Both the position numbers and the translations under genes were made by a program. Positions 1 through 64,000 of a DNA stretch of 64,000 bases are shown in pieces. Numbering within the stretch: position 1 is the stretch's first letter; every line of letters starts with the position of its first letter. The stretch is from the NCBI GenBank assembly GCA_025266875.1, contig JALLLT010000060.1, forward strand, positions 62,001 through 126,000. Direction: 5' to 3'. The notes under the pieces were generated by a model, which was not told the origin of the DNA, did no database searches, and was given only the letters and a program-made list of their open reading frames with translations. This DNA comes from Fennellomyces sp. T-0311 (taxonomy: Eukaryota > Mucoromycota > Mucoromycetes > Mucorales > Lichtheimiaceae).

Positions 1-388
1 GCCATTGGATATCCTTGGGCAACTAATACAGAGTTATATGATCCAAGTTTCATTCATGCAAATCTTTTATTACCTGCGTGCTTTTTTCAACAAGTTCCTG
101 CACCTATGTATCATATTAATGAGTCAACTTGTGCAATCCCCAGTCAGGAATGGTATAATACATAGTTCTCTCCGAAATGACGTTGGCCGGCATCATAAGC
201 ATACTGTAGATCCGAAGCAGGCTTATATTTGCTGACAGCCACTAATCGAGTCTATCATTTTCGGATCAGTAAAAAAAAAAAAAAGATTGGAAAAAAGTTT
301 CTACCTGTTGAGAGCATTGGGATGCCTCCATGGCAGCGCGTACATTGGATAAATTCTCAACAATGTCGGCTCGACGTTGTTCAGCCAT
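1..388 (-). CDS. Pyridoxal phosphate homeostasis protein (YggS/PROSC family), 5' part
   Basis: Four exons run off the left edge: 388-305, 251-162, 103-74 and 22-1, with phase-0 GT-AG introns throughout. The joined protein starts MAEQRRADIVENLSNVRAAM and continues through TRLVAVSKYKPASDLQYA, GQRHFGENYVQELVEKSTQ and LPKDIQW. The blocks VAVSKYKP, HFGENYVQE and LPKDIQWH are the signature of the COG0325 family (bacterial YggS, yeast YBL036C, human PLPBP). The first lysine of VSKYK is the expected PLP Schiff-base residue. The family binds PLP on an alanine-racemase-like barrel, has no racemase activity and buffers cellular B6 vitamers. The C-terminal two thirds lie outside the window. The ATG at 388 is the only in-frame Met before the family core. 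The gene is divergent from the UQCC2-like gene with a 475 bp shared upstream region. Confidence 0.88.
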
Positions 389-863
389 GGTGTGATTGAA
401 TCGAAGAATGGGCCGGGTGAAAGCTCGTCGCGAGAAAGCAAACATGCTCTTTCCTCGGTATTTTAAACCAGCGACCGGCCTACTTTATCAGAGCTGAAGT
501 AGAATGATGTCAAAGGTGTGCTTGCCGACATACAACCCATGCGTAACATGGCTACTCACAATTGCTCATATTGCGTATCCATGCAACAAGGTGCTTGGAT
601 TTTGCATCACATTGGATAGACACTTTTGCTTTATGAAAATCATGCTTCCCTGTACATAATAAAACAGTGATAGAGCTGCTGGTTGTAATTCCATTGGCAA
701 TTGGCCTTACAAATGGGTCATTATAATGTTGACAGTAAAGTACTGATCTATGCGGTGTAACGCAGAAAAAGTAGGCCATTCCTCTTGGATCTTTTTTAAT
801 GCTCGCTTGCAACAGCGGGGTTTCCGAAGGGGTTGAACTAAACAAAAAAAATCTTCACTTGCA
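389..863. promoter_or_regulatory. Shared intergenic region between divergent genes
   Basis: The stretch lies between the start codons of the PLP-homeostasis gene (minus) and the UQCC2-like gene (plus), so it must hold both promoters. An open frame at 552-845 on the minus strand shows no recognisable protein features. I see no clear TATA box close to either start. Confidence 0.5.
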
Positions 864-1285
864 ATGTCGACACGCGCCGAAATCCATGCTTTATATCGAA
901 ACTACCTGCGGCTCGTGCGCGACTGGCCAGCTGATAAGGTACGGCCTAGACGTGATATGAAGCAAGTCTTGGCACAGCGCGTAGAAGAAACATTTCGACG
1001 ACCATTAGAGGATGACAATGTACCTCTCAACATGACTGAAGCCAAGCAGGAACTTGAAGCATTGGAGAAATTACTCAACAATGAATTCAAAAACAAGGTA
1101 TGTGTGTGTGCGTGTCTTTTGGAAGGTACAGAAGGCTAATGTATATGATAAAAAAGTATCCACTGTCCGACAAGATCCTGTCACCAGCAAGCAATCCTAA
1201 TTATTACACCCGCCTTGTTTCTGCCTTGGGCGCCGCAAAGGATACCGAAAAGAAGAGTGCTTTGGCTAAGCTTTTTGGCAAGTAA
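864..1285 (+). CDS. UQCC2/Cbp6-like mitochondrial complex III assembly factor
   Basis: Two exons, 864-1097 and 1157-1285, flank a 59 nt intron (GTATGT donor, GCTAATG branch-like site, AG acceptor) and give a 120-residue protein. The N-terminal segment LYRNYLRLVRDWPADKVRP followed by RDMKQVLAQRVEETFR matches the core of UQCC2 (mitochondrial nucleoid factor 1) and fungal Cbp6, where a YRxFLKL-x-WPxD motif precedes an RDLxxxLRQRVxxxFR helix. These proteins act in the mitochondrial matrix with UQCC1/Cbp3 to stabilise newly made cytochrome b. The YPLSDKIL stretch after the intron corresponds to the KYPxP segment of UQCC2. It also superficially resembles LYR-motif proteins, but the WPxD element favours UQCC2. 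Homology was recognised by eye only. Confidence 0.72.
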
Positions 1286-4200
1286 AAGCGACCTTGTCTC
1301 TGTTATGCAAAGCTATTACTATCACATATCATGTACATTCCTCTCTGCCACCACACCTTTCCCATCCATGTTTGTACAGACAGCATCATACACAAAAAGA
1401 AGTAATCTTTTGTCTATTCTCAAACACACCGCCAATCTTCAGCGCAACCAGAGAAAGATTTTCTTATATTAGATAATAAAGCTTCTTTATGGTAAGCTCT
1501 GGCATCTTTACGACACAATATTCCTGTTCGTCATTTTGAGTAGTCGCTGCTTTGCTAGCCATTTTAGATAAGTATGCAACTGAACTCTGCGTCCAGCATG
1601 GCCATAACTGATCGTTGAGGAATGTCCTACATCTAAAAACTTCCTCCATATTATTCGCTCGAGAAGCATGAATCCAATGTGTATCCTCAAATATGCTGTT
1701 CTTACTGTCTTGTCATCCATATCAGCTTTTTACAACTATGGAATCGACCCAAACCATTCTGGAATTCCCATAATAATACTGCATTTCAAATGCGTATCCA
1801 TGTCAATAGACGCACTTGATAAGTGAATTTGCCTCCAAAATATTCTGTAAAGCTCGTTCGCGGTAAAAATAATATTTTTTACAATCCTCGTATCGAACTG
1901 GCAGCGGAATCAGTTAGGTATCGTTAAACACGCTTACTGACCCGACCAGCGATTGAATCTCCTTGCTATGTACAGGGGCCGCTTTATATAATGATATTTT
2001 ATATAACGATAATTCGATATAACGATACAATTCTCGATGCATCGAAACAGTAATCACTGCCAAATCTCATTTTATATAACGATATTTTGATATAACGAAA
2101 AAGTTTGGGCTGCACCATCGTATCGTTATATAAAGCGGCCACTGTAGGTACATTTTGCAAAGAGTTTTACGGCGCATCCAGTCATAATAACGACTTGGAA
2201 TATTAACGGCGAAAAAAAAAACGCTTATTTGAAAAAATGCACTTTTTGATGGTTAAATGTGATTTACAAAGGGATTTTGGTACAAGAATGTGTTTGAATC
2301 TTTTGTGCTAAATGCTCCAAAACTCGTGCTTCATGGAACCGTTAAAGTTGTGCTTCTAGCGTAACTTGGGATCGATCTATGTCGAAAAGGAATCAGCTTC
2401 TGCTAAACGAAAGTAGACCAAAACGTTTTGAAATGGAAGAATTCAGAGGTGAAAAGCATACGAAACGAAATAACAGATCAAGAAAAACACCCGAATTGAA
2501 AATGATACAGAAGTGAGAAAAGTCGAAAACCCAAAGTCAAGCGTCTTGAGAAATCACTTTGAAAGCCTTTTTCGTTGAATAGAGACAGACCCAAGGATTG
2601 CATTCCTTGCTACATCGCCACCTTTGTGGAGAAATCGAGCATAGATCCAGTGATCTTAGCGGTTAGTCAACCAAACGACGCAGGAGAAATTTATTTTAAA
2701 AAATGTTATTTTCGCTTTTTTTCGAGATACAAATATTATTAGATTATGTCCTGCTTCATATTCTCTAGTAACTGGTACCAGCAAAAATCAATACGTGACA
2801 CTACAATTTGTGCTGCCAGCATGATTTGGGATCGAGATATGGTGAAAAATAGACCGACTTTGAAGAGAGTTGAACAAAAGGTAAAACCTATATACAGCAA
2901 GCTTAAAAAAAATAAAACAAGAAGTCAAAAGTAAAAAAGCATAGGAAACGGAATGCACCATGTGAAAAAGCTTATAGAATCATCTTTAAATACGTACATA
3001 CTTCAGCAGAAAAGCTCATTCATCATAGAGATTACCTTGTAGCCATGGCAACCAGTCCATCTATTACCCTAAGAACGTCATCCGCGTTGTAGTAGCTGTG
3101 GCAGTCATTACTATATGTCTGCAGCTATATCTTATCTCCTACTACGTATAACCTTGGACTATATTGCCGAGAACGTGTTTACACTTTTTGATATGGCCGT
3201 GTCAAATTGAAGAGCTTGCCTAGATTTTTTGTACCGGATGGATGACATGTAAATTTACGCGTAATCTGCATCCACTTCAATGTTAATACGCTTATAAAAT
3301 GATGATCATGCGTATCATTGTTTACTGCCTGCGTCTCCCTCAACAATGTTGCTCCCGCAAGACGCATATTTGTATATAATCTAGCATACAGTACCAGTTT
3401 AAAATAATGCAATGCTCGCCGTGTTGCTGATGCCGAAAAACATCCTAACAAGGCATCATGGTTTTCTTTTATTGATAAACATAAGAGCGGATGGGCATAT
3501 GCTGAAATACTTTATGAGAAGTGCAATGTAAACTACGAAAAATCATGCGTTGAACTTCATACGTCTTGCTTATACTGGGTCATATCCTAATATTAAAGTT
3601 AAAATTACTATAATACATCTGATGAGGATTTCCTTGACGCTTTACATGTGAATCACCTAAATGATAACAAAAGCTGATCAGCGTTTCTTTAGGAGATAGC
3701 GGAGGAAAAGAAACAGAATAAACAAAGGGGTTGCAGAGAACCTGTGGCCTTCAAGTGCTTGCACGTTAGTGTAACAACTCAAACTACAGAAATTAGAGAG
3801 CCTGTCTGCAAGGCCATCATCATTTGACAAGCACCTAATACGTCACTTCAATAACTTGCTGGGCGGCTTATATGCGAATCTATAGCGGGGCATAATCTAA
3901 GGATTCGGCGGAAAAGTCTATCGCATTTATCACTCCAAAATTTTTTTCCGGCTCATGCTTAATAGACCCGCTCTTCAGAAAGCAGTAGATGGACATGTAA
4001 GAATAATCGAGGCTGAGAGGAAGGTCGATCCATTGAATAAGTCCATCCATTTTCCAAAAGCTGATGGGTTACAATTCTTCTCGAAGCTTCGAGGAATACC
4101 TTTCCATACGGAGTATATAATGCTTTATAGATTGAGATTATATTTTGATACAAACTTAGCAGTATGATGTATCTAACATACTGTGAGAATAACATCCGTT

Positions 4201-4367
4201 TACTTACTAGAAGCAAACCTTGCATAACCGAGCATCCGGAGAAACAGGTGTGCATCTCACAATATTAAAGCTTAGATAAAGAGAGAGGACCGGGATGGAA
4301 CATTCAAACAAAGCCACGGCGGTGTCAAATAAACTTGTACCTCGCACGAAAATTCACACAGGCCCAT
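1286..4367. other. Gene-poor intergenic region
   Basis: About 3.1 kb between the UQCC2-like gene and ketopantoate reductase. It is AT-rich, its open frames are all short with no recognisable domains, and stops are frequent on both strands. It contains a 172 bp MITE (1973-2144) and two weakly similar direct segments near 2345-2480 and 2795-2940. No tRNA or rRNA was recognised. Confidence 0.6.
1973..2144. mobile_element. MITE with pogo/Fot1-like terminal inverted repeats
   Basis: The left end reads CAGGGGCCGCTTTATATAA and the reverse complement of the right end reads CAGTGGCCGCTTTATATAAC, so the two termini form an imperfect inverted repeat of at least 20 bp. Each end is flanked by TA (1971-1972 and 2145-2146), the target-site duplication of Tc1/mariner/pogo elements. 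The interior repeats the motif TATATAACGATA in both orientations around a central TCGATGCATCGA palindrome, so the whole element can fold back. CAGT ends with TATAACGA sub-repeats are typical of the pogo/Tigger/Fot1 branch. There is no transposase frame, so it is non-autonomous. Confidence 0.82.
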
Positions 4368-5333
4368 ATGCGCTTTCATATTCTCGGTACCGGTGCCATT
4401 GGCTGCCACATTGCCACTGAGCTTCGAGCAAGACACCCAGTGACCCTGCTGCTTCGCTCGCAACGAGCTGTTCAAGATTTTCGTAATCGCAACAATGAAA
4501 TCACATATAAGCGAGCTGACATGAAGCCTCGACAAGTGGTTGGGTTTGACGCTGTTGCCATGGGTAACGCCATGCCCAATATTGAAACTTTAGTCGTAGC
4601 AACGAAGGCGACACATGCAGTGGACGCTGTGCGTACTGTCAAACCGTATCTTACACCTCTGAGCACACTAGTCCTGCTTCAAAACGGTATGGGTGTGGCA
4701 GACGAGATTCTTCAGTCTTTATGGCCCAACACAAAGGAAGTACCTTCGGTGGTGATTGGTGTGAACCGGCATGCAGTGGAACGCTTGCAACACTTTTCGA
4801 TCCAGCATAACTCGGGATGGAACGACCCTGCGGGTGGTCTTGTATTGGGTGCGATGAACCATTCAAAAGCTTCGCAAGTGAAACCTGTGCTCAGTGCGTT
4901 CGCCGAGATTCCTGAAATGAATGCACATGTTGTGGACTGGCCCGAGCTTCAGCGTAAAATGATGCGCAAACTTGTGGTGAACGCGGCGATCAACCCAATT
5001 GCTGGCATTTTGGACTGTCACAACGGTGAGCTCCTCAGGAATCCGTGGGGAATGCAAGTTTCCAGACAGGTGTGCAAGGAAGCGGCTGAGGTGTTAACGG
5101 AGCTCAACACCAACACGGATGAGCTGTACCAGATGATTGTGGATATGCTCACTATCTCCAAGAACAATCGGTGTTCAACGGTCCAGGATTTCCGCGCAAA
5201 GCGGTTGACAGAGCTCGACTTTATCAATGGATACTTGTGCCAGCTGGCCAAGGAACGCAATGTGGATGTCCCAACCAACCAGTTCTTGCTAGACATGGCC
5301 CATGCCAAGGAGCGCATTATGGGATCATCGTAG
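4368..5333 (+). CDS. 2-dehydropantoate 2-reductase (ketopantoate reductase)
   Basis: A single exon of 321 residues. It reduces 2-dehydropantoate to pantoate with NADPH in pantothenate and CoA synthesis (bacterial PanE, yeast Pan5). The N-terminus MRFHILGTGAIGCHIATEL is a Rossmann GxGxxG fold with the glycine motif at residues 7-12. It is followed by a VATKATHAVDAV strand and the LLQNGMG motif. The C-terminal helical domain carries MMRKLVVNAAINPIAGILDC, including the K/N pair expected of the catalytic site, and the RCSTVQDFRAKRLTELDFIN block typical of ApbA_C. The ATG at 4368 was chosen because it starts directly at the Rossmann strand. The frame is open 11 codons further upstream but has no ATG there. 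An extra 5' targeting exon cannot be excluded. Confidence 0.9.
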   Translation: MRFHILGTGAIGCHIATELRARHPVTLLLRSQRAVQDFRNRNNEITYKRADMKPRQVVGFDAVAMGNAMPNIETLVVATKATHAVDAVRTVKPYLTPLSTLVLLQNGMGVADEILQSLWPNTKEVPSVVIGVNRHAVERLQHFSIQHNSGWNDPAGGLVLGAMNHSKASQVKPVLSAFAEIPEMNAHVVDWPELQRKMMRKLVVNAAINPIAGILDCHNGELLRNPWGMQVSRQVCKEAAEVLTELNTNTDELYQMIVDMLTISKNNRCSTVQDFRAKRLTELDFINGYLCQLAKERNVDVPTNQFLLDMAHAKERIMGSS

Positions 5334-5443
5334 TTACCCTTTCATAATCCATAGACGATCTAGACAACTTACCATTTATGCAAAACCATCGATAAAATAA
5401 TTTTTTTGCCCCGAAAAAAGTGTGTTGCTGATTCGCATCCTCC

Positions 5444-8400
5444 ATGCATCCCGATTCAGACACAGGTGATGCCAAACGGCAAGGCACACAAAACACGAAC
5501 AGCATGGTCTCGGCAGTCAATTCTGGCAATGCCATCGAAGCTTTGAAAGGGAGGATTATTGCAACACACAAACTTTTGAGATATCTTGACACTGCCCGTA
5601 AAGGTTAGAAGTCAAATGATTGATCGAGCCCAACAATGAGCTCACGAATCCTTGATAGATTTGCAGAATGAGAAAGATCGCGCAGCAGGATTAACGGATC
5701 AGCTCAAACAATTGGAAGCCGAGCATGATCTCGTAAAACAAAAGCTCAAGAATCGAGAAGTAAGTTATTGTTTACTACATATGTATCCAAGGCGACCGCG
5801 TAGTAACGCGTTTGATTTAGATGTACGCGAAGCAACTCGAGGCAGCAGCGGACGATCGAGCAAACAAAAAGAAGACAGAAAGCGTTGAAGTTGCTAAGCT
5901 CAAAAAGGATCTGGCAGCCATGAAGCAGGCAAAAGATTCCATGCAAATATCGTATCGGTCGTTGCAAGATGAGAACATTAAGCTGAAGCGAGAACGCGAA
6001 GCATGGACGAAAGAACGGGAAGATTTTGAGGAGGAAAAGATGGAGAAATCCATTGATTACGAGATGCTGCAAAATTCGCTGACCGAAGCCAAAGAGGAAG
6101 CAGCCACTTTGCAGCAAAAGGTAGCGGATCTGCAACAGGAGCTTCTGAAAAAGAGTGCTATCGTTCCTACCCAGCAACCAGTGGCACCGTCTTACCATGA
6201 TAATGACCTCCTGGCAGAGCTACAAAAGTACGTCGAAGAGAACAGAAGGCTGCTCAACGAAAAGGTAATCGAGCGATTAAACGGAGTCAATCAGTGTTCT
6301 AATACTTGATTAGCGAGTGTTGCAAGATCGGTTTACAGAGCAATTGGTCATGAATGCAGATATGGACAAGCAGCTGCGTGAAGCAAGCTTGGTGAGTTGG
6401 ATAGCACGGGAGAAAAGAAGGGATTGTAGTTACTTATTCTGATGATTTAGGGTCGCTTCCTCCCCGGAGCTTCGAATGTTGCGTCTTCATCCCAATCATT
6501 GGTGCTATCACCGCGAACACCAGCAAGCCCGAAGCAGCAACGCACTTATCCATCTGTTACCAGCACAGTAAAGTCACCGCCTTCCGCCATCGTCCCTTCT
6601 ACTCCTGTAGCAAAAGCGTCGCGACTTATTGCACCAGCACCGCAACGAATAACACCAGCGAAAAAACCTCAAGCACCGAAAACAAAACTGGAAAAGCTAG
6701 CTGGGATGCGTTTAACTGGAATCCAGCGTAAACGAGCGAACGATGAATCTACTGTGGGTCCGGGACGTCCTGCCAAAAGGCCAAGTGTACCGCCAGCTCC
6801 CACCGGAATTAAAGGTATTATGAACCGCTCTCGTTGCGTACCATAAGTCTGACCATCTATATTATACCAGACAATGCTGTTAACAAGCTGCTAAAACTTG
6901 CACCAGGAGAAGCGATGGCTGCCTTACCAGAGACAGCCAAGATTATTGCACAACACAGACTTCACGACCCAAACGGAACCAACATGCTATTCAGTAGTAT
7001 AGCGTTGCTGCTTAAGGAACTGAAGAGCCACAGCAACCCCACCAGCAAAGGCTCGGGAACAAATATGGATATGGGAGTGTATGGTGTCCCTGGAGGAATT
7101 CACGTTTTGAGCCCAAACTGCATAATTACTCCGGAACGAAATATTGCTTGGGTGGTATATGCATATTACAGTTTACATGAACGAGAGCTCCTTCATGAGT
7201 TTACCGGATGGGCCATGACGCAGGCGCTTGAGTTTCTGAAGGTTTCAAAGACTGGGCTTGCATGGTAAGTGCAATGACTACGATGTGGATCATACGTGTC
7301 GCTAACCGCGGATTTTTAGTCGATATATCCGATTGCTGGCAATGGTACTTCGACAAGCAAACGATAAAAAACGAATGCACGTTTTCTGTTACGATGTAAT
7401 ACGAACCACCCCGTTGAAGGACAACGCTGTCTTTCCAATGTTAAACATCGCATTGTTATGGCCCGATGTCTTAAAATTAAGTGCCATTGCAACAGGTAAG
7501 AGTGAATAGCGAAGCTATGTATATTCGATCTAATGCTAGATTTCTAGCTGGGTCAGAAATGGTTGTCAAGGCAATTCAAAGTGCATGTGTTGCTTATATT
7601 CAATCTACGGATGAAAACAAGGCCAATCTGCAGCTGGTAAGCGTCTCGATGGATAATGTATGATACATTACTCATGTCGTATCGTCTGATTTCTCTAGAC
7701 TTACCAATACTTCATCCAATTATGTGGTTGGCCAGCAATACACGAAACGGTCCCACTAGAAAAGCGCATTGTGGAATTCACGGAAGTACTGTTATCGGGA
7801 GAATTTAAACAAATCGCATCGTTAAAGCCAGGTACTTGGACAAATAACGTCAGAAACAAACACAAACTTATTTGCTGTCACTTAGATGCGTTTGCTGACT
7901 TGCGATTCAACTTGGTCAAATCTTTTGAACTCGTCTATTACCGCCTGAATAACTGGGAATCCATATACAATGTTTTTGTGATTCAGGTGCTGTGGCCGCT
8001 TATGCGAGATGTACAACTTGCAGACACCTGCCTGGAGCTCATGGGTATGTTCATTCGATGTATACACAAAAGCGAAACTAATTTCTTTTTATAGCTGTCG
8101 TTGTGCATTTGGGAACCCTGACAAAAGATTTCCTTGCTCCACGTCGTGGTCGGCACCCTCAAAAGGAGAACGAGCAGTCGGCTGATATAGAGGCAATTCG
8201 CCAGAAGTTCGTCCAAGCATTAAACATTAGCAACGCTTGTCTGGAAGGTAATAATAGTTTGGATTGATACGGAGCATTATACTAACCACATGATAGACGA
8301 ATTCGATTTGCAAGTCACGTCTGCGAAAGGCCTGATTATGCTTGCAAGCGGAGATGTCAACCGGGTCATGCCTGTCATTGAATGGTACCAGAAAATCGAC

Positions 8401-8499
8401 TGCCATTTCAGCAAAAGACTGCCTCTGGAGTTTGCCAAAACTTTATCCAAGTTGACAACTGTCGTTAGGTCCACCTTGGTATCCACACCCTCACTGTAA
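5444..8499 (+). CDS. ICE1-like little elongation complex subunit (tentative), coiled-coil protein
   Basis: Twelve exons join in phase: 5444-5603 (donor at 5598 also possible), 5659-5759, 5821-6264, 6314-6391, 6451-6814, 6871-7264, 7320-7495, 7548-7636, 7699-7831, 7886-8044, 8095-8247 and 8297-8499. The protein is about 817 residues. Residues around 50-260 form a long coiled coil, next comes a Pro/Ser/Lys-rich linker with PAKRPSVPPAP-type basic patches, and the last 400 residues are helical. That C-terminal part has YIRLLAMVLRQANDKKRMHV, then LLWPDVLKLSA, then FELVYYRLNNWESIYN with VLWPLMRDV, and finally SAKGLIMLASGDVNRVMPVI. This order resembles the conserved C-terminus of metazoan ICE1 (KIAA0947), which scaffolds ELL for Pol II snRNA transcription. 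ATRIP or another coiled-coil scaffold is the alternative. The call rests on remembered family patterns. Confidence 0.48.
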
Positions 8500-9780
8500 A
8501 AAAAAAGAATATGTATAATAGCATTCACCATTATATCTCGTCTGTTTATATCCTCCACAAATATAGCATCACATCCACTACAGTAACAATTGCATAAACA
8601 TGTAACACTGGAGCACGCAATATGACCCGGGAGTATACACAGCCATTTATTCGTTTGGCACAGTAGCAAAAGGGACATTTTGTACAGCATTGAGCGGGAT
8701 TCCGAGATATGTCTTCCGTCTGTTAAACTTAATCACCTGTACCACCCGCTGTTGCCATTCACGAGATCGTTATAAGCCGCGTACGTAGAATTCAGCGATA
8801 TAAGCAACATGTGAGGTGGCTCTAGGATACTGATACAAAATTTTGTCCCCTGAATGGCTCGGCGAACATACATATTACATATTATCTTGGTGAACATTAA
8901 GGCTGGTAACACTTATATGCAATGGTGACACAGTTTCTAGATGTCATGACATAAAAATTCCCAGCAGTCAACGTTATGGAGGCTATTCAGTTAAAGATCT
9001 CGGAAATGGCGATAAAAAGATACTTCAGCAAGAGGGAGAACGAGAGGGAAAACGAAACATGAAACGATATGTCATTTCTTTATCCTGCAATATATTTATA
9101 TTGGCGGCTGTTGACAAAAACAAAGAATATACAGTTATATCCCTTTTCGGGAATGGTTCCACTGTCTAGAAAACTTGACTCTGTGTGAATGGTGGCACAT
9201 GAAGAGAGCGCGTTTAGCCGATAGGTGTCAGGAAACGATACCCTATGGAATTGGTTTTTCCCATTTCTTCATCATGTACCGGTATCAGAATCCAACTGAT
9301 GCTTGCCTTTTTCGAAAGTTAACCGGACTATAATTATCTACATAAAGCGATTTTCCACGAAAGAATTTCTTAATAAACTAGGGCAATGCAGTAATCGGGA
9401 TCATGGAAACTCGTTTCATCGCCAACTTAACGCTTATCTATAGATTTTACAACGAACGGGAAATTTTTTGGGGGTATAACAATTCGTGGAGTAGAAAGAG
9501 ATGCCGAATAGCCACGGTTTGAAAGAGTACACACATTTGAGTTTGCACCCCGAAACATTACGTGGCAAGCAAGAGGCACCCATTACCTGGTTGTGGTAAC
9601 TCTAAAATAGCAAGTTACCCCTTGCAAAGGGCAATTTGGGGGTGTTCTAGGTCAAAACTCAGAAAACCAAGCACTGACATCCGCCCATTTTTTTGTACCA
9701 CGAATTGATATATAAAGAACGCTTGGCAACCCATCTGCCAACGTGTTTTTTTTTCTTTCCAAAAAATATCACTTTAAACC
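8500..9780. other. Intergenic region without recognisable gene
   Basis: About 1.3 kb between the ICE1-like gene and the MIR-domain gene. The longest open frame (8277-8690 minus) overlaps the last exon of the upstream gene in antisense and has no domain. The right-hand end holds the MIR-gene promoter with a TATA box. A short hairpin-prone run with ACCCC and GGGGG arms lies near 9615-9645. Nothing else supported. Confidence 0.5.
9709..9716 (+). promoter_or_regulatory. TATA box of the MIR-domain gene
   Basis: TATATAAA occurs 65 nt upstream of the ATG at 9781, followed by a T-rich leader. The position and consensus fit a core promoter. Confidence 0.55.
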
Positions 9781-10684
9781 ATGTGTAAGTTTATTAAGAC
9801 GCGCTTATCGTTATGCGAGATACTGATGATTGAATCTATATAGCTGACTGCGAAGAAGAATTTGTTGAGGAGCAACAGGAGGAGGAACAATCCAACTTTG
9901 AGCAGGGTTCCCGTCCCGAGGACGGCACTGTCCACTATGGGTAAGTATTTCACACTATCGTATTGTTTCTTTCTGTGAATCAGAAAATAACCCAATGGTT
10001 CAAAAAGCAACATCATCTACTTGAAGCACATTTCCACCGGCCGATACCTCGTCTCTCAGGATGGTGAGAACTATGAAGAAGGCAGTGGTCAGCAAAAGGT
10101 AAAAAAGAAGTGATGCCATGTTCCGGTGTACATTCTCTAAACCTCTCTCCATATAGGTTGTTGGCTGCGACGATGATGGTGATGACTCTGTCTGGCTCGT
10201 CCTCCCCATTGTTGGCCAAGAAGATCAAATGAGCTACCAGGTCGGTTTCGATGACCAGTTCCGTCTCCAACACGTTGCCACCGGCCGTTACCTCCACTCC
10301 CACCCCGATATCCCAAGTCCTGTCACCGGTCAGCAAGAAGTTACTGCCTTCGACGGTGAGGATGAGAACGATATCTGGCAACTCCAGGCCTTCCCAGACA
10401 TGGAATATGATCCCGAGGACTATGTAAGTGCTTTTCTATATGGAGGAAAATTCATTTGGGATATTGAACGATTTCTTTTAGCTCTGGCATCTTGATATCC
10501 CCGTGGTGATCCGCCACGTCATGACTGGCCAAACTCTGTAAGTTATAAATGCAATTAAATAATTGAACCATAGACTGACACCTTTTACTATAGTCACAGC
10601 CACGATGAGGCTCTTGATGATGACCACAACGAGGTCACTGGCTATGTTGGCACTGATGAGAACGATCAGTGGCAGGCTGTCTAA
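9781..10684 (+). CDS. MIR-domain (beta-trefoil) protein without signal peptide
   Basis: Six exons, 9781-9784, 9844-9940, 10008-10098, 10157-10423, 10482-10537 and 10594-10684, give 201 residues. The first exon is only ATG plus one base. After an acidic N-terminus (MSDCEEEFVEEQQEEE) come three repeats of the MIR motif: YLKHISTGRYLVSQ, RLQHVATGRYLHSH and VIRHVMTGQTLHSH. Two of them are followed by a [D/E]ENDxWQ element. This is the pattern of MIR domains in SDF2, protein O-mannosyltransferases and IP3 receptors, usually lumenal or membrane-associated. Here no hydrophobic leader is visible, so the protein is predicted to be cytosolic. It is short, with nothing but the trefoil and the acidic tail. 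Substrate unknown; ligand binding is only inferred from the fold. Confidence 0.8.
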
Positions 10685-13334
10685 ACCTTTCCCGTTTTTG
10701 CGATTTGTGCTTCCTGTTAAAATAAATACCTCTCTTGTTGTACAGTGATTATTGGCGCAGATTTTTCTTTCCCGCGCATGAAATGTGTCTATTTGCTTTA
10801 ATATCGCCCAAGGTTTGTTTCTCCCGATGGAGTAACCCGGATCTTTACTGGAGACTGTGCAAAATAGTGTTGTTTTCATAGGATGAGAACTTTTAGGGGA
10901 TGTTTATAAATAACAAGTAGGTGACACGCCGACTTGCTAAAACAAATAAACGCATTGTTGCTGCGTTATTGTATGGGAGATGACTTGCGAACTCAGCCTG
11001 ATACTTCCGTCGTGGGAGCATGACTCTTTATCTTACTGCGCCTTGTAAAGTTTGCGAAGCCCAGCCAAAATGGCTCGTCATACCACCTGTTACATTCCAG
11101 TAAAATTATTTTATTTGGAGATTCGGAAATGCATCGTGCATTTGCGCACCGGCTCGAGTGCACAAGCGGTCTGCTATATGTCACTTTCTATGAGATGGAT
11201 CATACTACGTTGTACAGTTCTAGTACAAAAGCACGGACAACGAGGTACTTTGGTATCTGTATAAGTGCGTATTCCCCAGATAATCGGTTTTCTGATATTT
11301 TAAGCACAAATTCACTTTCGTTTGCGAAATAATTATAAAGAAGATCACTATTTGCCTTATTGATATGAGAACCTTCTTCATATAATCACCACCCATAGTT
11401 CATTTTATGAAAAAGTGATAAGCTTTCCGACTAAGTGAGCATCCCGATTTTCTCTTCTCTGCAAGCACATCCGGCTATCAGATTACCTTGTTTAACACCA
11501 GCTTATCGCCACCTACTGTAAGCTTTCGGATTTAAAAACTTACATGTGCTTTTCGATAGCTCTTTTAAAAGCATAATGACGGCATTTTTTGGGGGCTAAC
11601 GAACGCGTCGCCATGGGATTTTCAAAATCAGCACGGTGCAGCATAGTCACATTAGCTTGCTGTTTGCAAGACACCGTGCGCCCTATCTCGCTCGTTAATG
11701 AATTCAATGTGATTATCACTTCGGTACTTTGCTCGCAATACTCATCTCGTGAAGCAAAAGCCACCAGTGCTTTGACTGTATATACACTAACCAACAAGGT
11801 TCCGCTCACCATGTGGTATGCATGTCGCCGATTCAATCGTATGTTGTAATGTGCCTGGAATCGGAACCCCCGCTTCCGAACTCTAACCCAGGCAAAGGCT
11901 CATGCGATTGGCTGGTTACCTTTGGATTGCGGTTTAAGGTGTAGAGTTCATGGCTACGAGGCCTGAATGGCTCGCTTTAAAAGATACTTTTGCGCCATAT
12001 GCATACAATTTGGATAGCCTTTACTATATAGAAGGTTAACAAATGAGACATAAAATGGGCATACACCAATTAAAAGCTTGTGATACACTGCTCCAAAGCG
12101 CTTCGGGTATAAAGTGATATATTTATTTTCTACTTATCTTTTGAGCAAAGTCCTTTGTAGGTAACTCCGTATAACGCGTTATTGAGAGTAGATAATACTT
12201 GGTTAGTAGATTTTTAAACCCCCTAGTATTGAAGAAAATAGCCATGGAAACAAAGCTGACCTGGTAAACGCTTCAGTGACGAGATCATATGCAAAACTGT
12301 CAATATCCCGAAAAAATGCTCGACGCTAAAAGATTACATAACAGGGTAATCGTCTTTGGCGCTCAAACACTGGAGTATGTCAAGTTGGATCATAATAAAT
12401 CTAACTGAGAAGACGGCATTCATGTATCGAAGCCACACATTTAACATAACTGACTGCCTTTGCTGGTCCTCCGGTAGATTTTCAGATGATTACATGCGCA
12501 TCGCTCCAGACTATATGCAATTCTTGGGTTATCTTTTTATCATATCAGCATTATGTTAATCGTTGTCAGATTGTATCAGTACGTTGTAACATTTGTTTGG
12601 ATGTGTTTTTTTGGCACAAATTGATGCGGCTTTTGTTGATATCGGTTAATGTATGTACTGCTTTACGGAATTGACTGAATATGCTTGAATTACTTCCTTG
12701 GGGAGAAAATAGAATACAACGAAAAAACCACTGATTGGAAAAGAAAGTAAGATTCACTAGCTAATATTTATGGAATAGGACGGTGGGACAAATATGGAAA
12801 ATGGGCTCCATAAGAAAACCGTAAAAGCACCTTTCCAGAATTTGGTGGATGTAGATCAATATCATAGCAATATCGATCTCAAGCTATACGTAATATTTCA
12901 TAATCTGTTCTTTTCAAGGCTAAGCGACGTGAAATATAAGTATATGGTAGATATCAATACATATATCAGGAGAAACGAAAACCACCAGTAGCAGCGAAGT
13001 GTCTGGAATTGATTAGAACCGGTGGCTTTTTTGGATTGCAATCGTTACAACTGGATCAATTCTCGCTCGGTGGTAAATTTCTGTAGTGTGTACCTTTTAT
13101 CTGCTAACTGACATCGTATATGTAAGACCCCGACCGAGCTCAGAACTACTATCCCCTCCCCTTTGCCCTAGCTTATCAAATATTGTAGAGTCGTCGACCT
13201 TACTCGATGCAACTCTATAGCAACCAATCGAATATTTTGCGTCATATACCGAGTATGCGCCGAAATCTTCGGGCACTTTGGCTTAATAGTTATCATTTGA
13301 CACTAGCACATTTACTGGCTTACGACGTCGGTAC
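10685..13334. other. Intergenic region, probably decayed sequence
   Basis: About 2.6 kb of AT-rich sequence with only short open frames (for example 11589-11849 plus and 11540-11836 minus), none recognisable. It leads into an F-box/LRR relic on the plus strand. Upstream parts of that decayed gene might extend into this stretch, but I could not align any of it with confidence. Confidence 0.45.
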
Positions 13335-13810
13335 AGAATTTTTCTGAGGAAAGTAATGCTGGAAGCACCCTCAGCACATACCATAACTCTGCTACCTGTT
13401 GAAGTCATCCCTATACAGTCGGTGCCTAGTGGTTACAGGTTACAGAGATCACACCGTATATGCGGCCACTGATAGATTCTGTCCAAATATCAAGATTTTA
13501 GGATCTAGGGATACTCCGCATGGACTGGACGGCTTTCAAGATGAAGATACAGATGATTTTATTGAACTAGAACGCCTGTGCACCTTATACGTTCCTCCTT
13601 CAAATTTTATGTTGACAACTTTACTCAGCAGCTACCCAACAGTGTTACGCAGCTTGGAACTTCGCTTATTGGCACTGGATCTTCCGATGCGATCAGGGGT
13701 CATCTCTTGGCATTAGCACTGTCTGGACTGAACCGCCTTACATACTTTCAACAATTTTCCAGAGCATATCAGTAACAAGTTGCCGAGGTTTTTGCAGCAC
13801 TGCCAAAGTT
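13335..13810 (+). pseudogene. Relic of a TPR/F-box/LRR (Pof3/Dia2-like) gene
   Basis: Translated pieces in shifting frames match the LRR half of the intact F-box genes in this window. An LRKVMLEAP piece parallels SLRKVVLEAP. VYAATDRFCPNIKILGS parallels IYAAVNEHCPNIKIFWV. The downstream run ELERLCTLYVPPSNFMLTTL with SSYPTVLRSLEL parallels LRTLRADRPPSRFTLASLID and HLNTLRNLRI. The frame breaks after about 13716 and resumes with ALSGLNRLTYFQ and a NKLPRFLQHC-like piece in other frames. No F-box or TPR part was found upstream, so this is a truncated, frameshifted remnant. It is clearly of the same family but does not correspond to either head-to-head pair. Confidence 0.65.
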
Positions 13811-14432
13811 GAGTTAGTTATTTTTTCGGACTCCCTTGGTGACAACACAATTCCTGAGGAGGTGTTCTTTGTTAAGCCACACTTGAGCACCTGACCGGCC
13901 TGTCAAGATATAAGGGAAGAAGTCTAAAAGCGTCGTAATTTCTGATGCGCTGCAAGTTCGTCAGTATTAGAGCAGATCTGAAGTTTGAATATATATTGAA
14001 AGTAGGGCATGGGTAAGGAAATTCTCCCAATCATGAGGAATATATAAAAGTATTTCTTGCATGACATATGCTGATCTGCCGAATTGTGAGGTGGCGGTTG
14101 TTGTCATCGCTCCGCTGTCAGCGGACATGGTGTTACCCAGTAGCCGGATTTGCATTGAAGAGTGTCGGTGGCTTTGACTCATAGTTCAAGGTGCTCCGGA
14201 CGTTTCCTAAACACTTTCGGAACAACACCTCATACACAATGTTTAAAGCAGCAAGGTACCTGAACATGATCAAATGAAAGCATTCAAGCTAACCAACTTA
14301 AATGGTAATAGCTCTGGTAGCATGGCCCTCCGTCTGGTAGAAATTAACACTGCTTAAATGAAAAAAAAGTGGCAACAAACTTATTTTCTGTCATTGTAGT
14401 TAACAAAGGCACCACGACAGTCGCCACGAGCC
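13811..14432. other. Intergenic region upstream of OXA1
   Basis: About 0.6 kb with the tail of the F-box relic at its left and the OXA1 promoter at its right. No clear TATA box or RNA gene was seen. Confidence 0.4.
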
Positions 14433-15529
14433 ATGCAACGTCTTATGGCTCTCCAGCAACCATTGACTGCGCAGCGCCTTGGTGCTGCAGCATTTGTACG
14501 CTCCTACACGACTGAACCTGCCGCGGCCGAAACCACCACGACCGCGAACGACACGATTCAGGCACTGGTATCGACGAGCGAGTCAGCGGCGCAAATTGGC
14601 GACTTTAAGGCAATGGGTCTGTGTAACTTTACGCCTGTTGGTGGTCTGGAAGCTATGCTTGAAGCCGTGCATGTGTATACTGGGTTGCCATGGTGGGGTA
14701 CGATCGCTACAGCAACTGTGCTCGTCCGTCTTGCTTTGCTCCCGCTCATGATCAAAATCCAACGTAACAACGCCAAGATGATGAACTTGAACCCTGAAGT
14801 ATCACGTTTGATGGAGAACCTGAAAACAGCGCAGGCACAAGGTGATTCAGTTGCGGTGGGCAAGTATACAAACGAGATGCAGTCACTGTTCAAAAAGCAT
14901 GGGTGCCATCCTATGAAGTCGCTGGGTCTTCCTATCATCCAGATGCCTGTCATGGTCTCCTTCTTCATGGCACTGCGAGCCATGTCCGAGTTACCAGTAC
15001 CTGGATTGACAACAGGTGGTTTGGGCTGGTTCACAGATCTGACTGCTAAGGATCCTTACTACGCCCTGCCCGTGCTCAGTGCTGCCGGCGTTATGGCAGT
15101 ACTTGAGGCCGGTACCGAGGTAGGCGCTGCCAACCCACAGAGCAAGGGCATGAAGAACTTTTTCAGAGGTATGGCGGTTGTCATGGTTCCCTTCACAGCA
15201 TGGATGCCTAGCGTAAGTACACGGTGTACGGTGATAAGAGTTTGTTTCTCATTGACATTGTCTATCAGTCCGTTTTCATTTACTGGATCACGTCCAACTG
15301 CGTCTCCATCACACAAATCCTTGCTCTCAAAAATCCTACCATCCGAAAGGCATTGGATATCCCTAAGCTCGTCAAGCCTGCTTCTGAACTGCAAAAGAAT
15401 ACCAAGGGCTTTATGGAGAACTTCCGTGAGCAAACAGTGCATCATGGAAAGCTGGAGAAGGACCGGGCATTACGTGAACGACAACGGGCTGCTGCCGCCG
15501 CTAGACGTGCTGCCAAGAGACGCTTCTAA
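14433..15529 (+). CDS. OXA1: OXA1 mitochondrial inner-membrane insertase (YidC/Oxa1/Alb3 family)
   Basis: Two exons, 14433-15212 and 15269-15529, with a 56 nt intron, give 346 residues. The first 30 residues are Arg/Ala/Gln-rich with RSYTTEP, a plausible mitochondrial presequence and cleavage region. Next come the amphipathic segment GGLEAMLEAVHVYTGLPWW and a first hydrophobic helix (WGTIATATVLVRLALLPL). A charged matrix loop (IKIQRNNAKMMNLNPEV and following) leads to the conserved NPMKS-like stretch HPMKSLGLPIIQMPVMVSFF, then more helices, ending with VFIYWITSNCVSITQILAL. The C-terminal tail is strongly basic with RERQRAAAAARRAAKRRF, the ribosome-binding coiled coil typical of mitochondrial Oxa1. 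The protein inserts mitochondrially encoded subunits such as Cox2 and ATP synthase subunits from the matrix. The length is a little shorter than yeast Oxa1. Confidence 0.93.
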
Positions 15530-17872
15530 ATGTTGGAGGCATAAAAGTTAGACTTGTTACATTTTCTAGTATATACATAGAATCTGCTGTGCATATTTTT
15601 GTTTTATTTTATTACAATCCAAAAGATGAAAGACGTTGGTCTATAATGTAAATATGCATGTGCTTTATGTTGGCAAAGAAACAATGCCACGCACAGCTTG
15701 GGCATCAGTGGACTAACTTTTACGTCACGATGCACAGAAGTCCTGTGCTTCTTTACGCTTTTTTGTCTTTCATTCATTTCGCTGGCACTTGTTTTGTTCC
15801 GGTTTTTGTCTATTTTATATACCAGACTCAAACATGTATTTTGCTATGACATAGAGTGCATCACCATACTCTCAGCAAATAAACTCAGTACTTTTACTTT
15901 GTACGTAATACGTATGTACATCAAAATGTATGTGGATATACCCAGAAGCTTTTTTATAAAAGCATGACAGGCTCTTACCATTTGTTGCAGAAAAGTAACT
16001 GGTACACAAAGCTGCCAGTGTTATTGTGTAGTTGCATACGCAACTTCTTGTATTCGACGTTATAAAAAAAAGCATTGCATTCGTTAACTGTGATGATAAT
16101 CATTCTTGTTGAGCAATATTTACAGGGAACAGTGCACAATGATTTGGGCGCTTCTGATACCACTTATCTGGGTGTCCTGATTTTCATGGGAGTATTCACT
16201 TTGTGATAATTATATGAGACTATTTGAAGCATCCTCCAAACGGTGTGATAGTGGCTTTCCATACAATTAAATGTAATACTTATCTATAGTTTGCTTACCA
16301 ACCTACCCCAGTAATCATGTTCCGTCATCTATGCTGTACGCGCCGGAGAAGCCAAAACTAACAGTTTAGCAAATGTCTCAACTTCAATCCTGCCTCCACT
16401 ACGCTCTCAACGATATTCCAGCGGTATTGAATGATAAGCTTTAAAATTCCTGCCAAGAATTCCAACTGACAAGTATGGCAAATTATAAATACTTATCATT
16501 TATTGTACACGATCTCATCCATGATCTCGCGTGAAAGCTCTGGACGAAGTTTTCAATGTGATGAAAGTACATATTTTTCTAGATCTTTCAGAGTAGACGA
16601 ATTTTCAATACAACTGAAAAACTTCAGCATCCTTGATGATCACTATGGAAGATATGAACCTTTTTAATAAATACTTTTTTCCCCTTATGTGTTCTTTATA
16701 CACATGGAAACTGGAGATTCTGGGAACACACCTATTCCTGCACATATCACTAAGAAGACAAAATACTTACTTGGACGAGCAGCTGAAAGCACGAAGGCTA
16801 CTGAACACCCGATCAGTAAGGAAATAAGCTAAGATTCATCAGAACTGATACTGATTACTAAAACTTTAAAACATGCCAAGAAGAGTATCCGCGCCATTAC
16901 TCATTATAACTACCAGTTATACCTTGAATGCTTAACATATACGCACGCATATACGTATATAAATATATGTCCATACATCAGCGTCTTCACTCTTTATCAC
17001 TTAATCGCTTCACAACTACGCTACATAGGTACTTGTGTAATTATCATATCGTGAAATTATGAATACTTGTTACTAATAGTGTCTTCATGATAAAATGGGT
17101 TTGCCCCCTCAGCCCTACCGCATAAACGGCTGCAAAAGATTGTCTGGAGCGCTCTCAAAAAGTTCATTTGGTTTGTTCAAAAATTTACACAAAGCATTGT
17201 ATATTGTTGTCATACATAGTTAGACTCTCCCAAAAAGGAATATGATCTTTTTAATAGAAAACAATTAAATGACAGAGTTGAAATGGTACATATTGATATG
17301 AATTACATATCAAAGAGGCGGACGCACATATTATAGGCGCCACTATCTTGTCATGCTGGAGCTGTTTGGTAGACTTGAGCATGTAAAGTTTATGTGTGTG
17401 GTGCTTATCACTTTACGTCACTTAAAGAGTTCACGGAATTTATATGGTCCTCAATGGTATAAAGTACATTATGTATGAATTGAGCTGCCTGGATAGTACA
17501 ACAAGGCACGTTTCTATTAGCTGAAATGAGAGTTTAAGTTACCCAGGGCAAAGCGTACTACCTTTACTTTGGTTGAATGCGACACAAGCACAATTTTTGG
17601 AGGACAAGGCTTAGCAGCGACTTTACACTCGTGACATTCAGAGATCTTCAACGCTTATATTCTTTCGCCTCGCAGAATCTTCTCCCTTTATCTTCTTCTC
17701 TGGTTTCCCTCAAAAATAGTCAGCTGAAAGCCAAATTTAACGTAACGTATTGCCAGATGCCTAAGATAACTTTGCAAAGCAAGAAATAGGAAATTTATAA
17801 GCATCACTTTACATTACTATAGCTCCATCTATACAATCTACTTAGCCAGTACAAAAACGCTGCAAAACAGAG
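15530..17872. other. Intergenic region without recognisable gene
   Basis: About 2.3 kb, AT-rich, with only short open frames and no recognised domains on either strand. It marks the transition from the OXA1 region to the HET/F-box accessory block. An alternating purine-pyrimidine TA-rich run (ACATATACGCACGCATATACG) lies near 16937-16980. Nothing else supported. Confidence 0.5.
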
Positions 17873-19486
17873 ATGTATATTGAGTACGTTACGCCGCAAA
17901 GGTCAGCAGATCCACGCTTTACCGAGGACAAGACTATCGGAGGCCCTTTTAGACCTAACTGGCTCATCCGCACGTCTGACTGGAAAAGGGTTCGCGATAA
18001 AGAAGCAAAAGATGGTTATTGCACATTGTCGTACTGTTGGGAACAGTCGGGGGAGATGATCCCAAAGAATGACGGCACCAATGAATATGACTTGGTCGAC
18101 AATGGATTTCACCAAATCACGAAGCAAGAAGGAGAGAAAATTGTCAGCAAAACAGTGACATTCGACAGTGTACTACAGCAAATATGCAAGGACTATGGCG
18201 TTGACTACCTGTGGTATGACAAGAAATGTATAAACCAAAAGGACAAGACCGAGAAGCATGGAGAAATCAAGCAAATGCACATGATCTACAGCAATGCTCG
18301 CTTTACGATCGCTTTTATACCGGACGCCGAAATCATAACTATGAAAAAATTCGATATCATCGATTGGGTGTCTGGGAATCCTCTTTCTAAAGACTCGATT
18401 TACTACCAGATGCGCACATCTCTATGGTGGAAAAGAAGCTGGACGCTCGAAGAACTTATGATGTCGACCCAGATTTTAGCAGTCACCAAGAATACGTACA
18501 TGTGGTGCCTTGCAGGAGACAAGCTGCCCGACTATTCCATTGGAAAGGATTTTCTATCAGATATGCTCGGCTTCAAGGACAAGAAGATGAAAAGTGCAAG
18601 CCAGGTTCTTATGCATTCCCATTTCCGGACAAGCACAAAAGCACATGACAAGATATTTGCGTTGGCAAATATTTTCCATGATACTATATCGGTTGACATT
18701 GATTACCAGAGCAATGTGATAACCGCGATGAGAAAGTTTTATCAACAACTGGCCGAACATGATCTTTCCGTTATGTGCTTTGGTTCTCTTTTGCCTCCGA
18801 GTGGGAAGAGTGTATTTACCCCGAAAATGACTTCATATAGTCTTCCTTCGTGGACAGGTGTTGCTGGATTGCATGCATCTCGCCCGGTTACTGGTGTTTT
18901 GTTGGGCCAAAATGGACACTACAGTATTGGGGACGATATGACTTTGCATCTCAACTGCAGAAGCTTCACTCTTCGCCCCATCAAGTACACCGATATGGGT
19001 ATATTTAGTAGCAATCCTAGGTCCAAAACCGCGAATGCTCATTACCAGGAGACCATTGTATCGATGGACTATTTTAATGGAAATGAAAGCGAGGCATTGG
19101 ACTGGAGTCTATGGTCCTTGATGAAGGCTACGACACTCACGGGTACCCACTATTGGAAGCCACATCAACCACGTGGATCTTGCTTCCCAATTGCACCCCT
19201 CTCGCTGACCGAGGACTGTGAGGAATGCATTATTCCAGAAATATTATTCACTATGGTCGAGCAAATCACTTGCACAAACGAAGGCAATAGCGTTAATGGC
19301 GCCAATAATTACCATTATTTCTCCCCAGTATTGAAGAAGTCTGCAGAATCTACGACATACAAAGTCATTGGGTTTATTCTTCTCAAGCATTTTCTCCGTA
19401 ACGAAACTCGTGAAGACCCACACGAATTCTTGGAAAAAGTTTTCAGTGGCCATTGTGAAAAGTCTAAAAGCTTTGTAGTGGAATAA
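17873..19486 (+). CDS. HET-domain (heterokaryon incompatibility-like) protein, copy 1
   Basis: An intronless frame of 537 residues. The HET-like N-terminal half shows GYCTLSYCWEQSGE (residues 48-61), matching the HET block YxxLSYxWG. YLWYDKKCINQKDKTEKHGE (112-131) with IKQMHMIYSNARFTIAF matches the LWIDxxCINQ...M..IY..A block, and WWKRSWTLEELMMST (185-199) matches the RxWTLQE block. The C-terminal half (DKIFALANIF, SLPSWTGVAGLH, PLSLTEDCEECIIP) is shared with the two paralogs at 58-62 kb and has no domain that I recognise. HET domains have a TIR-related fold and in ascomycetes trigger regulated cell death on non-self fusion. Whether that holds here is unknown. The start MYIEY is conserved in all three paralogs. 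There is no signal peptide and no membrane helix. Confidence 0.82.
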   Translation: MYIEYVTPQRSADPRFTEDKTIGGPFRPNWLIRTSDWKRVRDKEAKDGYCTLSYCWEQSGEMIPKNDGTNEYDLVDNGFHQITKQEGEKIVSKTVTFDSVLQQICKDYGVDYLWYDKKCINQKDKTEKHGEIKQMHMIYSNARFTIAFIPDAEIITMKKFDIIDWVSGNPLSKDSIYYQMRTSLWWKRSWTLEELMMSTQILAVTKNTYMWCLAGDKLPDYSIGKDFLSDMLGFKDKKMKSASQVLMHSHFRTSTKAHDKIFALANIFHDTISVDIDYQSNVITAMRKFYQQLAEHDLSVMCFGSLLPPSGKSVFTPKMTSYSLPSWTGVAGLHASRPVTGVLLGQNGHYSIGDDMTLHLNCRSFTLRPIKYTDMGIFSSNPRSKTANAHYQETIVSMDYFNGNESEALDWSLWSLMKATTLTGTHYWKPHQPRGSCFPIAPLSLTEDCEECIIPEILFTMVEQITCTNEGNSVNGANNYHYFSPVLKKSAESTTYKVIGFILLKHFLRNETREDPHEFLEKVFSGHCEKSKSFVVE

Positions 19487-19924
19487 AGGATGATATATAT
19501 GTTGTTCAATTGCGTACTATACTCAGTTAGTGACATAATAATATTTGTGTCTCTGTGTAGTGCATACGCTAAGGTCGCTAGATACGATACGTCGAACGAG
19601 GTTAATGATTTGAAAGTCGTACCGAACTAGGCCACGTTATTAGGACAGTTTATTTACACCGTGATCAGACGGCTTTCTTAAGCATTATGCAATACTAGAT
19701 TTAGGATGTTACTAACAGTGCGGACAATGTCTCTAGTACATTCAGCTTTGCATCTTTTTACGATATTCCAGTAGCAAAAGGCTCATTCAATACAAGTAAT
19801 AATGGCAAGTAGCAAACTGTGCTTCAAGTACTTATTTTTGATACAACAAAGCACGACTACTATATGCCTGCTTAAAATGCATCCATACATTGATACAATG
19901 AGATTGCTACGCTAAACATATGTC
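19487..19924. other. Intergenic region between HET copy 1 and the F-box pseudogene
   Basis: About 0.4 kb, AT-rich. It contains the 3' end of the HET gene transcript and the 3' flank of the minus-strand F-box pseudogene. Nothing else seen. Confidence 0.4.
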
Positions 19925-21165
19925 TAGCGCTCCTCGAATTCCAGTTTGACATTTGAAGATAATGTATCTCATAGTTCTAACGTTAAATCACGTATATTGT
20001 ACAGTTCCACTTCCTTCAAACTCTTGTTTTCACTGATGTGCAGCAAGCTATATTCCGAAAGATCAAGATGACTTAGCTCAAGCTTTTCAAGGCTGAGTAA
20101 GTGCTCGAGCAGTGGGAAAGGTTTTTTGGCTACGAGCACTTAATATGGCGCAGGATGAGTTCCTAGGTTCGGTTGACGTGGTGATAGCAGAACATGGTAC
20201 CGCTACAACACTCACATCCACGCAATTGTCTGGCTTGAGTAGTTTCAGTCCGGATTTTCCTGTTTTGTTGCTGTTGTTGCGCACCACGTAGAACTGTAGT
20301 AGTGACTTTTATCCTGATCTTGACATTCTTATTTTAAGCATCATCAACGAATTCAGCTGCTTCAAATTCGAGGCAACTGCAAATGCTTCCGGGTGGATAT
20401 TGCTTTGATCGTATATAGATCAATACTCTCCAACTTTGGGTACCGTCTTATCATGGCAGGCAATTGATTTGCATGGCATCCGGGATTCGTTCCAAGTCAA
20501 GGCACGTGAAGTTATCCAGAGACAGCGTAGAGAAATTACTCGTTTGGCTTCTTCCACAACGGCCAATGTCCGAAAAGCTGATAAACAAGCTTCGCAATGT
20601 CGCTGAATGAGTGTTAATTAGTGATGCCGAGGTGAGTGAGTGCCGAAATAGGGTTATGTGTGTGTAAATCTGTCAATCCGTTATGGTGCTTTGAATCCAC
20701 ACCATCAAAGTCGCTTAATTTCCACGAGTAATTTGTGCTTTGAAACATGGGAATATTCGGATAGTAGTTGTTGATAGCTGCGTATATATAGTCAAGGAAG
20801 CCCCGAAGCAGCCAATTCTGAATACATGTGAGCACTGTAAGAGAGGAGACAATATCGCTGGTTTGAAAAGAGGCGCAAAGTGCCTCTAACACCAATTTTC
20901 TCAGAGATGTTCTGTGAGGAAAGGTCAATCCAGTGAAAACGTTGAAGATGGTCAGATTGCAGTATCTGAGTACTACTCTAATCGTCGAGAGATAGGCAGG
21001 CTTCTTTCGCATATCGCTGACAATGTTTGACACATGATCAAGAGTATCCAAGTAGTCATCATTGTCAATCGTATTTATGATCTACGTTGTAATGTGTTCC
21101 CAATCAGTCATTGCATCACTTTTGACGAAGGCTTGGTCCATGGATGTTAGCAGCGCATGGTTGGG
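19925..21165 (-). pseudogene. Decayed TPR/F-box/LRR gene, inverted duplicate of the intact gene at 46.6 kb
   Basis: Reading down from 21165, the sequence encodes a start related to the intact gene (TSMDQ then AFVKSDAMTDWEHITT, compare TSMDQSFVKSDAKAHWKHVT). It then jumps straight to the LRR half, so most of the TPR and F-box is deleted. Pieces RYCNLTIFNVFTGLTFPHRT, SLRKLVLEALCASFQTSDI and YIYAAINNYYPNIP align with RYCNLTGTNVFTRLALPHRT, SLRKVVLEAPLLSFQSSNL and DIYAAVNEHCPNIK. Further pieces near 20280-20130 (KSGLKLLKPDNC, VPCSAITT) and at the 3' end (LLHISENKSLKEVELYNI) align collinearly with the intact C-terminus. Several frameshifts and stops separate them. The gene cannot make a full protein. 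Confidence 0.82.
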
Positions 21166-21336
21166 CAGAATTTTGATTGAATACTAGAAATAACGTGTTT
21201 CACGGAGATTCCGAAAGAGTGCCAACCCGCTCAATATAGAGTTATATTACATTTTCTCGCTGAAGGATAGATTCATTATAATGATGATGCACTACATCCA
21301 TGTGTTAGTACAGGGAGTGTAAATAACTTCTACTCT
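21166..21336. promoter_or_regulatory. Decayed bidirectional promoter, duplicate of 46414-46616
   Basis: The reverse complement of this interval matches the spacer between the F-box genes at 46.4-46.6 kb. Shared words include CAGCACAGAGTAGAAG, CCTGTACTAACACATGGA, GAGAAAATGTAA and AACTCTATATTGAGCGGGTT. The conservation extends from one start codon region to the other, which shows that the divergent pair was duplicated as one unit. Confidence 0.75.
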
Positions 21337-22100
21337 GTGCTGAGTACTGCTTTCCCTTACCCAGATCGTCCGTCGATTGAAAAACGCATGGTTACACGAG
21401 AATTCTGTAGTGTCCTGATAACGTTATCACCGCTCCCTTTTCTGCGTCTTTCAACCCGTTTCATCGCACAACTTCTGTTCTTTCGCCCATCGGTAATTGT
21501 GTCGCCAGGAAATACATATTCCCAACTGACAGGAACGACACTGAAGTTTAATGGTACCAGTGAGATTTTCGAGGACGGAAGGTGCGCTCACGCAGTATAA
21601 GGATATGATAATGCAGTCAAGCACTGTAGTTGTGCCGTGGAGGTAATGCAAACTGAAATAGCATCCGTAATACGCATTCATTAAGCTGCTACGTACGACG
21701 TGCAACTTAAGCACGACCTTGCTGTGGAAGATAGCTTAATGGCCATTTCTAACGGCAGCGCTCAACATGCCCTAGGCAACGCATTGTTCCTATATAAGCA
21801 GTAAAATGAATCAGGAGCTGTTTACCAGTCTGGCAAAACTTTTAGTATTAAACATGTTCAGGTGATGGTATACAAGAAAAGTGGAAGTCAGCTCTTGGTT
21901 CAAGCGCTGATGAATGAAGGAATACTGTCTCAACTGTTGATCAGAGAGCGTGCATGATTGGGAATCACATGTCAATTTTGGAACGACTGTATGCACCATA
22001 AGTGACCATAAATATCGAACACATTGAACCTAGAGAAGAGCCTTCGATAGGCTGCATTGTGTTACTCGAATTTACCTTGATGCAAAACTCAGTGAGCAAG
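21337..22100 (+). pseudogene. Decayed TPR/F-box gene (partner A), divergent from the F-box pseudogene
   Basis: An open stretch at 21337-21600 encodes FFRPSVIVSPGNTYSQLTGT followed by TLKFNGTSEIFEDGR. This is nearly the same as the minus-strand frame at 46413-46084 (FFRPSVIVSPGTRYQQLTER, TLKFNATNEAFEDGR). After a stop, broken frames continue with a TPR-like DNAVKHCSCAVEVMQTEIAS segment. Near 21900-22000 comes a decayed F-box-like piece (LLVQALMNEGILSQLL, LGITCQFWNDCMHHK, ISNTLNLEK) parallel to YEVLPRIFARLSTKECAQLG in the other copy. Stops and frame changes are frequent and no C-terminal repeat region is recognisable, so this copy is dead. Confidence 0.62.
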
Positions 22101-22385
22101 ACAAGGATTTAAAATTAGAATTCATGAACCCTCAATACAATGAGCAAGAATAATCCGAGGATAGCGGTGAATACGGATAAGATTCGTCTCTTGGTACCTG
22201 AAGACACAAATTTGGCGAAAAACCATAGTCTACAGTTCATGATTGTATTTTATGCAATTCTGCGGCTATATAAATATCAAATCGCGAACTCAAATAAAGT
22301 ACACTGGGATGCAATTTCTATAGAGTCACAAGCTTTGGTAGTGGTGTGGAGGGGTTGTCGCTGTGTCAGAACATTTGCTGCAGAA
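22101..22385. other. Short intergenic region
   Basis: About 0.3 kb between the partner-A pseudogene and the 3' end of the intact F-box gene on the minus strand. No feature recognised apart from the probable 3' untranslated region. Confidence 0.35.
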
Positions 22386-24382
22386 CTAGTCCAACAGCAA
22401 AGTGATATGCGAAGGGAATGCGCTTCGTATCTGCTCTTCCGTCAATCCGTGTATATTATAAAGCTCAACTTGCTTTAAACTCTTGCTCTCGCCGATACGG
22501 AGCAAATTGTAATCGAAAAAATCAACGGACTGTAGCCACAGCTTTTGTAATCTTGGTAACTCAGCAAGCCCCTCAACAAAACTACGCTTGTCGTCGACTT
22601 CCAAATCGGTGTATGGATCGATGGTAAGGCTCACCAGACTTTGGATAGTGGTACATGCTATTAGTACTGCAGCTGTATCATTGCAGTCGCATAACTCGAG
22701 TTCCTTCAGTCCTGGCCGTCCGTCTTGCTGACATTGTACCTCACGTAGAAACCGCAGCATTGATTGTTCGGTGAAACTGGCTTCGTGTAATACCAACGCA
22801 GTTAGTTGCTTCAACTTGGCCGCAGCAGTGAATGCGTCTTCTGGGATATCACCGTAGACTATGTGTAAGTAGATTGACTCTAAGTTGGAACATTGCGCGA
22901 AAAGACTAGGTAACTCATTCGTAACGGCTTCCGGAACTTCTTCAAGACTCAGATGGGCCAAATTGGGTAAAGAAAATGAAGATAGACTTCCCCAGTTTGT
23001 TGCGGTCATATCAGTATCTGGAAAACTGATGCGCAAGTTCCGTAACGTGTTCAGGTGCCTGTCAATTAATGATGCCAGCGTAAATCTTGAAGGAGGACGA
23101 TCTGCGCGTAAGGTTCTTAATCCGATACCGTCGTTAGATTCCGCCTTGAAGTAACCCAGTGGATGTGCATAGTTTGTAATCTTGAGCTCCTTAATATTGG
23201 GACAATGTTCGCCGACCAGGGTGTACATATCATTGTGACAATTTGTGAGGGCCAAATACCGAATCTCCGGAGAGCATTTGAAGAGGTCCACAAGATCTGA
23301 GCTGCGCAGATTATCGTCTTGTGATTCTAGTACCACCTTCTGCAGGGATGTATTGAACGGGAGCCGTAACCCGGTAAAAGCCTTGGGGTATGCCCAATCG
23401 CGGAACCTAATACTTGTGAGGTTTCGGCAAATAGCTAATACCTGGGACAATAATAATGTTTGGTTTTTATGGGTATGTATATCCAGCGACTTTAGTGACA
23501 CTGCAATGTTTGGTAAGCACATGTAAAACAGCGCATAGTTATCCTGGGGTACATTAACTTGTGAATGGAATCCCGAATTAGCAAACATTGTATTTCGTGC
23601 GTCAGATTACAGTAAGACTTACATAGCGGTTCTTGCGTGTGAAATGATTGCAAGCTCGCAAAATTTTTAGTTCTCATCAATTCCAGACATTTGGTTACTT
23701 GCGGAGCATGTGGCAACGAAAATTCTCGAATGTGGTGGCAAATGTTTGGGAGGGCGCGGTATACTGATGGACCAACAGTTGGCTTGAACTTCTCGATACG
23801 GACGTTTCTCCAGCATCCTGGATATGCCAATAGTTTCTGGCGCCAAATAGAAGAGACTTCTAAACATTCAGCCAGAGTCTCTTGTGGGATATGATCGACG
23901 ATGATCGCCATAATATCAAACGGGACGTTTGCTATAAAGTCGATCCGTTTGCAACGGGAGACCAAGGAGCGATGTTGATCGATTCTCAACATTTCGTACA
24001 GATGATTAGTACGAGGAACGTTGCGCAGACCACTGCTGAAAACTTCAAAAGCTTTTGCTTGTAATCCTTGATCAATGTAGCGATGACCGACACGAAAGTA
24101 TCCTACGGGATCATGTGGCGCATACTGTATTATCGCCATGGCGTCCTTCAATTCTTCCGCAAACTTTAGCTTCCGTCCCCATGCCACCACTCGCATCTTG
24201 AAAAGTTGTACAAGTTTTTGTTGGAGATCGTCAATGGCCGCTGAAGATTGATCAATAACCGCGTCGTAATCACGTTGGTCAAGGGCATTCTTCGTCAATG
24301 TTATAATCTGTTGCCAATCAATCAGTGCATCGCCGTGGAGTTTGGGTTGATCCGTAGATCTTGATGAAGCGTTGTCAAACAT
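22386..24382 (-). CDS. TPR/F-box/LRR protein (Pof3/Dia2-like architecture)
   Basis: Two exons, 24382-23623 and 23557-22386, join in phase 1 across a 65 nt intron and give 643 residues. Residues 23-125 form TPR-like helices (ITLTKNALDQRDYDAVIDQS and AMAIIQYAPHDPVGYFRVGH). Residues 149-195 are an F-box (FIANVPFDIMAIIVDHIPQ, then LEVSSIWRQKLLAYPGCWR). The rest is a run of leucine-rich repeats ending in SLKQVELYNIHGLTEEQIR. TPR, F-box and LRR in this order is the layout of S. pombe Pof3 and S. cerevisiae Dia2, substrate receptors of SCF ubiquitin ligases. The F-box binds Skp1 and the LRRs are expected to choose the target. The intron sits at the same place and phase as in the paralog at 46.6 kb. 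The substrate is unknown. Confidence 0.83.
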
Positions 24383-25528
24383 TGGTGATTTGAATGTACA
24401 TGTAAGGTGCGCGTACGATGGAAATCAAATGTTTCTTCAAGCTAGCGCGCTCGGCCAGATCGGTATAAAGATTCGTTATTTCTCAGCCAGTGTCAATGGC
24501 ACGTACACCAGTTAGTGACATAAAGAAATCCATTATGTATTTCTTTTGTATATCGATATTTTTATTGCTTGATCCAACGTGTGAGCTGTTTATCTATGAG
24601 TACTGATGTATAATATTTAAAAGAAAGCAATAGTAAGTGGTTTAAAGTAAGGTTTTTCAACCAATGTCACTACGTGAAGAGCATACTGGTACAATAAATG
24701 CTATATCAGCGCCATCAATACTACTGCTTTGGTAGCAGGGGGGCGGTAGAGTCGGTATCCCTTACTTTTTTTTTTCGAGGACCTAGTGATTGTATCACAT
24801 ATAGTAACATCCGATGCAAGGGACCCGAATCTCACTCTTCCACACCGCGTTACTATTTCTGTGACATCCCTATATTTGTCAATTGAACGACTTGGATCAT
24901 AAAACGAAAGAGTCTCCTGTTTCACACGAAAATCAATCTTACAAGACTCACAGTTGTGGTTGCTCCGTGATTTCCGCTACGAACAAAATTGATTGACATG
25001 ATGGAAGATTCTAGGGAGAATATAAGCCATTAAAAAGTTGACATATTTTTATCTTGTTACCATGTGTATTACCGTTTTTTAGGTATATTGGTAAGCTACG
25101 CCTCGTGGTGCAATGTTGCCGATCCAAATATGCTGCGGATGCTGTTTACCTTAATATGTGTCAACTCATGTGATGCATGTCAGCTGAAATCAGAAACTAA
25201 GTATAGAGTTAATTGGCTACCAAGAGTTTTATTTGAATTCTTGGTAAGAAAAATAAAAGAACGGGATGGGGAATGCGTTGTTTGTGTAAGATACATTCAA
25301 ATGGGGGTTCTCATTTTCAAAAAAAAAAGTGAGACGTGTGGCGATGCTGTTTGTAAAAGAGAAGTGGTGTTCTATATACCTCGGGATTTCTATACAGATA
25401 TATATGGATACAAGTACACTGGGAAGAAGGGATTTTTGGGAACTGAAGATAATATATACTGTGGCAGAGCGAAAAAGAAACTTTCAATCGTATGATACAT
25501 TGTCTCGAACGATGGAATGAATTGCTTT
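24383..25528. other. Intergenic region without recognisable gene
   Basis: About 1.1 kb. An open frame at 25064-25495 (plus) has no recognisable domain and runs up to the 3' end of the secreted-protein gene; I do not support it as a gene. The left part holds the F-box gene promoter. No counterpart of the divergent partner-A gene was found here. Confidence 0.45.
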
Positions 25529-26119
25529 CTAGACCTCGTACCACGTGATCTTGCCAATACCTTTGTCCATATTGCCGACGACCTTCTTGAACACCTTAGG
25601 CGTAAGATCCTATATATACAAAAAAATTAGTTCATGATATCAGAAACTATAGAAAACGGTTCTTACCAAGTCACCGTACTTGCAACCGGGGCAGGCATCT
25701 AGATAGTAAAAGAGAGATCAGAAAAACAATGCAAAGACCTAGTAAAAATTTGATAATTTACCATTGACTTTCACAGTCATTGAGCCCTTGGGGCCCTTGA
25801 CGCGCAATTTCTTGCCGCACCACTTGCTCTTCTTGTTCATGTTGCCATATTGCTTGGCATTCATGGCGACAATAATTGAGTTGGAGTTTTCCTTGGGACC
25901 GCAAGCGCCATAGACACCTCCCTCGGTTTCTAATGTCGGGTTATTTAGCGCGCACAGTGACTTTTATGTTTCAGAACACGTACCAGGAATGAACCAAGTT
26001 GCGGTGCCCTTGTATTTTTTAGCACGCTTTTCTAACGAACGAGGAACCGGCGCAGCCGTGGTCAACGTAGAGAGAAAGAGTGCGAGAATCACAATTGAGA
26101 AAAGCAGAGTGCGATACAT
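25529..26119 (-). CDS. Secreted RlpA/expansin-like double-psi beta-barrel protein
   Basis: Four exons, 26119-25984, 25929-25762, 25698-25667 and 25609-25529, give 138 residues. A signal peptide covers about residues 1-24 (LLFSIVILALFLSTLTTAAP), followed by PRSLEKR, a likely Kex2 dibasic site. The mature part has the DPBB landmarks: YKGTATWF near the start, GGVYGACG, then SIIVAMNAKQYG, KWCGKKLRV, VKVNDACPGC, and DLTPKVFKKV with a final KITWYEV. This is the pattern of fungal RlpA-like, barwin-like and loosenin/expansin-like proteins, with the characteristic V-x-D-x-C-PxC and DLT elements. It is expected to be secreted and act on or bind cell-wall polysaccharide. Length is typical of single-domain DPBB proteins. 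Activity is not predicted with certainty, since many are non-catalytic. Confidence 0.85.
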
Positions 26120-28215
26120 CTTGTTTGTTGTTTCCTTTAATGAATGGGAAGGGGAGTAATATAAACGACCAGCGTAAAAAGTTTTCGAAAAAAAAGAGAG
26201 AGATGTGAGTGTTGGGTGGGTGAAGAACAACGCCAATGAAAAAGAACGCTTATATATAAATACATCTTTAAGCGGAGCAAAAAAATGGCGATGGCAACAC
26301 AAGATATATTACGACAACGGGGCCCCCTTCTTTTCCTCAGCCATGATTTTCCAAAGAATAAACATAAACAAGGAGCTATATACATTCAAACTATGCTGAT
26401 CGGTATTGGTAAAAGAAAAATAGGGTCGGACAATGTGGCAACGTGTATAGCCCATTTTAAGCATGTTGCCTCGCACACCCATCACTCGAACGGTCATATT
26501 TTGTCTATATAAGGTACAATTTAGCCTAGAACAAAGTCAGTTATGGGAGGACAAAGCCGATGACTGTGTGGCTAGAACCCGCATTTATCACTGATAGCTA
26601 TTTCATATTTTGACATTCCGGCAAAAGATAAAAAAGCCGAATATGAAAAACGAATACAATCAGGGCACCATCTCCCTTAAAAAAAAGAGCGGGCTAAAGC
26701 ATTGATGCACCATGTTTTCCCGGGCGCTGTTGATTGAAAATTGCCTGGTTTATAAAGACAGCCCCTTACCAGAAATGGCGAAATGTTATATACAGCCGCT
26801 TGCATTGGGAGGCCCCAATCCACACTAGAATCTATCGATACAAAAGATACGAATAGCAGATATATTGAAACGCCATCCCTTTACTGCTCCCAGTATCATC
26901 TGATCCATCCACAAAGCCAATTCTTTTGAACGGGGTACAGCGGAGTTTATCACGGTTCATAAGTCTCACTTTTTGCCAATTCGTGCAATGATTCCAAGCA
27001 TTTATAAGTAAGAAAGGTTATTCTATAGTAGCAGACTACGACTGACAGAGTATAGAGGGTGCTATACACTCCATTATTTAATGAATCAATATCTTTTGAC
27101 AGTTGCAGCCGACTCAGTAAGCAGCGCTTGGATAAGGACACATCTTGTCATTATTTAACGATGCATCGATGTCTTGGAAAAATATCAAACCAGGCGGTGT
27201 GCGCGATCATTTCCCTTGATATGTATACCGAATTTAGCGGCTTTCAAGCACTAATTACCTTTGGAGCACCGTGTCGATTTGTTCTGGATGTATACATTTG
27301 TCGGAGAAGCCGACTTTCTCTTTTGGGGAAAACTGCACAGTTGGTACTTTGGGCATAGGCGTGCTCTTTTGCCATATATCCATATTTATCCTTCCGCTTT
27401 TGACATCGAGGATACGCGGATGCTTTGCCAGTGAATTGGTCTGGTTTCTTGGAGCATTCAGAACTCCTTTGATCTTTCCCTCTGTGATAGCACGTTTTCG
27501 CGAAAATTAAGAGTTCTATGCGTTGGCATTTATCATCATTTCCATCATTTGCATTAAATTCGCGTGCACCACGGAATGCAGCAAACGCATCTTATGATCG
27601 TTCCATCCTCCATCCGGGTACGATAGCGAAACGGCACGAGCTGATATTGAGTGGATTATGTATTGTGGTAAGAAAAAAAGCTCATATAGCCAGCAACATG
27701 GCCCGCGATTCGTCGTTTCTTTTGAGGGCAGGCATATAGTTAACACGTGATCCTTTAGCTTGAGAATGGGTGATCGTTCAAATTATGCGATAGGTAAAGT
27801 GCAATCGCAAGCTGAATGTTCCAGAAGCTCTGCTGCTTCTTTGCAATAGATGTATTCTTGTCGAATACTCTAATTAGCGATACAGTCAATACAGTGACAT
27901 TTTGATGCCGTAGGATAGTTACTTGCAAGATATCTATGCCATCGGGTATAGCAGTAGTATTGCTATAGTTACGAGAGGACTTTAGTGCCTCGTCTGGTGA
28001 CTGAACCATTTTGGGTATAGTGCAGTTAGGGGATGCTTGTGGATCCTCTCAGCTCTTAAAGCAAGGCGACAACATATCCCTTTTAGCAAATAGGGTTTAT
28101 TGGGTAATAAGAACGACGAGTGTGGGAGGTGACGAAAGAAAACGGTAGATACAATTGGATTGATTTGGGAATTTATACAAAGTTTGATAAAAAATAATTT
28201 TCGATTGCTTTTTGT
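26120..28215. other. Intergenic region without recognisable gene
   Basis: About 2.1 kb between the secreted DPBB gene and the thiolase 3' end. A TATATATAAG run on the minus strand near 26249-26258 may belong to the DPBB promoter. Open frames at 27755-28009 (minus) and 27059-27358 (plus) show no domains and are not supported. No tRNA found by eye. Confidence 0.45.
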
Positions 28216-29611
28216 TTACTCGCTCTCAAAGACAGCAGCCATACCCATACCAGTGCCAATGCACATGGAGGTGACACCAAGCTTCTTGCCCTGGCGCTTC
28301 AATTCGGGGAGAAGGGTGGCGATCTGGCGGGCACCGGTGCAGCCCAAAGGATGGCCAAAGGCGATGGCACCACCCTTGGGGTTGACCTTCTCGATGGGGA
28401 CACCGATCTTCTCAACGGAGTAGACGGCCTGGGAGGCGAAGGCTTCGTTGATCTCGAAAATGTCAATGTCCGAAAGCTTCAAGCCAGCGCGCTCAACGGC
28501 GACGGGGATGGCGAAAGCTGGGCCGATACCCATGACACGAGGGGGAACACCGACAACGGCAGAGGTGATGTACTTGCCGACGATGGGCAAACCGAGCTTC
28601 TGAGCAGTCTTGCGCTTCATCAAGAGAACGGCGGCAGCACCATCAGAGACCTGGGAGGCGTTACCGGCAGTGGTGGAACCATTCTCATCGAAAGCAGGGC
28701 GCAACTTGGCCAAACCCTCAACGGTGGTACCGGGGCGGACACCATCATCACGGTCAACAATGACGGTCTTCTCGTTACCGTCCTTGTCCTCAACAACAGC
28801 TTCCAAGGGAACAATTTCATCCTTGAACCAACCGTTCTTCTGGGCAGCAACGGCCTTGGCGTGCGACGAGGCAGAGAAGGCATCCTGCTTCTGACGGGTG
28901 ACGTTGAACTCGGCAGCAACGTTCTCAGAGGTGATACTAATAATTAATGCAATTATCAGTTACACATGGCTCTTTTGATCCTCCCTCCACCCCATTCTCT
29001 TCCAATTCCTTACCCCATGGGCAACAAGCAGTCGGCAGCGGCGGGGCAGCTGTCAGCGATCTTCTCAGACGAAGCGGCCAGCGAAGCAGCACCATAGTTC
29101 TTGGTCATCGACTCGACACCAGCACCGATACCGATTTCGATCAAACCGGTCTGGATGGCAGTGGCGATCTGGACGACAGCCTGGAGACCAGAAGAGCACT
29201 GACGGTTGACAGTGTTGACGGAGGTGGTCTCGGGGAAGCCGGCGTGCAAAGCGGCCATACGGGCGTTGGTGGCACCTCCACCGGCGGGCAAGACATTGCC
29301 GACAGCAATGTCATTGACAAGAGCAGGGTCGATCTTGGTCTGCTTCAAGATACCCTGGAAGACACCAGAGAGGATTTCTGTGGAGCAAGCAATGGGTCAA
29401 TTCACACGCACGAAACACGGTGAAACAGGATAAATACGAAGAACATACCTTCAGGAAGGGTATCCTTGAAGCCACCCTTGCGGGCACGGGTAATGGCCGA
29501 TCGAAGGGCAGAAACGATGACGACGTCCTCAGGCGACTTGACACCAACCTTGTTGGCGACGTTGTCGGAGGGAGCGAGGTGGGAAGAGACTTGCTGAAGA
29601 CGGGAGGCCAT
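28216..29611 (-). CDS. POT1: Peroxisomal 3-ketoacyl-CoA thiolase
   Basis: Three exons, 29611-29449, 29377-29014 and 28936-28216, give 415 residues. It catalyses the last step of peroxisomal beta-oxidation, thiolytic release of acetyl-CoA from 3-ketoacyl-CoA. Residues 4-12 (RLQQVSSHL) fit the PTS2 import signal R-L-x5-H-L. The acyl-accepting cysteine is Cys115 in VNRQCSSGLQ. The second catalytic set is His371 in AFGHPLGCTGAR and Cys401 in SMCIGTGMG. The EINEAFA and NASQVSDGAAAVLLM blocks are also present. The length fits ACAA1/Pot1, against about 395 for the cytosolic acetoacetyl-CoA thiolases, which lack PTS2. The gene is divergent from CWC24 with a shared upstream region. Strong codon bias suggests high expression. 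Confidence 0.95.
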
Positions 29612-31119
<1,508 letters not shown>

Positions 31120-33390
31120 ATTCGCATGTTGGCATACCCTCTCTGTCTATTTTCTTTGTTGTCGTAATCTTACATATTCGTGCATCCTAGCTGCATGGCT
31201 GATATAGATTGGCGTAAAGTACACAAGATCCGAACCTTGGTATTAATTTTAGAAGCCTGTGTATGTATCTCTCGATGGGCTTTTGCATCTGGACCAGCAC
31301 ACTCTACAGGAGAATAATATGTAACAGCACTTTTGACGAATGGTTACCTAATGCAGCAATGTACAGCTCCAAAGCATGCTGAGATACAAAGTCCATATAA
31401 CTGTAGTAAATGGATGAGGTTGATCGTCGATCGAATAAACCAGGCTGTGATAGTACACTATCCGTAGTTGGAAGTCAATAGATCACATAAACGCTACGGG
31501 ACACTTCTTGTACATATGATCCTTACGTAGCATCTCGACTAGTTTAGAACACGTATAACAATCGTGGTACTTTACTGCTGTATGCATAGCCAGCCGCATG
31601 AACGATGAATTCAAACTGGCATCCATCCAAGCGGTGTATCAACGTAACTGGTAAAGCAGGTCTTCTCTTTGCACGGCTTATACTGCTATAGATCCTCTTT
31701 GAGCCCTGGGTTATAATCCATTACTTTCCAGAGTCAATGCAAAGAACGTACTGGCTAATTTGTACCGAGGTAGCGGAGGTAGCGCTTTGCAATCATATTT
31801 CCAACACAATTTTATTATTAATAAAAAAAGCTGGAGTGAAGAAAGCTCGTCCAGAGAGTATTTCAATAGTAACCTGGCTCGGCGCCGAACCAATTTTCAG
31901 TTGAAGGACTCGTAACACGAACATGTACTAATTCACGAGACTCGACCGTACGATGTTGTAAGCAGCTAAAAAAAAAGGCGCACGGTATCGATTGTTTTGG
32001 TAACAACATCATCTCAAGATGCGGGGCCCATGTAGTTTCATAGATTCTAGTTCTGGACATTGGCGTCTTATGACTAGTATCCTGCCAGTGATCTTTGGTG
32101 GTGCTTCATAGGTTATCTTGCATCGGTTGATCATCCTTGCAAGCCCGTAACGCAACATGCATATGGCAGCTTCAACGGGCAAGCGAGGGCATAAAGTACA
32201 TTCTGGAAATGTGTATTACTTAATCAAATGCATGCTTTCTTGCTGACCATGCACAAATCCAGCTGAGAGCGGTCAAATAGAGTAAAAGGCCGGGCTTTGT
32301 AAGTAAAAAGGGCCGACGAATGAGAGCACGTGAACTAGTTAGTTTCCCGGTGGGGTCTAGTTTCCGGTACATCGTAAAGTCGTATAACCTTTTTGTTTAC
32401 GTTACTTTAAAAACAATAAGATGGGAATATACTACAGGCGCGCGCGACACGGGTTTCGTTTTTAACTGCATAAAGAGGATTCCCGATCAATGGGAAGCGG
32501 TCGCGTGTTTTCAAATGCTTGTGGCACTAGCCCAAAACATTTCCGGTGAAGCGGGCCATCTCGTTTGTATTATACTCCCCGCCTTTCGATTGAAAAACAC
32601 CGAGCAAAAGGAGCTGTATTCCGTAGCAGAAAGGCTTACTCCTGCCACTGTTATCCGCGCTGCTGCAGAAAAAGGGAAGAAGGTGGCTGGGGTGAATAAG
32701 AAGAAAAAACAACACGCGTGCATAAGGTTTCCTTGTACGCTTGACCGGCAAGAACAAAAGGCGCTCTATTTCTCACGTACCCGTTATCTTGCCGCGACGA
32801 ATGATTGGATATGATGTTATGACGCGCCAGCCGTATTTGGCCGTTCCTGAGTCATCTGTGCGACTCAGAAAGAAGCCCGCATGGCTTGCTTGGCCAATAT
32901 GTCAAGTCGGACCTGCTGGATGCCTGTTTGCGCTTGTGCAGGTGTGCTTCGGACGACGGTGCACTGATTCGGTGACGAGACAAGAGAGAGGGCAGGGCTG
33001 GACGGGTCCATAACGGGGATAGACGGACGGGGGTGGGGTGGGTGAGAACGAAAGGGGGAAGGGCGATGGGTGTCGCGACCAAATGAAGCTCCGCCAAAAA
33101 ATTTTTTTGTTTAATTGCAGTTCGTCTGGGCCTTCGTCTCCCCTCTTTTTCTTCACGCTCTTCTCTCCCACTTTGTGTGCGTGGTCCGCTCTATTTTAAC
33201 TATCCCAAAGCGCCTTTGTCTTATTATTTTTTTGAATCAACCCCCCTTTTTACCTGTAACTTGTTCCCATTGTGCATCGACAGTCAAGATGCACGCCAAG
33301 TTCTGATTCGTTTATTCCTCTTAATTATTCTCCCTTCCCAAGCCTACCCAAGAAGACTTTTTTAAAAAAGAAAGTTTAAAAAGAAAGAAG
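31120..33390. other. Intergenic region and long leader of the GATA gene
   Basis: About 2.3 kb. The left part is AT-rich without genes. From about 32.8 kb the sequence becomes GC-rich, then strongly pyrimidine-rich (33110-33380), which looks like the promoter and leader of the downstream GATA gene. A five-codon upstream ATG frame (MHAKF) lies at 33289-33306. An open frame at 32320-32814 has no ATG-supported homology and is not called. Confidence 0.45.
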
Positions 33391-33444
33391 ATGGCCTACT
33401 ATTACATGTTCAACGGAAAGCACGTAGGAAACGACGTTGATTGA
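33391..33444 (+). promoter_or_regulatory. Upstream ORF (17 codons) or alternative first exon of the GATA gene
   Basis: An ATG at 33391 opens the short frame [17 protein letters not shown] ending at TGA. A GT at 33424 and an AG at 33468-33469 would remove 46 nt and join the first 11 codons in frame to the GATA frame, giving an N-terminal extension. The donor (GTAGGA) is weak. Without splicing it is an uORF that would limit translation of the main frame. Confidence 0.4.
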
Positions 33445-33526
33445 TACAGAATACCGCCCCCGAATCCAGTTTATACACAGTACGCAACACACCATACGAA
33501 TTGAATCCCAGCACCACAAACCAACA

Positions 33527-34606
33527 ATGAGCATCGATCCCATTTCGACACTTTTCCAAACCAGCCCCGAGGTCCAGGCCGATTTCCTGGCGAGCCTCCT
33601 CCAAGATCCCACCGTGGATGATCTCTACTTCTCATCCTCCACCTCCGAGAGTTCGTCCTCTCCATCCTCCCCTTCGAGTCTCGATGATTCGCCCCCCACC
33701 TCTCTATTGCAAGATAACTTTTTACAAGACCTGTTCGCGCCAATGCCCATGGATCAGCAGTTCATCAAATTAGAAGATATGGACCTCCAGAAGCAGCAGC
33801 AAGGACAGCTTCAACAGCCAATGCTTGTTGAAGAAGAACCCAAGAAGCCCAAGCGTGTCAAGAAGCCCTTACCCCACGGTCAGACCATTCCTATCAAGGT
33901 GGCAACACCCAAATCAAGTCGACCACCGCGCAAGCTCGAGTGTTACAACTGCAAAGTTACCAAGACTCCCTTGTGGCGCCGAACACCTGACCGTGCACAC
34001 ACGCTTTGCAATGCTTGCGGCCTCTATTACAAGCAGTACGGCCAACACCGCCCCCTGCATGTCCGTCACAAGACAAGCAGCCAGATGCGGCAACATCCCT
34101 ATGCCAACGAGCGCATTATCACTGTCGGTCCCCAGCAACCCCAGCCCATGGTCTCCATGATCAGCACGTTGCCATTGTTGCAGCCCAACAAGACCGAAGA
34201 GTCCATCGAAAAGAAAGAAGAATCCGGAGTACAATGTGCCAACTGTAGCCAGACCCAGACGCCATTGTGGCGCAAGAACGAACGTGGCCAGCCCGTATGC
34301 AATGCCTGTGGACTCTACTCTCGTCTGCACCACCGCGATCGTCCCATTGAGATGCGCAAGGCCAAGATCCAGCGGCGCCGCCGCGATTGGTCGTCCTCGT
34401 CTTCTTCCGAAGGGGAAGAGGAGGAAGACGAGCCACCCGCAGCAGTCCCTACCATGGACGAGGAGGACTCCCGGTTCCTGTCGCTATTGGTGCAAATGAA
34501 CAAGGACCAAATGCATGGATTTTTGGGAATGTTGGAGCGACGCTGTGATATTCTCCGTGCCGTCCTAGAAGCGGTGCCCCCCAAGGATTTGATTACTACT
34601 GCTTAA
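33527..34606 (+). CDS. GATA-type transcription factor with two zinc fingers
   Basis: A single exon of 359 residues from ATG 33527. The N-terminal 100 residues are Ser/Pro/Asp-rich, probably an activation region. The first finger (residues 139-164, [14 protein letters not shown], then CNACG) has C-x2-C-x18-C-x2-C spacing. The second (237-261, [14 protein letters not shown], then CNACG) has C-x2-C-x17-C-x2-C. Each is followed by a basic tail ([20 protein letters not shown]). Both bind WGATAR-like sites in related proteins. Fungal iron regulators (SRE/Fep1) also have two fingers but carry a cysteine-rich linker, which is absent here, so that assignment is not supported. Acidic Ser/Glu stretches and a leucine-rich C-terminal helix follow. 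The target pathway is unknown. Upstream short ATG frames suggest translational control. Confidence 0.9.
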
Positions 34607-34940
34607 ATTTCTTTTTTTTTTCTTCTTCAATAAAGCAAGGATACGATTTGCGACAAACAATATGTTTTTGGGGGCCCCATGATCAGGGGCTGTTGGGCAG
34701 GGAGTGGTGAGAAGAAGCGAGAAAAAAAAGAGAGGGCCGTCCCTATGGGAACTGTATAACCGTTTGGGCGTTTTAGTTGTTGAGCACCAATAAAGTTACT
34801 TTTCACCATTTCAACTGTACCCGATCGATGGATCAATGCATGCAATTGAAACACAGCATTGGTATATAAACCAAACTTACTTCTTTATACCTCTGGCTAC
34901 TCCCCTTCTCTCTTCCTCCGTACTTTCACCCACATCTTCG
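34607..34940. other. Intergenic region with promoter of the coiled-coil gene
   Basis: About 0.33 kb between the GATA stop and the next ATG. An AATAAA-type signal (CAATAAAGC near 34628) could end the GATA transcript. A TATA box lies at 34863-34870. Confidence 0.45.
34863..34870 (+). promoter_or_regulatory. TATA box of the small coiled-coil gene
   Basis: TATATAAA lies 71 nt upstream of ATG 34941. It also argues against the longer open frame that begins at 34836. Confidence 0.5.
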
Positions 34941-35481
34941 ATGGAAAAATCCCTTTTGGACTATGACCAAAGTCTGGAGGCGCTTGAAAAGCAGCGAGAA
35001 GAGCTTGAGCTCGTCATGCAAAAGATGGGCCAGGAATGGGAAGCAAGGTAAAAAAGAAAAAGATTCCTTGCCTCGATTCATTCGCTTTATAACTGATTGC
35101 ATCAAGCATTTGGGTTTTTTTAGTGGCGCCGGCATTGGTTGGTTAGAAGCGAGCAGCAGTACCGACGACACACGAAAACAGTCTTCCGGTCCATCACCCG
35201 AGTACCTTCGATCGCTGTTGAATGTGAATGAACAGCTGTTAGCGCAGAGCCTCGCCAACACCTCGTCGCCGTCAGCACCCGCGCCTGTCAAAATGATGGC
35301 CACACAATGCCCGATGCCGTTAGCGACTCCGAACGAGCCCATCGTGACCAACAAGCCTTCGACTTACACGCCACCCATCACTCCGGACGAATCTCAGCCG
35401 CTGGGCACTCGTCTTCATTATACACACACTATGGATCCGATCTCTGAACTTAAATCATCTTCATCGTCCTCTTCTTCATAA
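34941..35481 (+). CDS. Small hypothetical protein with N-terminal coiled coil
   Basis: Two exons, 34941-35047 and 35124-35481, with a 76 nt intron, give 154 residues. The first 35 residues (EKSLLDYDQSLEALEKQREE, LELVMQKMGQEW) form an amphipathic charged helix, probably a coiled coil. The second exon is Ser/Thr/Pro-rich and low in order, with PSPEYLRSLLNVNEQLLAQS as the only other helical segment and a poly-Ser C-terminus. I do not recognise a family. The start at 34941 was chosen because the TATA box lies between it and the upstream in-frame ATG. It sits between two transcription factor genes, but nothing ties its function to them. Confidence 0.6.
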
Positions 35482-35997
35482 GGCTATCATTTTTTTAACC
35501 CCCACATCACAATCCCCACCCCCCTTTTGCCCCCCAACATATCACCCCCTTTTTAACCCTCTTTTGCTCTTTTTTTCCCGCGTTCCTCCCCATGTAGTCG
35601 TTTTGTTTTTCCCAAATACCTACATCCCTATATCACCGTTTGCATTCTTCCCCTCGAGGTGGCAACAAAAAAAAAAGAAAAATCTCCATGGCATTTTTTT
35701 TATTTCCATAGTGATCGCTTTTCAGTAAAATGGAATTTTTTAATATAACGAAATTGGCGGTTGTACAACTCACAAAGAGGCTGTTCCTTTTCTTTTTGTG
35801 GAAACAGGATCTGCGGGCGAAGATCCAGCGCATCACTTCTGGTTGGCTCAGTCGGATATTACACTGTCCCCAGGCCATGAACTCTAAAAAAAAGAATATT
35901 GCACATGGTGGAAAGTGGTAGATTATTATTAAAAAACGTTCCCATCATCTTTTCTTCTGCTTCTTTACTTCCTTTATTTTTTCTACATTACCCACAA
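35482..35997. other. Intergenic region, promoter of the C2H2 gene
   Basis: About 0.5 kb, with long C- and T-rich runs (35500-35580) after the coiled-coil gene and a T-rich leader before the C2H2 gene. Nothing else supported; the frame at 35633-35878 (minus) has no recognisable feature. Confidence 0.4.
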
Positions 35998-36615
35998 ATG
36001 CCTTCATTCGCGTCGCCCTACGCTGCCGCCGTAGCAGCACAACAGCTTCAGCCGGAGCAAATGTTTTACTATCCTTCTCAGTATGATGCATATGCCCAGT
36101 ACAAGTACTATCCCAATCAGCCCTCCGAGGTCATGCCCGTGGGTCACCCATTGCCTCCGTTGTCACAGCTTTTACCACCTCAACCCGTAGAACAACAAAA
36201 GCCCGTGTATGAACCACCTTCCTATGATCGACGCTACTACCCCGAACAGCCGCATATTCCCTCCCCTCCGCCCTCCATCCATGAATCACCACAGAAAGTG
36301 TTTGCCTTTGTGTCACTACCGGGCGTCAATCAAAGAAAGCGACCACGACGCAAATATCATGAGATCGAGCGTCTTTATCATTGCAATTTCCAAGGCTGCA
36401 CCAAGGCTTATGGCACTTTGAATCATCTGAATGCGCATGTTTCCATGCAGCAGCACGTAAGTCGGATAGATGGCTGATTTCGCAGAATTTTTGGTAACCA
36501 TGGTGATTAGGGGCCGAAACGGCATCCAAGTGAATTCAAGGAATTGAGAAAGCAGTGGCGGAAGCAGAAACGTGAGCAGCAGCAGCAGCAGCAGCAGCAC
36601 AAGAGCGACCATTAA
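35998..36615 (+). CDS. C2H2 zinc-finger protein with Pro/Tyr-rich N-terminus and poly-Q tail
   Basis: Two exons, 35998-36456 and 36511-36615, with a 54 nt intron that falls right after the second zinc-binding histidine, give 187 residues. The N-terminal 115 residues are rich in Pro, Tyr, Gln and Ala. A basic NLS-like NQRKRPRRKYHEIERL leads into one finger, YHCNFQGCTKAYGTLNHLNA with HVSMQQH, spacing C-x4-C-x12-H-x5-H. The post-finger block GPKRHPSEFKELRKQWRKQK is basic, followed by seven glutamines. The finger plus the P-x-EFKE-RKxWR tail is a fungal transcription-factor type, probably nuclear. I cannot assign a specific orthologue. Confidence 0.82.
36577..36597 (+). repeat. (CAG)7 trinucleotide repeat encoding poly-Q
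   Basis: Seven CAG codons in a row at the C-terminus of the C2H2 protein; the run is uninterrupted and thus likely length-variable. Confidence 0.8.
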
Positions 36616-37405
36616 ACCCATATGCCCCACTCGCCCCTTTTATTACCTTATTTATTACTGTACATAGCCATTTTTCTGTATTATGCCCCTATCTCTGTCG
36701 TTCTAACCCATGCGAAAATTTGATAATAGATTTTGTTGTTGTCGTTGTAAGGAATTGAAGTGGATAAACCATTTTGGCGGGGATCGGGACTAGTTTATAA
36801 AGAGAAAAAACACCGTTTCAGGTCCATTCTGCTGTCCCCCTTCAATGGTTCGTGCGCTGGCGTTGGGGGGTAATAAGATCATCATGGTTAACTCGAAAAA
36901 GCCTAGTACACGTTGCAACGTTGTCATGGATAAGGTTTCAGTAGGCTGATAACAGCAGCAGCGTTTTGGAAAGCAAGCGACCAGAACGCGATAAATGAAA
37001 GGCAGACTCAACAAAATGAAAAAGAAGCAAAATGAATGCCACTTCCCCAACACAGCAAAAGCAAGATAACCCATCGATGTTTTTGGCCCCAAACGTATTC
37101 GACAAGTTTGGGACAAGGCAAAAAGCGACAGGCGTTGGGGTGTCAGTCACATCCCCGACAGCTTTGATCCGGATATTGTAACCCAGATCCCATACATTTG
37201 GGTTTCTATCGGCAAAGAGAACATCTTTGAGCTCAACAACTTTTTTGAGGCCTCTTTCTCTCTCTCTCTCTCTCTCTGCTCTTCAGCTACTTGCGTGTGT
37301 TGTGTATATTTTTCTCTTTCTCTACTGCATTTCTACTCCCTCCTACTCCACTGTTCCCCACATTTCCATCCTCCGCCCGTAAGCATATATAATCACAATA
37401 ATACC
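36616..37405. promoter_or_regulatory. Upstream region of acetyl-CoA carboxylase
   Basis: About 0.8 kb between the C2H2 gene and ACC1. It includes a (TC) run at 37257-37277 followed by a pyrimidine-rich leader up to the ATG, a layout common in highly expressed fungal genes. The open frames on the minus strand here have no domains. Confidence 0.5.
37257..37277 (+). repeat. (TC)n microsatellite in the ACC1 leader/promoter
   Basis: An uninterrupted TC dinucleotide run of about ten units, 130 bp upstream of the ACC1 start codon. Confidence 0.8.
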
Positions 37406-40400
37406 ATGGTCGACCACAAGAACGTACCAACACACTTTTTGGGTAATGCATTATCGTCGGGGGCGATGCATGGAGCTGACCATGATTCATTGTCGTAGGA
37501 GGCAACTCTGTCAGCAGTGCACCTGAAGGCCCTGTGCGGGATTTTGTCAAAACACATGAAGGCCACACAGTTATCAGCAAAGTCCTGATTGCCAACAATG
37601 GCATGGCGGCGATGAAGGAGATTCGATCGGTGCGCAAGTGGGCGTACGAAACATTCGGCAATGAACGAGCCATTGAGTTCACAGTGATGGCGACCCCCGA
37701 AGATCTGTCCGCCAACGCCGAGTACATCCGCATGGCCGACAACTATGTGGAAGTGCCTGGCGGGACCAACAACAACAACTATGCCAATGTGGAATTGATT
37801 GTCGATGTGGCAGAACGGACGGGCGTCCATGCTGTGTGGGCTGGATGGTAATACACGCATGTTTTGTTTGTCCTACACTTGTCAAACTAAACTATGTTAA
37901 AAAAATTTAGGGGCCACGCTTCAGAAAACCCGCGACTGCCTGACATGCTCGCCAAGTCCAAGAACCGATGCGTCTTCATTGGCCCGCCCGCGTCCGCCAT
38001 GCGCTCACTGGGCGACAAGATCTCGTCCACCATCGTCGCCCAGAGCGCTGACGTCCCCACCATGGGCTGGAGCGGTGATGGTATCATCGAGACGGAGGAG
38101 AGTGCAGAAGGTCACGTTGTTGTTCCAGAAAAGGCATACCTTGATGCCTGCGTCAAGACGGCCGAGGAGGGTTTAAAATCCGCCGAAAAGGTCGGCTACC
38201 CCATCATGATCAAGGCTTCCGAAGGTGGCGGTGGTAAGGGTATTCGCAAGGTCGAGGACCCCGCACAGTTCAAGCAGGCCTTTGCCCAAGTGCAGGGCGA
38301 AATTCCCGGCTCTCCCATTTTCATCATGAAGTTGGCCGGCAACGCCCGTCATTTGGAAGTCCAGCTGTTGGCCGATCAGTACGGCAATGCCATCAGTTTG
38401 TTCGGTCGCGACTGCTCTGTCCAGCGTCGTCACCAAAAGATCATCGAAGAAGCCCCCGTGACGATTGCCAAGCAGGACGTCTTTGAGCAGATGGAAAAGG
38501 CCGCCGTCCGTCTGGGCAAGCTGGTCGGCTACGTCTCCGCAGGCACGGTCGAGTATCTGTACAGCCACCAGGACGAAAAGTTTTACTTCTTGGAACTGAA
38601 CCCCAGATTGCAAGTCGAGCATCCCACCACCGAAATGGTGTCCGGCGTCAACTTGCCCGCTGCACAGCTCCAGATTGCCATGGGTATCCCCCTGCACCGT
38701 ATCCGCGATATCCGTGTGCTGTACGGTGTCCAGCCCACCAGCGCCTCGACCATCGACTTTGACTTTTCGAACCCCACGTCGGTCGAAGTGTATCGCCGCC
38801 CCGTCCCCAAGGGCCACGTCATTGCCGTCCGTATCACTGCCGAAAACCCGGATGCAGGGTTCAAACCCTCTTCGGGTATGATGCAGGAACTCAACTTTAG
38901 ATCAAGCACAAACGTTTGGGGTTACTTTTCCGTCGTGTCCGCCGGTGGTCTCCACGAGTATGCCGATTCGCAGTTCGGTCATATCTTTGCTTACGGTGAG
39001 AACCGTCAGCAGGCGCGCAAGAACATGGTCATTGCTTTGAAGGAGCTGTCGATCCGTGGTGATTTCCGCACCACCGTCGAGTACATTGTTCGTCTGTTAG
39101 AGACCCAGGACTTTGAGGAAAACACCATCAACACCGGCTGGCTGGATATGTTGATCTCCAAGAAACTGACTGCCGAACGTCCCGATCCCACCCTCGCAGT
39201 CTTCTGCGGTGCGGTCACCAAGGCGCATACCTTGTCCCAGGAATGCCGTCAGCAGTACAAGCAGAGCTTGGAGCGTGGTCAGGTCCCCGGCCGAGACATG
39301 CTCAAGACGGTCTTTACCGTTGACTTCATCTACGAGGACCAGCGTTACAACTTTACCGTCACCCGCTCGGCTCCCAGCATTTACACCTTGTACTTGAACG
39401 GTAGTAAGACACAAGTTGGCGTCCGTGAGTTGACCGATGGCGGTCTGTTGATTTCAGTCGGTGGCAAATCCCACACCACCTACTCGCGTGAAGAAGTCCA
39501 AGCTACTCGTTTGATGATTGATGGCAAGACCTGTTTGTTGGAAAAGGAGAGCGACCCTACCCAGTTGCGCAGCCCTTCGCCTGGTAAACTGGTCAGTTTG
39601 TTGCTGGAGAATGGTGATCACATTAAGGCTGGTCAAGCTTACGCCGAGATTGAGGTATGCGTGTGTGGGTGCGTGTTGATGTTGGAACTTGGACTAACAG
39701 TGCATGGTTTGATTTAGGTCATGAAAATGTACATGCCTCTGGTAGCCACCGAGGATGGCCACGTTCAGTTCATCAAGCAGGTCGGTGGCACGCTTGAAGC
39801 AGGTGACATTATCGGTATCTTGTCTTTGGATGATCCCAGCCGTGTTAAGACCACCTTGCCATTCACTGGCACTGTACCTGCATTTGGTCCCCCGCATATC
39901 ACCGGTGAGAAGCCTGTCCAGCGCTTCCACGCCACCAAGCGTGCGCTCGAGCACATTTTGCAAGGTTACGACAACCAAGCTCTCGTCCAGACCGCTGTGA
40001 AGGATCTTTCCGAGGTGCTGCGCAATCCCGAGCTCCCTTACTCTGAATTCGCTGCTCTCATGTCGGCCATTTCCAGCCGCTTGCCCCAGCGCTTGGAGCA
40101 AAGCCTGCACGACCTCCTGGACGCCAAGCCTAGTGACTTCCCCGCCAACGAACTGTTGAAGCGTATCGAGGCCTACACTCGCGATAATGTCACGACCCAG
40201 GCCGAAGCCAATGCTTTGAAGGCCACCATTGATCCCATGGTTGCCATTTTGGAACGCTACAGCAAGGGCTTGAAGCACCACGAGTACTTGGTCTATGTCG
40301 AGCTCATGGAACAGTACTATGACGTTGAGATCTTGTTCAGCGGTGCTCAACAGCGCGATGAAGAAGTCATCTTGGCTCTTCGTGATCAGAACAAGGACGA

Positions 40401-43400
40401 TTTGGAGAAGGTTTTGGCCATCATCCTTTCGCACGCCAAGGTTTCCAGCAAGAACACGTTGGTGTTGATCTTGCTTGACTTGATCTCACCTTCCGTCGGT
40501 GGCACGCTCGACAAGTTCTTCATGCCTATCCTCAAGCGCTTGTCCGAGATCGACAGCCGTGCCACTCAAAAGGTCACCTTGAAGGCCCGTGAGTTGCTCA
40601 TTCTCTGCCAATTGCCTTCATACGAGGAGCGTCACAGCCAAATGTACCAGATCCTGAACAACTCTGTCACCGAGAGCGTGTACGGCGGCGGTGTCGAGCG
40701 TCGCACTCCCAGCTACGATGCTTTCAAGGACCTCATCGACACCAAGTTCAATGTCTTTGATGTTTTGCCCAACTTCTTCTACCACTCGGACCCTTACATT
40801 GTGCTTGCGGCTTTGGAAGTCTACTCCCGCCGTTCGTACCATGCCTACAAAATCTTGGATGTCGCGTACAACCTGCAGCACGAGCCCTACATTGTTGCTT
40901 GGAAGTTCTTGCTCCAGACTTCCGCCCGCAGCATGGACTCCAACAAGCGTATTGCCTCGTACTCTGACTTGACCTTCTTGCTCAACAACACCGAGGAAGA
41001 GCCTATCCGTACCGGTGCCATGACTGCTTGCAAGTCGCTCGAGGAGGTTGAAAAGGAAATGCCTCGCATCTTGACCGCCTTTGAGGAGGAAGAGCTTCCT
41101 CCCATGCTGAAGAACCAGCAGCGTCCCAAGCCCCAGGCTCGCATGGAGAACATTCTCAACATTGCTATCCAGAGCACCGGCAGCGACAAGGATGAGGCCT
41201 ACTGGCGTCCCAAGATTGCCGAGATCATCAAGCAGCACAAGGACGAGTTCCGTCGTGCTCACTTGCGCCGTATCACCGTGATTGTCTGCCGCGAAGACCA
41301 ATGGCCCGATTTCTACACTTTCCGTGAGCGTGAGGACTACATTGAAGACGAGACTATCCGTCACATTGAGCCTGCCTTGGCTTACCAGCTCGAGTTGGCT
41401 CGCCTGTCCAACTTTGACATCAAGCCCTGCTTCATCGAGAACCGTCAAATGCACGTGTACTACGCCGTTGCCAAGGAGAACCCATCGGATTGTCGCTTCT
41501 TCATCCGTGCCTTGGTCCGTCCTGGCCGTGTCAAGAGCTCGATGCGCACCGCCGACTATCTGATTTCGGAAAGTGATCGTTTGTTGACGGATATTCTCGA
41601 TACACTCGAGATCGTCAGCCACGAATACAAGAACTCGGACTGCAACCACTTGTTCATCAACTTTATCCCCACATTCTCCCTCGAGGCCGATGAAGTGGAG
41701 GCTGCGTTGAAGGAGTTTGTCGATCGTCACGGCAAGCGTCTCTGGAAGTTGCGTGTCACTGGTGCCGAAATCCGTTTCAACATCCAGCCCAAGGCGCCCG
41801 ATGCTCCCATCATCCCCATGCGTTTCACCGTTGACAACGTCTCGGGTTACATCTTGAAGGTCGATGTGTACCAAGAGGTCAAGACTGACAAGAGCGGTTG
41901 GGTTCTCAAGTCCGTTGGCCGTATCCCTGGTGCCATGCACATGCAGTCTCTCTCCACTCCCTACCCCACCAAGGAATGGTTGCAGCCTCGCCGTTACAAG
42001 GCTCACTTGATGGGCACCACCTACGTCTATGACTTCCCCGAGTTGTTCCAGCAAGCCATCCACATCCAGTGGCTCCAGGCTATCAAGAACGACCCCAGCT
42101 TGAAGGAACCCCGTCAGTTGGTCGAGGGCAAGGAATTGGTTTTGGATGAGGATGGCTCGATGCAAGAGATTGATCGTGCTCCTGGCACCAACACTGTGGG
42201 TATGGTTGCTTGGCTATTGACTCTGCGCACTCCTGAATACCCTGCCGGTCGCCGTGTTGTTGTGATTGCCAACGATATCACATTCAAGATTGGTTCGTTT
42301 GGTGTTGCCGAAGACAATGTGTTCTACAAGGCTTCCGAACTTGCTCGTTCCTTGGGTGTTCCTCGCATTTACTTGTCCGCCAACTCTGGTGCCCGTATCG
42401 GTTTGGCCGATGAATTGATCAGTCAGTTCAAGGCCGCCTGGAAGGATGCTGCTAACCCTGCTGCCGGCTTCAAGTACCTCTACCTGACTCCTGAGACTTA
42501 TGAGCAATTGAACCAGAATGGCAACGGCAAGTGTGTCAACGTTGTCGAGATTGAGGAAGACGGCGAGAAGCGTTGCCGCATTACAGATGTCATTGGCTAC
42601 AACGACGGTTTGGGTGTTGAGAACCTGCGCGGTTCCGGTTTGATTGCCGGTGCCACTGCCCGTGCCTATGACGACATTTTCACCATCACCTTGGTTACTT
42701 GCCGATCCGTCGGTATTGGTGCCTACTTAGTCCGTCTCGGTCAGCGTGCTGTGCAGAACGAAGGCCAACCTATCATTCTGACCGGTGCTCCCGCATTGAA
42801 CAAGGTCTTGGGTCGCGAAGTGTACACTTCCAACTTGCAATTGGGTGGTACTCAGATCATGTACAAGAATGGTGTCTCTCACTTGACTGCCGAAAACGAC
42901 TTGGAAGGTGTTGGCAAGATTGTCCAATGGTTGTCCTTTGTTCCCGAGTTCCGTGGCGCCCCCGTCAACACTCGCATCGGCTTCGATCCCATCGATCGTG
43001 AAGTCGAGTACATGCCTCCCAAGGGTCCCTCCGATCCCCGCTTGTTCTTGAACGGTAAGAGCGAGAACGGCAAGTGGTTGAGCGGTTTCTTTGATCGCGA
43101 CTCGTTCATTGAAACCTTGAGCGGCTGGGCTCGCACCGTGGTTGTTGGTCGTGCTCGTTTGGGTGGTATTCCCATGGGTGTCGTTGCCGTCGAAACGCGT
43201 ACCGTCGAAAACATCATTCCTGCCGATCCCGCCAACGCCGATTCAACCGAACAAGTCTTTATGGAAGCTGGTGGTGTGTGGTATCCCAACTCGGCATACA
43301 AGACTGCCCAGGCTATCAACGATTTCAACAAGGGTGAACAGCTTCCTTTGATGATCTTTGCCAACTGGCGTGGTTTCTCTGGCGGTCAGCGCGACATGTA

Positions 43401-44247
43401 CAACGAGGTCTTGAAGTACGGTGCCCAGATCGTCGATGCTTTGAGCAACTACAAGCAGCCTGTGTTTGTCTACCTAGTTCCCAACGGTGAACTTCGTGGT
43501 GGTGCTTGGGTCGTTATTGACACCACCATCAACCAGGAAATGATGGAAATGTACGGTGATGTCAATGCCCGCGGTGGTGTCTTGGAACCCGAGGGTATTG
43601 TTGAGATCAAGTACCGTAAGCCCCAATTGCTGGCTACCATGGAACGTTTGGATGAGCGCTACGCTGACTTGAAGCGTCAATTGGATGAAGCTGCTGACGA
43701 AGATGCCAAGGCCAAGATCAAGAAGCAGATCGAAGCTCGCGAACAAGAACTTTTGCCAGTGTACCAGCAGATTGCTGTCCAATTCGCCGACTTGCACGAT
43801 CGTGCTGGTCGTATGGAAGCCAAGGGTGTTATTCGCAAGCCCCTCGAATGGCGTTACTCTCGTCAGTACTTCTACTGGCGTGTGCGCCGCAGACTCGGTG
43901 AGGAGTATGCTATTCGCAAGATCCAGGCCGCTGCTCCCAACATGTCGCGCGACACCATGTGCGGTCTTTTGAAGCAATGGTTCGTTACCGATAACGATGT
44001 CGCTTCCGTCGCAGCCGAAAAGGTCTGGCAGGATCAAGACGAAAAGGTCGCTGAATGGTTCGATAAGCGTGCTACCCTGATTGATCAACGTATCTCCAAG
44101 ATCAAGAGCGAGGCTACCAAGGAACAGATCGTTGCTCTCGGTTCCGCTGACCAGGATGCTGTCATTGAAGGTTTCTCCAAACTCATCGAAAACATGAGCT
44201 TAGAAGCTCGCAAGGAAACTTTGCGCAAGCTTGCTACTCGTTTCTAA
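37406..44247 (+). CDS. ACC1: Acetyl-CoA carboxylase (multidomain, cytosolic)
   Basis: Four exons, 37406-37442, 37499-37847, 37911-39654 and 39718-44247, give 2219 residues, close to yeast Acc1. It makes malonyl-CoA from acetyl-CoA, bicarbonate and ATP, the committed step of fatty-acid synthesis. The N-terminus [18 protein letters not shown] is followed by the biotin carboxylase domain: [20 protein letters not shown], the ATP-grasp glycine loop [14 protein letters not shown], and [20 protein letters not shown]. The biotin carrier motif is EVMKM, with Lys713 as the biotinylated residue; the third intron falls between E and VMKM. The central region follows, then the carboxyltransferase N and C halves ([47 protein letters not shown]). 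Strong codon bias and the pyrimidine-rich leader suggest high expression. Confidence 0.97.
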
Positions 44248-44329
44248 TTCTTTTCTCTTCTTTTGTATACATTTTTGATTTCATTTCTTTTGTGCATCAT
44301 TAAATATAAACTATACACTTACACACATA

Positions 44330-44335
44330 AATAAA
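44330..44335 (+). terminator. Candidate polyadenylation signal of ACC1
   Basis: AATAAA about 85 nt after the ACC1 stop codon, in an AT-rich stretch. Consensus match only. Confidence 0.4.
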
Positions 44336-45479
44336 TCATTTCTTTACAATATCGTACACAGTTTGACTTTATTGCAGTACATATGAGTGCGAAAGGTAAT
44401 TGGTAGTAGCAACTGTGACAAAGACATCGTGATGCTATTGAGCAGAGGCAGGGTCGGTTTTGTCTTCTGGTAAGTATCTGCATTTGGCTTTTAGGCCCTT
44501 AAAGATCCCAGCGACCGTGGATTAGACGATTCAACCGAATAGCAAAACGGTGGATCTCTGCACATGTCGTGTGTGGGTGCTCCTACGTATCTGCTTTGTA
44601 TCCTTTAATTGAGAAAATGGGGTTTCTTTTGACGAATATTGGTAAGAAGCTTCTGGGGATGACCCCATCGACCAAGTAATCTGTATAGGTAGTTCTTTTG
44701 AAATGGTAATCGCCAACGTATACTATAAGATGGATTAGATATTGTATATTCGCAAAGGTATCAAACTCTTCGTCGTCAATCGGATAGTTCACATGGTTCA
44801 TGGGGGTTTCCATTTTGGAATTTATAAAGGAGCTCAAAAAGCCGGGCAGCGTCCCAACTGGCAGCTGAAGTATCATGAAGTTGAGAATACATATGAACGG
44901 TAGACAACCTGGTGATGCGACTCATTTCCAGAGCAAAATTAAATGGTTGGTGCCACAGTATGACCGGAATTGCCGTACATAAGCCAGAATCGTGGATACC
45001 TTGTGCATGTCTGAAGAAGTGTTGCAGACCCTATGCTGCGAAAACTACATTGTCATATTTGATGTATTTTTGCCAGGCCACCAAATACTTTCGCCATGCC
45101 AAAAGCTTCTTCCAGTGAGATCAACTGTGACAAGGATTGGTACGCGACACCTCGCACCAGTTAATCGTCAAGACCAGCGCATTATGGTATATCAGGCTAA
45201 TTTTGCCCATTTACCGTGGCAGTGAAAGCGATATGACTGGAATACTGAGCGTACACTCCATTCGCAGTAGTATAAAAATGGAAGCGACATATTACTCTTG
45301 TCAAAGTATTAATTCGTCATAGTCCGTAGCTTTGAAAAGTTCCGTACGAGATGGTCGAGGATTTCAATACCGTAATTGGTGCTGTAGTGGCTGTCCACCA
45401 AATGCCAACGCTTTCAGACTACAACCTACGATCTTGGACACGTAGCTAAACGTACTTTTGTCATAGTGCTTTGTCGCTA
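44336..45479. other. Probably decayed sequence downstream of ACC1
   Basis: About 1.1 kb without intact genes. A minus-strand frame at 44583-44876 (NIQYLIHLIVYVGDYHFKRT) is leucine-rich in places and could be the decayed 3' part of the F-box pseudogene that lies just upstream on the same strand. The match is too weak to claim. Confidence 0.35.
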
Positions 45480-46413
45480 GGGACATATTCTGTCAGTATA
45501 CTTAGAGGTTCAACGCCTCTTTGACTGGTATTATCGTCACCTATATATCGGGTACTGTGGAGCACTTCCTGGATCTCTGTGATTGCAATCCTCAATGTCC
45601 TCAAGTTCTTTTTTCCACATATCGGGAGTCAAGGAATCCCAGACACGAGTTCTTATTCACCACGTATTGTACCAAAGTAAACTTGAGTTGCACGGCGAGT
45701 GGTGTTGAAGCGTATGTGATTCTTCTCAAAATTGGACGTGTTCCACATTTGCGACTACTTGCGAAACATGTGGTCATACCAAATCGGACACGTCATTCCC
45801 AACTGTGCGCACTCCTTGGTGGATAGCCGCGCAAATATACGAGGCAGTACTTCATACGTCAGCAGTTGGACCAAGAGCTACATCACCTGCGCACGTTTCA
45901 CATCGAGAATTCCACACTGTGGATTTGTTTTAGGAACAGCTTCTTCACTTGTTTAGCGTTTGCTCGAATAAAGTATGGATAGGGACACCTCCCATTGTCA
46001 CGCATCAGGATTGGCACCAGAGCGTCCCAAGCAACAAAAGCATATTCCTTTTGCAGCAGCTCGGTGAACGCGTATTATGAGCATTATTTCAGTTTGCAAA
46101 GCCTTGAGAGTATGAGTATAGTGCTTGGCTGCGTCGTCATGCTCTGTGTTGTTCTGTGAACGCGCCTCCCGTCCTCGAAAGCCTCATTGGTAGCATTAAA
46201 CTTGAGCGTCCTTTCTGTCAGTTGTTGATACCTGGTTCCCGGCGACACAATTACCGATGGGCGAAAGAACGCGTTGTATCGTGAAGAAGGATCTAAGGAG
46301 TGCAGGAAGAAAGGCTGTGATAAGGTAATCCTTTCACTATAAAGGGTTCTCGTGTAATCATGCGTTTTCCAATCGGATGGACGATCTAGGTAAGGGATAG
46401 TGGTATTCAGCAC
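45480..46413 (-). pseudogene. Decayed TPR/F-box gene (partner A), divergent from the intact F-box gene
   Basis: From 46413 downward the frame encodes FFRPSVIVSPGTRYQQLTER and TLKFNATNEAFEDGR. After frame changes come an RVHRAAAKGICFCCLGR segment like a TPR helix pair and, near 45880-45750, a good F-box remnant (YEVLPRIFARLSTKECAQLG, CPIWYDHMF, then SQMWNT). Stops interrupt all frames. It is the same kind of gene as the pseudogene at 21.3-22.1 kb and occupies the same head-to-head position relative to its F-box neighbour. It may continue to about 44.6 kb. Confidence 0.65.
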
Positions 46414-46616
46414 AGAGTAGAAGACACGTACCCTTCCTGTACTAACACATGGAGACAGTGCATCATCAAACTTATAAAGAGTTTATCCTTCAACGAGAAA
46501 ATGTAAAATAACTCTATATTGAGCGGGTTATGACTCTCTCGGAGTCTCCATGAAACGCTTTATTTCTAATATTCTTGCAGCGCGCCTTTTTCTTTCGTGT
46601 ACCTTTGTCAACTACA
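46414..46616. promoter_or_regulatory. Bidirectional promoter of the F-box gene pair
   Basis: The spacer between the partner-A pseudogene and the intact F-box gene is conserved, in inverted orientation, at 21166-21336. The downstream half has AACTCTATATTGAGCGGGTT, 90-110 bp before the intact start codon, the best-conserved block and a candidate core promoter. Confidence 0.55.
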
Positions 46617-48651
46617 ATGCCTCCCAATGATGCGCTACCAACATCCATGGACCAATCCTTCGTCAAAAGCGATGCAAAGGCTCACTGGAAACACGTTACA
46701 ATGCAGACCGCAAATGCGTTCGACAATGGTGATCACATGGCTGTTCTTGAGCACTCCTCGCCCATTGTCGACGATCTGCAGAAGAAGCTTGTTTATCTCT
46801 TAAAGATGAGAGTAGTGTCCTGGTCTCATACAGCAAACTTCGCACAAGAGTTAAAAGAAGCGTCTACACTCATAGACTACGCGCCGCGTGATGCAGCAGG
46901 CTACCTGGCGTTGGGGTGTCGTTACGCCGATCAAGGATACCAAACAAGAGCCATCCAGGTTTTCGAGGATGGCCTACGTAATGTCCCCCGTACCAATAGT
47001 CAGTATAATAAACTATCTGCTGCAAAACAGCGTGCGCTATCTCAGCGAAGAATACGGATCGATATCATGGCAAACGTCCCTTACGACGTCATGGGCGCCA
47101 TTACGGAACAAATACCTGACGAGACGTTGCGCAGCTGCTTAATGGTGTCCTCGGTATGGCGTCAAAGACTACTAGCTTATCCTGGCTGCTGGCGTGACAT
47201 TCACATCAAGAAGTTTGAAAGATTCGATTACTTCCACCTACCCAAGGTGTACAACACTCTGCCGCTCATCTGCCATCACATCAGAAAACTTACGTTGCCG
47301 CACTGCCCGCGAGTAACCTTAGCTCTGAAAGCAATGACGACGATGAACTTTTCCAGCATGCAGTCACTTGAAATACCAGATCCACCATGTAAGTTTCTGT
47401 CCACTCTTCGCACTAACGTTGCTAATCAACATTGCTTCTACAGACGGCTACGACTGCCATCACTATGCTTCGCTTTGTCTCAGTTTACCGAACATTGCAG
47501 AATCGCTGACGACATTGGACGTGTCCCTTTTTATCGAGAAGCCAGATATCCTGTCTCAAATCCTCAAGATCTGCCAAAAACTTACAGCACTCAGATACTG
47601 CAATCTGACAGGCACCAATGTTTTCACTCGATTGGCGCTTCCGCACAGAACATCTCTGAGGAAAGTTGTGTTGGAAGCACCGCTTCTCTCTTTCCAGAGC
47701 TCCAACCTTGTTCCCCTCTTCCAATCTTCGCCAGATATTCGGTATATGGTGCTTAGGGGTTGCGGCAGCGACATATACGCGGCTGTCAATGAACACTGTC
47801 CGAACATCAAAATATTCTGGGTTGTCAATTTCCCATACAAACTGAGCAGCTTGGATTATGTGGATTCCAAACGTTACAACGGATTAACAAACTTACACAT
47901 GTATAACCCTACTTCAACATTTGCTATAGCACCGTTAATCAACACGCACTCAACGTCATTGCGAACCTTGTTTATCAGCTTTGCAGATTCTCGTTTCGGC
48001 AGCTCTGAAATAGAATGGACGGGCAACCTCTCATCACTCTCTCTGAATGGTTTGACGGATCTTGGTTTGGAATCTATTCCGGATGCCATTGCAAGCCAAT
48101 TACCCGCTATTATCGCGGAGTGCCCAAAGTTGAAAAGCCTTGGCTTAAACATGCTCGAGGGCACTATTCCCGGACAAACATTTGTTGCTGCATCCAAATT
48201 GAAGCAATTAACTACACTGGAGCTACAAGAAGCATACATGCCGAGATCGGATGAGAAGTTACTATTACAATTTCTACTTGACGCACGACAACCACAAAAA
48301 GGAAAGCCCGGGCTGAAAGTCCTCAGGTTATACGACTGCGGGGATTCAAGTGCTATCGTAGTAGCATGCTCTGCTATTACAACGTTAACCGAGTTATGTA
48401 TCTCTTCTTGGGCCATTCTAAATGATCGTGACGAACGAAGCTTCGCAGCAGGACTCGGACGCTTACCAAATCTTGAGAAACTGGACTTGAGGAATCTTGG
48501 TCTTACGGAACAAAACTTACTGCTCATTAGTGAAAACAAGAGCTTGAAGGAAGTGGAGCTGTACAATATATACGATTTGAGGGAGGAAGAAGTACGAAGC
48601 GCATTCTCGTCAAGTGTCAAGTTGCAATTCGAGGAACGTGAAGTATTTTAG
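46617..48651 (+). CDS. TPR/F-box/LRR protein (Pof3/Dia2-like), intact member of the duplicated pair
   Basis: Two exons, 46617-47388 and 47444-48651, with a 55 nt intron in phase 1, give 659 residues. Residues 25-130 are TPR-like (AFDNGDHMAVLEHSSPIVDD, STLIDYAPRDAAGYLALGCR). Residues 150-196 are an F-box (IMANVPYDVMGAITEQIPDE, then VSSVWRQRLLAYPGCWRDI). The remainder is leucine-rich repeats ending with SLKEVELYNIYDLREEEVR. Position and phase of the intron equal those of the paralog at 22.4-24.4 kb. It is expected to be an SCF ubiquitin-ligase receptor with an unknown target. The pseudogene at 19.9-21.2 kb is its closer relative. A frame 14 codons longer upstream lacks an ATG, so 46617 is taken as the start. 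Confidence 0.83.
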
Positions 48652-49609
48652 CGTCGTGATACCCTTCGTATCAACGTATACGTGTTTTAAACAGATATAT
48701 GACTGTACACACTTTGCTATAATCAGCTTATTGCAGGCTATGTAAATAAATAAAGCTCTAAAAAAGTGAAATCCTTGGTGTTGGTTAGTTAACTAGCATA
48801 AGGGTAAGTACGCAAGGTACGCAGAATGTAAAATATGGCATTATTTGTGCATTCGATTCCCCATAATATTAGATATGCATCATATACGGTGCATCAAACA
48901 CGTTTATTTTTATATCCTACACATTGTGTGTTCATATTGAGAGAGCATCGAATTAAGCTAAATAAAGAAAATGCAACTGAGCTAATATTATAGCGAGAGC
49001 ATAAAATTATTCAACCGTTTTTTCTTGTATGTGCAAGCATACAAAGTACGCTACCCTGTCGAAGCACGATACCAAGCTTACCCTAAACAAGCAATAAAAG
49101 CGGCTGGCATACTTGCATGCTTCTACTGTCAAGTCATTAACATAGCTTTGGTGGTGAAGCCCTACGGCCTTGTCAGAGTGATGTAGTACATCAATATTCA
49201 CGTTTTTGAAATGCAGTTATTCTTAGCAACAGCAAGACATGCATTCGTTACGACCATCTTGCGAGTTTCGAATACAGAATACAATCAACGAAGTCAAAAG
49301 AATTAGTGCTCTTCTGATCCCCCTCAACGCCGGTATTAAGCTTTGAAATCACTCCATAAGGTTCGTACGTAAGCATACTGCATTGTGTTACCTTAGTTCA
49401 TTATGAAGGTCGACATGATCGGCGAAATTCCCCACAGTTTAAATTCTGTTTGTTACTAGAAGTCCCTGAGAGTATTAGTTCCTCGGATAGCCTCGCTCTG
49501 GATCAAGGGCGAACGCGTACGGCAACTAAATATAGTGCATATGCGCTTGAAAGCGACAGTTGTACACTGTATACAAACTTTTTATTATGGAGCAAAAAAA
49601 AGGTTCTTT
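48652..49609. other. Intergenic region without recognisable gene
   Basis: About 1 kb between convergent genes (F-box on plus, bZIP on minus). An AAATAAATAAAG stretch near 48745 could serve as the F-box polyadenylation signal. No domains in the short open frames. Confidence 0.45.
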
Positions 49610-51272
49610 TTAAACTGCAACACGGGATATCCTACGTTTCTCGCCTACAAGTTTACGGCGCATGTCTTTCTTGGCTCTGCTTGGACGTGTTGGCATGGTT
49701 TCATTGCCAGGCGTGCTGCTGACAGGATTCAATAAATCATCCTTAAAATTATGGAGCAACGACGTGGCAAACGGGCATTGGTCGAGCGATATCAACTGGC
49801 CATCGATCACGCGGGAGCCAAGCACTTGAACATCGATTTGCAAGTACTGTTGCTTGGTTGTATCATTGCTGAGCGTGGCCTGTTCAAGCGGAGAAATGAG
49901 TGACAGCATGGGATGATGGTCGTTCGTGGCGGAATGCAGCGATTCATGGTGCGAGTCGTTGTGGGTGGGAACGACCTGGGAAAACTCGGGCGAGTACAAA
50001 TAGATCTTGGGAGCCGCGGCAGGGACAGCCTTTTGCCAGTGTACGAGCCCGGTCATGTCATCATCGCTATTTGTCCGACTGAGTTTGTCTTTGATCCACG
50101 TTTGGAGCGTCTGCGGTTGAACGGGGTCAATGAGAACGAGGTCCGTGGTCTTTTCTTTGGGTGCAGCATCGAGTGTGGCCCGCTCTGTCTGCTGGTTATA
50201 ATACACATTGGCTCCTCCCTCCAGCGACAACGGCCCGCCGTTACCACCCACGGTGAGCTGATCCACCGTACGCGCTGGCAATGAGAACAACGCAAAGGAA
50301 AATAAGATTATCTAAGATAATGGTGTAACGAACAATGAATTTTTTCTGTTTCCCTCATCGGTGCTTGGGAAAACCCCCTTTACTTACCATAAAGACGACG
50401 CCCGTTGCCCGGTTGTTGATCTGCTTGTTGTTATTGATACCAATGCCCGATGATGCCGGCGAGGATCCTGCTCGTCGCCATAATTCGTTATTTTCTTTTT
50501 CCAAAGCATCCACTCGGGCTTCCAGCGCCGCGACCTTTTGCTTGAGTTGCTCGTTTTCCACAGACAGCGCCGTCTTTTCCTCCTCGAGCGCATTCAAGTG
50601 TTCCCGTTTACGTTTTCGTGATAATAGCGCTGCTGCACGATTCTTAATCAACCGCTCTTGACGTTTGGCAATTGCGGCTGCCTTTTGTGCATCCTGCGGA
50701 TTCTCGTGAGAAGCAGGAGGAGGAGAAGCCTCTTCCATTTTAACAACCGGCGCTGGTGCCGACACAACAGGTTCGGAAGGAGGAGGCGGCGGTAGTGGCT
50801 GTTCAACCGTGACCCTGGCGGCTAATGGTCTCAGGGGTGCAGGCGCTATGGCCGCAGGAGGTTGTGAGTCCCGCTTCTTTCGACCACGTTTCTTTTTTGG
50901 TTGCTCGCTGTCGGATGATGATGAAGAGTACGACCGAGCGGACGAGTCCACGGTGATGGGTTGCTGAAGATACGAAGGAGGAACAAACGATTGAAAGAAT
51001 TCAGGAGGCGGCAAGTAGGCAGGGTGAGGAAGCCAACTTGTATCAAACGCGTTGAGAAGTTGTTGTTCATCTGCAGGATGGGGATGTTGGGATTGATTGT
51101 CAGACGACGTGGTGGAGTATGGTGGTGAAGGTGGATTGTTGTCGAGTGATGTCCAAGGTAAACTGTCGGGTGCTGCCAGGCAATCCGCATTCAAATACGA
51201 CATTAACAAGTCGTCTTGATCTTCTGCGGCATCAGGATCAGGTTTTACGGCTATGGAAGTAGGCGATGCCAT
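49610..51272 (-). CDS. Membrane-tethered bZIP transcription factor (ATF6/CREB3-like architecture)
   Basis: Two exons, 51272-50388 and 50311-49610, join in phase 0 across a 76 nt intron (GTAAGT donor, TTAG acceptor) and give 528 residues. The N-terminal 200 residues are Pro/Ser/Asp-rich with a basic KKKRGRKKR patch. The bZIP spans about 204-264: basic region RQERLIKNRAAALLSRKRKR, then heptad leucines. IKNR is typical of ATF6 and CREB3 families. A 19-residue hydrophobic run, ATGVVFMIILFSFALFSLP (289-307), follows and is split by the intron. The C-terminal 220 residues would be lumenal, with N-x-S/T sites (LSNDT, PGNET) and an RATL sequence that fits the loose site-1-protease RxxL pattern. The role, ER stress or lipid sensing by regulated proteolysis, is inferred from architecture only. 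Confidence 0.72.
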
Positions 51273-54200
51273 TGTTTTTTTTTGAATGTGAGAAAAAGAA
51301 GGGAAAAGAGAAGAAGAGAAACGGCGGAAATGTTTGGTCGAGCCTTACCGGCTTTCAACTGGCGGTATTAATTATAGAACATGTTGAGAATGCTCGTGCT
51401 GAGCGATTGGCTTTGCGGGTAACCCACGTGGCCTCCAGAATTGATGTGAGAATCGAATCCAATCTGATGAGAACGCGCATCCCAATTTGAGTAATGATAT
51501 ATAGATGCTCCTGTCAGCAACATCACTTGCCGTCGCACAGCTCTCGCTACGTTTGTCAACTCTTCATTACGTGCTTAAACTCTTATGTCACCCGCCAAAC
51601 AGTAGATCCATGAGAAACGGACGCTTACGTCCGTAAATGATCTGACCGTACAGCTTTAAAGGTAAAAAAGAACAATATAAAGTTTGTTGGTCGTCATTTC
51701 AATCTTCGAAGGCTATCGGCCTAGTATTGCGAATGTGCTGTGCTAACCTCTTATCCCACCATTTGCGGGGCCTAGCAAATCAACCCGCGGCTTAATCCCC
51801 AGTATAATCGCCTCGATGAAAAAAATTCGATCTCTGTTGGTGTGACACGATGCTTTTCCTAGTTTCAGTGGTGACCGAATCATGCATGTTATCACTTGTA
51901 CGATTGCAAGTTGGGATAGATCATTAGCATTAAGAAGCAATATCCAAATAAATTCAAAAGTGTTACATGCATAGGTAAAGCTCAATATCTTGTATAATAC
52001 TCATTATACGGCTAATATGCTCCGTAAGATAGGTTTTAGCTTCTTGCTTGCTCTAGAAATGTAAGTTGTTTAGATTAATTTGATACCGAGATACGCATAT
52101 CTATAAGTAGAAGGCAGCCCCAATTTCGTCATTGGTCCGTATTATGTAGCAGCTGTGAATCCACCCGGGTGAGCTGCACATGCCAACATCGATTATGGCG
52201 GGCATTGCACATGAACGAGGGTATCTGCGTGAGATTTTTTTTTCGAAACCTTTCTCAAACAAAATAGTGTGAAGCTCACGAAAACATTGAATACTAAAGT
52301 CCAGAACGATTCCTTTCAAAAAACTATATATCTCGCTCACATAGAGGCACTGGGTAAACTCTATCTGATTCTTCGTACGCTATACTAACAGAGCCTTGAT
52401 ACTTTAGGGGATAGTTCGTTAGTCCTATACTTTATTTCTTACTGCCGTCTCAATCAAACTGCGATATGATGTAAACAAATGGATCATATGGGCAAAGCTT
52501 ATATTATTTTCTCAAACTCTGTTGCCATCAAACGACGCCATCACGTACGCAAGCATTAAAAAATTTACGAGAAGGGTTGCGTAGGAAAGCATTTGATCAT
52601 GTATACAAGGAAAAAAGCATCGTTAAAACTTGATTAAACCGTACGTATTAGCGGGTGCAACTTTGCTTTATCGATTTATCTGCTATTGTCACGCAGGGCA
52701 TCCTGCTACCAATACCAGAGCTTGTCAAGCTATAGAAAAGATCTAAGAGAGGTATTTTTCGAACAGATACTTATTTTTTGTTGGTGGACCCCCCAGATAA
52801 CTTGACTTTGTCCAGATTTTTTACTTGTTTGAGCGACCTTGTTCTACACGTTTGTCGCGAAGAGTGTTGTAAATTAATTAAAGTGACTCTTTTTATGATA
52901 GAAGCAAAAGCATAACTTTCAAATGACAATGACGCAGTTACACGTATTCTCATCGTGCTGTTTCTCGATCGCATGACATTTATGTCGTTTTTTAGGACAC
53001 CGTATCTTTGATGGGGATCGATCAAGTCGTAGGCTATCTACAGCCGTCTATTGCTGCCGTTTACACGCTACACTAGTTCAAAAGTCATACTTTATTTCTG
53101 AGAGATAATATATCTATTCCTAAAGGTATTAAGTATATCCCTTGCGGTTTTAATGATTTTGAACTATTACAAAAAAATATTATGTATCCATGCTTAAAAA
53201 AGCCACGATGGCGAAAAAAGAAAAACAAGCTGATGTGACCAGAGATGGTAGGTAGCGGGGATGGTAACTGCAATAGTTCCATTTGGAGCCTTGCAGAACC
53301 ACACATGTTACGCGTGATTTTCTTGGTGGAATTAGTCAACTTTGAATGATCGTTCGGTGTCTGATTCGCTACATTGCTCGTTGTCATCTTGCGAGTGTAT
53401 AAGGTTGTCGACTCGATGCAAAACTCGGAGAAGCGCTAGCTAGACGTGTTCCCATTTACCGTAAACTCTGAAACGAACCATCTGCTTTCTGGCGGTATTA
53501 ATACTGCGCTTGACCAAACTCTATTGACATTCGCTAGGCCTAATCAATACTAGTATAAGTATAGGAAGTAAAAATGATTAACGGTATGCATGCCAAGCAA
53601 GTATACCACATATGTCACCAGAGCGATGGAGAAGATACTCTCATAGCCAGAGTTTAATATAGATTACAGTTGATAAACGCTATGTTTAGTGTAATAAACT
53701 GCATTGTCGCCCAAAATTTGTGCTAGTGGGATATGGCATTATTCTTTACTAAGACTCATTAACAGTGTACCTCATGCAGTTATGCATTAGTCAAACATGA
53801 GCCCTGCATATTATACTTGGTATCTACACCCTAGTGTTAAAGTGTATCATAGCATAAGCAATTACATACTCCCGGGCTTTTCCTTCATATGACAACATGC
53901 ATCACCCGCTACATGTATTTATAGATTTTTTCTCTATCTTGGGTTCACGAGCAGAAACGGACATCACTACTATCAAGGATATAGCGGGACAAATTAAACG
54001 CCAACACGGTTGCCATATCTGCAGTCATTCTGTGCATATGTATCAATTAGGTATGACTTTGATCACGCAAGGGCTAGTTGATCTAATAGGCAGCAGACTA
54101 TACACTATTACTGTACTCGAGTACCAAAATTATACGTAATACATAATCGTGCCTATTACTTACTATGACGATGTATCGATGATCATAACATATAATACTA

Positions 54201-54969
54201 CATAGATGCATTTTATTAGCGCTAATGTATAGTATGTAGCTAAAATACTCAAGCCAACTTAACATGGGTTAGCAAGGCGGTATAACGGATTCTCCTATTT
54301 ACCTGTACAATGAAAAGCAGCACGCTAGACAATTGCGATCGACTACATAAAAAAGGTAATTGCTTTCAGGCCCTCTTAAAAATACAATTGTTGACACAGT
54401 ACTGTTTGGAATTGGGCGCAGCATCCACAAACTCGGGAAGATATGGAAGGTATGCCAGCAACCTTAAATCTTTCACATTTATTTCACGACTGTAATAAAA
54501 GGAGGTGCAGGACTGCAACCGTCATGTAACTTTGAAGAAGAAAATAAAGTATGCTAGCACATAACGGCACCTAAATATATTGCGTAACTACTTTATATTC
54601 TGACTTGTTTTTGGCCGGTATGCTTGCTTCTTTGAACTGAAGACACGGTACTTGTTTGAAGAGAGAATGTAAAGTTAGCGTCCATATACCGTACGCCTAC
54701 CCCATCCCCTATTCTGTTAAAGGACTCCGCTTTAGAATCGCCAGATCATGCATATTAGCCGTAGACAATTCCGTTTTGAATTCGTACATGCATTAAAAGT
54801 ATTTTCTTTTTCTGGCCCCACATTTCGTCTCACTATAAACAGTAGTTTTCTTTTTCTGGTGGGAATTATCAGGGGGACCTCGTCGTATAAATAATCCCTA
54901 TTAAGGCATGTCCTATAGAGCTTTTCCCTGCTCTTTTCATTTCACTTTTTTTGACATATTTAGATATCA
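51273..54969. other. Large intergenic region without recognisable gene
   Basis: About 3.7 kb of AT-rich sequence between the bZIP gene promoter and the MFS permease. Open frames at 52771-53025, 53085-53387, 53897-54139 and 54310-54495 are short and show no domain. It looks like decayed or non-coding sequence. No terminal inverted repeats or RNA genes were recognised. Confidence 0.5.
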
Positions 54970-56931
54970 ATGAGCGACAGCAAAAACTTTAAAACAGGTA
55001 ACAGTAGCAGATACAAATACCATCGAAATTATAAACACTGTATTGTATAGAATTTATAGAAAGTGACATCTGTATGGGTGCATCGGCATCTAATGCCTTT
55101 ACAAAATATGATCAGCCAAGCGACGACGAAATACAAAGATTCAACCGAAAGCGCGACTTTCGCATCATGCCTTTGGTCTCTCTTTTCTATCTGTTTTCGT
55201 TTATCGATCGGGTCAACATCGGTAACCGTTGGCAAGTTGCTCAATGACGACAATCGTACTAAACTGAAAAAAATAATGGTTAGGAAATGCAAAGCTCGCC
55301 GGTCTCGTTGAAGACACGAATATGACAGAAGATGAATATAATGGTGCGCTCTCGATATTTTTTGTCGGCTACGTAAGATTATCACCTGCTCATTCTTTTA
55401 CCTTATGAACTAACGACTCCAAACAGATCCTGTTTGAAGTCCCGGCTAATATGATGCTCAATAAACTGGGTCCCAAGATTTGGATGAGCATTCTTTTGCT
55501 ATCATGGGGAACGATCATGGCTGCTACAGCTGCAGTAAAAACCGGTGGTCAGCTCATGGCGACACGTGTTCTTCTGGGCGTCGCTGAAGCTGGTTTAGTA
55601 CCGGCTATCCTGTTCTATCTATCTATTTGGTATACCAAGGCAGAGCAAGCACGAATAATTGCTATATTTTATGCTATTTCTACCTGTGCTGGTGTAAGTT
55701 TGCTTGGAGCTAACTTTGAAAAGCAAAACTAATGTTCTTGGAAATGTTTGCTTTGTAGGCTTTTGGTGGCGTTCTGGTAAGTTGGCACATCTAATAATTT
55801 TAAAGCAAACGGCATACATGTACTTCATAATTCACATTCGTTAACAGGCATATGGCATCATGCACATGGCAGGCCTAGGCGGGTTAAATGGCTGGCAATG
55901 GATCTTTATCATCGAAGCCATCCCCCCGCTTGTACTGTCTGTAATCGGCTACTTTATGTTACCTGACTTTCCCGAAAGTACCTCTTGTATGTTTACTTTC
56001 TACGATGTTATCACATGAGCGACTTTAACAGCTGTTGATTTTAGTTCTTAATGAACGCGAGCGTAAAATATTCCTGAACATGATGGCTGTCGACGCTGGA
56101 CCAACATCCGAGATCGAAGCAAATTTTTCGTGGAAGCAGTGCAGAGCTGTATTTACCGATTGGATGACATACGCCTACTCCCTTATTGCGCTTTGTGATA
56201 TTGTCTGTCTTTACAGTATCAGTATGTTCTTACCTTCCATTGTACGTGGAATGGGCTTTTCTGCACTTCAAGCCCAGGCGATGAGTTCACCCCCTTATGT
56301 GATAGGTAACAACTCTCCCTTCCCTCTAAAAAGTATACTAACTGTGCTTTACTTAGCTTGCGTATTCACAACACTCAATGGAATCAGTGCTGAAAGGCAG
56401 GCCGAGCGCGGATTTCACGTAACTGCAGCTGCATCCCTCACTGCTGTAGGATACATCCTTTTGATTGTATTGAGAGACCATGGTGTAGCTGGCCATTATA
56501 TTGCTACTGTAATTGTAGCCAGTGGTATATATGCAGCGTACGCACCTATTGCCAGTTGGTTTACCAATAACTTTGCGGGACGCACTAAACGATCCGTTGC
56601 TATCGCTACGATCAACTCGATCGGAAACATTGGTGGCATCATAGCTGGACAACTCTACCGCGCGAGCGATGCTCCCCATTATATTCATGGTCATGCTGCC
56701 AGTTTAGGCTTCATAGCGGCAGTCGGTATTTTGGCGGTCAGTCTCAAGATAACATTTATACAAGTCAACAAGAAGCGCGATCGCATGACCGAAGAGCAGC
56801 GAATCGCAATTCTTGAAGGAAACACCGAGCTTTGCGATAAGGTGAGTGCTTACCATATCAAAAAGATGCAGTACGTTCTCATCACTATGTACTTTGTGAT
56901 ACAGCATCCGGATTTTAGATATATCTCGTAA
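54970..56931 (+). CDS. MFS permease of the anion:cation symporter (Dal5/allantoate permease-like) family
   Basis: Nine exons, 54970-54997, 55060-55221, 55284-55372, 55427-55693, 55759-55776, 55848-55986, 56045-56305, 56357-56841 and 56905-56931, all in phase, give 491 residues. The fifth exon is only 18 nt. The N-terminal FRIMPLVSLFYLFSFIDRVN followed by IGNAKLAGLVEDTNM, then FVGYILFEVPANMMLNKLGP, and RVLLGVAEAGLVPAILFYLS are signature segments of fungal ACS-family carriers (Dal5, Tna1, Vht1, Liz1). The C-terminus ends in HPDFRYIS, also typical. About twelve membrane helices are expected in the plasma membrane. Substrate could be allantoate, nicotinate, or other organic anions; it cannot be chosen from the sequence. 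The intron between NTELCDK and HPDFRYIS restores this motif. Confidence 0.88.
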
Positions 56932-57386
56932 ACTGCAAGAACACAAAAGTACCACTTAAGCTATAATCTTATAACGGATTCCAGCGATGTGCCGAGCCAT
57001 CTCTACGTTACCCCTGGAACAATAGGCATACATACCCGTCGTTGCAACCATCAAGCATATTTCCCGAGATACATAGCTCAACGATTGCCGTATAGCCCAG
57101 GACTCTGTCACTAAAGCTTACATTATATACTTCGTAGACTGCATCATGCTTTACTCTCATATAAACGTGCTGCAATGGCAGCACTGCATAATACCCAATT
57201 CTTATGCTCATTCAACCCCCCTGAGCTCCTAATACTTTCACGTCTAATTCCCGAAGTTTCATGGCAATGTTGCAACGGCCAATCTGAATGTAATGTCGCA
57301 AAACCCGTCCATTTTTATTTTACCCAACAAAGGGAGAGGAACAGCGAGATAGCGAGAATGTGAAGAAAGCTGCAACAGTAACGAAT
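56932..57386. other. Intergenic region between convergent MFS and eL39 genes
   Basis: About 0.45 kb of shared 3' flank; no open frame of interest. Confidence 0.45.
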
Positions 57387-57743
57387 TTACAGGTTGAGCT
57401 TGGTGTGTCTCCAGTTGCGACGCTTGGCGTTCCAGCTATAAATTTTTAAATGTTTAGTTCCTCTGCTTTATGATAACTGTACGTTGCAAAATTACCGGAT
57501 CTTGGTGTCAGTCTTCAAGCGGAACCAGTGGGGAAGAGGGCGGTTCTGCTTCATCTTCTTGCCAAGCTTGACCTTGGTCCGGAACGATTTGTTGGAAGGC
57601 TAATCATGTCGCAATTGAGTAAAACGTAAAACTTGCTTTTCCGTCCATCCATTTCGTTTATCTATTCATCCATCCATCCATCCATCTCGCTATACACTCC
57701 CTCCTCTGCATCCCTGGTGCTACTGTCCACCTCTACGTACCAT
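57387..57743 (-). CDS. RPL39: 60S ribosomal protein eL39
   Basis: Three exons, 57743-57741 (ATG only), 57599-57496 and 57435-57387, give exactly 51 residues, the universal eL39 length. The protein reads [20 protein letters not shown], then [20 protein letters not shown], then [11 protein letters not shown], a near-perfect match to the family from yeast to human. It is a small basic protein lining the ribosomal exit tunnel. The first intron (57740-57600) begins directly after the initiator ATG, as is common in fungal RPL39 genes, and the second splits the codon for Arg at KIR. The gene is convergent with the MFS permease. It is too fragmented to appear as one open frame. Confidence 0.95.
57667..57686 (+). 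repeat. (CATC)5 microsatellite inside the first RPL39 intron
   Basis: Five tandem CATC units; on the coding strand GATG units. They lie within the 141 nt intron that follows the initiator codon. Confidence 0.75.
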
Positions 57744-58012
57744 GACTATAACAAATCAATTAAAGGAGGGAGTGGCTATGGTCGAACGACCGGTTACCTC
57801 AAGACCCCGCTTAGCTCCGACATTGTGAGCTTGTGGATTGGTTGCTTCTTTTCTCGCTGCCACAAGCATTTCGCTCCTTTGGATTCAGTACGGAGCATAT
57901 GATATATATTATCCAAGGATTCCTTTGCTCAATAATCATCATTCTGATGATAGTTTAATGCTACTTATAATTAACAAGGTCGATACTATTAAAAAATGCT
58001 AACTACTACAGT

Positions 58013-59653
58013 TTAAGCGATAATGAGCTCCTCGGAAATACTACCAAGGTCGTTGAACAACTTTTCCAAAAATTCCTGCGGATCACTGCGGGTTTCGTCA
58101 AACTGGAAATGCCTTGCTTCCATAATACCAATAACCTTATACGCGTTTTCTAGCTTCTTCAAAACCGGGAGCAAGTAGTCGTGATCCTTAAAAACCTCGG
58201 TCGGGGGATCATCGTCATCAATAGTAACTGATCGTGTGCTGTCGAATAACACTGCAGGAATGACGCATTCACTACAGTCCTCGGTCAACGAGAGTGGGAT
58301 ATATGGATGATCGAATGTCGAGTGATCTGGTTTCCAATAATGGGTAGGCACACAGCTTGTTGCGTCACTCATCGCCCATATACTCCAATCGAGTGCAGAT
58401 TTACTGTCGCTGTCAAAGTCATCCAGAGAGGTAATGATTTTATGGTAGTTTATATCTGCTTGCTTCCCTCGTTCATCATCTTCGAAAACACCATAGTCTT
58501 GGTACTTTGTAACGGAACTCAGGGTGTAGTGTCTGCACTTGATATGCAAGTGCATGTTGTCATCTATCGTATAACCGTTGCGTTGATCAATTGCAACAGT
58601 ATTAATAAAGTACTGGGTATGTAACCCGGCAACACCTGTCCAAGATGGTAGATTGTAGGAACCCATTGTGGATGTATCCTTCGGGGTCCCTTCATCATCC
58701 AAGATTGATCCAAAACACATGAGTGAAAGATCGCGTTCGGCCAGTTGTCGATAAAAGGCATTCATCACCACCGAAATATCAGAGTCGTAATCGATCTCAA
58801 TGGATGTCATTCCGTCGAAAATATTGGCCAGCGCATAAATTTTATCATGTTCCTTGGTACTTGTCCGAAAATGAGCGTATGTGAGAACCTGGTTTGTGCT
58901 TTTTTCCTTCTTATCCTTGAACCCTAACATATCGTTGGATATGAAGTCATTCTCCTTGAACCCTTTGACCTGCTTGCTTTCCGCCAGACACCAAAGGTGC
59001 GCGTCTCTTCCGACGATTAAAATCCGGGTTGACATCATGAGTTCTTCAAGTGTCCAACTTCTTTTCCACCATAACGATTCTTGGATTTGTGCTAGAGCCG
59101 TCTCTTTTGCCTCAGTATTCAAGGTATTCCAATCGACTGTTTTGAATTCCTGCACATCGTCAACGTAAATCTCGGGAACCAAAGCAATAGTATAGCGGGC
59201 ATCGCTGTAGATCTGGTGCATATTCTTGATTTCGCGATGCTTCTCTTCCTTGCTCGCCTGATTGATGCACACCTTGTCGTACCACAGATAATCGATGTTA
59301 AATTCCTTGCATATTCTCTTGAGGAGTACTTCGTAGGTCACGTGCGTTGAACGTCTCGTGTATTTGTACCGCACAGACCGTCTGGTTTTGCGCTTCTCTC
59401 GGGCCTCGATGGTAATTTTATGACGGCCACGGTCGAGCAAATCGTATTCCCCGTTGCTTCTTTGGATTTTCTCCCCTGATTGCTCCCAGCAATAGGATAA
59501 TGTACAATAGCCATTGGTTGCTTCGGTACCAGGAACCTTCTGCCAGTCGGATGTTCGAATGAGCCAAGTCGGTCTATAGGGACCTCCAGTTGACTTGAAA
59601 GTTGTAACCGTTCGATCTGCCACACGTTGTGGAGTGATATATTCGATATACAT
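58013..59653 (-). CDS. HET-domain protein, copy 2
   Basis: An intronless frame of 546 residues, paralogous along its whole length to copies 1 and 3. HET blocks: GYCTLSYCWEQSGEKIQ near residue 48, YLWYDKVCINQASKEEKHRE near 127, and WWKRSWTLEELMMSTRILIV near 200. C-terminal shared blocks are DKIYALANIFDGM, SYNLPSWTGVAGLH and PLSLTEDCSECVIP. Between the first two HET blocks it carries a basic insert (EKRKTRRSVRYKYTRR) that copy 3 also has and copy 1 lacks, so copies 2 and 3 are the closer pair. They stand in tandem on the same strand, 0.85 kb apart, which points to a local duplication. No signal peptide or effector domain is recognisable. Confidence 0.82.
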   Translation of the reverse strand: MYIEYITPQRVADRTVTTFKSTGGPYRPTWLIRTSDWQKVPGTEATNGYCTLSYCWEQSGEKIQRSNGEYDLLDRGRHKITIEAREKRKTRRSVRYKYTRRSTHVTYEVLLKRICKEFNIDYLWYDKVCINQASKEEKHREIKNMHQIYSDARYTIALVPEIYVDDVQEFKTVDWNTLNTEAKETALAQIQESLWWKRSWTLEELMMSTRILIVGRDAHLWCLAESKQVKGFKENDFISNDMLGFKDKKEKSTNQVLTYAHFRTSTKEHDKIYALANIFDGMTSIEIDYDSDISVVMNAFYRQLAERDLSLMCFGSILDDEGTPKDTSTMGSYNLPSWTGVAGLHTQYFINTVAIDQRNGYTIDDNMHLHIKCRHYTLSSVTKYQDYGVFEDDERGKQADINYHKIITSLDDFDSDSKSALDWSIWAMSDATSCVPTHYWKPDHSTFDHPYIPLSLTEDCSECVIPAVLFDSTRSVTIDDDDPPTEVFKDHDYLLPVLKKLENAYKVIGIMEARHFQFDETRSDPQEFLEKLFNDLGSISEELIIA

Positions 59654-60504
59654 TTTGGATTATGTGGGCAACAGCGTTATCCAAAATCACGTAACTGCTT
59701 TGCTGATACAATAAAAACAGCTATGTAAATAAATTGTCTTCTATGCGCTCACTGAATGTAAGACAGCAATATATTACCTCGACGCAAAGGATTGAATACT
59801 CTTCGTCAATTGCAGTTAAAAAGAGAAACGGGGATACGAGGAAGATATGCAACAATATAAATACTTTGCACTACTTCTTCCTCGCAGCGGTGTAACGTTG
59901 ATAAAAGTCCAGCCTTGAACTTTAACACGACGTTACATTTGGTATACACACTCCTTAAATTTTGGTTATGTTTACTTCAGACACAGCCTTGGTATAGTTG
60001 TTTTCCTATAATCTATTCTCCGGATTTGCTCCTCTAGAACAGTTACACTATCGAGTGTCATCACACAACGGTGGGGTGATTAACATTGTGATCGAGACTG
60101 TGTACTACAGAAATTTACCCTGCTGTATGTAAAATTTGATATGATAATTAAACTTTTTTGGTATGTTCAAATGAAAAGCACCACTTGCTATATTCCTTTA
60201 TATGCTTGCTACGTATCCATGATGGTTGTTGATATAAGATAAACTTGCGCTAGTTCTATTGAAAGCGAAGCAATACGTTCCGTGTAAATTAACTACCAGT
60301 TAGACTTGGCCCAGAACGTATGCCGATCGTGGTGAGGCATTACTAAACTTGGATATGCACGCGACGAAAGTTGAAAATGTAGGCGCAGCTGTGGTGATCA
60401 TATGACATGTTCCCAATTTACTTCTTGACAACACATCTCTTGAACCAATAATGCTTTTTTGTTTATGAGATTGTAGTACAGAGTTAACTATGCAATGATG
60501 ACCT
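59654..60504. other. Intergenic region between HET copies 2 and 3
   Basis: About 0.85 kb that must contain the promoter of copy 2 and the 3' end of copy 3. No other feature recognised. Confidence 0.45.
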
Positions 60505-62151
60505 CTATTCAATAACGAATTCTTCTGGGGTACCACCAAGGCTACTAAATAAGTGCTCCAGGTATTCTCCGGGAGCCTTACGAGCTTCATCGTACTGGAA
60601 ATGTTTGATCTCCGTGACACCAATTGCCTTGAACGTTCCATCCTTTGCAGACTTCTTTAACACCGGCAATAAATAGTCATATTCGTGGGTGTTAAAACTG
60701 CTGTCATCGTCATTTGTAACTAGAGCTTGTCTAATACTTGTAAATAACACTGCCGGAACGATACACTCGTCACAATCCTCGGTCAAGGAGAGGGGGATAA
60801 TTGGATGATGAAAAGCAGAGTGATCGGGTTCCCAATAGTGTGTAGGTAAGCAAGTTATGGCATCATCCATGGTCCATTGACTCCAATCGAGCGCCTTTCG
60901 ATGGTCCCTGTCAAAATCATCCATTGAGGTAATGATTTTTTCGAAATTGTCATTGGCTATCTGTCCTCGCTTATCGTCATGGAAAACAGCGTACTCGTCA
61001 TATTTCTTGATGGATCGTAGAGTGTAACTTCTGCATTTGAAATGTAAGCGCATATCGTCGTCGATTGTGTATCCCGCATTTTGATCCAGTACAATGTCGA
61101 CAATCGGATGTTGAGTGTGTATCCCAGCAACGCCTGTCCAAGAAGGTAGACCATACGAGCCCATCGTGGTGACATACTCAGCGTTTCCCTCCGGACTCAG
61201 GGCCGATCCAAAGCACATTATGGATAGGTCACGCTCGGTTAACCGTCGATAAAAGTCGTACATTGTTTTCAACAGGTCATTATCGTAATTCACCTCGATA
61301 GATACCATCCCATCAAAAATGTTGGCCAGTGCGTATATCTTGTCGAGTTCTCTAGTACTTGTTCGGGTATGTGCATGACGGAGAACTTGGTTTACACTTT
61401 TCAGTGTCTTGTACTTGAACCCTAGCAAGTCATTGGATACAAAATCATCCTCCTTGACACCGTCATTTTGTTTTGCTTCGTCGAGACACCACACATGAGC
61501 ATTCCTTCCAACCATTAGAATCCGTGTTGACATCATTAATTCTTCCAACGTCCAGCTTCTTTTCCACCAATATGACTCGCACAATTGTTCCAATGCCGTC
61601 TCTTTCGCTTCGGTGTTTGACGAAACCCAATCGATACGAGCGAAAGAATCGGGGTTGTCAATGTAAATTTCAGGAACCAATGCGACTGTATAGCATGCGC
61701 TACTATAGATAAGATGCATTTGCTGGATTTCCTGGTGCTTCATCTTTTTGTCTGTCTGGTCAATGCAAATCTTGTCGTACCACAGATACTTGATTTTAAA
61801 GTCCTTGCATATTTTCCGGAGTAAAACATCAAATTTCACCAGTGTTGAATGCCGTTTCTTGCGATACCGCACAGATCGTCTAGATTTGCGCTTCTCTCGA
61901 GTTTGAACGGTTATTCGGTGCCGTCCATTGTCAATAAGATAGTATTCTCCATCTTCCTGCTGGAATTTATCCCCGGATTGTTCCCAGCAGTAAGATAATG
62001 TACAGTAGCCATTGATCGCTTCGGTACCAGGGACTCTTTGCCAATCAGAAGTTCGAATGAGCCATGTAGGACGGTATTTTTCACCTGTGGTCTGGTATTC
62101 GGTGATATGTGGATCGACCACTTGCTGAGGAATGATATATTCAATGTACAT
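60505..62151 (-). CDS. HET-domain protein, copy 3
   Basis: An intronless frame of 548 residues from the ATG at 62151. The frame is open for 33 more codons upstream, but MYIEYI is the start shared by all three paralogs, so the shorter start is chosen. HET blocks: GYCTLSYCWEQSGDKFQ, YLWYDKICIDQTDKKMKHQE and WWKRSWTLEELMMSTRILMV. The basic insert (EKRKSRRSVRYRKKRHS) is shared with copy 2. The C-terminal region keeps SYGLPSWTGVAGIH and PLSLTEDCDECIVP. All three copies retain long open frames despite their distance, which suggests selection to keep protein function. Function as a cell-death or non-self-recognition factor is inferred from the domain only. Confidence 0.82.
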   Translation of the reverse strand: MYIEYIIPQQVVDPHITEYQTTGEKYRPTWLIRTSDWQRVPGTEAINGYCTLSYCWEQSGDKFQQEDGEYYLIDNGRHRITVQTREKRKSRRSVRYRKKRHSTLVKFDVLLRKICKDFKIKYLWYDKICIDQTDKKMKHQEIQQMHLIYSSACYTVALVPEIYIDNPDSFARIDWVSSNTEAKETALEQLCESYWWKRSWTLEELMMSTRILMVGRNAHVWCLDEAKQNDGVKEDDFVSNDLLGFKYKTLKSVNQVLRHAHTRTSTRELDKIYALANIFDGMVSIEVNYDNDLLKTMYDFYRRLTERDLSIMCFGSALSPEGNAEYVTTMGSYGLPSWTGVAGIHTQHPIVDIVLDQNAGYTIDDDMRLHFKCRSYTLRSIKKYDEYAVFHDDKRGQIANDNFEKIITSMDDFDRDHRKALDWSQWTMDDAITCLPTHYWEPDHSAFHHPIIPLSLTEDCDECIVPAVLFTSIRQALVTNDDDSSFNTHEYDYLLPVLKKSAKDGTFKAIGVTEIKHFQYDEARKAPGEYLEHLFSSLGGTPEEFVIE

Positions 62152-63116
62152 TTTCCCGTTTTTGTAATCCAGGCGTTGTAAGAGACTATCGCTACTTTTG
62201 TAAGATAAGAGCGTCTTCTTATAATAGATTATCAATTGTGTACTAACCAATTATCTTTCTTTATAATTGTTAAAGAAAAGTAAAAAGGACCAACAATGGT
62301 ATCACACGAGCGATTATTTATATTGCATTTCGTGTAACATACGTACAAAAGAGGCTGAAAAAGGGAAATCTGCGTGGCGTAGCTTCACCAATTGACGCGA
62401 TATGGTGGTCCTTCTAACTGATGCACTTGCATACAGTATTTCCAAAAAGTAATATCACCAAGCCCAAGATTTTTTTTTGTATTGCTAAGCCCAAGGTTTT
62501 TATAGAACAAAATATACTGTGTCTTTCTTTTATGGAACAACATTGACTTTCTTTTTGAGTAGCGACATTGCTTTTATGGCACGCTGTACACCTCCTGGAA
62601 ACTTTCATCAAAGTTTTACACTGCGGTGAAACAGACACAGATGATAATAATAAAAGATATATCCTATCTGATAGCGTATATCGGTTCGACATCATTACGA
62701 GGTGTACTTGCATTGTGAATTGTCTACACGGGTTAAGGATCACACCGTATGAACGAATCGGATAAACTCAACATGAAATGGAATTGGCTCCAGTATAGGT
62801 ATGCGGCCATTACACTGCATGATCGGAACAAAGGAAAGGATCCTATACGTCCTATATCCTTTCAAGCAATTCTAAAGACGAAACACTATCTAAACTGGTC
62901 TATTCCACGTATCTTGCTGTTGGGATGGCCATAATAGCTACATTGGGGTTGGAAAAAGATATGTCGAGTAGCAGAGCAAGTCATCACATAACTACTAAGC
63001 GAATCAGGAAGAGCCATTTTGATATTCTCTTTTGTAAGTATCTTTATTTATATATTTTTAAATTGTAAAGGTACGTAATAAAATGGGCAAAAGAAACATT
63101 ACATATAAAAATAAGA
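62152..63116. other. Intergenic region with short local repeats
   Basis: About 1 kb. Near 62458-62580 the words AAGCCCAAG followed by a T-run, and TTTTATGGAAC-like words, recur two or three times at short distance. The open frame at 62414-62743 (minus) arises from this repetitive stretch and has no domain. Nothing else supported. Confidence 0.45.
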
Positions 63117-63497
63117 TTAATCAAAATTATCTGAGCAATCTTGAGGATGCTCATCAAGCTTGCAGTTATGTGGAGGAGACTCTGGGGCCGGTTCTGTAAC
63201 CGGTGGCGGAGGAACAGGAGCGTCTGTTGGAGGATTGCGTGTTGTGACTTCACAGCATGTCGTAAATCTGGTATCACCATTCAGATCAAACAGAATAGAG
63301 CCTGTCGGTATTGCACATTTGCTACCGGCTGTATAAGTGCCACCTATTTGTGCGCAGCAGACAGAAGTTCGCTCGGGTGTTTGTGGGCAAGTGAGAAAAA
63401 CTTGATTGCTGTTTGGATCAACACCGACCGCTGGTAATGTCAATGCATTTGTTCCGATAAAAAATGAAACAAAGGCTACGCCAATAGAAACATGCAT
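63117..63497 (-). CDS. Small secreted cysteine-rich protein
   Basis: A single exon of 126 residues. The N-terminus MHVSIGVAFVSFFIGTNALT is a signal peptide with likely cleavage near residue 18. The mature part has eight cysteines in the order C-CC-C-CC-C-C, with TSVCCAQIGGTY, GSKCAIPTGS and TRFTTCCEVTTRN, followed by a Pro-rich stretch (PTDAPVPPPPVTEPAPE) and a short tail with the last two cysteines. The order differs from the hydrophobin pattern C-CC-C-C-CC-C, so I do not call it a hydrophobin. It could be a wall-associated or effector-like secreted protein. A TATATATATATA box lies 73 nt upstream of the start. No family is recognised. Confidence 0.68.
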   Translation of the reverse strand: MHVSIGVAFVSFFIGTNALTLPAVGVDPNSNQVFLTCPQTPERTSVCCAQIGGTYTAGSKCAIPTGSILFDLNGDTRFTTCCEVTTRNPPTDAPVPPPPVTEPAPESPPHNCKLDEHPQDCSDNFD

Positions 63498-64000
63498 TAT
63501 ATATATATACGTTATTTAGAAGCAAAAGAGTAAAAGAACGTAGAATTCAGGTTTTCGTTGGGGAGGTGTATATATATATACACATGAGTGTTATCCCTGA
63601 CCACTGAATGGAAGGTAGAAGCACATGGTAAAATACCTGATATTCAGGGTCGTCCTTGACGATAGAGAACCCGTACTTAAGCTACAGGTATTGGCGAAAA
63701 TGTACATCACAGTTAGGGGATATCTGTTTTTCTTTGTACAAGAAAATAGGAGAGCGTAGGCATCAGTAGTGCAGCAAGGAGTAATCATACGTATAACTGT
63801 CCAGTATTACTGATTCGGATAGGTTTCTTTGAGTTCAAGTGAGATTCAAAGTATGCTCTTGTGGGATTGGCTAGGTTGAAACAGATGTAAAATGGAATGT
63901 AAATTATGTAACGAGATCCGAACAATCGACATATGTACACGACCGTTTGTTGTGTATGTAGGTGGTACCAACATTACAGAAAAATAGGAACAGGATCTTT
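63498..64000. other. Right-edge region with promoter of the secreted protein
   Basis: Contains the TATA run at 63570-63581, which serves the minus-strand secreted-protein gene. The rest is AT-rich with no recognised gene up to the window edge. Confidence 0.45.

What the first reader, a model, noticed from the sequence alone, without database searches (positions are those of the whole stretch)
49610..51272. A fungal bZIP factor with a predicted transmembrane helix and lumenal tail
The joined exons place a 19-residue hydrophobic helix directly after the leucine zipper and about 220 residues beyond it with N-glycosylation-type sites. That order (activation region, bZIP, membrane helix, lumenal domain) is the ATF6/CREB3 layout of animals. 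Ascomycete stress sensing uses Hac1 instead, and membrane-tethered bZIPs are not a textbook feature of fungi. If real, it suggests a regulated-proteolysis ER or Golgi sensor in this lineage.
Basis: partly seen in the sequence, partly recalled or inferred. Interest (0 to 1): 0.75.

Follow-up and report, generated by a model that had tools for sequence, protein, structure and literature searches.

The report
ATF6-like membrane-tethered transcription factor in fungi
A mould carries a gene switch that looks anchored in a cell membrane and resembles the animal stress sensor ATF6, a type of sensor not usually credited to fungi.

Summary
The two-exon model (51272..50388 joined to 50311..49610, minus strand) gives 528 residues, identical to a public model of Fennellomyces sp. 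T-0311 (Mucorales): bZIP 202-261, one hydrophobic helix near 289-307, about 221 residues beyond. Of the 120 listed hits (itself included), 64 keep the FSF helix motif, 14 have another hydrophobic segment there, and 42 stop at an intron that seems to cut the helix. Hits include Mucorales, Umbelopsis, Endogone, Mortierella relatives, Calcarisporiella and Basidiobolus.

The likeness to animals goes beyond layout: the bZIP matches vertebrate ATF6 (39% over 69 columns), crocodile ATF6 finds this gene first in the genome, and 43 columns of the far domain match the ATF6 lumen (score 30.0; maximum of 200 shuffles 20.7; hhalign probability only 15%). The genome has a site-2-protease-like gene, a signal peptide peptidase and Ire1; no site-1 protease was recognised, without a positive control.

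Best reading: an ER-tethered ATF6-type factor freed by proteolysis. Location, cleavage and stress response are inferred.

The parts
50388..51272 (-). exon 1 (residues 1-295): N-terminal region, bZIP, first seven residues of the helix
   Evidence: identical to P0001
50312..50387 (-). 76-base intron, phase 0, cutting the membrane helix after Met295; if retained, the frame adds VSKGGFPKHR and stops (305 residues, no helix)
   Evidence: same position in the paralogue L011 and inferred from protein frames in 42 of 120 hits
49610..50311 (-). exon 2 (residues 296-528 and stop): rest of helix and far (lumenal) domain
50490..50669 (-). bZIP domain, residues 202-261 (PF00170 37.5 bits, cut-off 27.6)
   Evidence: hhalign to ATF6 bZIP E 1.3e-11
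50276..50408 (-). predicted membrane helix, residues 289-307, interrupted by the intron
50243..50257 (-). conserved juxtamembrane LTVGG, residues 314-318
   Evidence: LTVGG type in 50 of 56
49799..49921 (-). ATF6-like core of the far domain, about residues 426-466 (DHHPMLSLISP...YLQIDVQVLGSRVIDG)

Best explanation
A fungal ATF6-type factor. It is made as a type II membrane protein with the activation region and bZIP in the cytosol and about 220 residues in the ER lumen. The lumenal part keeps it in the ER and senses folding or redox state; on stress it leaves for the Golgi, the lumenal part is shed and the site-2-protease-like enzyme cuts the helix, freeing the bZIP to enter the nucleus and switch on folding or secretory genes. 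Shown here: gene model, conserved hydrophobic helix and far domain, sequence kinship with vertebrate ATF6 in the bZIP, a weaker but controlled match in a lumenal core, and a site-2-protease-like gene. Inferred: topology, ER place, stress trigger, both cuts, nuclear action.
For: Helix and far domain conserved: F299 S300 F301 invariant in 57 aligned sequences; 64 of 120 listed hits with the FSF motif, 14 with another hydrophobic segment. bZIP: 39% over 69 columns to vertebrate ATF6, E 1.3e-11; BLASTP 1e-12. Crocodile ATF6 finds this gene first in the own genome, E 2.1e-5, next 0.025. Far domain against ATF6 lumen: score 30.0, E 0.0018; 200 column-shuffled templates mean 13.5, maximum 20.7; reversed 13.5; real-sequence controls 13.7, 13.7, 17.0; 32 of 54 pairwise alignments, of related sequences, put the QID motif in the same register. 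One M50 place with HExxH and LDG.
Against: No localisation, cleavage or stress data. The hhalign probability for the lumenal core is only 14.8% (the ATF6 set was narrow: named records are mammals and birds, Neff 1.8), the best BLASTP piece there has E 2.5 or so, only 20% of pairwise scores exceed the 95th percentile of shuffles, a global alignment failed, and the fungal profile run on ATF6 lumens gave at best E 0.047, with a shuffled sequence in ninth place. No site-1 protease recognised. The R-x-x-L seen at 339-342 is not kept in the alignment (read by eye). The ATF6 model is too poor to compare folds (mean pLDDT 38.5).
Confidence: 0.65

Rival explanations
1. Membrane-tethered bZIP freed by signal peptide peptidase or another intramembrane protease instead of a site-1/site-2 pair, perhaps for sterol, lipid or hypoxia sensing instead of misfolded protein.
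For: One signal peptide peptidase family place in the genome, best E 6.1e-36; no site-1 protease recognised; type II helix (predicted).
Against: A site-2-protease-like gene is present and the lumenal core resembles ATF6.
Confidence: 0.15
2. Splice switch: the intron that cuts the helix is held back under some condition, giving a short soluble bZIP (305 residues here, 297 in the paralogue) without any proteolysis, as plant bZIP60 reaches a soluble form by another route.
For: Intron at the same Met in gene and paralogue and, by reading frames, in 42 of 120 hits including diverged groups; five of these 42 are NCBI gene models (P0064, P0078, P0089, P0093, P0110).
Against: Old introns are often conserved without regulation; the relatives' DNA was not seen; 37 of the 42 come from other sources (lgn, jgi, ena), presumably called without introns. 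Two further entries seem to read the intron in frame. No Ire1-type CNGNNGN hairpin in gene or spliced coding sequence.
Confidence: 0.1
3. The ATF6 likeness is convergent: an ordinary fungal bZIP that gained a membrane anchor and an unrelated tail.
For: Weak absolute scores of the lumenal match; short far domains in paralogues such as P0071.
Against: bZIP, helix and lumenal core match in the same order, shuffles and other controls stay lower, and the gene is the best genome hit of crocodile ATF6.
Confidence: 0.22

Closest known systems
ATF6 / ATF6B of animals
   Same: Order activation region, bZIP, helix, lumenal domain (recalled layout); RQxRxIKNR...SRKxKxE basic region; P-x-x-S ... P ... QID core in the far domain.
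   Different: Shorter lumenal part (about 220 against about 280 residues); no conserved R-x-x-L near the helix (by eye); no site-1 protease recognised in the genome. ATF6B was not aligned.
CREB3 / OASIS family
   Same: Layout bZIP, helix, lumenal part (recalled).
   Different: Signature NKxSAxxSR (PMC4736632 passage) not met: NRAAALLSR. Lumenal parts were not compared.
Plant bZIP17/28 and bZIP60
   Same: Membrane-tethered bZIPs of the ER stress response (bZIP28: abstract start in the listing; bZIP60: passages of PMC4891664).
   Different: Not aligned here. No Ire1-type hairpin as expected for a bZIP60-like transcript.
Hac1 / Hxl1 of Dikarya
   Same: HAC1 clusters with OASIS-ATF6 in a published tree (PMC4736632 passage).
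   Different: Hac1 is switched by Ire1 splicing (PMC10512342 passage); this gene has a helix and far domain and no such hairpin. No direct alignment was made.

Membership tests
ATF6 family | ATF6-like bZIP | tested here: met
   hhalign E 1.3e-11, 39% over 69 columns; first hit of crocodile ATF6 in own genome
ATF6 family | single helix after the zipper | tested here: met
   hydropathy and AlphaFold2 only, no dedicated predictor
ATF6 family | lumenal core related to that of ATF6 | tested here: met
   43 columns: score 30.0 against at most 20.7 in 200 shuffles and 13.7-17.0 in three real-sequence controls; probability only 14.8%
ATF6 family | whole lumenal domain related to that of ATF6 | tested here: inconclusive
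   outside the core nothing aligned; global mode failed; profile search at best E 0.047
ATF6 family | site-1 cleavage motif R-x-x-L after the helix | tested here: inconclusive
   RATL at 339-342 here, not kept in A1 (by eye); LTVGG type in 50 of 56, R before it in 30
ATF6 family | site-1 protease in the genome | tested here: inconclusive
   42 S8 hits, the 30 with loci inspected for motifs; PF23090 and PF23094 gave nothing, no positive control
ATF6 family | site-2 protease in the genome | tested here: met
   PF02163 E 1.2e-8; HEAGH and FQLDGE
ATF6 family | ER retention, stress-induced cleavage, nuclear entry | not testable with these tools
   needs cells
CREB3/OASIS | NKxSAxxSR basic signature | tested here: not met
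   NRAAALLSR; eight of the nine positions invariant in the 30 sequences of A1; signature
bZIP60/Hac1/XBP1 | Ire1-type hairpins with CNGNNGN loops | tested here: not met
   none with a 5-pair stem in gene or spliced coding sequence; UTRs not scanned; motif recalled

The most novel reading that the evidence does not exclude
Early fungi kept the ATF6 branch of the common ancestor of animals and fungi, and in Mucorales an old intron placed inside the membrane helix lets one gene make either a tethered sensor or, by intron retention, a soluble factor that needs no protease.
Probability: 0.12. Interest if true: 0.8.

Novelty: new member of a known kind. Interest (0 to 1): 0.6.

Why it matters
A gene catalogue of anaerobic fungi gives fungi Ire1-Hac1 and Metazoa in addition ATF6 and PERK (PMC10512342, passages), and a bZIP survey of 49 genomes found an ATF6-specific domain in unicellular holozoans but no such domain in fungal orthologues (PMC4736632, passages). 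An ATF6-type protein with a related lumenal core in early-diverging fungi would move the origin of this branch before the animal-fungus split and imply loss in better-known fungi. It would also give a test system: moulds with Ire1 and an ATF6-like arm side by side.

Tried and rejected
Ire1-type splicing of this transcript: no CNGNNGN hairpin with a 5-pair stem. PDB by sequence: fungal protein and profile gave bZIPs, coiled coils and other chains matched over the zipper, and weak antibody light-chain hits to the far part (E 0.06-0.8), which I take as chance (one search showed 60 of 137); ATF6 gave three CREB chains and one uncharacterised chain matched over residues 304-389, so no solved lumenal domain to compare. 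AlphaFold2 of ATF6 was too poor; the order helix, strand, strand, short helix looks alike in both models but I give it no weight and ran no fold search. Sequon enrichment is slight. A first sorting of the 120 hits (63 / 25 / 32) was redone with wider patterns (64 / 42 / 14). Absence from Dikarya or chytrids cannot be claimed: 120 of 186 hits were listed and only the 7994 best candidates scored. Novelty searches: open-licence PMC papers only, most lists capped (20 of 78, 17 of 17, 20 of 102, 20 of 114, 15 of 1030, 5 of 5, 10 of 29, 15 of 77, 4 of 4). Exact phrases for a fungal ATF6 gave nothing (the four papers held only 'ATF6-like transcription factor'); (ATF6 with Rhizopus, with Mortierella) listed no paper whose title or abstract start reports one; those papers were not opened. 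Two database names already point this way: P0068 of Mucor circinelloides (named after ATF6-mediated unfolded protein response) and P0083 of Choanephora (named ATF-6 beta). On the second check I lowered the main confidence from 0.68 to 0.65, and raised that of the convergence rival from 0.20 to 0.22, because the ATF6 set proved narrower than I had written.

Full report
What is there. On the minus strand, 51272..50388 and 50311..49610 form a two-exon gene with a 76-base intron (GTAAGT...TTAG, phase 0) and a 528-residue product. The identical protein stands in NCBI as BJV82DRAFT_674862 of Fennellomyces sp. T-0311 (genus in Mucorales, Lichtheimiaceae). The Pfam families over their cut-offs are all bZIP models (PF00170, PF07716, PF03131).

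The helix. The best 19-residue hydropathy mean is 2.17 (289-307); 21 of 5000 shuffles of the protein reach it. AlphaFold2 with 57 aligned sequences gives helices 192-269 (bZIP) and 287-304 and, in the far part, helix 361-375, strands 398-401, 430-436, 451-457 and helix 475-489; mean pLDDT is 56.8 and ten-residue means in the far part run from 37 to 77. No dedicated membrane predictor was at hand.

Relatives. The protein search gave 186 hits at E 0.001 or better, 120 listed, the protein itself among them (7994 candidates scored). Named sources include many Mucorales, Umbelopsis, Endogone and Jimgerdemannia, Mortierella relatives (Actinomortierella, Entomortierella, Linnemannia), Calcarisporiella and Basidiobolus (phyla of the last two; other placements recalled). 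In 30 aligned full-length proteins the block (A/T)TG(V/M)VFM(I/M)ILFSFALF(S/T)LP is close to invariant; over 57 sequences F299, S300 and F301 are invariant, as are P436 and D455 in the far domain. The 57 were chosen by me from the 120 as having helix and long tail; one failed the motif or length filter of the scripts, so 56 far domains were used. Of the 120 listed hits, 64 carry the FSF helix motif, 14 another hydrophobic segment in the same place, and 42 are frames that go on with Val right after a Met and then leave the family sequence. Two of the 64 (P0034, P0111) seem to read the intron in frame and so belong in part with the 42, and one of the 64 (P0011) is a model without a proper basic region.

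The intron. Because a donor GT reads as Val, the 42 place an intron directly after the Met inside the helix; that is inference, since their DNA was not seen. Five of the 42 are NCBI models, 37 come from other sources. The intron itself was seen in two genes: this one and the paralogue at C105 (L011; 63-base intron, then IILFSFAIFSLP), whose annotated form P0071 has 39 residues after the helix window. Retention would give 305 and 297 residues without a helix. This may be only an old conserved intron.

Kinship with ATF6. Vertebrate ATF6 records were fetched (155 records, P0121-P0275). bZIP against bZIP: hhalign E 1.3e-11, 39% over 69 columns. Crocodile ATF6 against the own genome hits this gene first (E 2.1e-5; next three 0.025, 0.047, 0.145; 7 candidates). 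Far domain alone, bZIP and helix removed, 56 fungal against 128 of the 155 ATF6 records (27 dropped by the motif and length filter, the crocodile among them by its motif): score 30.0, E 0.0018, probability 14.8%, 43 columns, pairing P-x-LSLISP...YLQIDVQVLGSRVI with RPKMSIVLP...MMQIDCQVMDTRIL. Controls: 200 column-shuffled templates, mean 13.5, maximum 20.7; reversed template 13.5; fungal lumen against ATF6 N-terminus 13.7, fungal N-terminus against ATF6 lumen 13.7, N-terminus against N-terminus 17.0. 32 of 54 pairwise alignments with crocodile ATF6 keep the QID register (two of 56 had no such motif), though only 20% of their scores pass the 95th percentile of shuffles. Against: a global alignment failed, and an earlier run of the fungal profile on 58 of 120 ATF6 lumens mixed with 1160 shuffled and 58 reversed decoys reached only E 0.047; a shuffled sequence stands ninth, and of the 42 rows printed 38 are real, but these are near-copies of each other. 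I take common descent of this core as likely, not proven.

The machinery. The own genome (45.6 Mb, 182 contigs) has one M50 place (E 1.2e-8) with HEAGH and, later, FQLDGE; single pieces fall under the Pfam cut-off (20.1 and 21.6 against 27.2). It has one signal peptide peptidase place (three pieces) and an Ire1-like kinase plus RNase. Of 42 subtilase hits I read motifs around the 30 with loci (some are pieces of one gene); they look like proteinase K, kexin and similar types (names recalled), none like the site-1 protease motif as I recall it (plus strand only, both strands). PF23090 and PF23094 gave nothing, but nothing rang in the controls either. Whether a separate Hac1 gene exists was not tested; the bZIP model alone rings 35 times.

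Literature, passages only. PMC4736632 reports an ATF6-specific domain in unicellular holozoan orthologues, none of these domains in fungal orthologues, and an ATF6-HAC1 link. PMC10512342 gives ATF6 and PERK to Metazoa. PMC3154848 describes ATF6 as type II; its tree legend lists ascomycete and basidiomycete Hac1 and Hxl1 proteins. PMC13294678 (12 of 21 places) surveyed membrane-bound regulators and names a fungal class with NDT80, not a bZIP. PMC4891664 does not mention Mucor or Rhizopus in its main text. I found no paper on a fungal ATF6 in the searches named under Tried and rejected.

Verdict. A real, conserved bZIP family with a predicted membrane anchor in early-diverging fungi, best read as ATF6-type. 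Function, place and cutting remain to be tested.

Noticed in passing
L011:1489-2593 (own genome C105): Paralogue with the same helix and intron position but almost no lumenal domain (P0071, 39 residues after the helix window): an anchored bZIP that seems to have lost the sensor part.
   Followed up: partly
P0067, P0068, P0081, P0084, P0091, P0097, P0113 (relatives): Group in Mucor, Parasitella and Benjaminiella with a diverged helix (such as LLSMMILCYVVFIM) and about 50-80 residues beyond; one source names P0068 after ATF6-mediated unfolded protein response.
   Followed up: no
window 50243-50257 and A2: LTVGG type a few residues after the helix in 50 of 56 relatives, preceded by Arg in 30; possibly a cleavage or recognition site.
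   Followed up: partly
window 49610-49680: Basic C-terminal end (KKDMRRKLVGEKRRISRVAV), kept in many relatives, in a part thought to be lumenal; unexplained.
   Followed up: no
window 47347-48651: Neighbouring 434-residue stop-to-stop frame with leucine-rich repeats of the F-box-associated type (PF24758, 28.9 bits, cut-off 27).
   Followed up: partly
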